Assembly (NCBI GenBank): GCA_032622095.1
Contig: CP136064.1
Location: forward strand, 257,217,863 to 257,281,862
Reading direction: 5' to 3'
Source: Siphonodentalium dalli
Lineage: Eukaryota; Mollusca; Scaphopoda; Gadilida; Siphonodentaliidae
Length of the DNA stretch: 64,000 nt
This document shows positions 1 to 64,000 of the stretch, in pieces. Position 1 is the first letter of the stretch. Every line of letters begins with the position of its first letter. A program made the translations under genes and the position numbers. The notes under the pieces were generated by a model. The model was not told the origin of the DNA and ran no database searches. It was given only the letters and a program-made list of their open reading frames with translations.

Positions 1-282
1 CATCGAGAAGATAATATTACAAAATTTTGCATACTTCTTCAGAAACAGCACTTCCTGATTTTCAATGAAAATAAACCACTGGATATTAACCAGGTCACTG
101 ACCATATTCATATATATAGACTCAACAGTATTAAGAATTAAACTGAAATCAATGTTCATGCTGGGCTGTATTCATAGAGAGCTAACATGTAGTGCTGCAT
201 GAATATATCTTTTCTGTTGGAGATACCACCTGGGGAAAAGCTTTTTATTGGTCTTAACTAGACATGTATTGTTCATGTCTGC
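1..282. other. No feature seen (presumed WRAP73 intron)
   Basis: AT-rich single-copy-looking sequence upstream of a minisatellite. I see no exon here. The WRAP73 exon that should precede the one at 1348 (encoding the region ending near NTTEFH in vertebrates) is not present, so it must lie left of the window. Confidence 0.5.
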
Positions 283-767
283 CGTCTTTGCACTTTGCCT
301 GTTTTGCATAAGGGAAAGTGCACTTTGCACTTTCCTGATGCGCCTTTGCACTTTCCTTGATGCATCATTCCCTGATATACATTTGCACTTTCCGTGGTGC
401 ACCTTTGCAATTTCCCTGATGCACTTTAAGTTTTCCCAGATAAACCTTTGCATTGCACTTTCCGTTATGCACCTTTCTCTGGTACATCTTTGCACTATCC
501 CAGATGCACCTTTCCCTGATGCACCCTTCCCTCATGGACCTTTCCCTGATGCACCTTTCCCTGATGCACCTTTGCACTATCCCTTATGCACCTTTCCTGG
601 ATGCACCTTTGCACTTTCCCTGATGCACCTTTGCACTTTCCCTTATGCACCTTTGCACTTCCCTGATGCACCTTTGCACTTCCCTGATGCACCTTTCTTT
701 GGTGCACATTTGCACTTCCCCTTATGCACCTTTGCACTTCCCTGATGTACCTTTCCCGTTGTGCATA
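283..767. repeat. GCACCTTTGCACTTTCCCTGAT minisatellite
   Basis: Tandem array built from a 22 bp unit (GCACCTTTGCACTTTCCC plus TGAT) and a 15 bp variant lacking the TTGCACT part. Units are degenerate at both edges and most regular at 500-750. The array keeps both strands open over more than 80 codons, but the predicted peptides are only iterations of the unit, so I do not call a gene. Confidence 0.85.
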
Positions 768-1103
768 GAGACACCCTGATAATTATTATAAATCTCGGAC
801 ATATAATAATTCCATCCTTATCAGAATGAGCATTGTGGGTAATGATAAACAACCGTCTGGATTTGACAATCTGTCTGCAAAACACCCAACAAACATTGCA
901 ATTATTAAACTTTATCATTTAATTAAATCATTTGATAGTGCATGCTCATTGTTTGCAAATCTATTGAAGACACATTTTCTGGTAACCATATAAGTCATTT
1001 GTAGCATTCAATATAAGTTACTCATAGAGATATATTAAAATACAGCATTTATGATTCAATGAAAATCTGTGCCTAAGACCAGACGCAAGTGGAGTCTAGG
1101 GGT

Positions 1104-1126
1104 GGGGGGGGGGGGGGGGGGGGGGG
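1104..1126. repeat. Poly(G) tract, 23 bases
   Basis: Uninterrupted G run in the WRAP73 intron. Similar homopolymer C or G runs occur at 15422, 16990, 33204, 45823, 61366, 61433 and 61494, so G/C runs are a general feature of this genome segment. Their exact lengths may be unreliable. Confidence 0.9.
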
Positions 1127-1347
1127 TTGGTAGCAATGGCAAGGATATGATGTTAGCTGGTAAAAATTGCTCCTTATGACTGTTTTTTTTCTTCAGTTTA
1201 TCATACTGTTTTGTTTATTTTTTATGTGAATTCACCAGGAATTATGCCTTCAAGTTTTATAGGTAAATTTGGCCTGCATTGCATACTTAAAAGAAATGAT
1301 AATAAAATCTTGTAAATTAAATCACATTCTTTGTTTTCATATTGCAG

Positions 1348-1420
1348 TTGCGGATCACAGTATGGTCTCTAATAACAAAGTCAGTGTCATATATTAAACA
1401 TCCTAAACAATGCCAAAAAG
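1348..1420 (+). CDS. WRAP73: WRAP73 (WDR8) internal exon a
   Basis: Encodes [20 protein letters not shown] followed by QCQK and the first base of a Gly codon. Vertebrate WRAP73, as I recall it, has [20 protein letters not shown] at the same place, a very close match. Acceptor ATTGCAG precedes base 1348 and donor GTTAGT follows 1420; the exon is 73 bp and ends in phase 1, which joins to GC at 3393. WRAP73 is a WD40-repeat protein of the centrosome and spindle poles that works with SSX2IP/Msd1 in anchoring microtubule minus ends (family knowledge). A MITE begins only 37 bp after the donor. Confidence 0.95.
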
Positions 1421-1457
1421 GTTAGTGCTCATGATAAAGCAAACATATTCTATATGT

Positions 1458-1718
1458 TTAACCCTTTGAGTGCCAGGGGCCGATCTAATCAGCCCTAAAC
1501 CTACACAATAAGTCTGTTAAAGAATATAATAAAATATATTAAAATTGTAAAAAATTGTAAAAAAAAAAGAATAAAAAAAAAGAAGAAGATTGTTAGGCCA
1601 ATGCATTCTCTTATATATGCGAGGCGACCTATGGTCGACTCGCATATATAAGAGAATGCATTGGCACAGGGTATATGGGTTGATACAAAAATCGACCTGG
1701 CACTCAAAGGGGGGTTAA
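1458..1718 (+). mobile_element. D-family piggyBac-like MITE (D1)
   Basis: Begins TTAACCCTTTGAGTGCCAGG and ends in the inverse, CCTGGCACTCAAAGG followed by GGGGTTAA. TTAA target duplications plus CCCTT ends are the piggyBac signature. It carries one palindromic hairpin (GCATTCTCTTATATATGCG and its complement) at about 1603-1664. The cassette end CAGGG at 1671 is followed by TA. No coding capacity. Confidence 0.8.
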
Positions 1719-1840
1719 TTAACCCTTCCATGACTGGAGCTTCTTGAAATTTTGCGAAAACCCTGTGCCAATGCATTCTCTTATATATGTGAAGCTCCCT
1801 ATGGATTAAAGATCCTGTTCCAGTGCATTCTCTTATATAC
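1719..1840 (+). mobile_element. E-family piggyBac-like MITE, truncated (E1)
   Basis: Starts TTAACCCTTCCATGACTGGA directly against the TTAA end of the preceding D element, then runs into CCCTGTGCCAATGCATTC and a partial second hairpin arm. The right terminus is missing. Same family as the copies near 12.0, 23.5, 30.1, 56.2, 56.6 and 58.7 kb. Confidence 0.7.
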
Positions 1841-1844
1841 AGCT

Positions 1845-2078
1845 CTGGGAATAAGCCTAGGCAATGCCTAGGTAAAAGCAGAGGCAATGTTCCCAAAAAT
1901 AACTAAGAATTTATAGATGGCATTAATTTGAGTGAATTAGATTGAAACATACAATATTGACTACAATTTCTTTGATAACTAATCATAATCAATTGTCGAG
2001 GTAAATCTGTTTTTGCCTAGGCCGATTTCTTTTATGTAGGCAAAAATATTGCCTAGGCATCTTTTCCTTAATTCCCAG
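1845..2078. mobile_element. Small inverted-repeat element with GCCTAGGC motifs
   Basis: Ends CTGGGAATAAGCCTAGGCAA on the left and the approximate complement TTGCCTAGG...TTAATTCCCAG on the right. GCCTAGGC palindromes occur near each end. No target duplication could be fixed and no second copy was seen in the window. Confidence 0.4.
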
Positions 2079-2264
2079 GGTTTATATATATAGGTTTCAC
2101 CCTGCTTAAATGGACAAGTCTGCATTCCAACATTTGTATTCATTGGGCTGGTTGTTCATTGTAAAAGTTATTACAAATGGCTGCTCACAATTTTCCAACT
2201 AACATTCTGCTAACATTCTTGAAGCAATGTTGCTCTCAATTAAATAGTCAATCGAGCCTTTTAC

Positions 2265-2518
2265 CAAGCCTTGAAATAGTGTATCTGTCATTTGTAGAAT
2301 GAGGTCCCCAGAGGGTGAATTTAGTGATGCTACCCCGCATAGCGGGCTAGCATCACCAAATTCACCCTATGGGAACCTCATTCTGCTGAGGTGTAAGCAG
2401 AATGAAGTCCCCAGAGGGTGAATTTGATGATGCTAGCCCACCATGCGGGGTAGCATCACTAAATTCACCCTCTGGGGACCTCATTCTGCAAATGACAGAT
2501 ACACTATTTCAAGGCTTG
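2265..2518. mobile_element. A-family palindromic MITE (A1), full
   Basis: Runs from CAAGCCTTGAAATAGTGT to the complement ACACTATTTCAAGGCTTG. It is a double palindrome: each half folds on itself through GGTCCCCAGAGGGTGAATTT and its complement, around a GCTAGCCCGCATAGCGGG-like loop, and the two halves are inverted copies. Family target duplications of 8-10 bp (see the copy at 18506) suggest hAT or Mutator type. Confidence 0.85.
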
Positions 2519-2658
2519 CCTTTTGCTATAGTTCAGATCATGTACTTATTACGGCAGAATGTTCCTCCCCAAATTTCCCTTTAAAAATATGACTAAAATC
2601 ATCTTTTTGACATTTTTATTGTTATATAATATGTTTGATGTGGTCTTCAGATAGCATA

Positions 2659-2793
2659 TACAGTAATGCCCTAAATAATCGACCCTTAGCCACAGCATAA
2701 TTATGGGTAACTTTTCAGGATTTAGTTGGAAATATGGCTTGTTGCCATTAATCGTAAAGCTCTCCCCAAGAGATTACTTAGGGCATTACTGTA
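2659..2793. mobile_element. I-family TA fold-back MITE (I1), internally deleted
   Basis: TA followed by CAGTAATGCCCTAAATAATC, ending GGGCATTACTG followed by TA. Most of the right arm is deleted compared with the full 210-220 bp copies at 37780 and 54302. TA duplication and CAGT ends are mariner-like. Confidence 0.85.
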
Positions 2794-2868
2794 TTCCTTC
2801 AGGTGGTGTGCTACATGTAGCTTAACAATTAAATAGTTTTATCTACAGGTCCATTTAAACATTCCATA

Positions 2869-3324
2869 CAAGCCTGAGTTAGTGTGCCTGTCATTTGCAA
2901 AATGAGGTCCCCAGAGGGTGAATTTAGTGATGCTATCCCACATAGCAGGCTAGCATCACTAAATTCACCCTCTGTGGACCTCATTCTGCTTAGGCCTTAT
3001 CTTCTCTGGAAAGTTTCTTTATTATCAAATTTCTATGGAAACTTATTCACATAGATTCTATTTCTTTTTTTTTAGTTTAGTTTCTCTGTATCCCCAAATT
3101 GGCAGACGACACATTGCATATTTGAGGTTCCCAATGGGTGTACATCACAATATTCACCATTTGGGAACTTCAATCTGAGTCTATGTCTCCCATAGCAGAT
3201 GAGGCCATACAGAATGAGGTCCCAGAGGGTGAATTTAGTGATGCTAGCTCGCTATGCGGGATAGCATCACTAAATTCACCCTCTGGGGACCTCATTCTGC
3301 AAATGATAGGCAGACTAAACTCAG
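2869..3324. mobile_element. A-family MITE, long form (A2)
   Basis: Same outer hairpins as the short form but with ends CAAGCCTGAGTT and a ~220 bp middle containing GGTTCCCAATGGGTGTACAT and an inverted relative. Similar long copies lie at 26080, 30804, 45244 and 63384. The right end is slightly short. It ends 68 bp upstream of the WRAP73 exon at 3393, so it occupies the region just before the polypyrimidine tract. Confidence 0.85.
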
Positions 3325-3392
3325 TTCTCCCACTACATTTACCAAATTTCTTTTTCTTTTGCCAGAGCTTTTAAATTTTTTATTTTACACAG

Positions 3393-3496
3393 GCATTGCA
3401 TTCAGTAATGGTGGTAAATACATGGCAGTCGCAGAGCGGCGAGAGTGCAAGGATCACATCAGTGTCTTTGAATGTGATACATGGAATATGGTCAAG
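3393..3496 (+). CDS. WRAP73: WRAP73 (WDR8) internal exon b
   Basis: Joins in phase to the exon at 1348 and encodes GIAFSNGGKYMAVAERRECK then DHISVFECDTWNMVK. Vertebrate WRAP73 has [20 protein letters not shown] then DYVSIFVCSDWQLLR. Acceptor TTTTACACAG, donor GTATGG; 104 bp, ending in phase 0. This is one blade of the WD40 propeller, with the typical hydrophobic-acid-W pattern at its end. Confidence 0.97.
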
Positions 3497-3672
3497 GTAT
3501 GGAGATAAGTTCACATCTGTCCTTCTTATAAATGTAGAAAGTAAAGACACACATATTGTTTGCAAATTAAAATTTTAAAGAAATAAGAGTTATATATCAT
3601 TGGAAAGATCATTCAACTGTGAGAAGATTCATTATTGTGGCGTTCCGGGGGAGGTGTACCTATATATAAATG

Positions 3673-3739
3673 CAAGCCTTGAAATAGGGTGTCTGGGAAC
3701 CTCATTCTGCAAATGACAGACACCCTATTTCAAGGCTTG
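3673..3739. mobile_element. A-family MITE, 67 bp internal-deletion derivative
   Basis: Only the two ends remain (CAAGCCTTGAAATAG and CTATTTCAAGGCTTG around part of the inner arm). It is flanked by TATATAAATG on both sides, a 10 bp direct repeat that may include chance matches beyond an 8 bp duplication. Confidence 0.85.
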
Positions 3740-4639
3740 TATATAAATGTACTAAATAGGCCGAGCGGAAACCTGACATAAATATACCCCAATGCCACAC
3801 GTGAAACTAACAGTTTCCCAATTTACAAGTGGTAGCGTTATAGTTATACTGAGAAAGTGCAATCACCAAGATTGCAAGTTGTGCATACTCTATAATAGTA
3901 GCGTGGCATGATATTCTTCTGTCGCCAGGATGCGTATGGAAATACTGCTGAATTATGCTTGGAAATGAGCTCGATTGTCATGAAAACCATTGGAATGCCC
4001 TTGCATCATTGTTGACAAAGTGACATAAGTTGCTATGCCAAGAGAGAATGTTGAAAGCCAGCGACTTTGGCGGTTGGTCGTATTTATACCCTGCCAACTG
4101 GAAATGAGGCCGTTAAAAATAGCAATCTGTGAAATAAAACTGATCAAACTGATGAAATAGTACGAATATGACAAATAGATTTACGATATAAATCGCGATG
4201 AACATTACGAAAGTAAAATTACGTAAAATAGGGCGAACATAGAATGTAATTAGAAAGATTTTATAATTAGTTAACCCTCTCACACTACATTAATTTCAGA
4301 ATAAACTGAAATTGAGTCCTTTTTGACTGACAATGACACTTTTTTCTGACTGGATATCAAATTTATGAAAATAGCTTATATTGGCATGATTATTTATTAT
4401 TCCTTTCTCAACACCTCAGCGGAGTGTTTCAAATAACTTTACTGCTATTAGGATTTTAATTAATTCAGATATTATGTGATTTGAATCAGTCAATTTTGTA
4501 TTCCCAAAACAGGACTTGGACCCCTTTTTATTAACATTTAATTTTTGACAATTTTGCTTGGTGTTTGTTTATTAGCTAGAGAAATAACAGGTGCAAAAAA
4601 TATGCTTTCTATATTTCTTATTTTATTTTTATCCACCAG
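3740..4639. other. WRAP73 intron sequence, no other feature
   Basis: Between exons b and c apart from the MITE above. I see no repeat family or exon in it. Confidence 0.6.
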
Positions 4640-4726
4640 AACTATGAGCCAGAGACAAATGACCTGTGTGGCCTTGAATGGTCCCCTGATGGTCGGACTC
4701 TCGCAGTCTGGGATTCTCCTCTCGAA
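4640..4726 (+). CDS. WRAP73: WRAP73 (WDR8) internal exon c
   Basis: Exactly 29 codons in phase 0: NYEPETNDLCGLEWSPDGRT then LAVWDSPLE. The vertebrate counterpart is [20 protein letters not shown] then LAVWDTCLE. Acceptor ATCCACCAG, donor GTAAGT. The following intron is 21.8 kb long, to 26572, and is filled with transposons. Confidence 0.97.
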
Positions 4727-4823
4727 GTAAGTTATCAGCGAACAGGTTTTAATAAACCCAAATGTAACGGCATGTGCTGATTCCAGTACACATGTATTTA
4801 ATCCTTTCTATTTCTTTGATTTC

Positions 4824-4880
4824 ATTGATGAGTAGTTATCCCTTAGGAAATGTTCAGATAATATGTTCAACAAATGACCA
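4824..4880 (-). repeat. P-family repeat fragment
   Basis: TTGATGAGTAGTTATCCCTT, then GGAAATGTTCAGATAATA and a piece of CAACAAATGACC. The same block, inverted, is at 23460-23510 and 31455-31530. Class unknown. Confidence 0.6.
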
Positions 4881-4946
4881 TTCATTTTTGATTGCTCAAC
4901 TCCAACTTCTAAAACATCAACAGATCTGGTCCTAGTCTTCACTAAC

Positions 4947-5080
4947 TACAGTAATGCCCAAAATAATCGACTCCTTAACCACAGCAGAATTATGGGTAAT
5001 TTTTCAGGATTTAGTCGGAAATATGGCTTGTTGCCATTCATTGGAAAGCTCTCACTGGGATTATTTAGAGCATTACTGTA
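4947..5080. mobile_element. I-family TA fold-back MITE (I2), internally deleted
   Basis: TA plus CAGTAATGCCCAAAATAATC at the left and GAGCATTACTG plus TA at the right; one arm largely deleted. Confidence 0.85.
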
Positions 5081-5159
5081 TAAACCAACAAATGTTTGTC
5101 AATATTTCATCGATACTTAGAATACCATGGCACACACAATTGTCAGTGTTGATAGATCG

Positions 5160-6060
5160 TATTTGTCACATGTAGCCTGATTGACTCATATGACAGACTG
5201 ATCTTAAGGCTATCACAATAATATTTAAAATGCTCTTATCATCACATGTATTCTGGTCAAACATGTGAAAGACTAAACGTCACATGTCATCTGATGCAAC
5301 TCATATGACAGACTGATCTTAACGCTCTTAACAAAATATATAAAGTCTGTTTATATCATCGCATGTAGTCTGGTCAAACATGTGACAGACTAATCTTTGC
5401 TCACTAAAATTGTTAAAGTGTCGTTAACGTTGCATGTCATCTGATACAATTAATTTTACGGACTTAACTTTGCAGACTAACTAAAATTATTAAAATGCTG
5501 TTATCGTCAAGTCATGATCTGATACAACTTATCATAGTTTAGTATCACACATTTGGCAGATCAAACTTAAATCTCTTACCAAAATTATTTGAATGCTTTT
5601 ATCATCACACATAGTCCTGTTAAACATGGGATAGACTAATATTTGCACACTAAAATTGTTAAAGTGCCGTTAACTTCGCATGTCATCTGATACAATTCAA
5701 TTGACGCACTGAACTTTTCAGACTAACTAAAATTATAAAAATGCCATTATCGTCAGTATAATCTGATATTACATACAGACTGAAATTTTAAGAATCACAA
5801 ATTTTTTAAAGTGGCATTAACGTCACATGTCATTTGAGACAACTCATATGTCGTCATTGTCACATGTTGTCTTATCACACAAAATTATTAAAGTGCTGTT
5901 ATCCTATGTAATATGGATAAACTTGTGACAGTCTGAACTTTGAGAAGTCACCAAAGTGATGTTAACATCACATGAAGTCTGCCAAACACATATGACACTA
6001 TGAACGCTGCTCACGCACCAAAGTTACTAAAGTACCGTTAACACATCTCACACCCACCTG
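5160..6060. repeat. Degenerate tandem array (CACATGTCATCTGATACAACTC type)
   Basis: About 900 bp of diverged units of roughly 75-115 bp, each with CATGT(C/A)(A/G)TCTG, a GACAGACT-like block, and AAAATTATTAAAGTGCTGTT followed by ATC or AACGTCACATG. Older than the crisp minisatellites elsewhere in the window. Confidence 0.7.
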
Positions 6061-6920
6061 ACATTTTCTTAATGAATAGAATTGTTTACATTTCTTATTA
6101 CACAAAATCTGCCGTGTTTACCCACAAACAGTTAGACAGATTCGTTTTTATTGCCGTTACATAATGCGCTCCAGAGGGACGGGGACAAGTTGACATTTTG
6201 TTAACAACAGCTAAACACTATCTCCCCATCTGGGTGTTGGACCAATGAGAACAGCTTAGAGCTGATGAGCCCCCGAGTAGATATGTTAAGTGGTTAATAG
6301 ATGTCCAGCCGCCATGAATAATCTCCCTGTATCAACCTCCAGGCAAATTGTCACCAAAGCTTTACTCCTTTCATCTTGAAGTTCCTAACAGGTTTCTAAC
6401 AATTTCTTAAATAGTTTTGTTCATTCTCACCTAATTATCAAAACTTTGCTCATTGCTATATTTGTCAAAATTGACTTTTTACCTTCTTATAATAGACCAA
6501 GAAAGGAAGAGATTGGAACAGTTATTCTCATATAAATTTGTCAAAATCAGTGATTTTTGTGATCAGCTTATAAACTTAAGTATGGAAAATTGGGTTTTAA
6601 ATCTCATTTAGTACTCCTTGGGGACCACTTTTATGGTATAATCAATTGAAAGACACTGCAGCTGATATTTGGTATATGAATTTTCATTCTCAGACTTGAC
6701 CTTATACGATGATAAATTATCAACAATATTATTGTATTACTATTTACATCTAAGATCATCTCTTGACAATGTATGTAATTCTTCCTAAGAAATTGAGTAG
6801 ATAAAAAAAAATACTTTGGCAAAATTTTAGAATTTTTTAATTTACTCACGATCTGAAAATAAAAAATGATTGCAATATGTGAATCTTTTTTAAGAAGATG
6901 AAAAATATACCAATTTTTAT
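6061..6920. other. Giant WRAP73 intron, no feature recognised
   Basis: No exon or family repeat recognised. The 108-codon open frame on the - strand at 6631-6957 is AT-rich low-complexity sequence and not a convincing gene. Confidence 0.5.
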
Positions 6921-7306
6921 GTTTACCCATACCATAGTATGGTAAACATAGTGTCATTGTCCGGATTGACCACTCGTCGTTAGTCCGTCCATCGTCTGTC
7001 TGTCTGTAGACACTTTATGCATGGTGCAATAACTGAAATATTTTCTATCTGATCGGAACCAAATTTGGTTTGTGAGTTTCTCAGCCCAAAATACAGATCG
7101 AGTTTGAATATGAGTTTGATCCGAGTTTTTTATACGGAGTTATGACCCTTAAATTCCAATAATTTGTGTTATGTACATTGTCTATAATAGTACATAACAG
7201 TATATTCTATAATTCAACATCAAAACTCTCATTTATGATTCCGATCAGAGTAATTTGCTATCGCCAATGGATGGGTTAACATCTGCCGGTCATGATCGGC
7301 CTCTCG
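6921..7306 (+). mobile_element. F-family HINE-like element (F1), short form
   Basis: Starts with the hairpin GTTTACCCATACCATAGTAT completed by GGTAAAC, then GTCGTTAGTCCGTCCATCGT (GTCY microsatellite), one monomer containing AATTTGGTTTGTGAGTTTCT, and a 160 bp tail ending in a second hairpin, GCCGGTCATGATCGGC, then CTCTCG. Terminal hairpins, a (GTCY)n tract and central repeats are the architecture described for Helentron-associated elements (HINE/DINE-1); assigning it to that class is inference. Confidence 0.7.
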
Positions 7307-7360
7307 ATTAATTTAACAAAAAGTTTAAGTTGAAGGAAATGTCGTAATCTAACTACTTAA

Positions 7361-7764
7361 ACACAGCAATAAACCTAATATTTGTACACCCCCGCTATAT
7401 CTATTACAGTTTACCCCCTCCCCAATTCTAACACATGAATTTCAGAAAAAATTTATGTTATCATTATTCATCTTGTTAGAGGCATATGACTCATTTGTAA
7501 GAACTGTAATAAAACTATATTAATTGTTAACGTTAACCCTCAGGGTGCCTTTATTCCGACCACATCTCTCCAAATCACTCTTCTATCATCTATCCCCTAC
7601 TGTACTATGATGACTAACTTACTATTGTATTGTAATATTTACCTTCAAAGAAAATATTGAAGCATTAAGAGCAGATCAAAGGATCTTCAAAAAGTTTATT
7701 AAGGTACCACACTGAACTAGTCACCTTAGACGGCCTATCACCGATGATGTCATATCCCGAGGGC
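7361..7764 (+). repeat. R-family repeat, copy 1
   Basis: About 400 bp nearly repeated at 12192-12969 (there interrupted by a C element), including TTAACCCTCAGGGTGCCTTT and GACTAGTCACCTTAGACGGC-like text near its right end. A partial third copy is at 7940-8072. No open frame; could be a segmental duplication rather than a transposon. Confidence 0.75.
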
Positions 7765-7939
7765 AGTACTTTGGTGGAACATTCTATAACTTATCAATTG
7801 CCATGAATTTTGCAAAATCATTCTCAGATTTTATATTCACCATTGATCATGCAAGATTGAAGTTTCTGACCTTTTAAGAGTAAACAGAAAAATGATTTTT
7901 ATTAATTTTGTAAATAATGAATATTTTAATTTAAAAAAT

Positions 7940-8072
7940 CTGCACGAACACAGCAATAAACCTTTAATATTTATTAATATGTAAACCTCTGCTATCAATA
8001 TTGGTATAATAACTCTCCCACCTATAATTCCCCCTCCACCCTCCCCTGTCCCATTGCTAACACATGAATCTC
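7940..8072 (+). repeat. R-family repeat, partial copy 3
   Basis: Shares ACACAGCAATAAACCT and CTAACACATGAATCT with the copies at 7361 and 12192. It ends exactly where the E element begins. Confidence 0.6.
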
Positions 8073-8890
8073 TTAACCCTTTCGTGACAAGAGCTGCGCT
8101 TGTGCATCATTTAAAATCCTGTGCCAATGCATTCTCTTATATATGGGCTCTTTCACGTTAAAGGTTGACCACAGGTGGCCAAATAGGGTGAAAAAATATT
8201 GTTTTTCAAATTACTTTTTCTTTGTTAATTAATGTTAGGAACATCGTACTGGATCGTAAACTAAAGTTTCAGAGCAGGAGCAAGTGTATTTTAATTTTTC
8301 ATGCTTGGTCTATGCAGGATTCCCTCAAAATTGAAAATTCTGAACATCTAATTTCTAATGTCTGAATTTTTAATATTATGCATCTGTTTCCAGAACAACA
8401 TCACATGACATTGAGCATTGAACAATCAGAGAACATATATGTCAAAATTACCGAAAATATCTTTCAATTTTGATATTTTTTTAATTTATATGTAAATTAT
8501 GAACTCTTCATATTCATATTCCCTAATGGGTATTCTCTGATAATTGAAAGATGCTTTAGTTGTGTAAAGATTTTACTTCTCAATTTGAAGTGCATGCTTC
8601 AATGATTGTCATATGAAAACATTTTTGAAATCGGACAAAAATTTACTCAACAGGAGCATTATTAAAAATCGCCAATTTCCAGACTTTTTCTCGGAGAGGA
8701 CACCCTTTTTTAACATTCATTCACTTGTAGACATCAGAGTCTTGTAACTCGATCATAGAAATATATTTTAGAGAACTTGAATAGACCTGTCAAACTGAGA
8801 AATGTGAAGATAAACATATTGAGACAATTGGAAACATGGCTCGACAAATGATAAGTTGGGGCAAAGTCCGTTATCCCTTAACCGGTTGTT

Positions 8891-10623
8891 ATGTGTGCCC
8901 ATACATGTACCATATTATGGTACACATAGTGTCGACGTCAGGTTTTACCACTCGTCGTTCGTCCATCCGTCTGTCTGTTCATCCATCCGTCTGTCTGTTC
9001 ATCCATCCGTCTGTCTGTTCATCAGTAGATACTTTACACATGGTGTGATAACTCAAACATTTTCTATCCGATCGGAACCGAATTTTGCATATGAGTTTCT
9101 CAGCCCAAAATACAGATCAAGTTCGAATATGGGTTTGATCCAATTTTTTTATGGGATTATGGCCCTCTTTCGACTTAGAATCTATGCATGCTGCGATGAC
9201 TCATACATTTTTTATCCTATCAGAACCAAATTTTATATGTGAGTTTCTCAGCCAAAAATACAGATCAAGTTCGAATATGGGTTTGCTCCGATTTTTTTTA
9301 CTGGAGTTATGGCACTTTTTCGACTTAGAATTATCCATCTTTGAGGTTTCCTGATTAATACAGGCTTTACTGTGAATATAAGAGACAAGAGACACCTGCA
9401 GACATGTGAATTATTGAAATAGAGTTATTTTTACATGTGGCTGTCATATGTTAGCCCTATTATAATTTTTACCCCATTCGTGACTGATTGGACTCTCCCA
9501 TTCAGTTCCAAAGTATAAATTGGAATAGTCCATTTTTCATTTGTAGGGATGTTTTCAGCAAATGAGCAGACAGAGAGAACCCCATTTAGTAGCACAGCCA
9601 ATATTTTAAATAATTAAAAACTCTTTTGCAGTCTCACTGGGCGGATTTACATAATACTTGGTATGGAGCATTGCCATAAGACAGTTTATAATTTGTTTAT
9701 GGTTCATGGTTGAGTGAATTGTAGGGGACACCGATGGGTGAGAAGATTAACATTGAGGTCTATTGGGTGGTCATGCATTTCATGTCGAGAACAGAAACCA
9801 ATGCCTTTTTATGTATAAAACAAATCTATTGAGAGCTATATAACGTTTAGAAAAGGGCTATCTTCAGTTTATCATGTCAGGGGCTTCAGGGGGTCCTAGA
9901 CAGGAGGCAACAAAAGCGTCGGGTAACTCTAAATAAAATAAGTACTTCAGAAATCTTTTTAATCAGTCCAAGAAGGCAGATTATGTTGTTAATACTTGGT
10001 GTGGATTATTGCCATGAATGATAAACCATAGTTTTCAATTTGTTCATACTGTCATGGTTGATTGAATTTTAGAACCACCAAGCGCCTAGAAGATTAACAT
10101 TGAATATTATTGATTTTATTGTCCAAGCTACTTGTAAAACATTTTAATGTGTGAAATCATTCTATTGATGGCTATATATTGTCTTTTATATGAACTGTGG
10201 TAATCTGTTTCGAGGGGTCATAGGGGCAGTATCCTCATCATATTATGGCTGTATAAACACTATATGGATAATACTTTGTATGGTCTAAACTATTTTTTTG
10301 AGAGCTACTGTATACTGACCACCAGGGTATGAACTGTTTAATTTATCTCAGGTTATGGGTCCTTGGGTATTCCAATGTTATTACATGTATATGCCTATCA
10401 ATGTCAAAGTGAACTACTAGTGCAAAATTGGCACTAGGAGCCATAAATTCCAATAATTTGAGAATTTGTGTTAGTATGTACATTCGTCTGTACTAATTTA
10501 GTACACAACAGTGTATAATTATCAATAATTCAACATCAAAACTCTAGATTATGATTCTGATCAAGGCTATTTACTATCGCCGAGGGATGGGTTAAACATT
10601 TGCCAATTGTGATCGGCCTCTCA
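8891..10623 (+). mobile_element. F-family HINE-like element (F2), long form
   Basis: Left hairpin at 8891-8930 (ATGTGTGCCC...ACCATATTATGGTACACAT), (GTCY)n tract with three copies of CATCCGTCTGTCTGTT at 8958-9021, at least two ~148 bp monomers (CAGCCCAAAATACAGATC at 9100 and a relative at 9248), a P-like fragment, a two-unit ~340 bp tandem, and the F tail ending GATCGGCCTCTC at 10622. Lies wholly inside T. Boundaries are inferred from the short copy F1. Confidence 0.55.
9650..10240 (+). repeat. Two-unit tandem repeat, about 340 bp period
   Basis: AATACTTGGTATGGAGCATT at 9652 recurs as AATACTTGGTGTGGATTATT near 9990. Both units continue through GGTTCATGGTTGA or CATGGTTGATTG and AGAAGATTAACATTGA. 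Copies are about 75% alike by eye. Internal to the F2 element as delimited above. Confidence 0.6.
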
Positions 10624-12191
10624 TTAATAATCAGCGATTTGTATAAATACGATTATTTTAATACATGTACTCGTACTAAATATCACTTCTATACTATATA
10701 TACATTGTTTACAATGCTAAATTCATCCAGTTTAAATGTAACAATGTATAGTATTCTCGGAGAAGACAACTTTAATTTCAGTTTTGTATGTCTTAGTCTT
10801 GTTTTCGTTTTCTCTGAGAAAAATAACATAAATAACACATTGATTATTCCTTTAAGGTTGCAAGTAAGTGCAGATACTATGTAAATGTTAAAAAATGTGT
10901 CCTCTCCGATAATTCAAGACAATTATATTTAAATATTGAGAAACACATGTTTTATGAACAACACTTCCATCAAACCACTTGTTATCACTGACATGATTAT
11001 CAATAATCAAGATTTTCTTCAGAATGACAATTTGTTCAGACAATGGCAGTTGAGCAGACATGAATTGCCTCATTGGAAATAAATGAAATAACACATTAGT
11101 AGCTGAAACTGGGCACAGTATGTTACATATACTGTATTTTAACGTATTACATTATTCCTACACCCCATTCTCATTAACAGAATGATTATAGTTTAATATA
11201 ACCAATGTCTTCCAGAAAATTTCTGGGTTTCATGCTTGAATTCTCGGAGAGGACATTTTTTTTAACATTTAATTAGCTGCTGTACCAAATTGGGATGGTT
11301 CAGCCCACCAATTAAAGTTTATGCGATCTCAGTACCAGTGAGAGGTTACCCACAATACAAAATGATTTTCTCATTTCATTAGTATTAGCAGTTGACAAAG
11401 ATTCTCGGAGAGGACAGATTTTAACGGAATTTCTGTGCACATATTTTGAAGAATTGAATATAATTTAAATAGACTAATGCACAGAAAAAGATATTTACCT
11501 GTAATCTTCTATACCATGCACTGTCCAAATGAACTATATTCCTGATTCATGGTTATTGTAAATTGTGTTTATGAAAAGCTTAATTTTAGATTAACATGTT
11601 ATAAATCATTTAACGGAAATTCTCCTATAACCTTTAAATTCAAATATCTTCAATCTGAATGCATGATATCACTTGAAATTTTCACCACAAGATCAACCAG
11701 ACATAAGCTAAAGGTTAAATGAGGACATTTTTGGCAAACCCATAAATACAAATAAATATAAGGAAAACTAAATCATCACAGCAATGGTTGGCCACTCAAA
11801 ATAAGCCAAAATTGGTACCCATCGCCCTATAATTTTGTTATTTTTTCAAATGTAGTAGTGAAATTTGGTCTGCAGTTTGGGCTGTGTGTCAGCACTATAT
11901 AAATATTATTCAGACACTCCAAACATAATGACAAATGCATCATTTTCCCTCATATCCGAAAAATTAATTTTGTCAACCTTTAACGTGAAAGAACCCATAT
12001 GCGAGTCTCCCATAGGGAGCCTCGCATATCTGACAGAATGCACTGGCTCACTAGGTCAAGGTGAATATTGTTAGACCAATGTTTTCTCTTATATATGCAA
12101 GGCTCCATATTGGAGACTCGCATATATAAGAGAATGCATTGGGACAGGGTTTTCACAAAATTTCAGGAAACTCCCATCATGGAAGGGTTAA

Positions 12192-12969
12192 TATTGGTAC
12201 ACCTCTGCTGTCTCCATTATGGGTGTACCCCTCCCATATTTTAACCCTTTACCCAACAAACCGGCCAAAACCGGCCAAATAAAGCTTCAACAGCCTCAAA
12301 TATCTTCGGTCTGTCTCAATAGAACCATACAAATATGGATATCATTGGAACCGGCTCCTTGACCACATTGTGATAGTTACAGTTATGCCCTGTGCCAATG
12401 CATTCTCTTATATATGCGAGTCGACCATAGGTTGCCTCGCATATATAAGAGAATGCATTGGCCTAAAAAAAATCTTTTTTTAACACTTTTTACCATTTTT
12501 TCTTACATTCTTTAACAATTTTATAATTTTGAATGTGTTAAGCCAATGCATTCTCTTATATATGCGAGGCGACCTATGGTCGACTCGCATATATAAGAGA
12601 ATGCATTGGCACAGGGCCGTTCTGTTGGGTAAAGGGTTAACACATGAATTTCAGAAATATTTTTATCTTTCTTCATCTTGTAAGAGCCATATGACTCATT
12701 TGTAAGAACCATAATAAAGATATAAAAAATGTTGATGTTAACCCTCAGGGTGCCTTTATTCCGACCACATCTCTCCAAATCACTTCTTCTATCATCTGTT
12801 CTCTACTGTACTATGATGACTAACTTACTATTGTATTGTAATATTTACTTCTAAGAATATATTGAAGCATTAAGACCAGATCAAAGGATCTTCAAAAGTT
12901 TATTAAGGTACCACACTGAACTAGTCACCTTAGACGGCCTATCACCAATGATGTCATACCCCGAGGGCG
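12192..12969 (+). repeat. R-family repeat, copy 2, interrupted by C1
   Basis: Matches copy 1 at 7361-7764 on both sides of the inserted C element: GTACACCTCTGCTG before it and CACATGAATTTCAGAAATAT after it, then TTAACCCTCAGGGTGCCTTT to CCGAGGGC. Copy 1 is the empty-site version (CCAATTCTAACACATGAATT). Confidence 0.75.
12241..12640 (+). mobile_element. C-family piggyBac-like MITE (C1)
   Basis: 400 bp. Ends TTAACCCTTTACCCAACA and TGTTGGGTAAAGGGTTAA. Order: left unique arm (ACCGGCCAAAACCGGCC, AGCTTCAACAGCC, ATCTTCGGTCTGTCTCAATA), cassette start CCCTGTGCCAATGCATTC at 12388, hairpin 1, AT-rich spacer, hairpin 2, GCATTGGCACAGGG, right end. TTAA duplication and CCCTT ends indicate piggyBac; no coding capacity. 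Confidence 0.9.
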
Positions 12970-13167
12970 GGGCTGGAGCATCTGATTCGTGAACCGTGAC
13001 GTTGTAGAATCACCAGCAAGCATGTGTCCTATTGTTGCTGGGTCTGATTTCTTCAGGCTAGCCTGTTTATTTTAATTAAAATGACCCCTGATAACAATAA
13101 TTGATGAGGGGATTCCCTTAGAAGTGATTCAAACACAGGTATGTGTCAAGCACGTATCACGAGTCAC

Positions 13168-13326
13168 ACTTTTCATGCCCCGGGCTTACATGGTCGGTGT
13201 CAAACCTAAATCCTTTTAGCCTTATACAACAATAAAGTTATCTCGTATATCCAGTCGTCACTGCGAACATTGACCAGATTAACTGTAAAATAAAAATGGC
13301 TACAATTGTGCTGCAGTAATATGCCA
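13168..13326 (+). repeat. U-family repeat, copy 1
   Basis: Contains GTGTCAAACCTAAATCCTTT and GATTAACTGTAAAATAAAAATGG. Copies 2 and 3 lie at 13857 and 15069 in the same orientation: three diverged units with intervening insertions. Class unknown. Confidence 0.65.
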
Positions 13327-13339
13327 TTGCCCGCCATAT

Positions 13340-13739
13340 TTAACCCTTTACCCAACAAACCGGCCAAAACCGGCCAAATAAAGCTTCAACAGCCTAAAAT
13401 ATCTTCGGTCTGTCTCAATAGAACCATACAAATATGGATATCATTGGAACCGGCTCCTTGACCACATTGTGATAGTTACAGTTATGCCCTGTGCCAATGC
13501 ATTCTCTTATATATGCGAGTCGACCATAGGTCGCCTCGCATATATAAGAGAATGCATTGGCCTAAAAAAAATCTTTTTTTAACACTTTTTACCATTTTTT
13601 CTTACATTCTTTAACAATTTTATAATTTTTAATGTGTTAAGCCAATGCATTCTCTTATATATGCGAGGCGACCTATGGTCGACTCGCATATATAAGAGAA
13701 TGCATTGGCACAGGGCCCTTCTGTTGGGTAAAGGGTTAA
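13340..13739 (+). mobile_element. C-family piggyBac-like MITE (C2)
   Basis: Same structure as C1 and almost identical to it. Inserted at the TTAA of CCATATTTAA at the end of U copy 1. Confidence 0.9.
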
Positions 13740-13856
13740 CTTCTAAATTCTATGGTCAAACTTTTATGATATAGTTCTATGAATTTATTAAATTGAACAT
13801 GACCTCAACCAAACTGAAAAAAATTGAAACTTGGGGTTTGAAAATAGAGGCACAAT

Positions 13857-14010
13857 TTCCATGCCTTGGGCTAACTTGATCCGTGTCAAACCTAAATCCT
13901 TTTACAACATTAAAGTTATCTTGTATCTGCTCATCCACTGTGAACTTTGACTAGATTAACTGTGCAATGAAAATGGCTGACAAGCCATCATTGTCTGAAG
14001 TAATATGCTC
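13857..14010 (+). repeat. U-family repeat, copy 2
   Basis: GTGTCAAACCTAAATCCTTT, then CTTTGACTAGATTAACTGTG and CTGAAGTAATATGC. It ends at the same CCATATTTAA site, here taken by a J element instead of a C element. Confidence 0.65.
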
Positions 14011-14023
14011 ACGCTTACCATAT

Positions 14024-14117
14024 TTAAAGGGGTACTGTACACTAAATCCAGACATTTATATATATGCAACAAATAATTTTGCACGAATCCATAGCTCAAA
14101 TTCATTCATTTGTTGCA
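14024..14117 (+). mobile_element. J-family TTAA element (J1), left half
   Basis: TTAA then AGGGGTACTGTACACTAAAT, continuing to TTCATTCATTTGTTGCA, matching J2 at 14761. It is cut by an I element at 14118 and its right half is missing. Confidence 0.6.
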
Positions 14118-14234
14118 TACAGTAATACCCAAAATAATTGACTCCTTAACCACAGCAGAATTATGGGTAACTTTCAGGATTTAGTTGGAAATATGGCTTG
14201 TTGCCATTCATTGGAAAGCTCTCACAGAGAGCTG
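14118..14234. mobile_element. I-family fold-back MITE, one arm (I3)
   Basis: TA plus CAGTAATACCCAAAATAATT through GGCTTGTTGCCATTCATTGG and AAAGCTCTCACAGAGAGCT; the second arm is absent. Confidence 0.75.
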
Positions 14235-14566
14235 AAACAGGCTCCCTGCTTCCTGTGGCCCCTGCACAAAGGGGCCTGCTTCGCGCACACAAAAGACATA
14301 TAACCTACTCTTACATATATTTTGATCATTTTATTATGCTACTTTAATATATCCTTGGGCAAATATTGAACCTAAATATTGACATTTGTTCATATTGGAC
14401 TTATTTGGTTCTGATTTAAGCCCATAGTGGACTTATACCCATTATTCTGTTGGATGGTGTGGGTTACAGTATAAAGAGCGTACATCTGGTACTGAAATAG
14501 GCACATAGTGAGCGTATTTGTTTTTTTGTTATTTATTTATTTAAATTTTTTTAATCATAATTTTGA

Positions 14567-14705
14567 AAAACTAACGCCGATATAACCTCCACCAGGGTAG
14601 CCCAAGTTACCATACCAAATTGGTCTGGGAGAAAAATGTGAACAGACAGATGGACAAACAGCCGGACAGACAGACAGATCCTACTCTTTTATATATATAT
14701 TAGTC
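14567..14705 (-). repeat. HINE-type monomer with GACA-type microsatellite
   Basis: AAAAACTAACGCCGATATAA through CCATACCAAATTGGTCTGGG resembles the monomer at 40511-40590. It is followed by GGACAGACAGACAGATCC (the GTCY tract inverted) and a TATATA run. Probably a short fragment of a HINE-like element. Confidence 0.5.
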
Positions 14706-14760
14706 AAGATGAATATGACCTCAATTTGGACTGACCTTCTGAACAATTGGAGTTTTATAT

Positions 14761-14993
14761 TTAAAGGGGGACTGTACCCTAAATCCGGTCATTTATGGGA
14801 CCATCTCCTTTTATACTCAAGTCATAAATGCATTTTCATTATAATTGCCATGTTGTTTGCATCATTCATAGAGCACATGAGTGTATTTTACACTAATCCA
14901 TGGCTCAAATTCATTCATTTGGTGCATATATTCTGTTGAGTATAAAAGGAGAACATCCCATAAATGGCCGGATTTAGTACAGTACGCCATTAA
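14761..14993. mobile_element. J-family TTAA element (J2), full
   Basis: TTAA at both ends. Left inverted end AGGGGGACTGTACCCTAAAT then CCGG; right end is the complement of TGGCGTACTGTACTAAATCC then GG. The similarity extends through CTCCTTTTATACTCAA. 233 bp; no coding capacity. Confidence 0.75.
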
Positions 14994-15068
14994 TCCACAG
15001 TCAAATGGGCCTGCTAAAAATGGATGACTGAAAAATCTGAAACTTGGGGTGTGAAATTGGCTGCACTT

Positions 15069-15232
15069 TCGGTGCCTCGGGCTTATTTGATTGTCGGTGT
15101 CAAGCCTAATCCTTTTAGCCTTATATAATAATTAGTTATCTCGCATATTGTATCATTTACTGCAGACTTTGACTAGACTAACTGTATAATAAAATAGACT
15201 GATAATCCAGCATTGTGTTGAGGTAAAATGCT
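15069..15232 (+). repeat. U-family repeat, copy 3
   Basis: CTCGGGCTTATTTGATTGTC, CCTTTTAGCCTTATATAATA and GACTAGACTAACTGTATAAT align with the copies at 13168 and 13857. Confidence 0.6.
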
Positions 15233-15404
15233 GATTTTATCTTGTAAATTATATATCTCTATTAAATAATATCATAAAATAAATATTTCACAATAATGTC
15301 ATGGCTTTAAATTTTGAAGTTTGAAAACTTGATGTACCAGTTGGAAAGTTCTAACCCAAGTGGGTGCAAATGTGATTTTGTGAAACTGGGAGTTTGCTCT
15401 GGTT

Positions 15405-15470
15405 CAAAGGTGGACACCATACCCCCCCCCCCCCCCCCCCCCCATCAAAGACCCTCTAACCACATCCCTG
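15405..15470 (-). mobile_element. hAT end fragment with poly(C)
   Basis: On the - strand it reads CAGGGATGTGGTTAGAGGGT, then a G run, then GGTGTCCACC, matching the left end of the hAT element at 61242. Only this end is present. The C run covers 15422-15443. Confidence 0.65.
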
Positions 15471-15526
15471 CCCAAAGAAATTCCACGGTCCCATACGATA
15501 AAATAAAAAGCATTTAGATTACTTAG

Positions 15527-15969
15527 GCTTGGAAATTTTAATAGCGTGTCTGTCATTTGCAGAATGAGGTCCCCAGAGCGTGAATTTAGTGATGCTATCC
15601 TGCATAGCAGGCTAGCATCACCAAATTCACCCTCTGGAGACCTCATTCTGCTTATGCCTCATCTTCTGGAAGTATCTATAGTCTCAAATTAACGTTTAGT
15701 TACATTTTCCCTTCTGGGAAGTTTCTATATCCCCTAATTTGTAGCAGATAAAATGCATAATCGAGGTGCCCAATGGGTAAACATCACCAACTTCGACTGG
15801 GGAACTTCAATCTGATCCTAGGTCTATCATAGCAGTTGAGGGCCTAAGCAGAATGAGGTTCCCAGAGGGTGAATTTAGTGATGCTAGCCCACTGTGCGGG
15901 ATAACGTCACTAAATTCACCCTCTGGGGACCTCATTCTGCAAATGACAGACACGATATTTGCAGGCTTG
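15527..15969. mobile_element. A-family MITE, long form (A3)
   Basis: Left hairpin at 15560-15650, a middle with GGTGCCCAATGGGTAAACAT, right hairpin at 15850-15940, and end GCAGGCTTG. The left end is degraded. Confidence 0.75.
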
Positions 15970-16989
15970 CCCATGATTGCACTTCAAAACACATGAAACA
16001 TTTGAGAAATGAATGTAGATTTTGTTGAGTTCCGTGTAATATGGGTGAAAGTTGTCTGAGGATCGTGAAGTTTCAGCGATGAGAGTACTGGAATAAGTGT
16101 ATATAGGTTTATTGGTTAATCGATGCGGTGTTATGGCCTTGCACCATTGAACACTACCTTTTGAATTACATGTAAAATTAATCATTTGTATGTAGAATCA
16201 ATGTAATATCGGTTAATAACAGTGCTTATCTATAGTATTGGAATAATTCATATGAATTTAACAGGCCGATCATTCATGCAGTAAATGTTACTGTGAAAAT
16301 GAATCAAGCTTCAATCGATAGATGATTTGAGTTCAAGGATGTCACATTAAAACACGCTCTATTACAGCGTTAAACATCAGTTTAATGTTCTTTTATGATT
16401 ATCAGGGGCGCTGCAAGCAACCATAGGAGGGGATCTGATTCCAGATGGCTGCAAGCCATTTTAGTCATATGTAAAGATTAAATGCCTGAAAGTCACCATT
16501 TTGCTACTCCAACATCATTTTTAAGCAACAAACTCATATTTAGCTTTCAGAATTTACCCAGTAAATAATTCACTCTTGGGGTAATATAACAGTTAAATTT
16601 TGTTGATAAATAATGTGTTTCTTGTCATGGAACTCAAGCGGGTAGTTCATACCCATTGGTTGCTCTTGGTGGTGGGTAAGAGGGGAAGCTATCACCCCTC
16701 TACCCCCACTAATCCAACGCCTCTGATTATTGTCAGCTAATTAAGATAGGACTTAAAATGAATGTCAACAAAAATTTTGTAGCTGAAGATAATTTGTGAA
16801 GTAGATGGGAGAAACCACACGTTTGCAGCCTTATTCTAATATTTTATGCTTTTTATGAAAAACGAGGGTTTGTGTCTTGTGGGGAAATTTTTTGCATTAA
16901 CTTTTACAGCATAAGCTTTTAGAATCAGAATGAAATAGGACCTAAAATAAATATGCCATGATACTGTAAGAAAGTAGGAAGGGGACCCA
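15970..16989. other. Giant WRAP73 intron, no feature recognised
   Basis: No family repeat or exon recognised. A short C run follows at 16990-17001. Confidence 0.5.
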
Positions 16990-17009
16990 CCCCCCCCCCC
17001 CATATGTCC

Positions 17010-17210
17010 TACAGTAATGCCCTAAGTAATCGACTCCTTAACCACAGCAAAATTATGGGTAACTTTTCAGGATTTAGTTGGAAATATGGCTTGTTGTCAT
17101 TCATCGGAAAGCTCTCACTGATGCAACAAGCCATATTTCCGACTAAATCCTGAAAAGTTACCCATAATTCTGCTGTGGTTAAGGAGTCAATTACTTTAGG
17201 CATTACTGTA
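17010..17210. mobile_element. I-family fold-back MITE (I4)
   Basis: TA at both ends; left arm CAGTAATGCCCTAAGTAATC, right arm its complement, meeting near 17120. The two arms match almost throughout. Confidence 0.9.
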
Positions 17211-18497
17211 TTCAAAATTTTGATGGTTTTTACTATTATTTTGGTGATTCTTTTTTATGATAATTAAGTGTTTTTATGGACATTTATCAATTATTTCATT
17301 ACATTTTAAGGTTCAGAATTTTTCTGACACCCGTGTAACAAACAACAGTTGAGTTGTGCTTTGAATCTGCATCTTAATGAGTCCTCTACTCTACTCCAGA
17401 ATCTCAGGCTGAGGACAGGGATAATTTGTAGATATTTATGACATGATAAGGATGTTAACAGCTTGATTATATGTGGTTACTTTATAGCTACAATCCTCAC
17501 TGTATAAATCATTGCTTATCAAAGGGGCTCTAACATACCCCCAAGCTACACCCCTCATAATTACTCGAAATTTTAACACCAAAGAAAGTCATTAAACTCT
17601 CTCAGATTGTGGACTTCAGAATTCAAAGAACTTAAATTGTGCCCATTGCAATTTTAACAATTTCATTCATATTCGTATCGTTTATTGTGCAGCCTGTCCG
17701 AGTATAATTTGTCTATAAAAATTTGGCTATTATTTCCAATAACTTTTGAAGTGAATTTGTTTTCTTTTCTTGAATTTTGAAAGAAAGTTTAAATTAGTTG
17801 TGAATTGTGTGATCTTTTATTGGTTGTACAATGCTTATGTGCTTCTTTATTTACCTATTCAAAAATGCATTCAATGTTAAATAATTTTGTCATTAGTTTG
17901 ATTTCATGAATATTTTATAAGCATATTAGTACCAAATTTTTGTCCACGTGAATGCCTCCTGCACATTTGCGTCATGTATTGATGGGCGTCATTGTGTCGG
18001 CGTCTGTTTGATCCCTTTATTAGGGATTTATGGGATTATTACACCAAATGCCGAAATCAATACGTGTGATCAAATTAATGATGCTGAACATCGGCGGACA
18101 GCGCATGATCCATTGGACGGCTGCACGCTATGATTTTGTATTTAGCGGACCGTCTAAACATCTTTATTCTTTGTAGTTTTGGTTTATGTGTCATATGCCT
18201 TGGTTTAGGTATTTCAAATTAATTGTATGTGATTGTTTTGTGGGAATAGCATTAGATCTAGTCATCGGAAAACAACAGCTCAGGAATGAGGGGTTTAAGC
18301 TCCAATATGAAGAAATATTAGTAGATACTACAATATACATGTATCAAGGTATGGAATCATCAAAAATGAATGATTCATCAAAAACATTATAATGATTATC
18401 TGGGTAGTATTATGTCCATAGAGAGGTTTTGAAAACTTACAATGACTTGGCCCAACATCTGGTTATGAGTGGAAGTTATCAAAGTTAATTTCAGCCC
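17211..18497. other. Giant WRAP73 intron, no feature recognised
   Basis: No repeat family seen. The segment 17948-18133 is a little richer in G+C and open for 61 codons on the + strand, but has no splice sites or family resemblance that I can recognise. Confidence 0.5.
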
Positions 18498-18505
18498 TGT
18501 AGGTA

Positions 18506-18759
18506 CAAGCCTTGAAATAGTGTGTCTGTCATTTGCAGAATGAGGTCCCCAGAGGGTGAAGTTAGTGATGCTACCCCGCATAGCGGGCTAGCATCACCAA
18601 ATTCACCCTCTGGGGACCTCATTCTGCTTACACCTCAGCAGAATGAGGTTCCCAGAGGGTGAATTTGGTGATGCTAGCCCACTATGCGGGTTAGCATCAC
18701 TAAATTCACCCTCTTGGGACCTCATTCTGCAAATGACAGACACGCTATTTCAAGGCTTG
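18506..18759. mobile_element. A-family MITE (A4), full with target duplication
   Basis: CAAGCCTTGAAATAGTGTGT to CAAGGCTTG, flanked on both sides by TGTAGGTA (18498-18505 and 18760-18767), a perfect 8 bp target duplication. 254 bp double palindrome. An 8 bp duplication fits hAT best, though neighbours with 9-10 bp keep Mutator possible. Confidence 0.92.
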
Positions 18760-19099
18760 TGTAGGTAATAACCAACTCTGCTGAATAAAACCAAATGTTG
18801 ATCAAGTTTGGCTCTTGGCTAATCATTAGTGACCAAATGTTTTAATCTTATGGGGGTTATACATCTGAATTGTATACTTGTCCATCAATTCTATATCAAT
18901 TCAAATATTATAAATCAATGGAATGCCTTCCTTGTGATTGAAATAGTCTTTTTGAATTTTAGTGAATGTTGCAATCCAGGAAACAGAAAATATTCCTATA
19001 ATTATAAACATTTATTTATTTAATCCCCAAATATAATGTGAAATTACATGATGTGAAGTAGCATATATATGAGAGAAATCTAAGCAAGAAGAAGAGGAT

Positions 19100-19465
19100 T
19101 TAACCTTTCCATGAACAGATCTTCCTGAAGTTTTGCAAAAACCATATGCCAATGCATTCTCTTATATATGCGAGTTTGGCAACAATAAATTGAACTAAAA
19201 AAGAAAATCAACGAAACTGTCAAAGTGTGGACAATTTTCAACTATAAATGACGAATAAAAGTGGCAAATATAAGAGAATACATGTACATTGGCCTAACAA
19301 TATTTACCTTGACCTTGGAAGCCAGTGCATTCTCTTATATGGGAGAATCATATATAAGAGAATACATTGGCCTAACAATATTTACCTTGACCTTGGGAGC
19401 CAGTGCATTCTCTTATATGGGAGACTCACATTATATAAGAGTATGCAATGGCACAGAATCTTGAA
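19100..19465. mobile_element. E-family MITE with internal insertion (E9)
   Basis: TTAACCTTTCCATGAACAGA start, then hairpin arms GCATTCTCTTATATATGCGA. A ~100 bp N repeat sits at 19168-19268 and a duplicated CCTAACAATATTTACCTTGA block follows. The right end abuts the D element at 19462. Confidence 0.65.
19168..19268 (-). repeat. N repeat, copy 1
   Basis: Inverted counterpart of 23115-23225: GTGTGGACAATTTTCAACTA versus TAGTTGACAGTTGTCCACAC, and AACTAAAAAAGAAAATCAA versus TTGATTTTCTTTTTTTAGT. Two copies only. Confidence 0.6.
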
Positions 19466-19924
19466 CCCTTTCAGTGCCAAGTCCGATTTTTGTATCAACC
19501 CATATACCCTGTGCCAATGCATTCTCTTATATATGCGAGTCGACCATAGGTCGTCTCGCATATATAAGAGAATGCATTGGCCTAACAATTTTTCATCATT
19601 TGTTATTATTTTTTACAATTTTTTACAATTTTAATATTTTTTTCTTATATTCTTTAACAGACTTATTTTGTAGGTTTAGTGCCAGGGAATCTTACGTTTT
19701 TCATGGGCATCAAACTTATTACTATGAATACTTGGTGATAGTTTTGAGTTATAACATGCCCCTAAGGTTTTATCCAGTTTGTTTTTAAATTCGCCATACC
19801 ATGCTTAAGCATACCCAAAAAAATTCAACCCCAAAAAAAAGAGAAATTTTTATTTTTTTAGGGCCGATTTTACGGACCATAAATTAGGGCCGATGAGATC
19901 GGCCCCTGGCACTGAAAGGGTTAA
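19462..19924 (-). mobile_element. D-family piggyBac-like MITE, long form (D5)
   Basis: Left end (TGAA, decayed TTAA) CCCTTTCAGTGCCAAGTC; right end GCCCCTGGCACTGAAAGGG then TTAA. One cassette hairpin at about 19507-19585, preceded by TA at 19505. On the - strand the end GGGGCCGATCTCATCGGCCC matches the left end of D1 at 1458. Confidence 0.8.
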
Positions 19925-20027
19925 TGCTGCACCAGCACAGCTCCCGTCATGAAATGGTTAAAAGCACTTTGTGTGTGTGTGGAGCATCTCCCTTACAAAA
20001 TCTCTCTAATTTTTAATAAATTCTTAC

Positions 20028-20237
20028 CTGCATCCGGGGTTGAATGAGTAAGATCTCCCCAACATCGGCGGTAACTTGAACTGGCAGCTCTGTTGGCTTA
20101 GTGTGGATACTAAAGAGTTCGCTCTGGTTGAGTTTTGGTTGAAACGGCAGTGTTGTTGATTCATTGCGAATCCTTTGTGTCTTGCTCTGGCTGAGTTTTG
20201 GACGGAGGAAGTTGGACGGAAGGAGTTTGTTTTGATT
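20028..20237 (-). CDS. Candidate internal exon, unknown gene, antisense within the WRAP73 intron
   Basis: On the - strand a tract ending TTCATATTTCAG precedes exactly 70 open codons and a consensus donor (CAG then GTAAGAAT). Both boundaries are phase 0. The peptide begins NQNKLLPSNFLRPKLSQS and ends ADVGEILLIQPRMQ. It contains a degenerate ~21-residue internal repeat, (R/Q)PKL(S/N)QS, seen twice, so the middle is probably a disordered, Pro/Gln/Lys-rich linker. The segment is less AT-rich than its surroundings and not repeated in the window. An A element begins 43 bp upstream. I do not recognise the protein and found no second exon of the same gene. Confidence 0.5.
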
Positions 20238-20279
20238 CTGAAATATGAAGAAATTAATGTAATGATTTATACTTAAGCA

Positions 20280-21112
20280 ACACGCCTTTAAATAGTGTGT
20301 CTGTCATGTGCAGAATGAGGTCCCCAGAAGGTGAATTTAGTGACGCTATCCCGCACAGCATCACCAAATTCAACCTCTTGGAACCTCATTCTGCATAGGC
20401 CTCAACTGCTTTGGGAGACCTACTATCAGATTTAACCCTTTACCCAACAAACGGGCCAAAACCGGCCAAATAAAGCTTCAACAGCCTAAAATATCTTCGG
20501 TCTGTCTCAATAGAACCATACAAATATGGATATCATTGGAACCGGCTTCTTGACCACATTGTGATAGTTACAGTTATGCCCTGTGCCAATGCATTCTCTT
20601 ATATATGCGAGTCGACCATAGGTCGCCTCGCATATATAAGAGAATGCATTGGCCTAAAAAAAATCTTTTAACACTTTTTACCATTTTTTCTTACATTCTT
20701 TAACAATTTTATAATTTTTAATGTGTTAAGCCAATGCATTCTCTTATATATGCGAGGCGACCTATGGTCGACTCGCATATATAAGAGAATGCATTGGCAC
20801 AGGGCCCTTCTGTTGGGTAAAGGGTTAAGACCCCAGTTAAAGTTGGCGATTTTCGCCCCATTAGTCACTTCAATTATGCATTTTATCTTCTGAAAATTAT
20901 GGGATATAGAAACTTCCCAGAAGGGTAAAAGGTAACTAAAGACATTGTTAATTTAGAACTATAGATACTTCCCAGAAGATGAGGCCTAATCAGCATGAGG
21001 TCCCCAGAGGGGGAAATTTATTGATGCCAGCCCACCGTGCATGATAGAAACACTAAATCCAACCTCTGAAGACCTCATTCTGCTAATGACAGACACACTA
21101 TTTGCAGACTTG
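20280..21112. mobile_element. A-family MITE, long form, interrupted by C3 (A5)
   Basis: A hairpin at 20310-20400, then the middle GGCCTCAACTGCTTTGGGAG, the C3 insertion at the TTAA at 20432, and the rest with GATGAGGCCTAATCAGCATG to GCAGACTTG at 21112. Confidence 0.75.
20432..20828 (+). mobile_element. C-family piggyBac-like MITE (C3)
   Basis: Complete, with TTAA at both ends; nested in the A-family copy around it, so younger than that copy. Both cassette hairpins are intact. Confidence 0.92.
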
Positions 21113-22529
21113 AGTCTATTTGATACCAAGAATGTGAAATAGCTAACAAATTCTCATATTAAGTCTTCTATTAGTATCAGTATCCATTGTCAAATTAGCG
21201 ACATAGTTATTGAAATTGTGGGAATAGTAACATTCATACGTGCAAGGCATTTGGCCCGGAGGCTTTCTTTGGTGCGATAAGTGAATTTTAGATTGCATAT
21301 CACCAGGTTAATGTTTACTAATACATTGAGAAATTGACAAAGATGTTGATCAGTTTACATATTGACGTCACCTACCATGGTGACGATATAAACATCCTGG
21401 AGTCTCCTATTATTCTGTCCAAGATATGCTTAACTCAGATCTCATACATTCTCAAATATTGACCCCACTTTCTTAAATACCAAGATCTTACTTAAAGGCA
21501 TGCCATCCCTATCATCGGAAATAAATGATGAAATCTTCAGAGCTATGAATACTTTATATTGCATGAAGTTAGCTAAGTGTTCAGCATTTAATACTCAGAG
21601 CTGGAAATTTCTATGACTTTGCCAAGTTTTTTTCGAGTATAAGAGATCTATATTCAGGAATTCTGTATATTTATCAACCTATATTGTCCCTACTACGAAA
21701 CTACGTCTCCATAATTTTTTAGTTTCAAATGAACCATGTTCTTTGAAGGCTAATATTGTTTGCCCTGAAGCTTAAAGAGTTAAAGTCAAAATTTCTGATT
21801 ATATGGCCCATTAACATAGTAACGATATATCTGGTAACTCTCATTGTCAGATCAAGCAAATTGTTCAAAGCAGTAAATACAATGCTACTTACAGCTAGGT
21901 TTATCCCTTTTTGCACAAGTGTCAATTTCAACGAAAAAAGAACATATCACAGGTGTTCGAAATTCTGACAAACAAAATTATAGTTCATTATTTACGATTG
22001 GTGTGTGGTCCCAAAACTGCCGACCTCTGACCGAGCTATAAATAATGCACAACACTTCCTTATTCTAAAAGCTCCCTTGCGCACAAAAATATTTTATTGT
22101 CCGAACATTAAAAAACCATAAATTCCATCAATGCGGTTTGTGAAATTAAACACCGAAAATTATATGATGCAGTGACACTTATTCTAATTGCAGCCTTTGA
22201 CCATAAAAAATAAGTAATGTTAAAGAAAAAAAGATTTTTGTGGTAAAACTCATAAGCCGTAGCTGTATCTCATAGAACAGTTTATGAAAAGGTGTAATTT
22301 CACATAATTAGCACATGTTTAGTGAATTGTGAGAAACATTTCTTTTCATGGACGCTGTTGCATTGATATAGGGTAATTACGTGTTTGTGGTCCACGCACA
22401 CAGTAGGTAATATTGACACTTGATGGAACAATGACTGACTTCTCGGCATGATAGAGACATCACACTGTTTTCTGACAACTTGAAATCAGAGGATTCACTG
22501 ACTGACCAGCATGTGATAGATATCATTAA
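21113..22529. other. Giant WRAP73 intron, no feature recognised
   Basis: No exon or family repeat recognised. Overlapping short open frames at 21725-21968 on both strands look like chance. Confidence 0.5.
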
Positions 22530-22845
22530 TACTTCCATTGAACAGTTGACATATTTTCTACCATTTGTTTCGATCAGTGTCTTTTATCTACATTTTGTCA
22601 CGTCCATTGATTGAACATTATTGAAAAGTTGACATTTTTTCGGCCATTTGTTTCGATCAGTGTCTTTATATACATTTTGTCACGTCTATTGATTCAGACA
22701 CTATTGAAAAGTTGACATTTTTTCGGCCATTTGTTTCAATCAGTGTGTTTTATCTGCATATTGTCACGTCCATTGATTGGGACATTATTGAAAAGTTATT
22801 CAATCAGTGTGTTTTATCTACATATTGTCAGGTCCAATGATCGGT
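22530..22845 (+). repeat. Tandem repeat, about 92 bp, 3-4 units
   Basis: CATTTTGTCACGTCCATTGA, TTGAAAAGTTGACATTTTTT, CGGCCATTTGTTTCGATCAG and TGTCTTTTATCTA recur in order, the last unit shortened. Confidence 0.75.
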
Positions 22846-23114
22846 ACATTATGAGATTGGGAGTTGTTGACATTTGAGAGCCCTTGAGGTGCATTTGAGT
22901 GTTCCATGTATCAAAACATTGCATGTCATAGATAAACAATTATACCTAGAGACTGGGCTATGTATATCTAGTTGCATAACTTACGGTATGAGACACTCAG
23001 TACTGTGGTTCGTTCAAGTTTCTTTTTATTCATTACCTCAAATCTGACACTTGTCAGCTAATTATGTGATCTTTACAACTCTAATGCATGAATCTGCTAG
23101 ATCAGAACAATAAG

Positions 23115-23225
23115 TACTTGATTTTCTCCTTTCATCAACATTTATAGTTGACAGTTGTCCACACTTTGACAGTGTTATTGATTTTCTTTTTTTAGTCCAA
23201 TTTATTTTTGCCAATTTACCCCATA
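23115..23225 (+). repeat. N repeat, copy 2
   Basis: Inverted relative of 19168-19268 (TAGTTGACAGTTGTCCACAC; TTGATTTTCTTTTTTTAGT). Confidence 0.6.
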
Positions 23226-23269
23226 CTTGAAAACACTCATATACTTTGACAGTAATCCGTTTCTTTACT

Positions 23270-23510
23270 AAATGGATTCTCCCACCCATATAAAAAAGTG
23301 TATATTGGAATGGTCTATTAATAATTTGGAGGTGTGTTCAGGATAGATAAGCAGACGACAGACAGAAAAACATGTAATATAAGAGCCGAAGTATTCATGT
23401 TCATTGGTGGGAAATGTTTAGATAATATTTTAAGTTCAATTAATTTGTTGTATTTATTATCTGAACATTTCCTAAGGGATAACTACTCATCAATGAGTAT
23501 TTAGTATAGT
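23270..23510 (+). repeat. P-family repeat
   Basis: GTGTATATTGGAATGGTCTA, GCAGACGACAGACAGA, GGTGGGAAATGTTTAGATAA and TCTGAACATTTCCTAAGGGA; full relative at 31265-31530, partial ones at 4824, 9478 and 48345. The middle pairs with itself (AAATGTTCAGATAAT and its complement), giving a loose fold-back. Confidence 0.65.
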
Positions 23511-23543
23511 AGGGTTACCTGAGAATCAATTTTAATATTTATC

Positions 23544-23754
23544 TTAACCCTGGGCTGGTGCAGCATTAAAGATCCTGTGCCAGTGCATTCTCTTATATAT
23601 GCGAGTCTCACATATATAAAAGAATGCATTGGCTTACAAGGTCAAGGTAAATATTATTAGGCCAATGTATTCTCTTATATATGCGATGCTCCCTAAGGGA
23701 GACTCACGTATAAGACAATGCACTGGCACAGGGTTTTCGCCATGGAAGGATTAA
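23544..23754 (-). mobile_element. E-family MITE (E7)
   Basis: TTAACCCTGGGCTGGTGCAG start and GGCACAGGGTTTTCGCCATG then GAAGGATTAA end. Two hairpins separated by CTTACAAGGTCAAGGTAAAT. Confidence 0.75.
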
Positions 23755-23963
23755 ATACTGAATGTGGTAAAGCGATATTTCAGTTTTAATACTTTTTAAG
23801 TTTTCATTGGGCCTTAGATGCAATTGCTTTCAAATATATGTGCAAATTGATAGGCAATGGTCGCTAATTTGTTTTCTCTATGACAAAAAATGAACAATCT
23901 ATATTTCTGAAAGATTTAGTCTTTCAAAACGATTACTGAAATAATTCATCTCATATCACTGCC

Positions 23964-24364
23964 TTAACCCTTTACCCAACAAACCGGCCAAAACCGGCCA
24001 AATAAAGCTTCAACAGCCTAAAATATCTTCGGTCTGTCTCAATAGAACCATACAAATATGGATATCATTGGAACCGGCTCCTTGACCACATTGTGATAGT
24101 TACAGTTATGCCCTGTGCCAATGCATTCTCTTATATATGCGAGTCGACCATAGGTCGCCTCGCATATATAAGAGAATGCATTGGCCTAAAAAAAATCTTT
24201 TTTTTAACACTTTTTACCATTTTTTCTTACATTCTTTAACAATTTTATAATATTTAATGTGTTAAGCCAATGCATTCTCTTATATATGCGAGGCGACCTA
24301 TGGTCGACTCGCATATATAAGAGAATGCATTGGCACAGGGCCGTTCTGTTGGGTAAAGGGTTAA
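23964..24364 (+). mobile_element. C-family piggyBac-like MITE (C4)
   Basis: Complete with TTAA both ends and two hairpins; nearly identical to C1-C3. Confidence 0.92.
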
Positions 24365-24619
24365 ACCTATCCTCAAAATATACTTGGTGAGCACAATATT
24401 GTTTATTGTTAATCCAAAATACATATATGTGCTTAGGAAAAATGTAGTTTGAAGGAAATATTAAGAAAATCATATTATATGAATAGTCTTTTTATTACAC
24501 CTTCTCATTGAACCACACATACAGTCTAATTAAGTCATTATTATAGTCATTAACAATTTTATTGTAATTTTTATTGGGCATGTAATGGTTTACAAATGAA
24601 GGCATTATGTTGGATGGTT

Positions 24620-24835
24620 AGCCTCATTTGTCATCTGATTATCACCTCCATATGGACATTTCACCCCTCATCAAACAGATAGATGAAGATAATTCCCTTT
24701 TCACAGCTTATGTGTGATGCATAGCCCCAGGGCATCGCTGTATCATTAGGGTCAATATCCTGATCATTTATCCTTCAACATTTTAAATAGAAATTTATGT
24801 CAGTCAATGACAGGATGAAATAAATCAATGAAATC
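24620..24835 (+). repeat. Duplicated unit, copy 1
   Basis: CATAGCCCCAGGGCATCGCT, GTATCATTAGGGTCAATATC and TCAGTCAATGACAGGATGAA recur about 900 bp downstream at 25600-25740. An old local duplication; nothing coding. Confidence 0.6.
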
Positions 24836-25599
24836 AAATCAAATTTATTTTAGAACGAATCTGGCGGATTCTTAGTCCCCACTTTAAAAACAATCATTTA
24901 CGTTTTAGTCTCAATCTAGTGTTAATACAGCTTTACAGTTTTCAGGTTATCCTTGCACTATTCTGTTTCCTTTGATATGGAAGATTTATGTTGGATATCA
25001 ATCTTTTTTGCCTTCAGCTCCACTCAAAGTTTTTAGTCTTCCGATAATTCTGCCTTAGTCATTTCTTTGGTAAAATAAATTTTGTGTTTACTTGTAGTTG
25101 CTTTGTTTTTCCTGTTTTATGTTACAGAATTTTGAATCATGTTCTAGTTGTTATAGAAGTTAGATTAAACATATTTTATTTTAACCAATATAATGTACAA
25201 AGTTCACGGTATGATGATGAAATATGTTGTTGGTTATAACGGGATTTGGCAGTAAGCATAGTGCTTATCTTAAGCCATCTCCTACACAAAATATAGAATG
25301 GTAACCGTTTCATACAGACAAAAATAGGATGTACATTTCGATGTATATGAATGTATATAGCTCAATGAAATTACTGTGGTTATGTTATTGTTAATTATAG
25401 AATTTGTTGTAACTAACACGGGTGAAGATGCATTTGACCTAACAAAATTTAATTTTGTAGTTGGTGTCACTTGCACATGGAAAAATAATAGACTATGTAG
25501 GGACTTTTTAATGTTTTGTTTTACATTTTTTACCCAAAATATTTTGAAGTTATTATTCACTTGCAAGTGCCACAGAAAATCTTCCTGAAATTTTTATAA
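24836..25599. other. Giant WRAP73 intron, no feature recognised
   Basis: Between the duplicated units. Overlapping open frames at 25282-25588 are AT-rich and on both strands; no splice-supported exon seen. Confidence 0.45.
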
Positions 25600-25740
25600 T
25601 TTCTTTTCGCAGCTTAGGTGTGGTGCTTAGCCCCAGGGGATCGCTGTATCATCAGGGTCTATATCCTGATAATTTATCCTTCAATATATTAAATGGAAAT
25701 GTTTGTCTGTCAATGACAGGAGTGTGTCAGGATGAAGGTA
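25600..25740 (+). repeat. Duplicated unit, copy 2
   Basis: TTAGCCCCAGGGGATCGCTG, TATCATCAGGGTCTATATCC and TCTGTCAATGACAGGA match 24700-24830. Confidence 0.6.
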
Positions 25741-25876
25741 AAGTAGAATGCATTGAGCAGTTTTTAGAAGGCATTTATCTAAACGTTCCTACAAATAAAC
25801 ATCCCTTCAAATGAATGAACGCTTTTCTACTGGGATGAGATGGGTTACTATAAGCAGAGAATGACTGCTCCCAGAT

Positions 25877-26045
25877 CAAGCCTGGATACAGGGTGTTTGA
25901 CATTTGCAGAATGAGGTTCCCAGAGTGTGAATGTGTAATGCTATCCCGCTCAGCGGGCTAGCATCATAAAATTCACCCTCTGGGAACCTCATTCTGCTTA
26001 GGCCTCAACTGCTATGAGAGAACCTAGGATCATATTGAAGTTACC
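25877..26045. mobile_element. A-family MITE, left half
   Basis: CAAGCCTGGATACAGGGTGT, one hairpin, then GGCCTCAACTGCTATGAGAG; ends without the second half, next to another A copy. Confidence 0.7.
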
Positions 26046-26079
26046 CATATCCTCCATCCCAATCTCTCCTACTTCAGTG

Positions 26080-26523
26080 TAAGCCTAAGTTTAGTTTGCC
26101 TGTCATTTGTAGAATGAGGTCCCCAGAGGGTGAATTTAGTGATGCTATCATGCACAGTGGGCTAGCATCACCAAATTCACCCTGCATGGCCTCATCTGCT
26201 ATGGCAGAAATAGACTCAGATTGAAGTTCCCAAATGGTGAATATTGTGATGTACACCCATTGGGAACCTCTATGGTGCAATGTGTCATCTGCCAATTTGG
26301 GGATATAGAGAAACTAAACTAAAAAAGAAATAGGATCATTGTGAAGAAGTTTCTGTAGACATTTGATAATAAAGAAACTTTGCAGAAAAGATGAGGCCTA
26401 AGCAGAATGAGGTCCCCGGAGTGTGAATTTAGTGATGCTAGCCCGCATAGCAGGCTAGCATCACTAAATTCACCCTCTGGGAACCTCATTCTGCAAATTA
26501 CAGACACACTATAATCAGGCTTG
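26080..26523. mobile_element. A-family MITE, long form
   Basis: Hairpin, middle with GAAGTTCCCAAATGGTGAAT and ACACCCATTGGGAACCTC, hairpin, end AATCAGGCTTG. The end is only 49 bp before the WRAP73 exon at 26573. Confidence 0.8.
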
Positions 26524-26572
26524 CCTCGGTGAAGTTAATAGCTCATTGTGCTTTTTCTTTTTCTATTTTCAG

Positions 26573-26707
26573 TATCGGGTGTTGATATATTCCTTGGACG
26601 GGAGGTGCATGGGTAATTACAGTCCATACAAACATGCACTAGGCATCAAGAAACTAGCGTGGGCCCCAACTAGTCAATTTCTAGCAGTCGGTAGTTACGA
26701 TGAAAAG
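26573..26707 (+). CDS. WRAP73: WRAP73 (WDR8) internal exon d
   Basis: 45 codons in phase 0: [45 protein letters not shown]. Vertebrate WRAP73 has [20 protein letters not shown] then [20 protein letters not shown] then SYDGK. Acceptor TTCTATTTTCAG, donor GTAAGA. The block [10 protein letters not shown] is essentially unchanged. The next exon should start VRxLNHxTW; I could not find it downstream in the window. Transposon pieces lie 49 bp upstream and about 30 bp downstream. Confidence 0.97.
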
Positions 26708-26735
26708 GTAAGATTCTATTATATTTCAATGTATT

Positions 26736-26786
26736 AGCTATTGACTGGAGCTTCCTGAAATTTTTTGAAAACCCTGTGCCAATACA
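26736..26786 (+). mobile_element. E-family MITE fragment
   Basis: TTGACTGGAGCTTCCTGAAA, then ACCCTGTGCCAATACATT. One terminus only, immediately after the donor site of the WRAP73 exon. Confidence 0.6.
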
Positions 26787-26794
26787 TTTACTAT

Positions 26795-27195
26795 CAGATT
26801 CATCATTCAACGATTCATGCATATACTAGTATCACCAGATGCCAGTGATGATAGCTGTCTGAAGTCAACAGATTAGACCCAATGTAACTTATACCGATTA
26901 GATGGGAAACTACATAGTACATCCCTGCCATTCCTTCCATGTATTTTTGCCATAATGGAACAGCCCAACATCAAATGAGCATGTGTGGTCTGGGATTCTA
27001 TGGGTTAACCACAAACGCTAAAACAAACAGGGTCCAAAATCTGGGATTAGGAGCATTTCGGAAAAACGAAAATACCTGAATGATAAAATCTCATCGCCAT
27101 AATTAGTCATCTGCGGCTGAGCCATCTTAGCTAGCAAGCCAGCTATGAAATCGGTTGAGCCAGCTGCGAAAACTATTCAGGGTCTACCAGTGAGA
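26795..27195 (+). mobile_element. O-family element, partial copy (O1)
   Basis: Matches the right part of the O element at 48780-49655: AATGTAACTTATACCGATTA, GATGGGAAACTACAT, GGTTGAGCCAGCTGCGAAAA, CAGGGTCTACCAG. Confidence 0.7.
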
Positions 27196-27546
27196 CAATT
27201 CAAACCAAGATAGCCACAATGGTGTTTAGGGATTGAATATCAAGATACACGTTAATTTCTTCGAAAGTGTCCACCCTTCACAATCCTTATTTAATTTTAT
27301 TTGCTATCTACCCAGCAAACTAGATTAGAGAGAAGTGCACTTGAATGTAAATAACTCGACAAATATGAAATTTTAGTGTACCAGTTGTCTGTTGTCACTG
27401 ACAACTCAACTAAATAAACATTAAAAACATATTCGTTTATCGTTTCATATAATGTGTAAGTGCAACATGAGTGCAACAGAATTTTTTTTTTATGTTAAGT
27501 TTCAGCGATCGTTCGAGCCACATAAAAATAAAATATTTATACCAAA

Positions 27547-28188
27547 GGTAACCAGCTATACATTGTATATACATTAGGTAACCAGCTATACATTGTATAT
27601 ACATTTGGTACTGCATTAGGTAACCAGCTATACATTGTATATACATTTGGTACTGCATTAGGTAACCAGCTATACATTGTATATACATTTGGTACTGCAT
27701 TAGGTAACCAGCTATACATTGTATATACATTTGGTACTGCATTAGGTAACCAGCTATACATTGTATATACATTTGGTACTGCATTAGGTAACCAGCTATA
27801 CATTGTATATACATTTGGTACTGCATTAGGTAACCAGCTATACATTGTATATACATTTGGTACTGCATTAGGTAACCAGCTATACATTGTATATACATTA
27901 GGTAACCAGCTATACATTGTATATACATTAGGTAACCAGCTATACATTGTATATACATTAGGTAACCAGCTATACATTGTATATACATTTGGTAACCAGT
28001 TATACATTGTATATACATTTGGTACTGCATTAGGTAACCAGCTATACATTGTATATACATTTGGTACTGCATTAGGTAACCAGCTATACATTGTATATAC
28101 ATTTGGTACTGCATTAGGTAACCAGCTATACATTGTATATACATTAGGTAACCAGTTATACATTGTATATACATTTGGTACTGCATTA
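27547..28188. repeat. 30/42 bp minisatellite, 17 units
   Basis: Unit GGTAACCAGCTATACATTGT followed by ATATACATTT, with or without GGTACTGCATTA. I count eleven 42 bp and six 30 bp units, summing exactly to 642 bp, with only a few substitutions (CAGT for CAGC twice). Both unit lengths are multiples of three, so the - strand stays open for over 200 codons in two frames; these are repeat artefacts. High homogeneity implies recent expansion. Lies about 0.8 kb after the last WRAP73 exon seen. Confidence 0.95.
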
Positions 28189-28286
28189 GATCTCCTCTGG
28201 GAGCATTAATCTCGGGTATCTTTATTATAACCCAAACTATTTGAGGAAAAAATTATACTGGATTTACTTTGTCCATCTGTCTGACC

Positions 28287-28718
28287 TTAACCCTTTACCC
28301 AACAAAACGGCCCTGTGCCAATGCATTCTCTTATATATGCGAGTCGACCATAGGTCGCCTCCATATATAAGAGAATGCATTGGCTTAACACATATTAAAA
28401 ATGATAAAATTGTCAAAGAATGTAGAAAGAATTATAAAATTGTTAAAGAATGTAAGAAAAAATGGTAAAAAGTGTTAAAAAATGAATTTTGTTTAGGCCA
28501 ATGCATTCTCTTATATATGCGAGGCGACCTATGGTCGACTCGCATATATAAGAGAATGCATTGGCACAGGGCATAACTGTAACCACCACAATGTGGTCAA
28601 TGAACCGGTTCCAATGATATCCATATTTGTATGGTGTTATTGAGACAGACCGAAGATATTTTAGGCTGTTGAAGCTTTATTTGGGCGTTTTTGGCCGTTT
28701 TATTGGGTAAAGGGTTAA
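28287..28718 (-). mobile_element. C-family piggyBac-like MITE (C5), inverted
   Basis: TTAACCCTTTACCCAACAAA short arm at the left, long arm (AGCTTTATTTGGGCGTTTTT) at the right; TTAA both ends; both hairpins present. More diverged than C1-C4 and slightly longer in the spacer. Confidence 0.9.
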
Positions 28719-29400
28719 GGCATATATCTTAGCCATGAATGAAATTTATTGGGGAGGTTTGCAGGGGTCGAATTGATGTTTTAAATCTGTATAGCATTTT
28801 GCAGCACTGGGTAGATTTTGTATAGCATTCCCTACCAATACATGTTTTTTTTTTCATTGTAAATTGGTTCGAAGAAATTGCGATATGAATCCAGTTAAAT
28901 CGAGCCCTAGAGGTTTGCCATCATGACTGCTTCCAAAAGAGGGCTCGATGACATTCGCAATTTCCATTTTAGAGTTATTCTTCTTTGTTCACCTTGAAAT
29001 AGTGGTTTTCTATCCGTCCGGGAATATATCTCAGCTATATCTTTTAAAATAAGGGCAAATGATGTTGTTCACTTTTTCCATTCTAGAGTTATCCTACATT
29101 GTTTATTTGGAATCTTCTTTTTTTTTTGTCCGTCAAACTAGATATCTCAGCCATGGTTCATCAGATCTGAATGAAATTTGGCTTGGTGGTTCACCTTCAT
29201 GACTGCTTTCAAACATGTGCCTTATGACATGATTTGCATTTTCCGTTTGGTTGCGTCCTGCCCATGTTTTTATTTGGCACCGTGGGGTTAGTGTATGCCA
29301 GCACCTGAGGTTCAACTTCTTTGAGTCTGCATGTTTATTAACCCATTGATGACGCTTGCCAAATTTGCCAATGGCAAAACATATTTTCAGAAATTTTGGC
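28719..29400. other. Diverged HINE-type monomer remnants
   Basis: Phrases such as CCATTTTAGAGTTATTCTTC and CTTTGTTC at 28965, and CCATTCTAGAGTTATCCTAC at 29081, match the 174 bp monomer family at 33738, with TATCCGTCCGGGAATATATC and GTCCGTCAAACTAGATATCT between. An old, unbounded copy. Confidence 0.5.
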
Positions 29401-30088
29401 AAGTGAGTTTTTAATTTTGGGATGTGAACTATCTAGTCATAAAACATCATCGAATGTGGATTATTCATTACATGTGCCAAATTACAGACAATACAATGGG
29501 AAATCAATACAAGAAATCTATCACTTTACACATAGCTCAGTCAGCAGTGTTATGTCAACAGTTATATGTAATCTTCTTTAGTTTTCACAAAACTGTAATC
29601 CCATCTTTTGTCACAATCAAACTTGCATAAAACATCTAATCGACCGTGGTTAAAATGTGAGTCGAAAAAAGCGATGTTCTGTCATATTAGTCCCAGGATC
29701 TGTCAATTTTTCATTGAGGCTGTTGTAAGTACTTTGTAACAAGATCTCAATGTAGATACCGCAAAAGGTTATTATTAATTTGTTATTACAGTTAAACCTC
29801 CCTTTGTCCGTCCGGATTATGGACGCATGCAGTCATTGTAACAATGCATATTAATGGCGACATTATATAGCACGTATTTATGTTGCCAGTGTTTTATGAC
29901 CAGAGAGTATCAGCCGAATATATATGAATGGATTAATTTATTGCTCGTTGATTTCAGCAGTAATACAAGGCGAAATAACAAAGATAAAAACACGATAATT
30001 TCCCCAATTATCATGAAAATAAATTTGGCAAATATGTTTTTAATTTGGCAAAATTATTTCATTTGGCAACAGAAAATTCTGTCCAGCG
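29401..30088. other. No feature recognised
   Basis: AT-rich. A 124-codon + strand open frame (29854-30228) runs into the E element downstream and has no supporting features. Confidence 0.45.
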
Positions 30089-30404
30089 CCAACCCTGTGC
30101 GCTGGTGCAGCATTAAAGATCCTGTGCCAGTGCATTCTCTTATATATGCGAGTCTCATAGGGAGCCTCGCATATTTAGGAGAAATTAGAGAATGTACTGG
30201 CTTACAAGATCAATGTAAATGTTGTTAAGCCAATGTATTCTCTTATATATGTGAGAAATTAGAGAATGTTCTGGCTTACAAGATCAATGTAAATGTTGTT
30301 AGGCCAATGTATTCTCTTATATATGTGAGACTCGCATATATAAGAGGATGCATTGGCACAGGATTTTCGTTAAATTTCAGGAACTCTAGTCATGGAAGGG
30401 TTAA
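30089..30404. mobile_element. E-family MITE with internal duplication (E8)
   Basis: Decayed left TTAA, GGTGCAGCATTAAAGATCCT, hairpin arms, and a ~75 bp block (TTAGAGAATGTNCTGGCTTA then CAAGATCAATGTAAATGTTG) present twice, ending CATGGAAGGGTTAA. Confidence 0.7.
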
Positions 30405-30803
30405 AAATTATCAGGATTATTATCCTGCATCCCCACATTTATTTCGGATGTTTGTTTGGAACACAAGAGTACATTTTGCTCATATGAGGGTAGCTTTGTT
30501 TCTACCTGATGAATTAGATAGAATTTACATTGTGTTATCTATCTGGCCAATGTTCAATTTGTTGAGAAAAAAACAACCTAATCTTCACACGAAGTACTAT
30601 CATTGATCTATCAACCACATTGTAGTACGATGAATGTGACCTTTTTGACCTTAATCAGTCTGACCGAAAACTGATAACCCATGTCACGATAAACTTTATC
30701 TTTTGGTGATATTGCTGGGTACGGCTCCAATAATCCTGCTACTGAGGATTTCTTTGCTGAGTGTGGGTTTAATAAAAAATTAGTCTAGTTAACCTTTTCT
30801 GCA

Positions 30804-31254
30804 CAAGCCTGAGTTCAGTGTGCCTGTCATTTGCAGAATGAGGTCCCCCCAGAGGATGAATTTAGTGATTCTATTGGGCTAGAATCACTAAATTCACCCT
30901 CTGGGAACCTCATTTTGCATGGCCTCATCTGCTATGGCAGACATAGGCTCAGATTGAAGTTCCCAAATGGTGAATATTGTGATGTACACCCATTGGGAAC
31001 CTCAATTATACAATGTGTCGTCTGCCAATTTTGGGATATAGAGAAACTAAACTAAAAAAGAAATAGAATCTATGTGAAGAATTTTCTATAGAAATTTGAT
31101 AATAAAGAAATTTGTAGAGAAGATGCGTTACTAAGCAGAATGAGGTTCCCAGAGGGTGAATTTAGTGATGCCAGCCCACTATCGGATAGCATCACTAAAT
31201 TCACCCTCTAGGGACCTCATTCTGGAAATGACAGGCACACTAAATTCAGGCTTG
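30804..31254. mobile_element. A-family MITE, long form
   Basis: CAAGCCTGAGTTCAGTGTGC to TAAATTCAGGCTTG, with the characteristic middle containing TACACCCATTGGGAACCTCA. Near-complete. Confidence 0.85.
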
Positions 31255-31264
31255 CTATACTAAA

Positions 31265-31530
31265 TGAATTCTCCGACCCAGTTATAAAAGTATATATTGG
31301 AATGATTTATTATTCATTTGGAGGGGTGTTCAGAAAAAATGGGCAGATGAATACAGATCAAATGTGCAGTGTAAAAATGTATGAAATAAGTTTAGAAGGA
31401 TTCATATTTTGGTGGGAAATGTTCAAATAATAAGTTCAACCACACACCCAAATGACCTGATGTCATTTGTTGAACTTACTGTCTGAACATTTCCTAAGGG
31501 ATAACTAATCATTAATGAGTATTTAGTTGG
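31265..31530 (+). repeat. P-family repeat
   Basis: GTATATATTGGAATGATTTA, GGTGGGAAATGTTCAAATAA, then the inverted GAACATTTCCTAAGGGATAA. Best match to 23270-23510. Confidence 0.65.
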
Positions 31531-32572
31531 CAGTTTGCAGCCCAAAATTAAACATAGTAATGGTCATCGCATTACAAAAGTTTGGGACTTCCCACCCAAT
31601 TTCTGAAAAAGCTAGGCATCCCCCATGTAAATTCTTGACCTTCACTGATAGCACAGTTCACTGCTGAAATTTGCAGCCAATCAAAACAGATCCCGTGAAT
31701 AGGTTGTCAGTATTTCCATGTACAATGTCAATATGATCTGTTTATGATCATAAATATGTTTATGATCATAAACATGTCATAAATATGTTTCAAAATCCAA
31801 AATTATAAGCGATTATCACATGGCCAGATTCACTCTTTGGTAGCAATACACAATTTCCAGCAAACATTCGCCCACCTGGGAGGGGGTACTTCAAATCTAT
31901 GCTTAGTCATTATCTTTGGCATATATCCCATCAAGCATGTTTTATTTTCGATAGAAATTGTAGGTACTGTACTTTAGCTTTTCATAAAATTTGTCGCTGA
32001 GTTATGCCCCTTGGTTTGCACACACACAAAACACTTAATTTAACCCAATTTTTTTCACTCAAATTTAACACAAAAACAGACCATGACAGAGCTAATGTCA
32101 GTAAATAAGCTTCTTCCACCCGATTGAGCTGTGTTAGAGCTGAGAAATAATTGAAATAGAAACAAAGTTATCGTACTAATTTTAAAAAATGTCTTGCAAG
32201 TGCAGATGACAGAATTTATAGGAGAGAAATCGGGCTATTTTCCTGTAACCAAACACACCAAGTTTTTTGGCCTTCACTGAATACAAAAATCATTTTACAT
32301 ATCCAAATTTTTCTTGAACTTTCCTAGTTTTGTAAAATAACTGAACCTTCAAACCAGTAATGTCACATTTAACACAGGATACACTGGCTGTTATGTGCCC
32401 CAGATACTTATTTTTCTATTTTTCAGACCCCCCCCCACAACCCGTTAAATCGTGTACTGCTACCTATAGGGAAGGTAAATGATCGGGCAGAGTTAAATGT
32501 TTAACTATGAGGGGAGGCAGTGTTTTAAAGGCAATTGTATCCTCTTGTAGATTGGACCTGTGTATACATGTT
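31531..32572. other. No feature recognised
   Basis: No exon, ORF or family repeat recognised. A short C run at 32427 precedes the C element. Confidence 0.45.
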
Positions 32573-32892
32573 TTAACCCTTTACCCAACAAACCGGCCAA
32601 AACCGGCCAAATAAAGCTTCAACAGCCTAAAATATCTTCGGTCTGTCTCAATAGAACCATACAAATATGGATATCATTGGAACCGGCTCCTTGACCACAT
32701 TGTGATAGTTACAGTTATGCCCTGTGCCAATGCATTCTCTTATATATGCGAGTCGACCATTTTTTAACAATTTTATAATTTTTAATGTGTTAAGCCAATG
32801 CATTCTCTTATATATGCGAGGCGACCTATGGTCGACTCGCATATATAAGAGAATGCATTGGCACAGGGCCTTTCTGTTGGGTAAAGGGTTAA
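32573..32892 (+). mobile_element. C-family piggyBac-like MITE (C6), internal deletion
   Basis: Both TTAA ends are present, but the deletion removes half of hairpin 1 and part of the spacer: GAGTCGACCA joins directly to TTTTTTAACAATTTTATAAT. 320 bp. Confidence 0.9.
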
Positions 32893-33633
32893 CATAGAAA
32901 ACTAATGCCTTGTATTTCTGATTTATAATGCTTTTCTTTTTAAAGAATTATAACGTGAGGTTGATAGGTACATCTCTATTATATATTACGATTCTGCACC
33001 AATGAGAATTTATGTCACCAGGGTCCCTTAAATTACACCTGCTTTGTTCAAACACTCCACAATCAGAAAATTCTCATAGCAACTATCGTCATTGGGCGTT
33101 TATTTTCGTAGTATGTGATACTTCCTTTAAAAATTATTTATGGTTATAATAAATCATTCAAATGAAATCAGCATGTTTTGATCTGTGTCATAAAAGTGTT
33201 TGAGGGGGGGGGGGGGGGTGTCAGCAGTGGCTCAGTTGCTTATGTGTGTAGCAGATTACAACCATCTACACTGATATTCCTCTCCAATACAACTGAAAAT
33301 TGTGTGTAAAACAATATTTTTTTGAGGGTTGCTACACTGGAATATTGAAATTTAGATCTTTTGCCAAATATGTTGGAAATTTATGCAGATATGAAAGGGG
33401 GGAAATTATGCATTTTAAGTCCTATTTTAATTGACACATCTTAACCTAGCAGTAGATTTGTGGGCTAAAATTTAGTATAAGGCAAAAAATAATAGTTGCT
33501 AGCTTTAAATTCCCTTGATTTTATTTATCCTAAATATTGCAGCTTGATAATTACCAGTATACATAGACCAACAGTGCTTATCTTGGGTCGCAGTTCCAGG
33601 AGTTCAAGTCAACAATAACAGTTGAAACTTAAT
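32893..33633. other. No feature recognised; poly(G) at 33204-33218
   Basis: AT-rich apart from the G run. No exon or repeat family seen. Confidence 0.45.
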
Positions 33634-35034
33634 TATACCCCCTTTTTAAAAAAAAGGGGGGGTATACTGTTTTGCACCTGTCCGGGCGTCTGTCCGTCCA
33701 TCTGTCTGTCGAGCCGTCCGTACGTCCGTCCGATGTCTGTTCATGTCATAACTTGAACAGTAGTGCTCGGATCTCAATGAAATTAGGTATGGGTGTTCAC
33801 TACTATGAGGACATTAAATAGAGGGTTCCATCGTTTTGTTTGGATTTTCCATTCTAGAGTTATTCATCTTTGTTTATCTTGAATGTTGGATTTTTGGTCC
33901 GTCTGGTTTCTGTTCATGTCATAACTTGAACAGTAGTGCTCGTATCGCAATGAAATTTGATAGGGATGTTGACTACTATGAGAGCATTCAATAGAGGGTT
34001 CTATCGTTTTGTTTTGATTTTCCATTCTAGAGTTATTCATCTTTGTTTATCTGGAAATGTTGGCTTTTTGGTCTCTCTGGTGTCTGTTCATGTCGTAATT
34101 TCAACAATTGTGCTGGGATCTCAATGGAATTTGGTATGGATGTTCACTGCTATGAGGACATCAAAAAGAGGGTTCCATCATTTTGTTTGGATATTCCATT
34201 CTAGAGTTATACATCTTTGTTCATCTGGAAATGTTGGCTTTTTGGTCTGCCTGGTGTCTGTTCATTATGTAACTTCAACAATTGTGCTGGGATCTCAATG
34301 GAATTTGGTATGGATGTTCACTGCTATGAGGACATCAAAAAGAGGGTTCCATCATTTTGTTTGGATATTCCATTCTAGAGTTATACATCTTTGTTCATCT
34401 GGAAATGTTGGCTTTTTGGTCTGCCTGGTGTCTGTTCATTATGTAACTTCAACAATTGTGCTGGGATCTCAATGGAATTTGGTATGGATGTTCACTGCTA
34501 AGAGGATATTCAATAGGGGGTTCCTTTGTTTTGTACCGCTGTTCCTTTCTAGAGTTATTCATCTTTGTTCATCTGGAAATGTTGGATTTTTAGTCCATCT
34601 GGTGTCTGTTCATGTTGTAACTTCAACAATTGTGCTGGGATCTCAATGGAATTTGGTATGGATATTCACTGCTATGAGGACATTCAATAGGGGGTTCCAT
34701 TGTTCTGTTCCGCTTTTCCATTCTAGAGTTATTCATCTTTGTTTATCTGGAAATGTTGGTTGTTTGGTCCATCCGATGTCTGTTCAGCTCATAACTTGAA
34801 CAGTAATCTCGGAACTCAATGAAATTTTGTATGGATGTTCACCACTATGAGGACATTTAATGGCACATTTAAAAGTTTGTTTTGGTTTTTTGTTCTATAG
34901 TTATCTTTGTTTATATGAAAATGCTGATTTCTGGGGTCATATGTCTGAGTATAGCCATCATAAGTTATAGATGTGCCCACACTAGGCGGTATGCCACGAG
35001 GGGGTATGCGCCGGACGACAGTCCATCTCTTGTT
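33634..35034 (+). mobile_element. G-family HINE-like element with 174 bp array
   Basis: Starts with the hairpin TATACCCCCTTTTT / AAAAGGGGGGGTATA, then a (GTCY)n tract at 33685-33731, about seven 174 bp monomers, and a tail GCCGGACGACAGTCCATCTC then TTGTT. Hairpin, GTCY microsatellite, central tandem repeats and a terminal CTCTTGTT match the HINE/DINE-1 layout. The 280-codon + strand frame (33957-34799) comes from 174 being divisible by three. Confidence 0.7.
33738..34955 (+). repeat. 174 bp tandem monomers, seven units
   Basis: GTTCATGTCATAACTTGAAC and its variants recur at 33738, 33912, 34086, 34260, 34434, 34608 and 34782: a spacing of exactly 174 bp each time. Each unit has ATCTCAATGAAATTTGGTAT, TCCATTCTAGAGTTATTCAT and CTGGAAATGTTGG. 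Units 4 and 5 are almost identical, the outer ones more diverged. Confidence 0.95.
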
Positions 35035-35157
35035 ATAAGTGACTTTTCAGAAACATATTTGACACATACTGTCAATTTGAGGCAAAATCCGATAATACTC
35101 CTCCCATGTTTTATCAAATAAATTATTAGTTAAATCATAGAAATTCATATTGCTCAC

Positions 35158-36342
35158 AATAATCATGTTGTCATAAGTTTCATTGAAAAGCTGACGATAA
35201 TTTTATCATATTTACATCTCTATAACTCTCAAAAAGATTTCATTTCTAGGACTACGCGGCTTTTCCAAGATGACGTAATAAATCGTTTCCAAATATGGAG
35301 TGCTTGCCTTATGTAGTATGGTTTGTGAGAATCCTAGTATTCAGTAGTAGTTAAAAAAAACAAGATGCGAAAACAATAATTATGAAATAACTCTTGTTTC
35401 GATTAAGGTTATGAGTTATAACCAAACAATTTGAAGATAAATTCTATAACACGCGTAGCACAGTTATAGAAAATTTATCTTTTAACTTTTCGGTTACAAC
35501 TCATAACCTAAATTGAAAAAAGAGTTATTTCTTATAATTTAATCAGTCATTTCACAGGAGAACCACCAAAAAGTAGAAGTTGGAAGTATAACGAGCGTAT
35601 AACATTGAGACTATTTCCGACGAAAACGACACGTTAAGTTGAGAGACACTTGTCACTCAAAACTGGTGCTCATCGAGTGATGAAATCGCTTCGGGAATTC
35701 AGTGTATTTGATTGGCTATTCGCAACTTATCACGCACCTGGCAGCTGTATAGTTGCACGTGGGATTGATATAGTCAACCACGGTGACACAAACCCATGTT
35801 GCTTTTAATTTCAGTGTTCACTTCTTTACAATGTTCAATCTTGTTGATTTATCTGGTTACTTGTGCACTGAATATTAGCATCTAGTACGGTTATTGTCAA
35901 TACAGTCATATCCGAAGGAATTATGATGCAGCACCAAAATTTCCTGTTAATTCATAGGAATGATCGAACAGTTTCCAGGTACATTTTTTAGGCATGTAGT
36001 TTAGGCATGGTCACTCGACCCTGCTGTCATTTCTGTAAAGGGGAAAGTAATCGAGAAATATAGATTATCGAGAAATAACTCTAATAGCTAAATGTGTGAC
36101 AACCGATGGTTTTACAGTATTATGTGGATTGACAGCTTATGATTAAATTATTCAGTAATAAATATTCTTGACTGATAAAAGCTTGAAGATGGTGTCTCTA
36201 GATTATGATGAGTGTAATGAATTATGAATGGGGGGAATCCCATTAATACAGAAATAATAAAGAGAGTTATAGAGACGTAAATCTGATCAGATTATCATCC
36301 GCTTTTCAAAGAGACTGGTTGTCATAGTAACAATCATACGAT
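35158..36342. mobile_element. 1.2 kb element with ~70 bp diverged inverted ends
   Basis: Left TTTACATCTCTATAACTCTC with CATTGAAAAGCTGACGATAA upstream; right end the complement of CTTTGAAAAGCGGATGATAA and TTTACGTCTCTATAACTCTC. No coding region; target duplication not resolved. Confidence 0.55.
35375..35540. repeat. Fold-back repeat inside the 1.2 kb element
   Basis: GAAATAACTCTTGTTTCGAT, GGTTATGAGTTATAACC and GAAGATAAATTCTATAAC are answered by the complements GTTATAGAAAATTTATCTTT, GGTTACAACTCATAACC and AAAAGAGTTATTTC around a CACGCGTAGC centre. Confidence 0.8.
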
Positions 36343-37214
36343 GAAAAATAAAATAAAAATAAAATATGAAATCTGGTCATCTGTTCTACTTTTGAAAAAA
36401 ATTGGATGTAAATCTAGGAATTTTTAATTGTGGCCTAACACAGGTTGAGACTGTATGTGTCATTACATAATGACAAACACCTCTGATCAACAGCTCCCTG
36501 TTGCTCAAATTTGGTTAAAAATCACATTAATAGTATTTATGCTGACATTTATCATATGGAGTCTATATCAGATATAGAATTGAAAAGATATACAGTGGGC
36601 AAATCAAAAGATATCCATCTATTAAGATAATTTCTGATTTAGTATCCCATGTTACCATATTCAATTTGACCGACATATTTTAGATTGACAAGTCGGGCAG
36701 ATATCTGGCATCTATTGGACATTTTATCAGATATGTGTTTAATCTTTCAAAATCGCAATAAACCTCTGATCACTCATGTCAGAAAGAAATGTGGCAACAG
36801 GTTGAGATGACATGAAAATATAAAGATAGCAGTTTAATTCCTCTACCTATTTATATGAGATCAGTTACCACATGACATTGCTGCACTGAATGTTATTTTG
36901 TTGATATAAGTGCTGGCGTACTCAGGTTAAGAAATCTGGTATTTGGAGTACCCCGCTTTCTGGTATTCCCCACAATATAGTACAATTAAAGGGTCCCAAC
37001 ACACTGAGTGGGTAAATGTGCAAAAAATTATAAAAAATTGTAAAAACATCACCACAAAAAAGAAATGGAGAAATAGATCAACTTTGTTCTAATATTAATT
37101 ATTGATAGTTCTCCAATAATGAATTTTCACGTGTTGAAACTATTGTAATGTAAACAAAACTGTTACAGTGAATTGTCAACAAACATTGCTAATTGTGTAG
37201 AAAGTTCAAATATT
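36343..37214. other. No feature recognised
   Basis: AT-rich. No exon or known repeat family. Confidence 0.45.
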
Positions 37215-37707
37215 TTAAAGGTACGGTTGGCCTTGGCGGTGGGTATCCTGTGAAAATATTTCCACCCGTCAAAAACTGCAAAATGTAGACAGACTTTGTC
37301 CGTATACAAATAAGAAATATCGCATAAACAGTATGTTATTGTCAAATGTTTGACCATTGTTATGTAAACAAAAGCATAAAAAGTTACTTTTCTGGTGTTT
37401 GTTTATATTATGATGGTAAACATAAAGAGCGTTCTTTGTTGGTGAATTCCTGATATGGAACTAATAAAGAGCGTTTATGCCATTTGTTTGTGATTAGCCA
37501 GTAGCATTGTGCTGCCATCTGTAACACAATCAGGCTCTTGCTTCAGCTTGCTTAGGTAAAATATAGTAGGTCTTTATGATAACATGCTGTTTACGTGATG
37601 GTCATGGTATATATGAACGAAACTGTATGCGTTTTAATGTTTTTCTGTTTACGGTGATTAGAACAAATATGAATATTTTCGACAACTAAGGCCTCACGTG
37701 CCTTTAA
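37215..37707. mobile_element. Y element, TTAA-flanked candidate
   Basis: TTAA then AGGTACGGTTGGCCTTGG at the left; right end is the complement of AGGCACGTGAGGCCTTAG before TTAA. The inverted match is 13 of 18. A 64-codon - strand frame lies inside but looks incidental. Confidence 0.4.
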
Positions 37708-37779
37708 TCTGAATATGATTTTCAGAATATTTTTCAATTCTTGACCTTTTCCTGTGTTTATTTCGCATGAACCTACCGG

Positions 37780-37996
37780 TACATTAATGCCCTAAGTAAT
37801 CGACTCCTTAAACACAGCAGAATTATGGGTAACTTTTCAGGATTTATTCGGAAATATGGCTTGTTGCCATTCATCGGAAAGCTCTCACCGAGAGCTTTCC
37901 GATGAATGGCAACAAGCCATATTTCCGACTAAATCCTGAAAAGTTACCCATAATTCTGCTGTGTTTAAGGAGTCGATTACTTAGGGCATTACTGTA
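37780..37996. mobile_element. I-family fold-back MITE (I5), full
   Basis: TA at both ends; two arms of ~105 bp meeting at GAAAGCTCTCACCGAGAGCT, matching nearly base for base. Reference full copy. Confidence 0.95.
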
Positions 37997-38756
37997 CATT
38001 GTACTTTGAATAAATCCCACACAATCATTTCTCAATGGTTCTACATGAGATAATCAAGCATATCACTTATGGTCATCTGACTCTAATTTGAATGAATTCA
38101 AAATCAGAAGTATTAAAACCACTTTATTATAAGATTGGTAAGTTGGTAGCCCCCTTCCCTTATCATTTAAGCTCCAGTATTGTTCTTTATATATTATTGC
38201 CCACTGCCACAGTCATATCATCATCTCAGTTACAAAAGCAAAACCTCATAATCTTGTATTCTTTCCTTCTGTAAGCAAACACAACAGCCTTCATATATTC
38301 TTGCCACAAGCATATCATCTTAGCAGTTACATAAGCAAAGACACAACAGACAAATACTATGGTTACACATGATTTTGGTACCTCCATCTGATGCTAAACT
38401 CATTTTACAAGCATATCAATTATTTCATTACGATTTGAATGGTTTGCTCTTCTTGTGTCCCTCACATTGATGTACCATTAAAATAATTCTTTATTAGTTG
38501 TTACTCATTAATGACCTGTTAGAATGAATCTAAAAACAATCATTTCTCAATAGCTGGACTCGATCTCAAGCATATAACTTACTCATGTCATGTGATCTAC
38601 TAACACTTCATGGTTTTAAAACTTTATTTTCAACTCCCTTTAACAACAGCATGTGTCATCTAATCTGAGATGACGTTATCAGCATATCAGAAGATTCATA
38701 CAGGGCAACAGACATATCAGTTTTTCATGACCATTCACACTACTGTTTCCTCACAA

Positions 38757-38968
38757 TACAGTACCATTAAAATGCCCTAAATAATCAACTCCTTAACCAT
38801 AGCAGAATTATGGGTAACTTTTCAGGATTTAGTTGGAAATATAGCTTGTTGCCATCTCATTGAGAGCTTTCCGATGAATGGCAACAAGCCATATTTCCGA
38901 CTAAATCCTGAAAAGTCACCCATAATTCTGTTGTGGTTAAGGCATCAATTATTTAGGGCATTATTGTA
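38757..38968. mobile_element. I-family fold-back MITE (I6)
   Basis: TACAGTACCATTAAAATGCC start (the array's own GTACCATTAAAAT has merged with the terminus) and GGGCATTATTGTA end; arms meet near 38860. Confidence 0.8.
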
Positions 38969-39079
38969 TCACATTGTTAAGACTCGAGTCCTTTACTTCT
39001 CTGTTCCCCCATATAATAATGCCCACTACCACAGTCATATCATCATGAAAGTTACATAATCAAAATGTCCCAACCCTAT

Positions 39080-39660
39080 ATTCTATAAAAACCTCACATA
39101 GCTATATTCCTTCATTCTGCCACATTCATATCACCATGGCAGTTATGTAGCAAACACATAACAGCCTCCATATATTCTTACCATACGCCACAAGCATGTC
39201 ATCATGGCAGTTACATAATAAAAACCTCACACTTCTATATTCCTTCATTCTGCCACATTCATATCACCATGGCAGTTATGTAGCAAACACATAACAGCCT
39301 CCATATATTCTTACCATACGCCACAATCATGTCATGGCAGTTACATAATAAAAACCTCACACTTCTATATTCTTTCCTTCTGCCACAAGCATATCACCAT
39401 GGTAGTTATGTTACAAACACAACAACCTCCATATATTCTTACCATCCGCCACAAGCATATCACCATGGTAGTTATGTTACAAACACAACAACCTCCATAT
39501 ATTCTTACCATCCGCCACAAGCATATCATGACAGTTACTTAATAAAAACCTCACACTTGTATATTCCTTCATTCTGCCACATTCATATCACCATGGTAGT
39601 TATGTTACAAACACATAACAACCTCTATTAATTCTTACCATCTGCCACAAGCATATCATT
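39080..39660 (+). repeat. Tandem repeat, 65-150 bp units
   Basis: ATATATTCTTACCATCCGCC, ACAAGCATATCACCATGGTA, GTTATGTTACAAACACAACA and ACCTCC recur, with two successive ~66 bp units at 39400-39530 and longer variants that include AAAAACCTCACACTTCTATA. Confidence 0.8.
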
Positions 39661-40525
39661 ATACCTGTTATATAGGCAAAAAAAAAACAACATATAATAT
39701 GATAACACATGGATCTTAGTACCTCTATCTGTGACGCTTAACTAAATTTTAGAAGCATATCAGTAATTTCATGACCATTTGAATGGTTTTATCTTCTGCT
39801 ATCCCCACAATGTAATACCATTATAATAACTCTTTATTTGTGATAACTCTTTAATGACCTGTTAGAATTTACCCCAAATAATCATTTCTCAATGGCCACA
39901 CTCAAGCCTATAACTTACTCATGTCATGTGATCTTCTAGACTTTAGGGTTTTTATGTTTACCCATACCATAGTATGGTAAACATAGTGTCGTTGCCCGGA
40001 TTGACCACTCGTCGTTCGTCCGTCTGTCTGTCTGTCTGTCCGTCCGTAGACACTTTACGAGTAATGCGATAACTCAAACATTTTCTATCCAATCGAAACA
40101 AAATTTTGTATATGGGTTTCTCAGCCCAAAATACAGATCGAGTTCGAATTTGGGTTTGATCCGAGATTTTGTTACAGAGTTATGGCCCTTTTTCAACTTA
40201 GAATTCACGCATTCTGCCATAACTCAAACATTTTTTATCTGATTGGAACCGAATTTGGTATGTGAGTTTCACAGCCCAAAATACAGATCGAGTTCAAATA
40301 TGGGTTTGATCCGATTAATTTTAAAGGAGTTATGACCCTTTTTCGAGAAAAAAATATTTACTTTTATAATTATAATAAAAAAAATGTCATTGACATTGTC
40401 ATTTGTTTTCAGTTAGATATTGATGATTATGATAAAAGTTGATAAAAAGATTTCCAATGTGTCCATTTAATTTTTTTAAATAATTAAAAAGTTTTTAAGT
40501 TAAAAAAAATTGAAAAACTAACACC

Positions 40526-40760
40526 ATTATAACTCTGCCAAGGGTACCCCGAATCACCACACCAAATTTGATTAAATCGGTCCAAAATCTTGTGTTATGT
40601 ACTGGTAAATCTGTTTGGAGCAACATTAAATCCAATTCACCAATTATAACTCTGCCAAGGGTACCCCGAATCACCACACCAAATTTGATTAAATCGGTCC
40701 AAAATCTTGTGTTATGTACTGGTAAATCTGTTTGGAGCAACATTAAATCCAATTCACCAA
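40526..40760. repeat. Perfect 117 bp tandem duplication
   Basis: ATTATAACTCTGCCAAGGGT at 40526 and again at 40643; the two units, through AACATTAAATCCAATTCACC, appear identical. A very recent duplication inside the HINE. Confidence 0.9.
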
Positions 40761-41151
40761 TTGCCTTTGGACTACTTAGCTATTGATAAGGCTATATTAT
40801 TTTCTGATGTCTCTTATTCCAATGTGCAAATAATCTGATAAAGAAGGCTATGGTATCTAATTTAAAATAAAGATTCAACAATAAACATCACATGATATTA
40901 ACAGTAGACATCTCTGCTGCAGAGTTATATCTTCAGATGGTCTGATATCATTATAATTGTTATTGGTTTAATAGAGAGGTCAGTGTTCAACATAAACAAT
41001 TCCTGTGATATTTTGACAGCTCTGCTATATAATTGATATTAATGGGTCAGTGGTGAGGTTGCTTATCTGTATACTAGGACACATTATTATTGTAAACTTA
41101 AATTGGACTCTCTTAACCCAAGTATTCCATGTCCAGGTCACACCTACACAT

Positions 41152-41222
41152 TTAACCCATGGGCTTGCTGGCTGTGGCGGTTTAGCATTACAGATCCTGT
41201 ACCAGTGCATTCTCTTATATAA
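41152..41222 (-). mobile_element. E-family MITE fragment inside F3
   Basis: TTAACCCATGGGCTTGCTGG, TAGCATTACAGATCCTGTAC then CAGTGCATTCTCTTATATA: one terminus of an E element; the rest is absent. Confidence 0.55.
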
Positions 41223-42099
41223 ATGCCAGTGACCCATAAATTCCAATAATTTGTGTTATGTACATTTGTCTATAATAGTACATAGCCGTATACTCTATAA
41301 TTCAACACCAAAATTCTCATTTATCCGATCATATTAAATTTTTATCGCCAAGGGATGGGTTAACATCTGCCGACCGTGATCGGCCTCTCGTTTAAATTTT
41401 ATAGTTAATTCAAATTGCTGTCCCCCTAAATGCAGTACCACTAAAACTCCCTTAATTATCATGATCACGTTGTTATAAGGCTGCAAATACTGTTCTGTTC
41501 TTCATATATTATTGCCCACTACCACAGTCATATCATCATGACAGTTACATAATCAAAACCTCACAATTCTATATTCTTTCCTTCAGCCACAGGCATATCC
41601 CCATAGCAGTTACATAAGCAAAAACACAACAGACATATACTATGATCGCACACATATCTTGGTACCTCTATCTGATGTTAAACTCATTTTTACAAGCATA
41701 TCAAATATTTCATGACTATTTTAATAGTTTTATATTCTGGTATCCCCGCTATGAGGCACCATTATAATATTTCTTTAATAGTTGTTACTCTTTAATTTTA
41801 ATGTTCTATTAGAAGAAATCCTAAACAATATTTCTCAATGGCTTCACACGAGTTCAAGCCTATGACTTACTCATGTCACGTGATCTTCTCTCACTTTAGG
41901 GGTTTTAAAATTTTATAGTTGACTCCCTTTAACAATAGCATGTGTCATCTAAACTGAGCAAAGGTGATCGGCATATCAGAAGATTCTTACAGGGCAACAG
42001 ACATATCAGATTTCATGACTGTTCAAACTGCTGTCCCCCCACAATGTAGTACCACTAAAATCACCATTATTAGTGATATGTAACACTGCGACAGTCATA

Positions 42100-42280
42100 C
42101 CATCACAACAGTTACATAAGCAAAACCTCACAATCCTATATTCTTACCCGCTGCTACAGGCATATCGTCAGCAGTTACATAAGCAAAACCTCACAATCCT
42201 ATATTCTTACCCGCTGCTACAGGCATATCGTAATCCTATATTCTTACCCGCTGCTACAGGCATATCGTCAGCAGTTATGT
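42100..42280 (+). repeat. Short tandem repeat (CCTATATTCTTACCCGCTGC)
   Basis: ATCGTCAGCAGTTACATAAG, CAAAACCTCACAATCCTATA and TTCTTACCCGCTGCTACAGG recur two to three times; a local expansion within the array. Confidence 0.8.
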
Positions 42281-42530
42281 AATAAAAACACAACAGACTT
42301 ATAATAGTATTACACATGGTCTTGTTATTTTAAGTGTGATTCTAAATTCAGCATTTTTTACAAGTATATAATGTTTTCATGACCATTTGATTGACTGTAT
42401 CTTCTGATGCCCCCAGGTAGTAGCATTAAACTAACACTTTATTAATAATGATAACTCTTTAATGACCTGTTAGAATGAATCCCAAAACAATCAATTCTAA
42501 ATGGCTCAACTCAAGCTCAAACCTATAACT

Positions 42531-42748
42531 TACAGTAATGCCCTAAATATTCTACTCCTTAACCACAGCAGAATTATGGGTAACTTTCCAGGTTTTAGTC
42601 TGAAATATGGCTTGTGTGCCATTCATCGGAAAGCTCTCACTGAGAGCTTTCCGATGAATGGCAACAAGCCATATTTCCGACTAAATCCTGAAAAGTTACC
42701 CATAATTCTGCTATGGTTAAGGAGTAGATTATTTAGGGCATTACTGTA
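42531..42748. mobile_element. I-family fold-back MITE (I7), full
   Basis: TA at both ends, inserted in CCTATAACT[TA]CTCATGTCA of the array; the unoccupied sequence CCTATAACTTACTCATGTCA is present at about 39907. This directly shows a TA target duplication. Confidence 0.95.
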
Positions 42749-43412
42749 CTCATGTCATGTGATCTGTTCACACGTCATGGTTTTAAAAAATCATTTTCCA
42801 CCCCCCCCTTTAATAACGGCATGTGCCATCTAAACTGAGCTAAGGTAATCAGTAAACAGACTATTATTAAAGACATATCAGTTTTTCATGATAATTTAAA
42901 TGGTTTAAGCTTCTGGTATTCCCCACAATGAGGTATCATTAAAACAGCTCTTTATTAGTGGTAACTCTTTAATTATCTGGTAGAATTTAACTCAAACAAT
43001 CATTTCTCTATGGATCGACTCCAGCTCAAACCTATAACTTACTTATGTCATGTGATCTTCTAGACTTTAGGGGTTTTAAAACTCCCTTTAACAATGGCAT
43101 GTGCCATCTAAACTGAGAAAAGGTGATCGACATATGAGAAGATTCTTACAGGGCAACAGACATATCAGTTTTTCATGACAATTCAAACTGCTGTCCCCCA
43201 CAATGCAGTAACACTAAAATCACCTTTATTAGAGGTATGTAACACGTTAATTACATGTTAGGCAGCATAACATTGGAGTATATCTCAATGGCTCAGCCCT
43301 GACTGAGACCTATCACTCACTCTAATAGTCATCAACATATTCTCACTTTTATGGTTTTAAAAATTGTATCTTTTTACCCCTTTAACCTCTAATGACATCA
43401 TGTGTGGTGCCG

Positions 43413-43587
43413 TTGACATTCTGGCAATTTTCTATTGGAAATAAATAATGGGAATATGAAAAAAACCTTAACACTGACTCCGTTGAATAGTATTTATCAT
43501 TCACAATCCTGGAACATCATACACTGTTTCAAACATCGAGATACAATTGTTCCGATGTACACTGATGTACTTATTTCTTTGTTCCAG
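43413..43587. other. No feature recognised
   Basis: Sequence before the CD36-like exon candidate. The upstream exon such a gene would need was not found. Confidence 0.4.
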
Positions 43588-43642
43588 TTAAGAATACTGA
43601 GCAACCCCAGTATGCTGAAGTAGGTCCGTACTCAGTACGAAC
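43588..43642 (+). CDS. Candidate CD36/SCARB-like exon
   Basis: After the acceptor TTATTTCTTTGTTCCAG the frame (two bases of a split codon first) reads KNTEQPQYAEVGPYSVR. CD36-family proteins (CD36, SCARB1, SCARB2/LIMP-2) have KPxxxEVGPYxYRE just after the FNVTNPEE motif; the ectodomain binds lipoproteins, lipids or, in LIMP-2, glucocerebrosidase. The end is uncertain: donors are possible at GTATAG (43643) or GTACGA (43634), and the frame stops at 43676. No other exon of the family was recognised on this strand, so this may be a distant exon of a gene extending beyond the window, a relic, or chance. Confidence 0.35.
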
Positions 43643-43996
43643 GTATAGTACACAGCAAGACATTTTACATCCATTCTGAGTACTGACATTTAGCAGCTGG
43701 GAGGTTACTGTGGCATAATTATGTGCCCACATGAATCTTGGGATTGGAAAATCCTCATTACCACGATGACATAATAACACTAATTTTATTGTCATCGATT
43801 CGATGAAGGCCTAATATCTGCACAGGTTTACAGGCCTATTATAGTGTATATGATACCCTAATATCAATAGGAAATTAATGAGATAGGACTAATCATGTAG
43901 AACATGAGCATTAGGCTAAATAATTAGCGTCCTGCCTATGTAGACCCAAATGACTGGTCGGGAAATATATGCACACTTGAGTAGTGAAACTGAAGG

Positions 43997-44397
43997 TTAA
44001 CCCTTTACCCAACAGAACGGCCCTGTGCCAATGCATTCTCTTATATATGCGAGTCGACCATAGGTCGCCTCGCATATATAAGAGAATGCATTGGCTTAAC
44101 ACATTAAAAATTATAAAATTGTTAAAGAATGTAAGAAAAAAATGGTAAAAAGTGTTAAAAAAAGATTTTTTTTAGGCCAATGCATTCTCTTATATATGCG
44201 AGGCGACCTATGGTCGACTCGCATATAAAAGAGAATGCATTGGCACAGGGCATAACTGTAACTATCACAATGTGGTCAAGGAGCCGGTTCCAATGATATC
44301 CATATTTGTATGGTTCTATTGAGACAGACCGAAGATATTTTAGGCTGTTGAAGCTTTATTTGGCCGGTTTTGGCCGTTTTTTTGGGTAAAGGGTTAA
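43997..44397 (-). mobile_element. C-family piggyBac-like MITE (C7), inverted
   Basis: TTAA both ends, short arm CCCTTTACCCAACAGAACGG at the left, long arm at the right; both hairpins present. Confidence 0.92.
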
Positions 44398-44459
44398 GGG
44401 AATAATAAAGCATTAGTAGAAAAATATCTGCCACAAACAACATTTAAATAGAGTACATG

Positions 44460-44676
44460 TACAGTAATGCTCTAATTAATCGACTTCTTAACCACAGCAG
44501 AATTATGGGTAACTTTTCAGGATTTAGTCGGAAATATGACTTGTTACCATTCATCGGAAAGCTTTCGGGGAGAGCTTTCTGATGAATGGCAACAAGCCAT
44601 ATTTCCGACTAAATCCTGAAAAGTTACCCATTATTCTGCTGTGGTTAAGGGGTCGATTACTTAGGGCATTACTGTA
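44460..44676. mobile_element. I-family fold-back MITE (I8), full
   Basis: TA both ends; arms meet at GAAAGCTTTCGGGGAGAGCT. Nearly perfect palindrome. Confidence 0.95.
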
Positions 44677-44776
44677 GGTGCCTTAACTTGCAGCCAACAG
44701 GGCATGAGAAGCATTTCAGATTGAGAGTCCAGATTTTTACATCGTAGATATCTCATGTCAATACAAGTTCGCATTT

Positions 44777-44935
44777 GTATTTGATGCAATGAAAGTACGA
44801 CTGTCTGTATCAAAAGTTGGATGTATCAAACTTTCATCGGATCTAACTGAATTGTATTCGATGCGATTAAAGTATGACTGTCTATATCAAAAGTTGTTTA
44901 TATCAAACTTTCATTGGATCTTATTATATCACATA
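44777..44935 (+). repeat. Two-unit tandem, 77 bp
   Basis: GTATTTGATGCAATGAAAGT at 44777 and GTATTCGATGCGATTAAAGT at 44854, each followed by ATCAAAAGTTG and ATCAAACTTTCAT(C/T)GGATCT. Confidence 0.8.
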
Positions 44936-45243
44936 AAACCCCTGTACTATCATTGAAAAATCCATTCGATATATTCTTATCTCTCACTAGTGAGTAATCG
45001 CTGCGTGCTTCCGTGGATACTTGGCATCGCACAGATTAATACCATTTAGAAAAGCTTAGCTTGACACCAATACCAGACATTGCAAAATGATTGCTTTGTT
45101 CATTAAAGTTCAATTATTGTCCAACTTCGTTGCACAAACGAAAATGCAAGTAGTTAATATTACAGGGAAATAACCCCACTGGACATATAAACTACTGCCC
45201 CCTAGAAAGGAGCTGACAAGCCCAGATACACGAATCAGGTTAT

Positions 45244-45703
45244 CAAGCCTGATTATAGAGTATCTGTCATTTGCAGAATGAGGTCCCCAGAGGGTGAATT
45301 TAGTGTCACACTATCCCGCATAGCGGGCTAGCATCATTAAATTCACCCTCTAGGGACCTCATTCTGCTTAGGCCTCATCTTCTCTGGAAAGTTTCTTTAT
45401 TATCTAATTTCAATAGAAGTTGAACTTACATTCTATTTCTTTTTTAGCTTAGTTTCTCTATATCCCCAAAATTGACAGACAACACATTGCATGATCTAGG
45501 TTCCCAATGGGTGTACATCACAATATTCACCATTTGGGAAATTCAATCTGAGTCTATGTCTCTCATAGCAGATGAGGCCATGTAGAATGAGGTCCAAAGA
45601 GGGAGAATTTGGTGATGCTAGTCCATTGTGAGGGATAGTGTCACTATATTCACCCTCTGGGGACCTCATTCTGCAAATGACAGGCACACTAAACTCAGGC
45701 TTG
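45244..45703. mobile_element. A-family MITE, long form (A8)
   Basis: CAAGCCTGATTATAGAGTAT to AAACTCAGGCTTG. Flanks CAGGTTAT and CAGGTTAC are a 7-of-8 match, supporting an 8 bp target duplication. It abuts the tail of a tRNA-derived SINE. Confidence 0.88.
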
Positions 45704-45711
45704 CAGGTTAC

Positions 45712-45817
45712 CCTCCCTTTGTGTTGGTCACAAACTGCGCCTATCGAGAATCGAACCAGCTTCACCAGCGCTCGATGGCTTATGATGGCCTACTGCACCT
45801 GACCAACTGAGCTACAT

Positions 45818-45822
<5 letters not shown>
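45712..45822 (-). mobile_element. tRNA-derived SINE head
   Basis: On the - strand: CAGATGTAGCTCAGTTGGTC (RNA polymerase III A box), then 40-odd bases, then AAGCTGGTTCGATTCTCGAT (B box GGTTCGAnTC), then GCGCAGTTTGTGACCAACAC and GGGAGGGTAACC. The A/B box order and spacing fit a tRNA-related promoter, but the stems do not pair as a working tRNA should. A 35-base C run borders its 5' side. Confidence 0.7.

Positions 45823-45857
<35 letters not shown>
45823..45857. repeat. Poly(C) tract, 35 bases
   Basis: Longest homopolymer in the window, next to the 5' end of the SINE head. Confidence 0.95.
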
Positions 45858-45858
<1 letters not shown>

Positions 45859-46591
45859 CTTGATACCTCAATCTTGCCCTGGAGTGTGTTTTGTTCTTTT
45901 GAAACCTCAGATCAAAAGACAGAATGAGATGAAATGTTTCCAGGTTACCATTGATTTGACTAATCTGTGGATATAAATTTTTCGGAACCCCTGCAACCTT
46001 CAGCAAATGTGATTCAAGGTATTTCTCAATTTCAACCTTCAAAAGATCAAAGATCCTTCTTTTATTTACATAAAATATCAACATCTTGGACACAGAAAGA
46101 GTCTAAATGAGTGAATTTAGAACCGTATTCCTGTGGTGTGAATAGTTTACATGCATTAATTAGGTATTCAGGGTTCTATCTGGCTTAATTTAGATTATAG
46201 TGGATAAAATTAGATGATTTAGGTGAGAAATACTACCAGGCGGAGACTATTTTTGGTGTCCTATGTTTAGACTTAAACACAAAAGATGTAAATAGAGGAC
46301 TCTTTGATCTTTTAATTATGTGAATTAAGGAATTTGATGAATCACCATTAAGCCTAAACAAAAATAGGGATTTTTGTGGTAACCCACCCACCCATACTAC
46401 AGACATCCACCCCTATAATTTTATTGACCATTTAAAAAATGAAACAAGTGCAAAAACGAAAAAAAAAAATTGCATATATAAACCTCAGATCATTGTGCAA
46501 ATGTGCATATAAGTGGCCTAATTAAGAGTGTGTCACCCTTGTGTATACGGGCCAGTTCAACCAGCAGTTGATGCTGCTATAATTTTTGATT
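45858..46591. other. No feature recognised
   Basis: A 93-codon - strand open frame at 45812-46093 extends into the C run as poly-glycine; no family resemblance. Confidence 0.45.
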
Positions 46592-46710
46592 AACCCTTTC
46601 AGTGCCAAGTCCGATTTTTGTATCAACCCATATTTCCTTGATTATTTTTCAAATTTATTGATTATAATAATGTGATACATTGATGGAAAGAGCTCTAAGA
46701 GTATTTTTGT
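46592..46710 (+). mobile_element. D-family MITE, left half (D2)
   Basis: TTAACCCTTTCAGTGCCAAG, TTGTATCAACCCATATTTCC, then AATAATGTGATACATTGATG and GAAAGAGCTC: one arm of the palindrome that is whole at 56808. Confidence 0.75.
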
Positions 46711-46974
46711 CCCATGGAGGCGTGACTTGTCTCTTATATACCAGTATGCATCTTTCAAAACGGCATATTTGAAGTCTATTTACTGATTATAATGGTGTAT
46801 TTACTCATTATAATGGTATTATATTTGGGTTCGTGTATTTCATAATACTTATTGGATTATAGAAGGTCGATGATAGGGTGTAAATTGAACTTCAGCCATT
46901 ATTGTTACTTCTCCACTTCTCCCTATTTATAACCAAACAGAGAGAAGTGACTTTTCCCAATATGAAACCTCCAA

Positions 46975-47262
46975 GCTGGTCAAAGCCTGAGTTTAATGAG
47001 AACCACGTGCCAAATATCAAGAAATTCTGTTGAATATTGCTCAAGTTACCAAGCTGACAACATGAAAACAGCGATTTCTAAGTCGAAAAAGGGGCATAAC
47101 TCCGTCAAAAACCTTGGACCATGACCACATTCGAACTTGGCCTGCATCTTCTCAAATGTGAAACATGTACCAAATATCAAGGAATTCTGTTGAATATTGC
47201 TCAAGTTATCATGCGGACAAGGTTGTGGACTGACAGACGCATGGACATGCTGATTATAATAG
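46975..47262 (-). repeat. 160 bp monomer pair with GACAGACGC-type tract
   Basis: CCAAATATCAAGAAATTCTG at 47010 and CCAAATATCAAGGAATTCTG at 47170, both followed by TTGAATATTGCTCAAGTTA, ending GGACTGACAGACGCATGGAC. Looks like a HINE-type element in inverse orientation with ~160 bp monomers. Confidence 0.65.
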
Positions 47263-47336
47263 TCAAGGGACAATGACAGGGACTTTCAATGTAATCTAAT
47301 ATCAGTTATATAAACCCACCAATACTTGTTACCAAA

Positions 47337-47794
47337 TGTGACCCGCCATATCAAATCCAGTCGTGAGTCGGGATTTTTTTTACCCTGTGCCAATGCATTC
47401 TTTTATATATGCGAGTCGACCGTAAGTCGCCTCGCATATATAAGAGAATGCATTGGCCTAACAATTTTTTATCATTTTTTTTAAATAAATGTTTCTTACA
47501 ATTTTTAGTACATAAAATAAAAAACATCCATTACCCTGCAGGGAGCCCCACACATATATAGAAGCATATAGAAGAGTGTTGTCTGCTCATGTTTGTCTGG
47601 GGCTCTGTATGGGTGAAATTATAAAATTGTTAAAGAATACAAGAAAAAATTATTAAAATTGTAAAAAATTGTTAGGCCAATGCATTCTCTTATATATGCG
47701 AGGCGACCTATGGTCTTGCATATATAAGAGAATGCATTGGCACAGGGTAAAAAAAAATCCCGACTTACGACTGGATTTGATATGGCGGGTCACA
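47337..47794. mobile_element. S-family MITE carrying the palindromic cassette
   Basis: Ends TGTGACCCGCCATATCAAAT and the complement, extending ~45 bp to GTCGGGATTTTTTTT. The cassette (CCCTGTGCCAATGCATTC to its complement, 47383-47747) lies at the centre between TA dinucleotides: hairpin 1, an AT-rich spacer with a GC-richer insert at 47530-47615, hairpin 2. The ends are unrelated to the TTAACCC families. Target duplication not resolved. Confidence 0.85.
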
Positions 47795-48270
47795 AATACC
47801 CACTGAATGTCAACGAGTGCTCATTGAAAATATAATAAAAATCTTCCAACTATTATCAACTAAATGTCAAGATTTAATCTTCGATTTCTAACGCCTACCT
47901 AATTTTCACAGATTGTGTACTTAAAATTTTAAAAATTCAAAAATCTATAAAAATATCAATTATCTGTGAAGATTTTATCTTTAATCTCTGCAGTCTAGCT
48001 CATTGCTAAAGACTACTCGATGGGCAATGAAATATATCCCAATATGTCATCAACTTGTCCAGAATGTTTATAATGCCTCAGGTAGACTTAGCAATTTATA
48101 TCAAGTAAATGTCGAGATTTAATCTTCAATTTCTGATGACTACATAAACGTCATTGCTGAAATTTATCAAAAAATCTTTGAAATATTTATCAACTTGTTG
48201 AGAATTAATCTTTAATCTGCCCACGTGGAGTTGACAATTTTATATCAACTAAATGTCAAGATTTAATATT
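47795..48270 (+). repeat. Degenerate tandem (ATGTCAAGATTTAATCTTCG type)
   Basis: ATCAACTAAATGTCAAGATT, TTAATCTTCRATTTCT and ATATATCCCAATATGTCATC-like phrases recur irregularly; a related single unit is at 50930-51030 (CAACTTGTTGAGAATTAATC). Confidence 0.55.
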
Positions 48271-48344
48271 TGTTTTAAACCGAGTTTATTTGTGCTTTAT
48301 TTGTGTTTACTGTATCCATTCAGTGATACAAAAATACATTGGAA

Positions 48345-48520
48345 TTATCTGTTATTAATTTGGACCCCCTCCAAATTCATAATAGACAATTTCAATATAT
48401 AATAAGTCCAGCAAATGACCACACAACCCTAGGTCGTTTGTTCAACTTGTTTGATATTGTTGAAGTGTGACAATGTTATTTGTTATTAATATGATTATCT
48501 GAACATTTCCCAACAATTAA
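48345..48520. repeat. P-related repeat
   Basis: AATTTGGACCCCCTCCAAAT, CAGCAAATGACCACACAACC and ATTATCTGAACATTTCC. The part from 48420 is answered by an inverted relative at 50095-50165 (AACAACATTATCACACTTCA). Confidence 0.55.
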
Positions 48521-48779
48521 TAGAAATATTTCTGCAATTGTATCTGTTCTTCTGTCTTTCATCTTCTTATGTATTCTGATCACCCCGTTCACGATACATA
48601 AGCAGACGACAGACAGAAGAACCGATCATACGAGTGCAGAAAGATTTTTATTACATTATCCTACCCTTATTCCATTCAATAAACCCGTTCTATAAATTGT
48701 GATATTAAACGTTCATTTAATAACAGGAAATAGTGCCAGGTGACCTTTAACTTCCGGTTTGTCGTCTGATTACATTCTG

Positions 48780-49655
48780 TACACTAGAGCCCGAAGCCGC
48801 CATCGTACGCCGCCGCCGCCAGCCATATTGGCCACAAGCCGCCGCCAGCCATATTATTTCTAACGCCAGCCACATTTAAAAATCTCCGCCGCCGGAATTG
48901 TAAAATGGCTGAGCCGTGTGCATGGGCTTATATCAAGCACAACTGTACTGTGAATCGCAAAGAACTAAACCGCATTGCCTAATATTGGCATACTCGCATG
49001 GACACGGCATGGTTGTTATATTATCAGAACACCTGGCCCCTTAATGTGGAATAGACTATCCCAATGCATGCTTTCATATAACTGATTCATTCGGTATTGA
49101 AAGGGTTAAAATATAAATTCGGTTTATATCGACAACACCTTGTCTCAGACATCACTGGCATTTGTCAATATATACACATAAGAATAGAAAACATTTTGAA
49201 ATATTATATATCATTACTATCGGGTTCATCATTCAATGATGCATGCATATATCGTAAGATGGCAGTGATGATAGCAGTCTGAAGTCGACAGAAGTCCCAA
49301 TGTAACTACTTATACCGATTAGATGGGAAACTACATACATGTATAGTATATCCATGCCAGTCCTTCGTAAATTTTCGCCATAATGGAAAAGCCTAACATC
49401 AAAAGATTACGTGTGATCTGGAATTCTACGGGTTCACCACAAACGCTAAAAAAACGGCATCTATAACCGGTAACAGGGGATTAGGAACATTTCGGAAACG
49501 AAAATACGCTGAATGATAACATCTCAGCCGGCTGAGCCGCCATATTTCGTCAGCTACGAACGTCGTGACTGAGCCGGCTTAGCTAGCTAACCAGCCACGA
49601 AAATCGGTTGAGCCAGCCATGAAAACTATTTGTCGAGGCTTCGGGGTCTACTGTA
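48780..49655. mobile_element. O-family element (O2), full, TA-flanked
   Basis: TA then CACTAGAGCCCGAAGCC at the left; GGCTTCGGGGTCTACTG then TA at the right: inverted ends of about 17 bp with two mismatches and a TA duplication, mariner-like. The left side is unusually GC-rich, with CGCCGCCGCCGCCAGCCATA repeats at 48800-48895; the right side has GAGCCGGCTTAGCTAGC motifs. 876 bp, no transposase frame. A partial second copy is at 26795. Confidence 0.7.
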
Positions 49656-49915
49656 CACTACGTCTCAAAATACGATGGCTTCCAATATTTTTCCAATAAA
49701 CTATAATGAATGAAGAGTTTGAAAAGTTTTATCATTAAATATATACTATAAAATAGGTCAAAGAGACTTTATTTATCTAGGACTATTTCTTTACGCAGAC
49801 AAACAACGCATAGTTAAGTGAAACGTCATCGCATGCATTATAGAAGCTGATGTTAGTTTTCGTCCTATTTGTTTATTTAAGTATGTTTTGTCGAGGTTTT
49901 GCATCATGTAATAAA

Positions 49916-50068
49916 AAGAATCTACAACGAGTCACCAGTTTATAGTGGAATTTACAAAACTTGTCCAGTAAATTAGGTCTGGACCTCACCAAAGGCTCGG
50001 TCGAGACCTAATTTACTGGACGAGTTTAGTAAATTCCTCTAAAAACTGGGGACGAGTTGTAGATCCTC
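49916..50068. repeat. Fold-back repeat, ~65 bp arms
   Basis: ATCTACAACGAGTCACCAGT, GGAATTTACAAAACTTGTCC, AGTAAATTAGGTCTGGACC are answered by GGTCGAGACCTAATTTACTG, GACGAGTTTAGTAAATTCC and ACTGGGGACGAGTTGTAGAT around TCACCAAAGGCTC. No TSD resolved. Confidence 0.8.
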
Positions 50069-50279
50069 TATATATTAAATGTTTGGAAATGTTCAGATAA
50101 TCATATTGATAACAAACAACATTATCACACTTCAACAAAATCAAACAAGTTTAACAAATGACTTATGGATGTATTGGTTGTTTGCTTGACTTATTATCAA
50201 AAAAATTCCTAAGAGCTCTGAAGAAACAGGGACCTGCCTCGAGGATTCAGGGAGTCATTTCTCCCTGTTTGATTATCAG

Positions 50280-50340
50280 GGAGAAGTGGACTGTTATCAG
50301 GGAGAAGTGGACTGTTATCAGGGAGAAGTAACAATGGCTG
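50280..50340 (+). repeat. Short tandem GACTGTTATCAGGGAGAAGT
   Basis: ATCAGGGAGAAGTGGACTGTT appears at 50274 and again directly, with a third partial ATCAGGGAGAAGTAAC; 21 bp period. Confidence 0.85.
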
Positions 50341-50479
50341 AAGTTCAATTACACCCCAACATCATCCTTCTATGGTCCAATAATTATTATGCAAAACAAG
50401 AGGCCATCTATCAAACCATTATAGTGAGTTATGACTTCATTATAATCAGTAAATATACTTTAAACATGCTGTTGGGACA

Positions 50480-50688
50480 TACAGTAAATAATCGACTCCT
50501 TAACCACAGCAGAATTATGGGTAACTTTTCAGGATTTAGTCGGAAATATGGCTTGTTGCCATTCATTGGAAAGCTCTCACTGAGAGCTTTCCGTTGAATG
50601 GCAACAAGCCATATTTCCGACTAAATCCTGAAAAGTTACCCATAATACTGCTGTGGTTAAGGAATCGATTATTTAGGGCATTACTGTA
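50480..50688. mobile_element. I-family fold-back MITE (I9)
   Basis: TACAGTAAATAATCGACTCC start (a few terminal bases lost), complement end GGGCATTACTGTA; arms meet at 50580. Confidence 0.92.
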
Positions 50689-51393
50689 TGCATACTGAAG
50701 TTGCTTCTCTCTGGGACAAAAATAGGGAGAAGTGGCACATTTTTGGGAGAAGATATCTCACAAGTTGCCCTCTGGGCTGGTCCCTGAATAAGTCCAACAA
50801 AGGGTTGTTTGTTCATTTGATGAACTTATTATCTGAACATTTCTGAACAAAGGGTTAAAATACATAGCACTGGGTTCAGGCATCAGACAAGCATATATAA
50901 TTTATAATTTCTTAAACCTACCTGGAATTCAGACGCTGCCCATCAGTGATGAAATATATCCAAAAATCTTTGAAAATATTATCAACTTGTTGAGAATTAA
51001 TCTTTAATCTCTTCGCGTGGAGTTGACAATGCAGCTAACATCTTAGTGAGAGATAATTTTCCAGGTAGTAGTGATAAAGTTTACTCTGCCCCAGTTACTT
51101 CATCGGCTGTGAAATATACTCGACAACCTCCATCAAAAATAGCTATCGTCGTTCATCCTTTGTTTGGACAAGATTTCAGACTGCGAGGCTAATCTTTTTT
51201 GAATTTGTTCAATAAACATTTAATACAATAAACATTTAATACAATGAACATTTGTAATCTGCTGCTTATTTCTTTGGATAAAACAATGATGTTATCACAT
51301 AATCATAATGTTTTATTGTGATATGGCCATGTAAGATGCACCAGATCAAATGGGAAGGGGTAGAAAACTATTCGGAATGGAACATTCCCTCCA

Positions 51394-51625
51394 TGCCTGG
51401 ATATAGTGTGTCTGATAATTTGCAGAATGCTGTCCCCAGACTGTGAATTTATGGTGATGCTACCCTGCACAGCAGGCTATCATCACCAAATTCACCCTCT
51501 GAAGACCTCATTCTGCTTTGTATAATAAGCCTCATCTTTTCTGGAAAGTATCTATATTATCAAATTAACATTGTTTTCAGTTACTTTTTCCTTTCTGTTA
51601 TGTTCAGTTTCTATATCCCGGCTAG
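51394..51625. mobile_element. A-family MITE, left half
   Basis: CTGGATATAGTGTGTCTGAT, a diverged hairpin with a GCTACCCTGCACAGCAGGCT loop, then GAAAGTATCTATATTATCAA and CTTTCTGTTATGTTCAGTTT; the second half is missing. Confidence 0.65.
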
Positions 51626-52330
51626 ATTTCCCAGGAGTTCCAGAAGCATTCAGGGGCAAGGGGGTAGGAAATAGAGAGAAAGGCATCTTTCAGATTTGGA
51701 TGTGAAACATAAATACATGCAGGGCTTAATAACTGATGAGAATTTGATTCTCGTGAATGCAGGAGATTTACTGTATAAATACTATATTTTGATTCTCATA
51801 ATATTTTTTATAGATTTTAAGACCTGACGTGTATTTATACATTAATATATGCACCAGTCATGTACATGGGGCAGAGCCTTATATTGCTATTAATGTTCTG
51901 TGTTTGTTTGGACAAGATTGCAGATTGCATGTCTAATCTTTTAGGTTTTTGTTAAAAAAAACTACTATGATAATTCTTAATCAGAGGCTTGTTCCTATAA
52001 ATAAAACAAGAGTTAGTAATATCACAAAATTACTGTTTTATTGTGATTTAGCCAGGAAATTCAGATGTACAAAATCAAATGGAAATGGGAAGAAAACATT
52101 TACTCAGGAGTTCCAAAAGCATTCAGGGGCAAGGGGGGTAGGAAATGGAGAGAAAGGCACCTTTTATATTTGGATGTGAAACATAAAACATGTATTTATG
52201 CATTAATATAGGCACCAGCTAAGTTCATGGGGGCAGAGCCTTCTTACCCATAGCTATCAATGTTTATCCTTTGTTTGCATGGACAAGATTGCAGAGTGCA
52301 AGTCTAATCTTTTTTTTAATCTGTTCATAT
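51626..52330 (+). repeat. Two-unit tandem duplication, about 480 bp
   Basis: AGGAGTTCCAGAAGCATTCA at 51631 and AGGAGTTCCAAAAGCATTCA at 52108; shared GGGGCAAGGGGGTAGGAAAT, TTTGGATGTGAAACATAAA, GGGGCAGAGCCTT and TTTGGACAAGATTGCAGA. A third, partial GACAAGATTTCAGACTG is at 51168. Not coding. Confidence 0.7.
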
Positions 52331-52448
52331 ACAATCACAGTTAAATCAACAGGACCGATCAACGCCATAGTAAATTAGCAGGACCCACCAACATCATTTC
52401 ATTATAGCAGGACCACTTACCCAGGGTTTGTTCTGTTGAGATTGAATC

Positions 52449-52832
52449 AAAAGAATGAAGGGTCGTAACTCAGGCAAACAAATTTGGTTAAACCTGGTTT
52501 GCTCTCTGATTTGAGATATTGTGGCAAGCAGCTTGTATATAAAAAATTATTGAAATTGGTTCATATTTTTTTGAGTTATCCAGTCGGATGAACAAGAATT
52601 GCTAAAAATTGACTAGCTAAGGCCCATAGCTCAGTCCAAAAAATTGGGACAAATTTGCTCATTAATTTGAGATACTGTTGCAAGCTAATTGTATACCAAG
52701 AATTATTGAAATTGGTTCATATTTGTTTGAGTTATCAAGCCAGTTGCTGCAGATGGACAGATGGACAAACAATGAACAAACAGACAGTCACTCCAGTATA
52801 CCGTCCCTTCTCTTCGAGAGTGGGGGTATACA
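52449..52832 (-). mobile_element. HINE-like element, inverse orientation
   Basis: Two ~172 bp monomers (TTATTGAAATTGGTTCATAT at 52549 and 52702, preceded by GATTTGAGATA or AATTTGAGATA), then GACAGATGGACAAACAATGA, AACAGACAG (GTCY tract inverted), then the hairpin GTATACCGTCCC...GGGGGTATAC at 52797-52831. Outer end not fixed. Confidence 0.6.
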
Positions 52833-53685
52833 AATGTTTACTAAAAATGTTGAAAACGTTATCTTGGGGTGGGTTGTTCCTGGGGCTTATTGGATAAGCT
52901 TCTTTGGTGCATCTCGAAGGGTTATGTTTTTCATGAGTCAAAATTAAGAAATGTGACTGTGATTTTGAAGTGTTAACAATGATACTCTACCGTTGTTAGC
53001 ACAATAGCTGACTGGTAGCGTGAAGCAATTCTTAGACATAAAATCACACACCAGACTATGATCATTAAAATTTGAGACCACAAACACCCGTTTCAATAGA
53101 CCACAGCATTAACTCTTTGGAATGACTCAACACATAATATCATTCTTGACTTGTCACACGATACTAATGTTTTGTATCGTGAACAAAACATAACGGTATA
53201 CGTTCCTCTTAACCTTTGAACGTTTTACCTCATAATAATGCTGGCTATTGAGGTATTGGTTTCTCGGTGGACCCTCTTTCAAATTAGGCATGTAATTTCA
53301 TCCAACAACAATTTTTGTTTGAAATTTGAATACATTTGATAGTTGTAATATTCAAAGAAATCTTTTGGCTTGGGATTTTAATGGCGTCTCCGGATTCGTG
53401 GCAATTCTTTGAAGTTATTGAACAGATTATTGGAAATTTGATGATATATATCAATCAAGGCAACTTCATTCTTCAACCCAATTTTTGATAGTCACATAAT
53501 CCCAGCTAATTCTTTCATCCGCCCAGTCAAATTTTATTGAGAACACAAATGTTATTCATGAATGGGCCATTGTTGTCACATTTTGTAGTTTTGGGTCCCA
53601 GATTTTGGAAAATGTGTTTTGATGAGTCAAATAGCTGACTGACCACTGGTAGCTGACACGTACCCAGCTTGACCTTTTTGGTGCT
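52833..53685. other. No feature recognised
   Basis: No family repeat or splice-supported exon. Confidence 0.45.
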
Positions 53686-54093
53686 TTAACCCTTTACCCA
53701 ACAAACCGGCCAAAACCAGCCAAATAAAGCTTCAACAGCCTAAAATATCTTCGGTCTGTCTCAATAGAACCATACAAATATGGATATCATTGGAACCGGC
53801 TCCTTGACCACATTGAACATTGAGATAGTTACAGTTATGCCCTGTGCCAATGCATTCTCTTATATATGCGAGTCGACCATGGGTCGCCTCGCATATATAA
53901 GAGAATGCATTGGCATAAAAAAAAATCTTTTTTTAACACTTTTTACCATTTTTTCTTACATTCTTTATCAATTTTATAATATTTAATGTGTTAAGCCAAT
54001 GCATTCTCTTATATATGCGAGGCGACGTATGGTCGACTCGCATATATAAGAGAATGCATTGGCACAGGGCCCTTCTGTTGGGTAAAGGGTTAA
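53686..54093 (+). mobile_element. C-family piggyBac-like MITE (C8)
   Basis: Complete with TTAA both ends and both hairpins; a small insertion (AACATTGA) in the left arm near 53815. Confidence 0.92.
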
Positions 54094-54301
54094 GTACAAA
54101 GCTTAAAAATCTCACCAAATAATGAGAAATATCTCTATCTCCCAAATTTAATAAAATGGCGATACATGTACATGTACTTATGAAATGTTGATCATTTTAT
54201 CTTCTTTATTCCACACCCATTGGCACATGTATTCAACGTAATCCCGGCCAATGAATACATATTATTATATACCTCTGAAATAGTGAAATACAAGCCGGAA
54301 C

Positions 54302-54518
54302 TACAGTAATGCCCTAATTAATCGACTCCATAACCACAGCAGAATTATGGGTAACTTTTCAGGATTTTGTCGGAAATATGGCTTGTTGCCATTCATCGGA
54401 AAGCTCTCGAGGAGAGCTTTCCGATGAATGGCAACAAGCCATATTTCCGACTAAATCCTGAAAAGTTACCCATAATTCTGCTGTGGTTATGGAGTCGATT
54501 AATTAGGGCATTACTGTA
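54302..54518. mobile_element. I-family fold-back MITE (I10), full
   Basis: TA both ends, arms meeting at AAGCTCTCGAGGAGAGCTTT; nearly perfect 217 bp palindrome. Confidence 0.96.
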
Positions 54519-55050
54519 TTCTTGTTGACATTGTCACCAGAAAGATGATATACATTACGTCAACGATCCGTTTTGGGTGATATGCCCTGATCATTACTTG
54601 TTATTCGTCAGACTAATATTACAATAAAGGTAGCTATAGTATCAATGAAGATGACAGTAATGGACACAACAGTGTAGAATAAATACAGTACACAACTTAA
54701 ATCATAATCTGGAATCTTTTATCAAACTCATTGCAGATGGCGCATAGTTTTCGGCTTTCGCGAAATATATCCTTTCGCAATCCAAAATTCATTCGATAAA
54801 AAATTCCCGAATAAGATTACTGAGAGAGTATATCATATAAAACTGCTCAAAGTTTATTTTCTTCTAAAATCATTTTCACCAGAAAATGATGTAAAGTTAT
54901 ATTACATAATTATCAACTGTTTGTTTGTTTATGAGACACGTTCCTCTCCAGGAGACTAAGTTACATAGAGTAAATTGAATTTCATTGTCCCAATTCTCAT
55001 CAATACTCAACCAACAAAAGATCATTATCTGTGAGTACTTGTGTCCTGTA
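54519..55050. other. No feature recognised
   Basis: A very short frame after a GCAG at 54736 (MAHSFRLSRNIS...) is too short and isolated to call. Confidence 0.45.
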
Positions 55051-55304
55051 CAAGCCTTGAAATAGTGTGTCTGTCATTTGCAGAATGAGGTCCCCAGAGG
55101 GTGAATTTAGTGATTCTACCCCGCATAGTGGGCTAGCATCACCAAATTCACCCTCTGGGAACCTCATTCTGCTGAGGTGTAAGCAGAATGAGGTCCCCAG
55201 AGGGTGAATTTGGTGATGCTAGCCCGCTATGCGGGGTAGCATCACTAAATTCACCCTCTGGGGACCTCATTCTGCAAATGACAGACACCCTATTTCAAGG
55301 CTTG
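55051..55304. mobile_element. A-family MITE (A10), full with target duplication
   Basis: CAAGCCTTGAAATAGTGTGT to CTATTTCAAGGCTTG; TGTCCTGTA lies on both sides (55042-55050 and 55305-55313). Nearly identical to the copy at 18506. Confidence 0.92.
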
Positions 55305-55773
55305 TGTCCTGTATGTTTTACCTATAGTTGACATATGATAACGGCTTTCAAATTTATCATGTGAAACATCTTCCAAATAAGGCGGCTCATCTATGACCGA
55401 GTGTCAATAGATGATTGTATGTTTATTGGTGATATGTATTCCTATTTGTATTTCTTCATGACCGACACTCAGCTGTCCTTTATGCACCAAGAGAATACAC
55501 ACCGTTACTTTTCATCAATAATTCTCTTCTATTCACCCGTGTAATACCCAAACAGGATAACGCTAATTACTCTGGACATCCAACATCATCAAGTTTAATA
55601 TCATTCTGTCATGCATGGTTGACATGGAATTGAATTTCCGTTAAGTGAACGCAGATAATTTTTTGGATGGATGAATTGAGTGTTCTTCAGAAGTGATATT
55701 TTATTCAAGTGCTTCATTATTACAAGTATATCATGATTTGAAGTAACGAAAATTTCATCTAAGGCTATTTTTT
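55305..55773. other. No feature recognised
   Basis: AT-rich, no exon or family repeat seen. Confidence 0.45.
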
Positions 55774-56052
55774 ATATGCCTGTTTTGAAAAAACAGGACG
55801 TATTATGTTTTGGTCTGTCCATCCGTCCATCTAGTCGTCTGTCCATCCATTCCCTTTTTTCATTTCTGGATGATAACTTTATTAGTAAATCTGAACTGAA
55901 TGATATGAAATTTGGTATGTGCGTTTACTAGCCCAATATACAGGTCAAGATCGAATTTGGGTTCCGCTCACCAATTTTCACCAGTTATGGCACTTTGTTG
56001 TAATTACCACGGGCATATTTTTCCACGCCCTAGCAATGCTCTTGTTTTTTTT
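55774..56052 (+). mobile_element. HINE-like element, single monomer
   Basis: Hairpin CCTGTTTTGAAAAAACAGG, GTCTGTCCATCCGTCCATCT tract, one monomer (GATATGAAATTTGGTATGTG, GCCCAATATACAGGTCAAGA), hairpin-like GGGCATATTTTTCCACGCCC, then AGCAATGCTCTTGTT. A compact example of the F/G architecture. Confidence 0.7.
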
Positions 56053-56196
56053 TGTTTACTGATTCCTCTTGTAATCAGCATTTTATTTCCCCCAATTCTA
56101 ATGGGCCGTATAGAAAAAACAAACACAGCAGTCATATTTATTGAGCATCAATGGGGCCAAAATATCATATGAAACTATTTCTGACAATAATTGGGA

Positions 56197-56423
56197 TCAA
56201 CCCTCTCATGACTGGAGCTTCCTGAACTTTTGTGAAAACCCTGTGCCAATGCATTCATTTTTGCCTTGCATATATAAGAGAATACAGTTACCTTACAATA
56301 TTTACCTTGACCTTGTAAGCCCATGCATTCTCTTATATGTGGGAGACTCACATATATAAGAGAATGCTCTGGCATCGGATATTTAATGTTGCACCAGTGC
56401 AGCTCCCGTTGTGAAAGGGTTGA
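56197..56423 (+). mobile_element. E-family MITE (E4)
   Basis: TCAACCCTCTCATGACTGGA to CCAGTGCAGCTCCCGTTGTG then AAAGGGTTGA. The terminal TTAA has become TCAA and TTGA. First hairpin partly lost. Confidence 0.75.
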
Positions 56424-56600
56424 CCTACCAGATATTCCCTTGTTCACCAATCAGAAATAGACTTTCTGAACATTGCAGCACTAGCTTACTTTGCTCAAAT
56501 TTTAACATATTCCCCGAGTCTAGCCTTCTTTCATGTCTATTACAGACTCGATCATTAACCATTTTGTCTAAAATTGATATGTATTACATTCAATTTCAAT

Positions 56601-56811
56601 TTAAAACATTGGAGCTTCCTGAAATTATGTGAAAACCCTGTGCCAATGCATTCTCTTATATATGCAAGTCTCCCATAGGGAGCCTCGCATAGATACCTTG
56701 TAAGCGATAGAATTATCTTATAAATGCGAGGCTCCCTATGGGAGACTCGCTTATATAAGAGAATGCACTTGCACATGATCTTTAATGCTGCGCCTGTCAT
56801 GAAAGGGTTAA
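56601..56811 (+). mobile_element. E-family MITE (E3)
   Basis: GGAGCTTCCTGAAATTATGT, hairpin with CTCCCATAGGGAGCC loop, spacer, inverted hairpin, CTGCGCCTGTCATGAAAGGG then TTAA. The final TTAA is shared with the D element that follows. Confidence 0.8.
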
Positions 56812-57003
56812 CCCTTTCAGTGCCAAGTCCAATTCCTTGATCATTTTTCAAATTTATTGATTATAATAATGTGATACATTGATGGAAAGAGCTCTTAGAG
56901 CTATTTCCATCAATGTATCACATTATTATATTCAATAAATTTGAAAAATGATCAAGGAAATATGGGTTGATACAAAAATCGGACTTGGCACTGAAAGGGT
57001 TAA
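56808..57003. mobile_element. D-family MITE (D3), full palindrome without cassette
   Basis: TTAACCCTTTCAGTGCCAAG to CTTGGCACTGAAAGGGTTAA; arms ATGTGATACATTGATGGAAA and complement meet at AGAGCTCTTAGAGCT. Shows the D-type ends around a different palindromic core. Confidence 0.9.
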
Positions 57004-57824
57004 TGACGAAATGACCTTCAATATGAAAGACGTTCTGTAATGGTTTACAGAATTAGCGAGGAACAGGTCTGTTTATTAGGGAGATGTAGGATGGTAAATT
57101 ACAAGGAGAAGTCATAAAGTCTCAAGTTCAATTACCGCCTACACATCAACGTTCTGTGACCTGATATTAACAATGAGTACCAATCAAATTATCATCAGCA
57201 ATGGTCTTTAATCCTTTAACGAGGCTGATACATGTTACCTCTGTTTTGATTGGCCATGCCATAGTGTGGGGGAAGGGTGTGGTGGTATTGGTTCCACTCT
57301 CAGGAAACACACAGAAAGACAGTCCAGCCTGACTATGCCACCCCCTCGAATACACAATACAATATAAAAAATATACTATGTATTAATATGTGTATATTGA
57401 AATTAAATATCCTATCCTGTCCTATCATATTCTTGCCAACAGCAATAGGGCCAAAAGTGCCCATTGACAGATTCTGAGCTTGTACCTCTGCTAAAATACA
57501 TGCTGCCATTTGGCCATAGGTATTGTGTAATAACAGAGAGGTCGCTTTTCCATAGTCATTTATTAGTAAAAAAATAGGCAATTTAACAGATTTCAGAGAG
57601 AAAAACATCTCTCTAGGTTGGTCTCTCTATTTTAAGGCACATTGATGACGCGGATAGTATTGGATTTCAGTCATTGACTACTATAATCTGAGATCGAGTT
57701 AGATCCACCCAGTTTTCAAATTTATCTATAAATTTTGACAAGACGTGACAATTTTGCACATGGCACAGCCATTATCGCAGCTGCCGATCTGATGGTGTGC
57801 CTTGCATAATGTCATCCCTGGACA
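57004..57824. other. No confirmed feature; possible - strand coding traces
   Basis: Two - strand open frames (57333-57608 and 57167-57355) contain less AT-biased stretches, for example NTYGQMAACILAEVQAQN, and possible splice sites (acceptor-like TGTGTTTCCTGAG, donor-like AGAG then GTAACA). I do not recognise a family, and the frames do not join convincingly. Confidence 0.3.
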
Positions 57825-58284
57825 TTAAAGGCCCACTTAAATTTTCGAACCCCAAGATAATTGCCATATGCCATATTATATACCATTTGAAAAAGGACGC
57901 TCAAAAACATTGTATTATCAACTTATTCGGTGTAATAAACTGTTAACTTGTTGAGATATCAACTTGGTTCTGTGATCAAGTTTCATTATTTTCAATTGAA
58001 GGGGAATAATTCTATATCATAAAATATAGAGTAATTCCCCTTCCATTGAAAATGTATTAATAGTTTGAATTCTGTTGCATTCTGGGAGCCATAACGGGGG
58101 AAATCTTTCTATGATTTTAGCCGTTTCAATTTCTCTATGGGCATCTTCTGAGACACAGACGTTTCAAATGGTGATGACTTATAGTATTTTAATCATATGG
58201 TATGGCATAGAATGTTATTAAAACTGTATATCAAGGCACTGTAAAAAAAATAATCTTTGACTCGAAAATTAAATGGGCATTTAA
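57825..58284. mobile_element. V element, TTAA-flanked, 460 bp
   Basis: TTAA plus AGGCCCACTTAAATTTTCGA at the left; the right end is the complement of ATGCCCATTTAATTTTCGAG before TTAA. Central palindrome GAAGGGGAATAATTCTATAT and complement at 58000-58046. No coding frame. Confidence 0.7.
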
Positions 58285-58522
58285 TTACACTATGTGGAGC
58301 TGAGATACAAAATTTATCCAGTATGTTTTAGGGGCGCATAGAAAATTCTTTTGCTCATGACATCAGTTTCAGAGCATGCTGATTGTGAATTTGTGACATC
58401 TCATTCATTGTCATCGATTCAACCATGATCCTCTCAGTATTCGGGATGCAGATGACAATATTGATACCCTGATGGATCTGAACTCTCGGCCACATTGAAG
58501 GGTTACCTTGGAGGTCAGCCGA

Positions 58523-58655
58523 TTAACCATTCCATGACTGGAGCATGTTGAAATTTTGCGAAAATCCTGTGCCAATGCATTCTCTTATATACATGTGTAT
58601 GTGAGTCTCCCGTTGAGAGCCTTGCATTTATAAGAGAATACTTTGGCCTAACAAT
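58523..58655 (+). mobile_element. E-family MITE, left half (E5)
   Basis: TTAACCATTCCATGACTGGA, CCTGTGCCAATGCATTCTCT, hairpin, then GGCCTAACAATGTTTAACTG; the right half is absent. Confidence 0.7.
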
Positions 58656-58717
58656 GTTTAACTGCAATTCTTCAGAAAGGCTACTTCTGATTGTGAACAA
58701 GGAAATACGTAGCTAGG

Positions 58718-58973
58718 TTAACCCTTTCTTGATGGTGCTGCATTAAAGATCCGATGCTGGTGTATTCTCTTATATATGTGAGTCTCCAATAGTGAGTCTT
58801 GCATATAGAAGAGAATACATTGGCCTAACAATATTTTCCTTGACCTTGTAAGCCGGTGCATTCTCTTATATATGTGAGGCTCCCTATGGGAAACTCGCAT
58901 ATATAAGATAATGCATTGACTTAGGGTTTTTAATGTTGCACCAGTGCAGCTCCATCATGAATCTCGGGGTTAA
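58718..58973 (-). mobile_element. E-family MITE (E6)
   Basis: TTAACCCTTTCTTGATGGTG, two hairpins separated by CCTTGACCTTGTAAGCC, and CCAGTGCAGCTCCATCATGA then GGGGTTAA. Confidence 0.8.
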
Positions 58974-59050
58974 TACCCTGTTGGATCTGAACCCTTGGTT
59001 GTATTATAAGGGTCAGAGGTCAGCCGACTAACCAACTGAGATGTAATCCA

Positions 59051-59665
59051 TTCTGATGTTTTACTTATCTACATGTACTCTTCAGATCTGCTTAGTTGGC
59101 TCAACTTCTATGGGTCACACCCCATTTAGAGGCTTGCTTGTGGCATTGAAGCCATAGCTAGCTATAATCCATTTCCATGTTTCACTTATCTATACTTCAG
59201 ATCTAGGGCACACCATTATATGATGGACACAAGCCTGCTAATAGTGTGTCTGCAGAATGAGGTTCCCAGAGAGTGAATTTAGTGACGCTATCCCTCATGT
59301 GGGCTAAAATCATCAAATTCACCTTCTGGGAACCTCATTCTGCTTAGGCCTCAACTGCTATGGTGACCTGTAGGATCAGATTTAAGTTCCCCAGTTGAAG
59401 TGGATGATGTTCACCCGTTAGTCACCTCGTTTATGCATTTTATCTTATTTACCCAGAAAGTGAATTTGTTGATGCTAGCCCACCATACATGATAGCATCA
59501 CTAAATTCACCCTCTGGGGACCTCATTCTGCAAATGACAGACACACTATTTCCAGAATTACTTTGCGGCATTGAAGGGTTAGCTCGGAGGTACTGAGCTG
59601 CAATCCATTTCGATGTTTCACTTATCTACTCTTCATATCTAGAGGACACAATTATATGATGGACA
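59051..59665 (+). repeat. W repeat units with inserted A element
   Basis: TTCACTTATCTACTCTTCAG, ATCTAGGGCACACNATTATA and TGATGGACA recur at about 59060, 59185 and 59615, each preceded by CTATAATCCATTTCCATGTT-like text: an old tandem of three units. Confidence 0.6.
59230..59555. mobile_element. A-family MITE (A11), reduced middle
   Basis: CAAGCCTGCTAATAGTGTGT, hairpin, GGCCTCAACTGCTATGGTGA, second hairpin, GACAGACACACTATTTCC; right terminus incomplete. Confidence 0.75.
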
Positions 59666-59881
59666 TACAGTAATGCTCTAATTAATCGACCTGTTAACCA
59701 AAGCAGAATTATGGGTAACTTTTCAGGATTTAGTCGGAAATATGGCTTGTTGCCATTCATCGGAAAGCTCTCGGGGAGAGCTTTCCGATGAATGGCAACA
59801 AGCCATATTTCCGACTAAATCCTGAAAGTTACCCATAATTCTGCTTTGGTTAAGAGGTCGATTAATTAGAGCATTACTGTA
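59666..59881. mobile_element. I-family fold-back MITE (I11), full
   Basis: TA both ends; arms meet at GAAAGCTCTCGGGGAGAGCT. Inserted in the W duplication, between GATGGACA and TTTGAAGACAACACTGCC. Confidence 0.95.
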
Positions 59882-60120
59882 TTTGAAGACAACACTGCCT
59901 TTTATCTAATGGTTCCACTAATCGCTGGTCTGATTATATTGAGACAATCCTTCTTTTATTCTCTGGTCAAACAAGACCGGTGGTCATCACATATTTATAA
60001 GAAAAGATAAAATTGATTATCAATAGGTGATAACAATGACTCGTCCATCCCCACCAATCCTGCAAATAGTGGGTTGTTATGAAGGGAACTGCTGTCATTT
60101 ACGCCCTTTATGTTTTTAAC
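59882..60120 (+). repeat. W duplication, copy 1
   Basis: AAGACAACACTGCC, TTCTCTGGTCAAACAAGACC, ATCAATAGGTGATAACAATG and ACTCGTCC match 62925-63100. About 75% alike by eye. Confidence 0.65.
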
Positions 60121-60131
60121 ATTAAAAGCAT

Positions 60132-60533
60132 TTAACCCTTTACCCAACAGAAGGGCCCTGTGCCAATGCATTCTCTTATATATGCGAGTCGACCATAGGT
60201 CGCCTCGCATATATAAGAGAATGCATTGGCTTAACACATTAAAAATTACAAAATTGTTAAAGAATGTAAGAAAAAATGGTAAAAAGTGTTTAAAAAACAG
60301 ATTTTTTTAAGGCCAATGCATTCTCTTATATATGCGAGGCGACCTATGGTCGACTCGCATATATAAGAGAATGCATTGGCACAGGGCATAACTGTAACCA
60401 TCACAATGTGGTCAATGAGCCGGTTCCAATGATATCTATATTTGTATGGTTCTAATGAGACAGACCGAAGATATTTTAGGCTGTTGAAGCTTTAATTGGC
60501 CGGTTTTGGCCGGTTTGTTGGGTAAAGGGTTAA
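60132..60533 (-). mobile_element. C-family piggyBac-like MITE (C9), inverted
   Basis: TTAA both ends; complete with two hairpins; immediately followed, head to head, by C10. Confidence 0.92.
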
Positions 60534-60914
60534 AAGCAACAAACCGGCCAAATAAAGCTTCAACAGCCTAAAATATCTTCGGTCTGTCTCAATAGAACCA
60601 TACAAATATGGATATCATTGGAACCGGCTCCTTGACCACATTGTGATAGTTACAGTTATGCCCTGTGCCAATGCATTCTCTTATATATGCGAGTCGACCA
60701 TAGGTCGCCTCGCATATATAAGAGAATGCATTGGCCTAAAACAAATTATTTTTTTAACACTTTTTACCATTTTTTCTTACATTCTTTAACAATTTTATAA
60801 TTTGTAATGTGTTAAGCCAATGCATTCTCTTATATATGCGAGGTGACCTATGGTCGACTCGCATATATAAGAGAATGCATTGGCACAGGGCCGTTCTGTT
60901 GGGTAAAGGGTTAA
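60534..60914 (+). mobile_element. C-family piggyBac-like MITE (C10), left end truncated
   Basis: Starts AAGCAACAAACCGGCCAAAT (about 14 terminal bases missing) and runs to GTTGGGTAAAGGGTTAA. With C9 it makes an inverted pair of roughly 780 bp joined at their long arms. Confidence 0.92.
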
Positions 60915-61233
60915 AGATGCTCTATCTCTTCCTTGCACCATTTCAAACAACAACAATAAAATTTCTATGAAATACACGCTTCCACTATTATACCCAAAAA
61001 CAGAAAAGAAACATCTGGCTGTTTTAATGTTGTGTCCTAAACATTATTTAAAAGATATTTCCATTCCAAAACATTCACTCATCACAGCTGAGCTGTGTAT
61101 TGTTATAAAAATAGCCACATTTTCTGTCCCAGTTCCTTACAATTGTTCTGTAGATGAAGTTTCAAACAGAAAAGGAGATCCTTTTTTATCACATAATTAA
61201 CCCACAAAATCAGCTTCATAATTATTGGTAAGA
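60915..61233. other. No feature recognised
   Basis: AT-rich, one 77-codon open frame without support. Confidence 0.45.
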
Positions 61234-61339
61234 CACACGTGCAGGGATGTGGCTAGAGGGTCTCCGCTGGGGGGGTGTCCACCTTGGGAATTTCCAACTG
61301 CACCCCCCCGCCCCCCTTGAGTCGCAATCACACCAACAC

Positions 61340-61505
61340 AACTTTTTGCATAATTCCATTTGCACCCCCCCCCCCCCCCCCCCCCCCTTGAGTCGGAATA
61401 ACACCGACAACTTTTTGCATAATTCCATTTGCACCCCCCCCCCCCCTTGAGTCGGAATTGTACCAACACAACTTTTTGCATATTTCCATTTGCACCCCCC
61501 CCCCC
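61340..61505. repeat. ~64 bp tandem with C runs, three units
   Basis: CAACTTTTTGCATAATTCCA, TTTGCACC, a C run, TTGAGTCGGAAT repeats at about 61338, 61408 and 61470. The poly-glycine - strand frames come from it. Confidence 0.85.
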
Positions 61506-61649
61506 CCTTGTACCTCATGCTCAGGCCTAATTTCCTATATATTCATAAGCCATGCTTCTATTTTCCCAGTATGAGAACATTAAGATATTTTAACAACTAG
61601 TGATCTAATTCCAGACAAATGCACACAGCTACCGACAACAGACCAGGAA

Positions 61650-62070
61650 ACACCGGGCCGACCATGGTTGTTCGGCCCGGTGTGAGAAAAATTTGAAAAC
61701 TATACAAGAAAATCGCAAATCCTAGCATCAAGACTGGCCTCAACTGAAGCTTTCGTAGTGTTGGAAATTTCAAACCTCATACTCCCCCTCAGGTTGGAAA
61801 ATTCTTCAACTGATGACCATTTATGTCTACAAGTTTGACCAAATGTAGCAAAATATTGTTTTGCTAAACTAATTAGCAGTTTTGTATTGGCCATGTGAAT
61901 GGGGCAATGACACACCGGGCCGACCATGGTTCGGCCCGGTGTACGAAAATTTTGAAATCTGAACAAGAAAATCGCAAAATCCTAACATCTAGACTAGCCT
62001 CAAGCCTTCCTACTGTTCGAAATTTCAAACCCTACACCCCCACTTAGGTTGGAAATTTTCCAACTGATGA
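61650..62070. repeat. Two ~260 bp units each with an ACACCGGGCCGA palindrome
   Basis: ACACCGGGCCGACCATGGTT then GTTCGGCCCGGTGT at 61650-61682, and the same with a two-base-shorter loop at 61912-61942. Each is followed by AACAAGAAAATCGCAAA- or ACAAGAAAATCGCAAATC-like text and TTGGAAATTTCAAACC/GGTTGGAAAATT motifs. Confidence 0.85.
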
Positions 62071-62472
62071 CAATTCCAATGACAATGTTGACCAATTGTA
62101 TGACAATATTGTTTTCTTAAATTAACTAGAAGTTTTTGACTGGCCACGGGGGAGAGACCAGGACACAAGCTTTCCAAGTGTTGGAAATTTCCAACCTGTC
62201 ACCCCCCTAAGGTTGGAAAATTTCCAACTGATGACCATTTCTGTCAAAAATTTTGACCAAAAATAGGAACATATGCAAATATTGGTCGAAAAACAATAAA
62301 TTCCCCCAATAAATTGTTTTATAATCAAACTACAAGAACATTTTCAACCTATTGTTGGTGTGAAATTTCGTTGTGGCAGGTATGAAATTTCCAACTATTG
62401 AAAATATAGCTCTCTGCTGGGGGGGTGAGACACCCCCCACACCCCCCCTCTAGCCACATCCCTGCACACGTG

Positions 62473-62924
62473 TAATATTAGCGCGTGCGATGATGTCACG
62501 CCATTATTTAAATGACTTGCGATTGCTGAAGTTTATTATTGATGTTTTCGATGAATACTTCGCGTTTATTTGATCATGTGATAAAAGGTATATCAAACTC
62601 GGTAAACCTCGGCTCAAATCGAATTTAGTGAACTCGGTTGATAAATTCCGTATAAAATAGAAACTCATGTGAGATCCTCTATTTCTGATTCTTTATTTTG
62701 TACATTTGCATTGTGGATGTGTTACTAATTGTAGTTAAGCAAATTTCTCTATCGTAACAACAATGTCTCTTTATTTTTCTGCCCACCCCCTCTTACTAGT
62801 TGAGACGAGGAAGGGCAACTGTCCGATACATGACTCTGAATGCGGGATGCACACCTGATGACGTATGTTCTATCTCCTATCCTCTTCCGATCTAAAGCAC
62901 ACACTTATGTTGTGAACACGATCG
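62473..62924. other. No confirmed feature
   Basis: Contains an acceptor-like CCCACCCCCTCTTACTAG at 62781-62798 and a donor-like GACGTATGT near 62863, but the intervening 21 codons resemble no protein I know and the segment overlaps the edge of the W duplication. Confidence 0.4.
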
Positions 62925-63165
62925 AAGACCAACACTGCCGTACAACTAATGATTCTACCCATCACTGGTCCGATTTAATTTACAATCCTGCCTTTTTATT
63001 GTCAAACAAAACGGATGGACATCACTTATTACGAGAGGATTATATTGGTAATCAATAGGTGATAACAATGACTCGTCCCTTACAAACAGGTTGGTCAGTC
63101 TTTTGTTGGACAAGCTGTCTTATTATGAAGGGAAGTCATTTTTGCCTGTATTTAAACCAGCAAAG
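62925..63165 (+). repeat. W duplication, copy 2
   Basis: AAGACCAACACTGCC, TGTCAAACAAAACGGATGGA, ATCAATAGGTGATAACAATG, ACTCGTCCCT and TTATGAAGGGAAGTCATTT match the copy at 59882-60120. Confidence 0.65.
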
Positions 63166-63238
63166 TTGATAGACTTCTCTGAATTTAGGCATCTTGTCTG
63201 GGTGCTCACACAAATATCATCCCTTCCTTTAACCTTTA

Positions 63239-63344
63239 GAGCTCTTTCCATCAATGTATCACATTATTATAATCAATAAATTTGAAAAATGATCAAGGAA
63301 ATATGGGTTGATACACAAATCGGTCTTGGCACTGAAAGGGTTAA
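63239..63344 (-). mobile_element. D-family MITE, right half (D4)
   Basis: GAGCTCTTTCCATCAATGTA, GATCAAGGAAATATGGGTTG, CTTGGCACTGAAAGGGTTAA: one arm of the D3-type palindrome. Confidence 0.8.
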
Positions 63345-63383
63345 TAAATTGGAAATTAGTCATTTTCTGTGTCAGAATAAGAG

Positions 63384-63844
63384 ACCAGGTCTGAGAATAA
63401 TGTGCCTGTCAGTTGCAGAATGAGGTCCCCAGAGGGTAAATTTAGTGACACTATCCCTCATAGCGAGCTAGCATCACTAAATTCACCCTCTGGGGACCTC
63501 ATTCTGCTTAATTAAGCCTCATCCTCTCTGGAAAGTTTCTTTATTATCAAATATATTTCTATAGAAACTTCTTCACATAGATTGATTCTATTTCTTTTTT
63601 ACTTTAGTTTCTCTATATCCCCAAATTGGCAGATGACACATTACATAATTAGGTTCCCAATGGGTGTACATCAGAATATTCACCATTTGGAAAATTCAAT
63701 CTGAGTCTTTGTCTCCCATAGGCATAGCATAATGATGCCATGCAGAATGAGGTCCCCAGAGGTGAATTTGGTTATGCTAGCCCGCTAAATTCACCCTCTG
63801 GGGACCTCATTCTGTAAATGACAGGCGCACTGAACTCAGACTTG
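63384..63844. mobile_element. A-family MITE, long form (A12)
   Basis: AGGTCTGAGAATAATGTGCC, hairpin, TTCCCAATGGGTGTACATCA, reduced second hairpin, GAACTCAGACTTG. Confidence 0.8.
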
Positions 63845-63855
63845 TTCTGACCAGG

Positions 63856-64000
63856 CCTGTAAATATGGTGGCGGACATTTGCAGAATGAGGTCCACAGAG
63901 GGGGGAATTTAGTGACGCTACACCACAGTGGGCTAACGTCACTAAATTCATCCTATGGGGATCTCATTCTGCATGGCCTTATGCATTGTGTTGTCTGCCA
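63856..64000. mobile_element. A-family MITE running off the window (A13)
   Basis: GCCTGTAAATATGGTGGCGG, one diverged hairpin, then GCATGGCCTTATGCATTGTG and TTGTCTGCCA at the window edge. Confidence 0.7.

Follow-up and report, generated by a model that had tools for sequence, protein, structure and literature searches.

Accounts of MITEs usually rest on the element ends alone. The closest described systems are the CMITE families of Acropora corals, which carry different TIRs and ends (TTAA, CC[C/T]T) around a shared interior that is better conserved than these TIRs are (Wang et al., 2010; PMC2872659). These elements are described there as about 100 bp long, with an interior of 75 bases and about 1600 copies in A. 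millepora, and as resembling a piggyBac partner only weakly; the interior is said to be of unknown origin and is suspected of a role in transposition, with ascertainment bias given by the authors as part of the cause (PMC2872659). The same report also describes CMITE-IN as an element made by MITE insertion and cites MITEs whose internal sequence enhances transposition. Such enhancing interiors would be a functional parallel to the families described below, in which one interior spans two target-site classes. They have reportedly been studied within one kind of element. Among the titles and abstract openings of the openly licensed literature, no second report of this kind was recognised besides PMC2872659.

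In the features described for corals, the families analysed here resemble CMITEs: a shared interior, different ends, CC[C/T]T/TTAA termini and tandem arrays. They differ in length (about 250-460 bp), in having two inverted hairpins (one in the D family) and in numbering more than 150,000 hairpin starts; moreover, not all carriers have TTAA sites, the S family being of an AWWT class. Shared-interior MITEs are already known from corals, and the present families belong to the same kind; what is added here is a carrier family that does not fall in the TTAA class, an arrangement in two hairpins, very large copy numbers, an assembly route for the D family, and a variation test on C copies that were not picked by their interior. 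The ends vary down to the target-site class while the interior stays constant, its hairpin start being present more than 150,000 times. This suggests that spread depends on the interior of these elements as well as on their ends. The idea raised for corals in 2010, that the interior matters for transposition, becomes statistically and experimentally testable.

The window, that is, the whole stretch of 64,000 nucleotides that was analysed, corresponds to C4:257217863-257281862 of an assembly of 2.23 Gb in nine contigs. The cassette block predicted at 47337-47794 was present there, inside a full-length S element of 458 bp (family consensus 460 bp, from 27 copies) composed of 46-nt arms and two inverted 75-nt hairpins with an AT-rich spacer between them:

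47337..47794, forward strand: S element, full length, with 39 further full-length copies at 96-97% identity on contigs C1-C5 and C7-C9
47334..47337, forward strand: left target duplication AAAT, a 4-bp duplication seen in 17/23 S copies
47794..47797, forward strand: right target duplication AAAT, from the same duplication analysis of S copies
47337..47382, forward strand: 46-nt S left arm, which forms an inverted repeat with the right arm (45 nt, 98% complementary)
47383..47457, forward strand: hairpin 1 of the cassette, inverted repeat I4, where the S family consensus equals the C consensus
47458..47672, forward strand: AT-rich spacer with the S-only centre (palindrome GAGCCCC..GGGGCTC)
47673..47747, reverse strand: hairpin 2 of the cassette, inverted copy, inverted repeats I1, I3 and I5
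47748..47794, reverse strand: S right arm

The first genome search with the S element yielded 3299 candidates, and the 40 places scored among them, the query itself included, were all full-length or nearly so, at 96-100% identity. The 22-nt S end has 13,429 matches per strand genome-wide (at most 1 mismatch). The third palindrome, GAGCCCC..GGGGCTC in the middle of the S spacer (window ~47530-47620), is absent from the C consensus. Comparison of the S element with Rfam gave 28 matches at E up to 1, all below the gathering score, and no assignment to a microRNA precursor.

The ends of the S, C, D and E elements were located where they had been predicted, and the window holds the following members of the latter three families:

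12241..12640, forward strand: C element with the full cassette, hairpins at 12388-12462 and 12542-12616, TTAA on both sides
13340..13739, forward strand: C element
20432..20828, forward strand: C element
23964..24364, forward strand: C element
28287..28718, reverse strand: C element with a longer spacer
32573..32892, forward strand: C element that has lost the inner arm of hairpin 1 and some of the spacer
43997..44397, reverse strand: C element
53686..54093, forward strand: C element
60132..60533, reverse strand: C element
60536..60914, forward strand: C element, left end truncated, adjoining the C element at 60132..60533
1458..1718, reverse strand: D element directly next to an E element, holding a single hairpin and half of the spacer
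19462..19924, forward strand: long D element with one hairpin
1719..1737, forward strand: E element end (TTAACCCTTCCATGACTGG), cassette from 1761
12076..12191, reverse strand: E element end and first hairpin
30303..30404, reverse strand: E element end and first hairpin

The cassette had been predicted inside all four families. This holds for C and S, whereas D contains only one hairpin and half of the spacer; the elements at 1458 and 19462 are both D as proposed, although the latter begins with TGAACCC. E elements do carry the cassette with other loops, as expected: their loops are their own, and the consensus spacer is short (27 nt) and apparently of different text. One E-ended copy, at L073 1224-1575 (hereafter E'), possesses C-type loops and an AT-rich spacer and bridges the E and C types.

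With at most 2 mismatches allowed, the window contains the hairpin start TGTGCCAATGCATT 64 times, compared with 1.44 expected and a maximum of 4 in 100 shuffles. Read from the outside in, the S-left, S-right, C-left and C-right consensus hairpins and that of the D copy L092 show no difference across 72 nt, and the window D at 19462 (99%), E1 (93%), E2 (90%) and both E' hairpins (94%) come close to that set. The 24-nt flanks just outside the cassette, in contrast, are 8-50% identical between families (C-left/D 50%, the next pair 38%), and those of S are 8-25% identical to the C and D flanks, so that between families the interior is more conserved than the ends, as described for CMITEs. Spacer text is shared as well: S-right matches C at 46/53 and D at 43/45 positions, and E' matches C at 53/67 and S-right at 49/61 (each 0/1000 in Markov sequences), with weaker matches for C/D (34/41; 5/1000 Markov sequences) and E'/D (36/44; 1/1000), the D and E' comparisons resting on a single copy each. 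The original prediction of a common spacer text fails for the left half of the S spacer, which resembles E' and C no more than chance would have it (191/1000 and 679/1000 Markov sequences). Convergence of a short palindrome, which had already been argued against, is ruled out by the shared spacer, and S as a diverged or decayed C or D copy is ruled out by the 8-25% flank identity together with the AWWT rather than TTAA duplication; the S termini are indeed wholly different from those of the TTAA families. One homologous internal module therefore lies under at least four sets of termini, as had been proposed, and S belongs to another target-site class.

Divergence from the consensus amounts to 2.0% in C, 3.0% in S and 9.3% in E (12 E copies), and E is older than C and S. 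As E' combines E ends with C-type loops and spacer, the modern cassette is likely to derive from an E-like ancestor, judging from sequence comparison; an exchange in the opposite direction, of a modern cassette into E, is possible.

TTAA was found at both ends of 31/33 C copies (the exceptions have TTGA at one of their ends and ATAA at both, respectively), where the search pattern used to collect the copies itself contained TTAA and tolerated up to 2 mismatches, and where TTAA is indistinguishable from the element's own end. Consensus or typical copies of C, D and E continue after TTAA with CC[C/T]T (TTAACCCTTT or TTAACCCTTC), and typical D and E copies also end in TTAACCCTT. In TTAA and in ends beginning CCCT, these three families are alike to piggyBac-type MITEs in general. 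S has no TTAA target duplication but AWWT, and its ends read GTGACCC. The S duplication is 4 bp long (ATAT, AAAT, ATTT) and exact in 17/23 copies when the element boundaries are taken as GTGACCC..GGGTCAC, and duplications of 3 bp or 5 bp occur in none of these 23 copies. They are the 27 consensus copies minus L003, which ends with a further S arm, and minus L018, L020 and L022, which repeat L017, L015 and L013 in reverse via a segmental duplication. From S copies with reverse-complementary flanks (L013/L022, L015/L020, L017/L018), contig C1 at ~1.79-2.08 Mb and at 3.35-3.59 Mb seems to constitute this inverted segmental duplication.

The AWWT duplications outside S and the TTAA at C ends point to movement of S and C as whole elements by their outer ends. 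The 18-nt hairpin start is present 156,842 times genome-wide (78,609 + 78,233), and exact junctions number 39,202 for C-left, 20,232 for S and 13,964 for D; these assign 73,398/156,842 starts, C-right and E junctions lying outside the count. Exact hairpin starts of 33 letters are preceded by A/G in 122,941 cases and by C/T in 1,043, which is expected if few junctions exist. We inspected 354 kb in 91 stretches, chosen in a way that enriches for S ends and C/T-preceded starts, and found 171 cassette starts, 151 of them with a known family arm in front (at most 4 errors): S 50, C-right 37, E1 25, C-left 24, E2 11 and D 4, with 20 starts unassigned. At this cut-off 28/2000 random window positions pass, and at 6 errors 589/2000, which is too loose. 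The 20 unassigned starts were read from the 34 letters in front, with L021, L047, L049, L051, L059, L064 and L073 read from both sides, and comprise eight decayed E, five mutated or truncated S, one truncated D, two in another repeat (L009, L072), two chance matches (W 3689, W 49056) and two ambiguous cases (L047 at 58, W 19456). Among the five S starts, L021 and L051 lack family arms on both sides; they retain part of the S-only centre and are broken in or near it, which makes them broken S copies. S ends are joined directly to the cassette in 46/47 distinct ends in L001-L043, the odd one being an S arm fused to the final bases of an S end. Three stretches of C1 show near-constant spacing of hairpin starts, at 820-921 kb (~11.17 kb; D junctions), 736-779 kb (~14.56 kb; C-left junctions) and 94.237-94.292 Mb (~7.86 kb; C-preceded starts), and lie in long tandem arrays.

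These data bear on the claim that the cassette itself is being mobilised, which exceeds the evidence. A cassette that was once a MITE with ends CCCTGTGCC..GGCACAGGG, inserted into unrelated MITEs in nested pairs that then multiplied, would fit the homology beginning at the same place in every family (one letter shorter in E2), the inverted repeat formed by the cassette ends, and the TA that flanks the cassette on both sides in S, whose arms together would make a palindrome centred on TA; a predicted empty site also exists for the D-arm palindrome CAACCCATATATGGGTTG (C6:174208936). Yet among the 171 starts in 354 kb no armless intact cassette was recognised, and no cassette-only copy with its own target duplication, two ambiguous cases apart; nor do the cassette edges share a duplication (C has ATG/CCG, E has AAAA/ATC). 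Cassette-free S and C with exact arms (gaps of at most 28 nt) were met at one and two places, respectively, none of them an intact empty site; all keep hairpin scraps and are internal deletions, so they do not qualify as precursors. Of the 42 places with D-arm palindromes, most are, by eye, centre deletions of another D module. With AWWT duplications outside S and TTAA at the ends of C, mobilisation of the module as a unit is unsupported, and the insertion origin is in our opinion quite unlikely.

Composite transposons and nested MITEs are known arrangements, and the D family resembles the former in that two D ends appear to bracket a passenger; it is unlike both in that what the ends bracket is one half of the core of a different MITE, and in that the composite turned into a separate family. 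The modern cassette spacer contains TTCTTTAACA. In the D copy L092 (~1401-1863), the spacer TTAA is followed by CTCTTTCAGTGCCAGACTTATTTTG, which is a D terminus (17/18 letters of TTAACCCTTTCAGTGCCA), and the other end of the element inserted in this spacer is the left end of the D element. Among eight D spacer junctions, one keeps TTAACTCTTTCAGTGCCA at the spacer TTAA, while seven are without its 12 inner nucleotides (CTCTTTCAGTGC) and keep the remainder, in one case altered by a point change; the seven include both halves of a single dimer (L093). In a ninth D copy, L046, the junction stretch is lost. D is a composite, and its assembly may be reconstructed from the single intermediate L092, in a route that explains D alone: a D-ended MITE would have landed in the spacer TTAA of a cassette already flanked by a D arm on its outer side, the two outermost D ends would then have bracketed a D element plus half a cassette and moved jointly, and the junction deletion would have arisen later. 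The family thereby suggests one way in which a MITE may acquire a new interior. Another palindromic module, unrelated to the cassette, likewise lies between D arms (TTCCTTGATCATTTTTCAAATTTATTGA..; window 56808-57003, 46590 and 63344), so interior swapping in D is not limited to this cassette.

We then compared variation between copies. In modern C and S elements the hairpins vary less from copy to copy than the remaining sequence does, and none of the variants that recur in at least two C copies lies inside a hairpin. After exclusion of CpG, A/T runs of at least 4 and two columns biased by locus choice, C columns with a shared variant number 0/134 in the hairpins versus 17/143 elsewhere (33 copies, p 1e-5), 0/134 versus 14/143 once a duplicated locus is removed (32 copies, p 1e-4), and 0/134 versus 8/143 with arm-picked copies also dropped (15 copies, p 0.007), the 8 columns being confined to the left arm, where they may reflect a single subfamily. 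In S, 17 copies (27 minus seven picked by overall similarity and three duplicates) have shared variants in 1/134 hairpin columns versus 11/182 elsewhere (p 0.016). The C result speaks against hairpins that are alike only through youth and a recent common ancestor, with arms exchanged once each and nothing conserved. Such youth would be in line with the low divergence of C and S copies from their consensus, but the best-aligned S/C spacer differs at 7/53 sites while the hairpins differ at 0/72, and the shared variants within C avoid the hairpins; we disfavour this reading and consider it very doubtful.

Singleton variants are less clear-cut. In C, they fill 20/4380 hairpin cells versus 31/4656 elsewhere (33 copies, p 0.21), 17/4246 versus 34/4513 with the duplicated locus dropped and some arm-picked copies remaining (p 0.035), 9/1977 versus 19/2114 with duplicate and arm-picked copies dropped (p 0.09), and 20/3853 versus 31/4706 with the picked arm masked and the duplicate kept (p 0.48); a further cut with the duplicate kept gave p 0.85. 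S singleton columns amount to 28/134 in hairpins versus 81/182 elsewhere (17 copies). In E, hairpin constraint is absent among 12 copies (shared-variant columns 20/140 versus 17/92; divergence 9.4% versus 9.1%). Selection on source copies and homogenisation are both possible explanations of the hairpin invariance; with rarer singletons in hairpins, homogenisation or a lower mutation rate fits as well as selection, and together with the E result they favour homogenisation or a newly gained role.

Homogenisation between copies is the main rival to the interpretation that we prefer, and the two would look much alike. Gene conversion or template switching would keep the hairpins alike without any function of their own, and palindromes as recombination hot spots would also explain the swapping of arms. 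The hairpins are identical across families, more than 150,000 hairpin starts could serve as donors, singletons are rarer in S hairpins and weakly so in C hairpins, and E lacks hairpin constraint, all of which this explanation accommodates; the same E hairpins were, on the other hand, not homogenised. Complementary changes on both hairpin sides, which count in favour of the preferred interpretation, do distinguish E from C/S/D at pairs 36/46 and 37/45, and the E2 hairpin has changed A-T to G-C at pair 11/71. Within individual hairpins, however, changes are mostly one-sided (416 cells in 174 unique sequences), so the arms have not been corrected against each other in most copies, and correction of palindromes within single copies as a rule is contradicted; apparent double changes at pair 34/48 proved to be an artefact of hairpins read in the other direction. 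We regard homogenisation as possible, somewhat on the improbable side.

We give even chances to our preferred interpretation, that the core was taken over by several MITE families moving by their own ends and that the hairpins aid amplification in cis. A two-hairpin core, probably from an old piggyBac-type MITE (E), would have been adopted by several other MITE families, each carrier moving by its own outer ends (TTAA in C, D and E; AWWT in S). The D composite would then have moved as one and become the D family, and C and S may have arisen via similar composite or recombination events, for which no composite intermediates were found. The hairpins would be a cis-acting amplification aid, for instance as a DNA hairpin or cruciform or as an internal enhancer, a mechanism of our own choosing, and sources with intact hairpins would have multiplied. 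When the two hairpins of one C copy are folded as single-stranded DNA, the best structure pairs them with each other instead of folding each on itself (-97 kcal/mol, z -27), so that either fold may be the one that matters. We hold it to be unlikely that the hairpin pair is a module parasitic on MITEs, acting in cis and independently of the transposase to increase the copy number of its carriers, passing between families of different transposase classes and being under transposon-level purifying selection. The odds of all these explanations overlap and need not sum to one.

A transposase partner for C, D and E was sought around piggyBac-domain matches, of which there are 128 genome-wide (649 candidates, 116 scored; some genes match in two pieces). 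Around the 18/128 matches inspected, six with ~1.5 kb on each side and twelve with 800 nt downstream only, we detected neither C/D/E ends nor the hairpin arm, and none of the 18 fits as the autonomous partner. Many piggyBac transposase genes have long open frames, several in groups near-identical in score and length, which indicates active or recently active families.

Besides, S-type arms with a GGAAGTC variant and with outer hairpin arms only were observed at L030 1501-2912 (C1:4494474-4497495) and at L033, where they bracket ~1.2 kb with GC-rich inverted repeats, a cargo replacing the hairpin loop. The flanks beyond the L030 and L033 arms are themselves inverted repeats, and an open stretch in the L030 cargo matches the Bcl-2 family (PF00452, E 1.3e-10).
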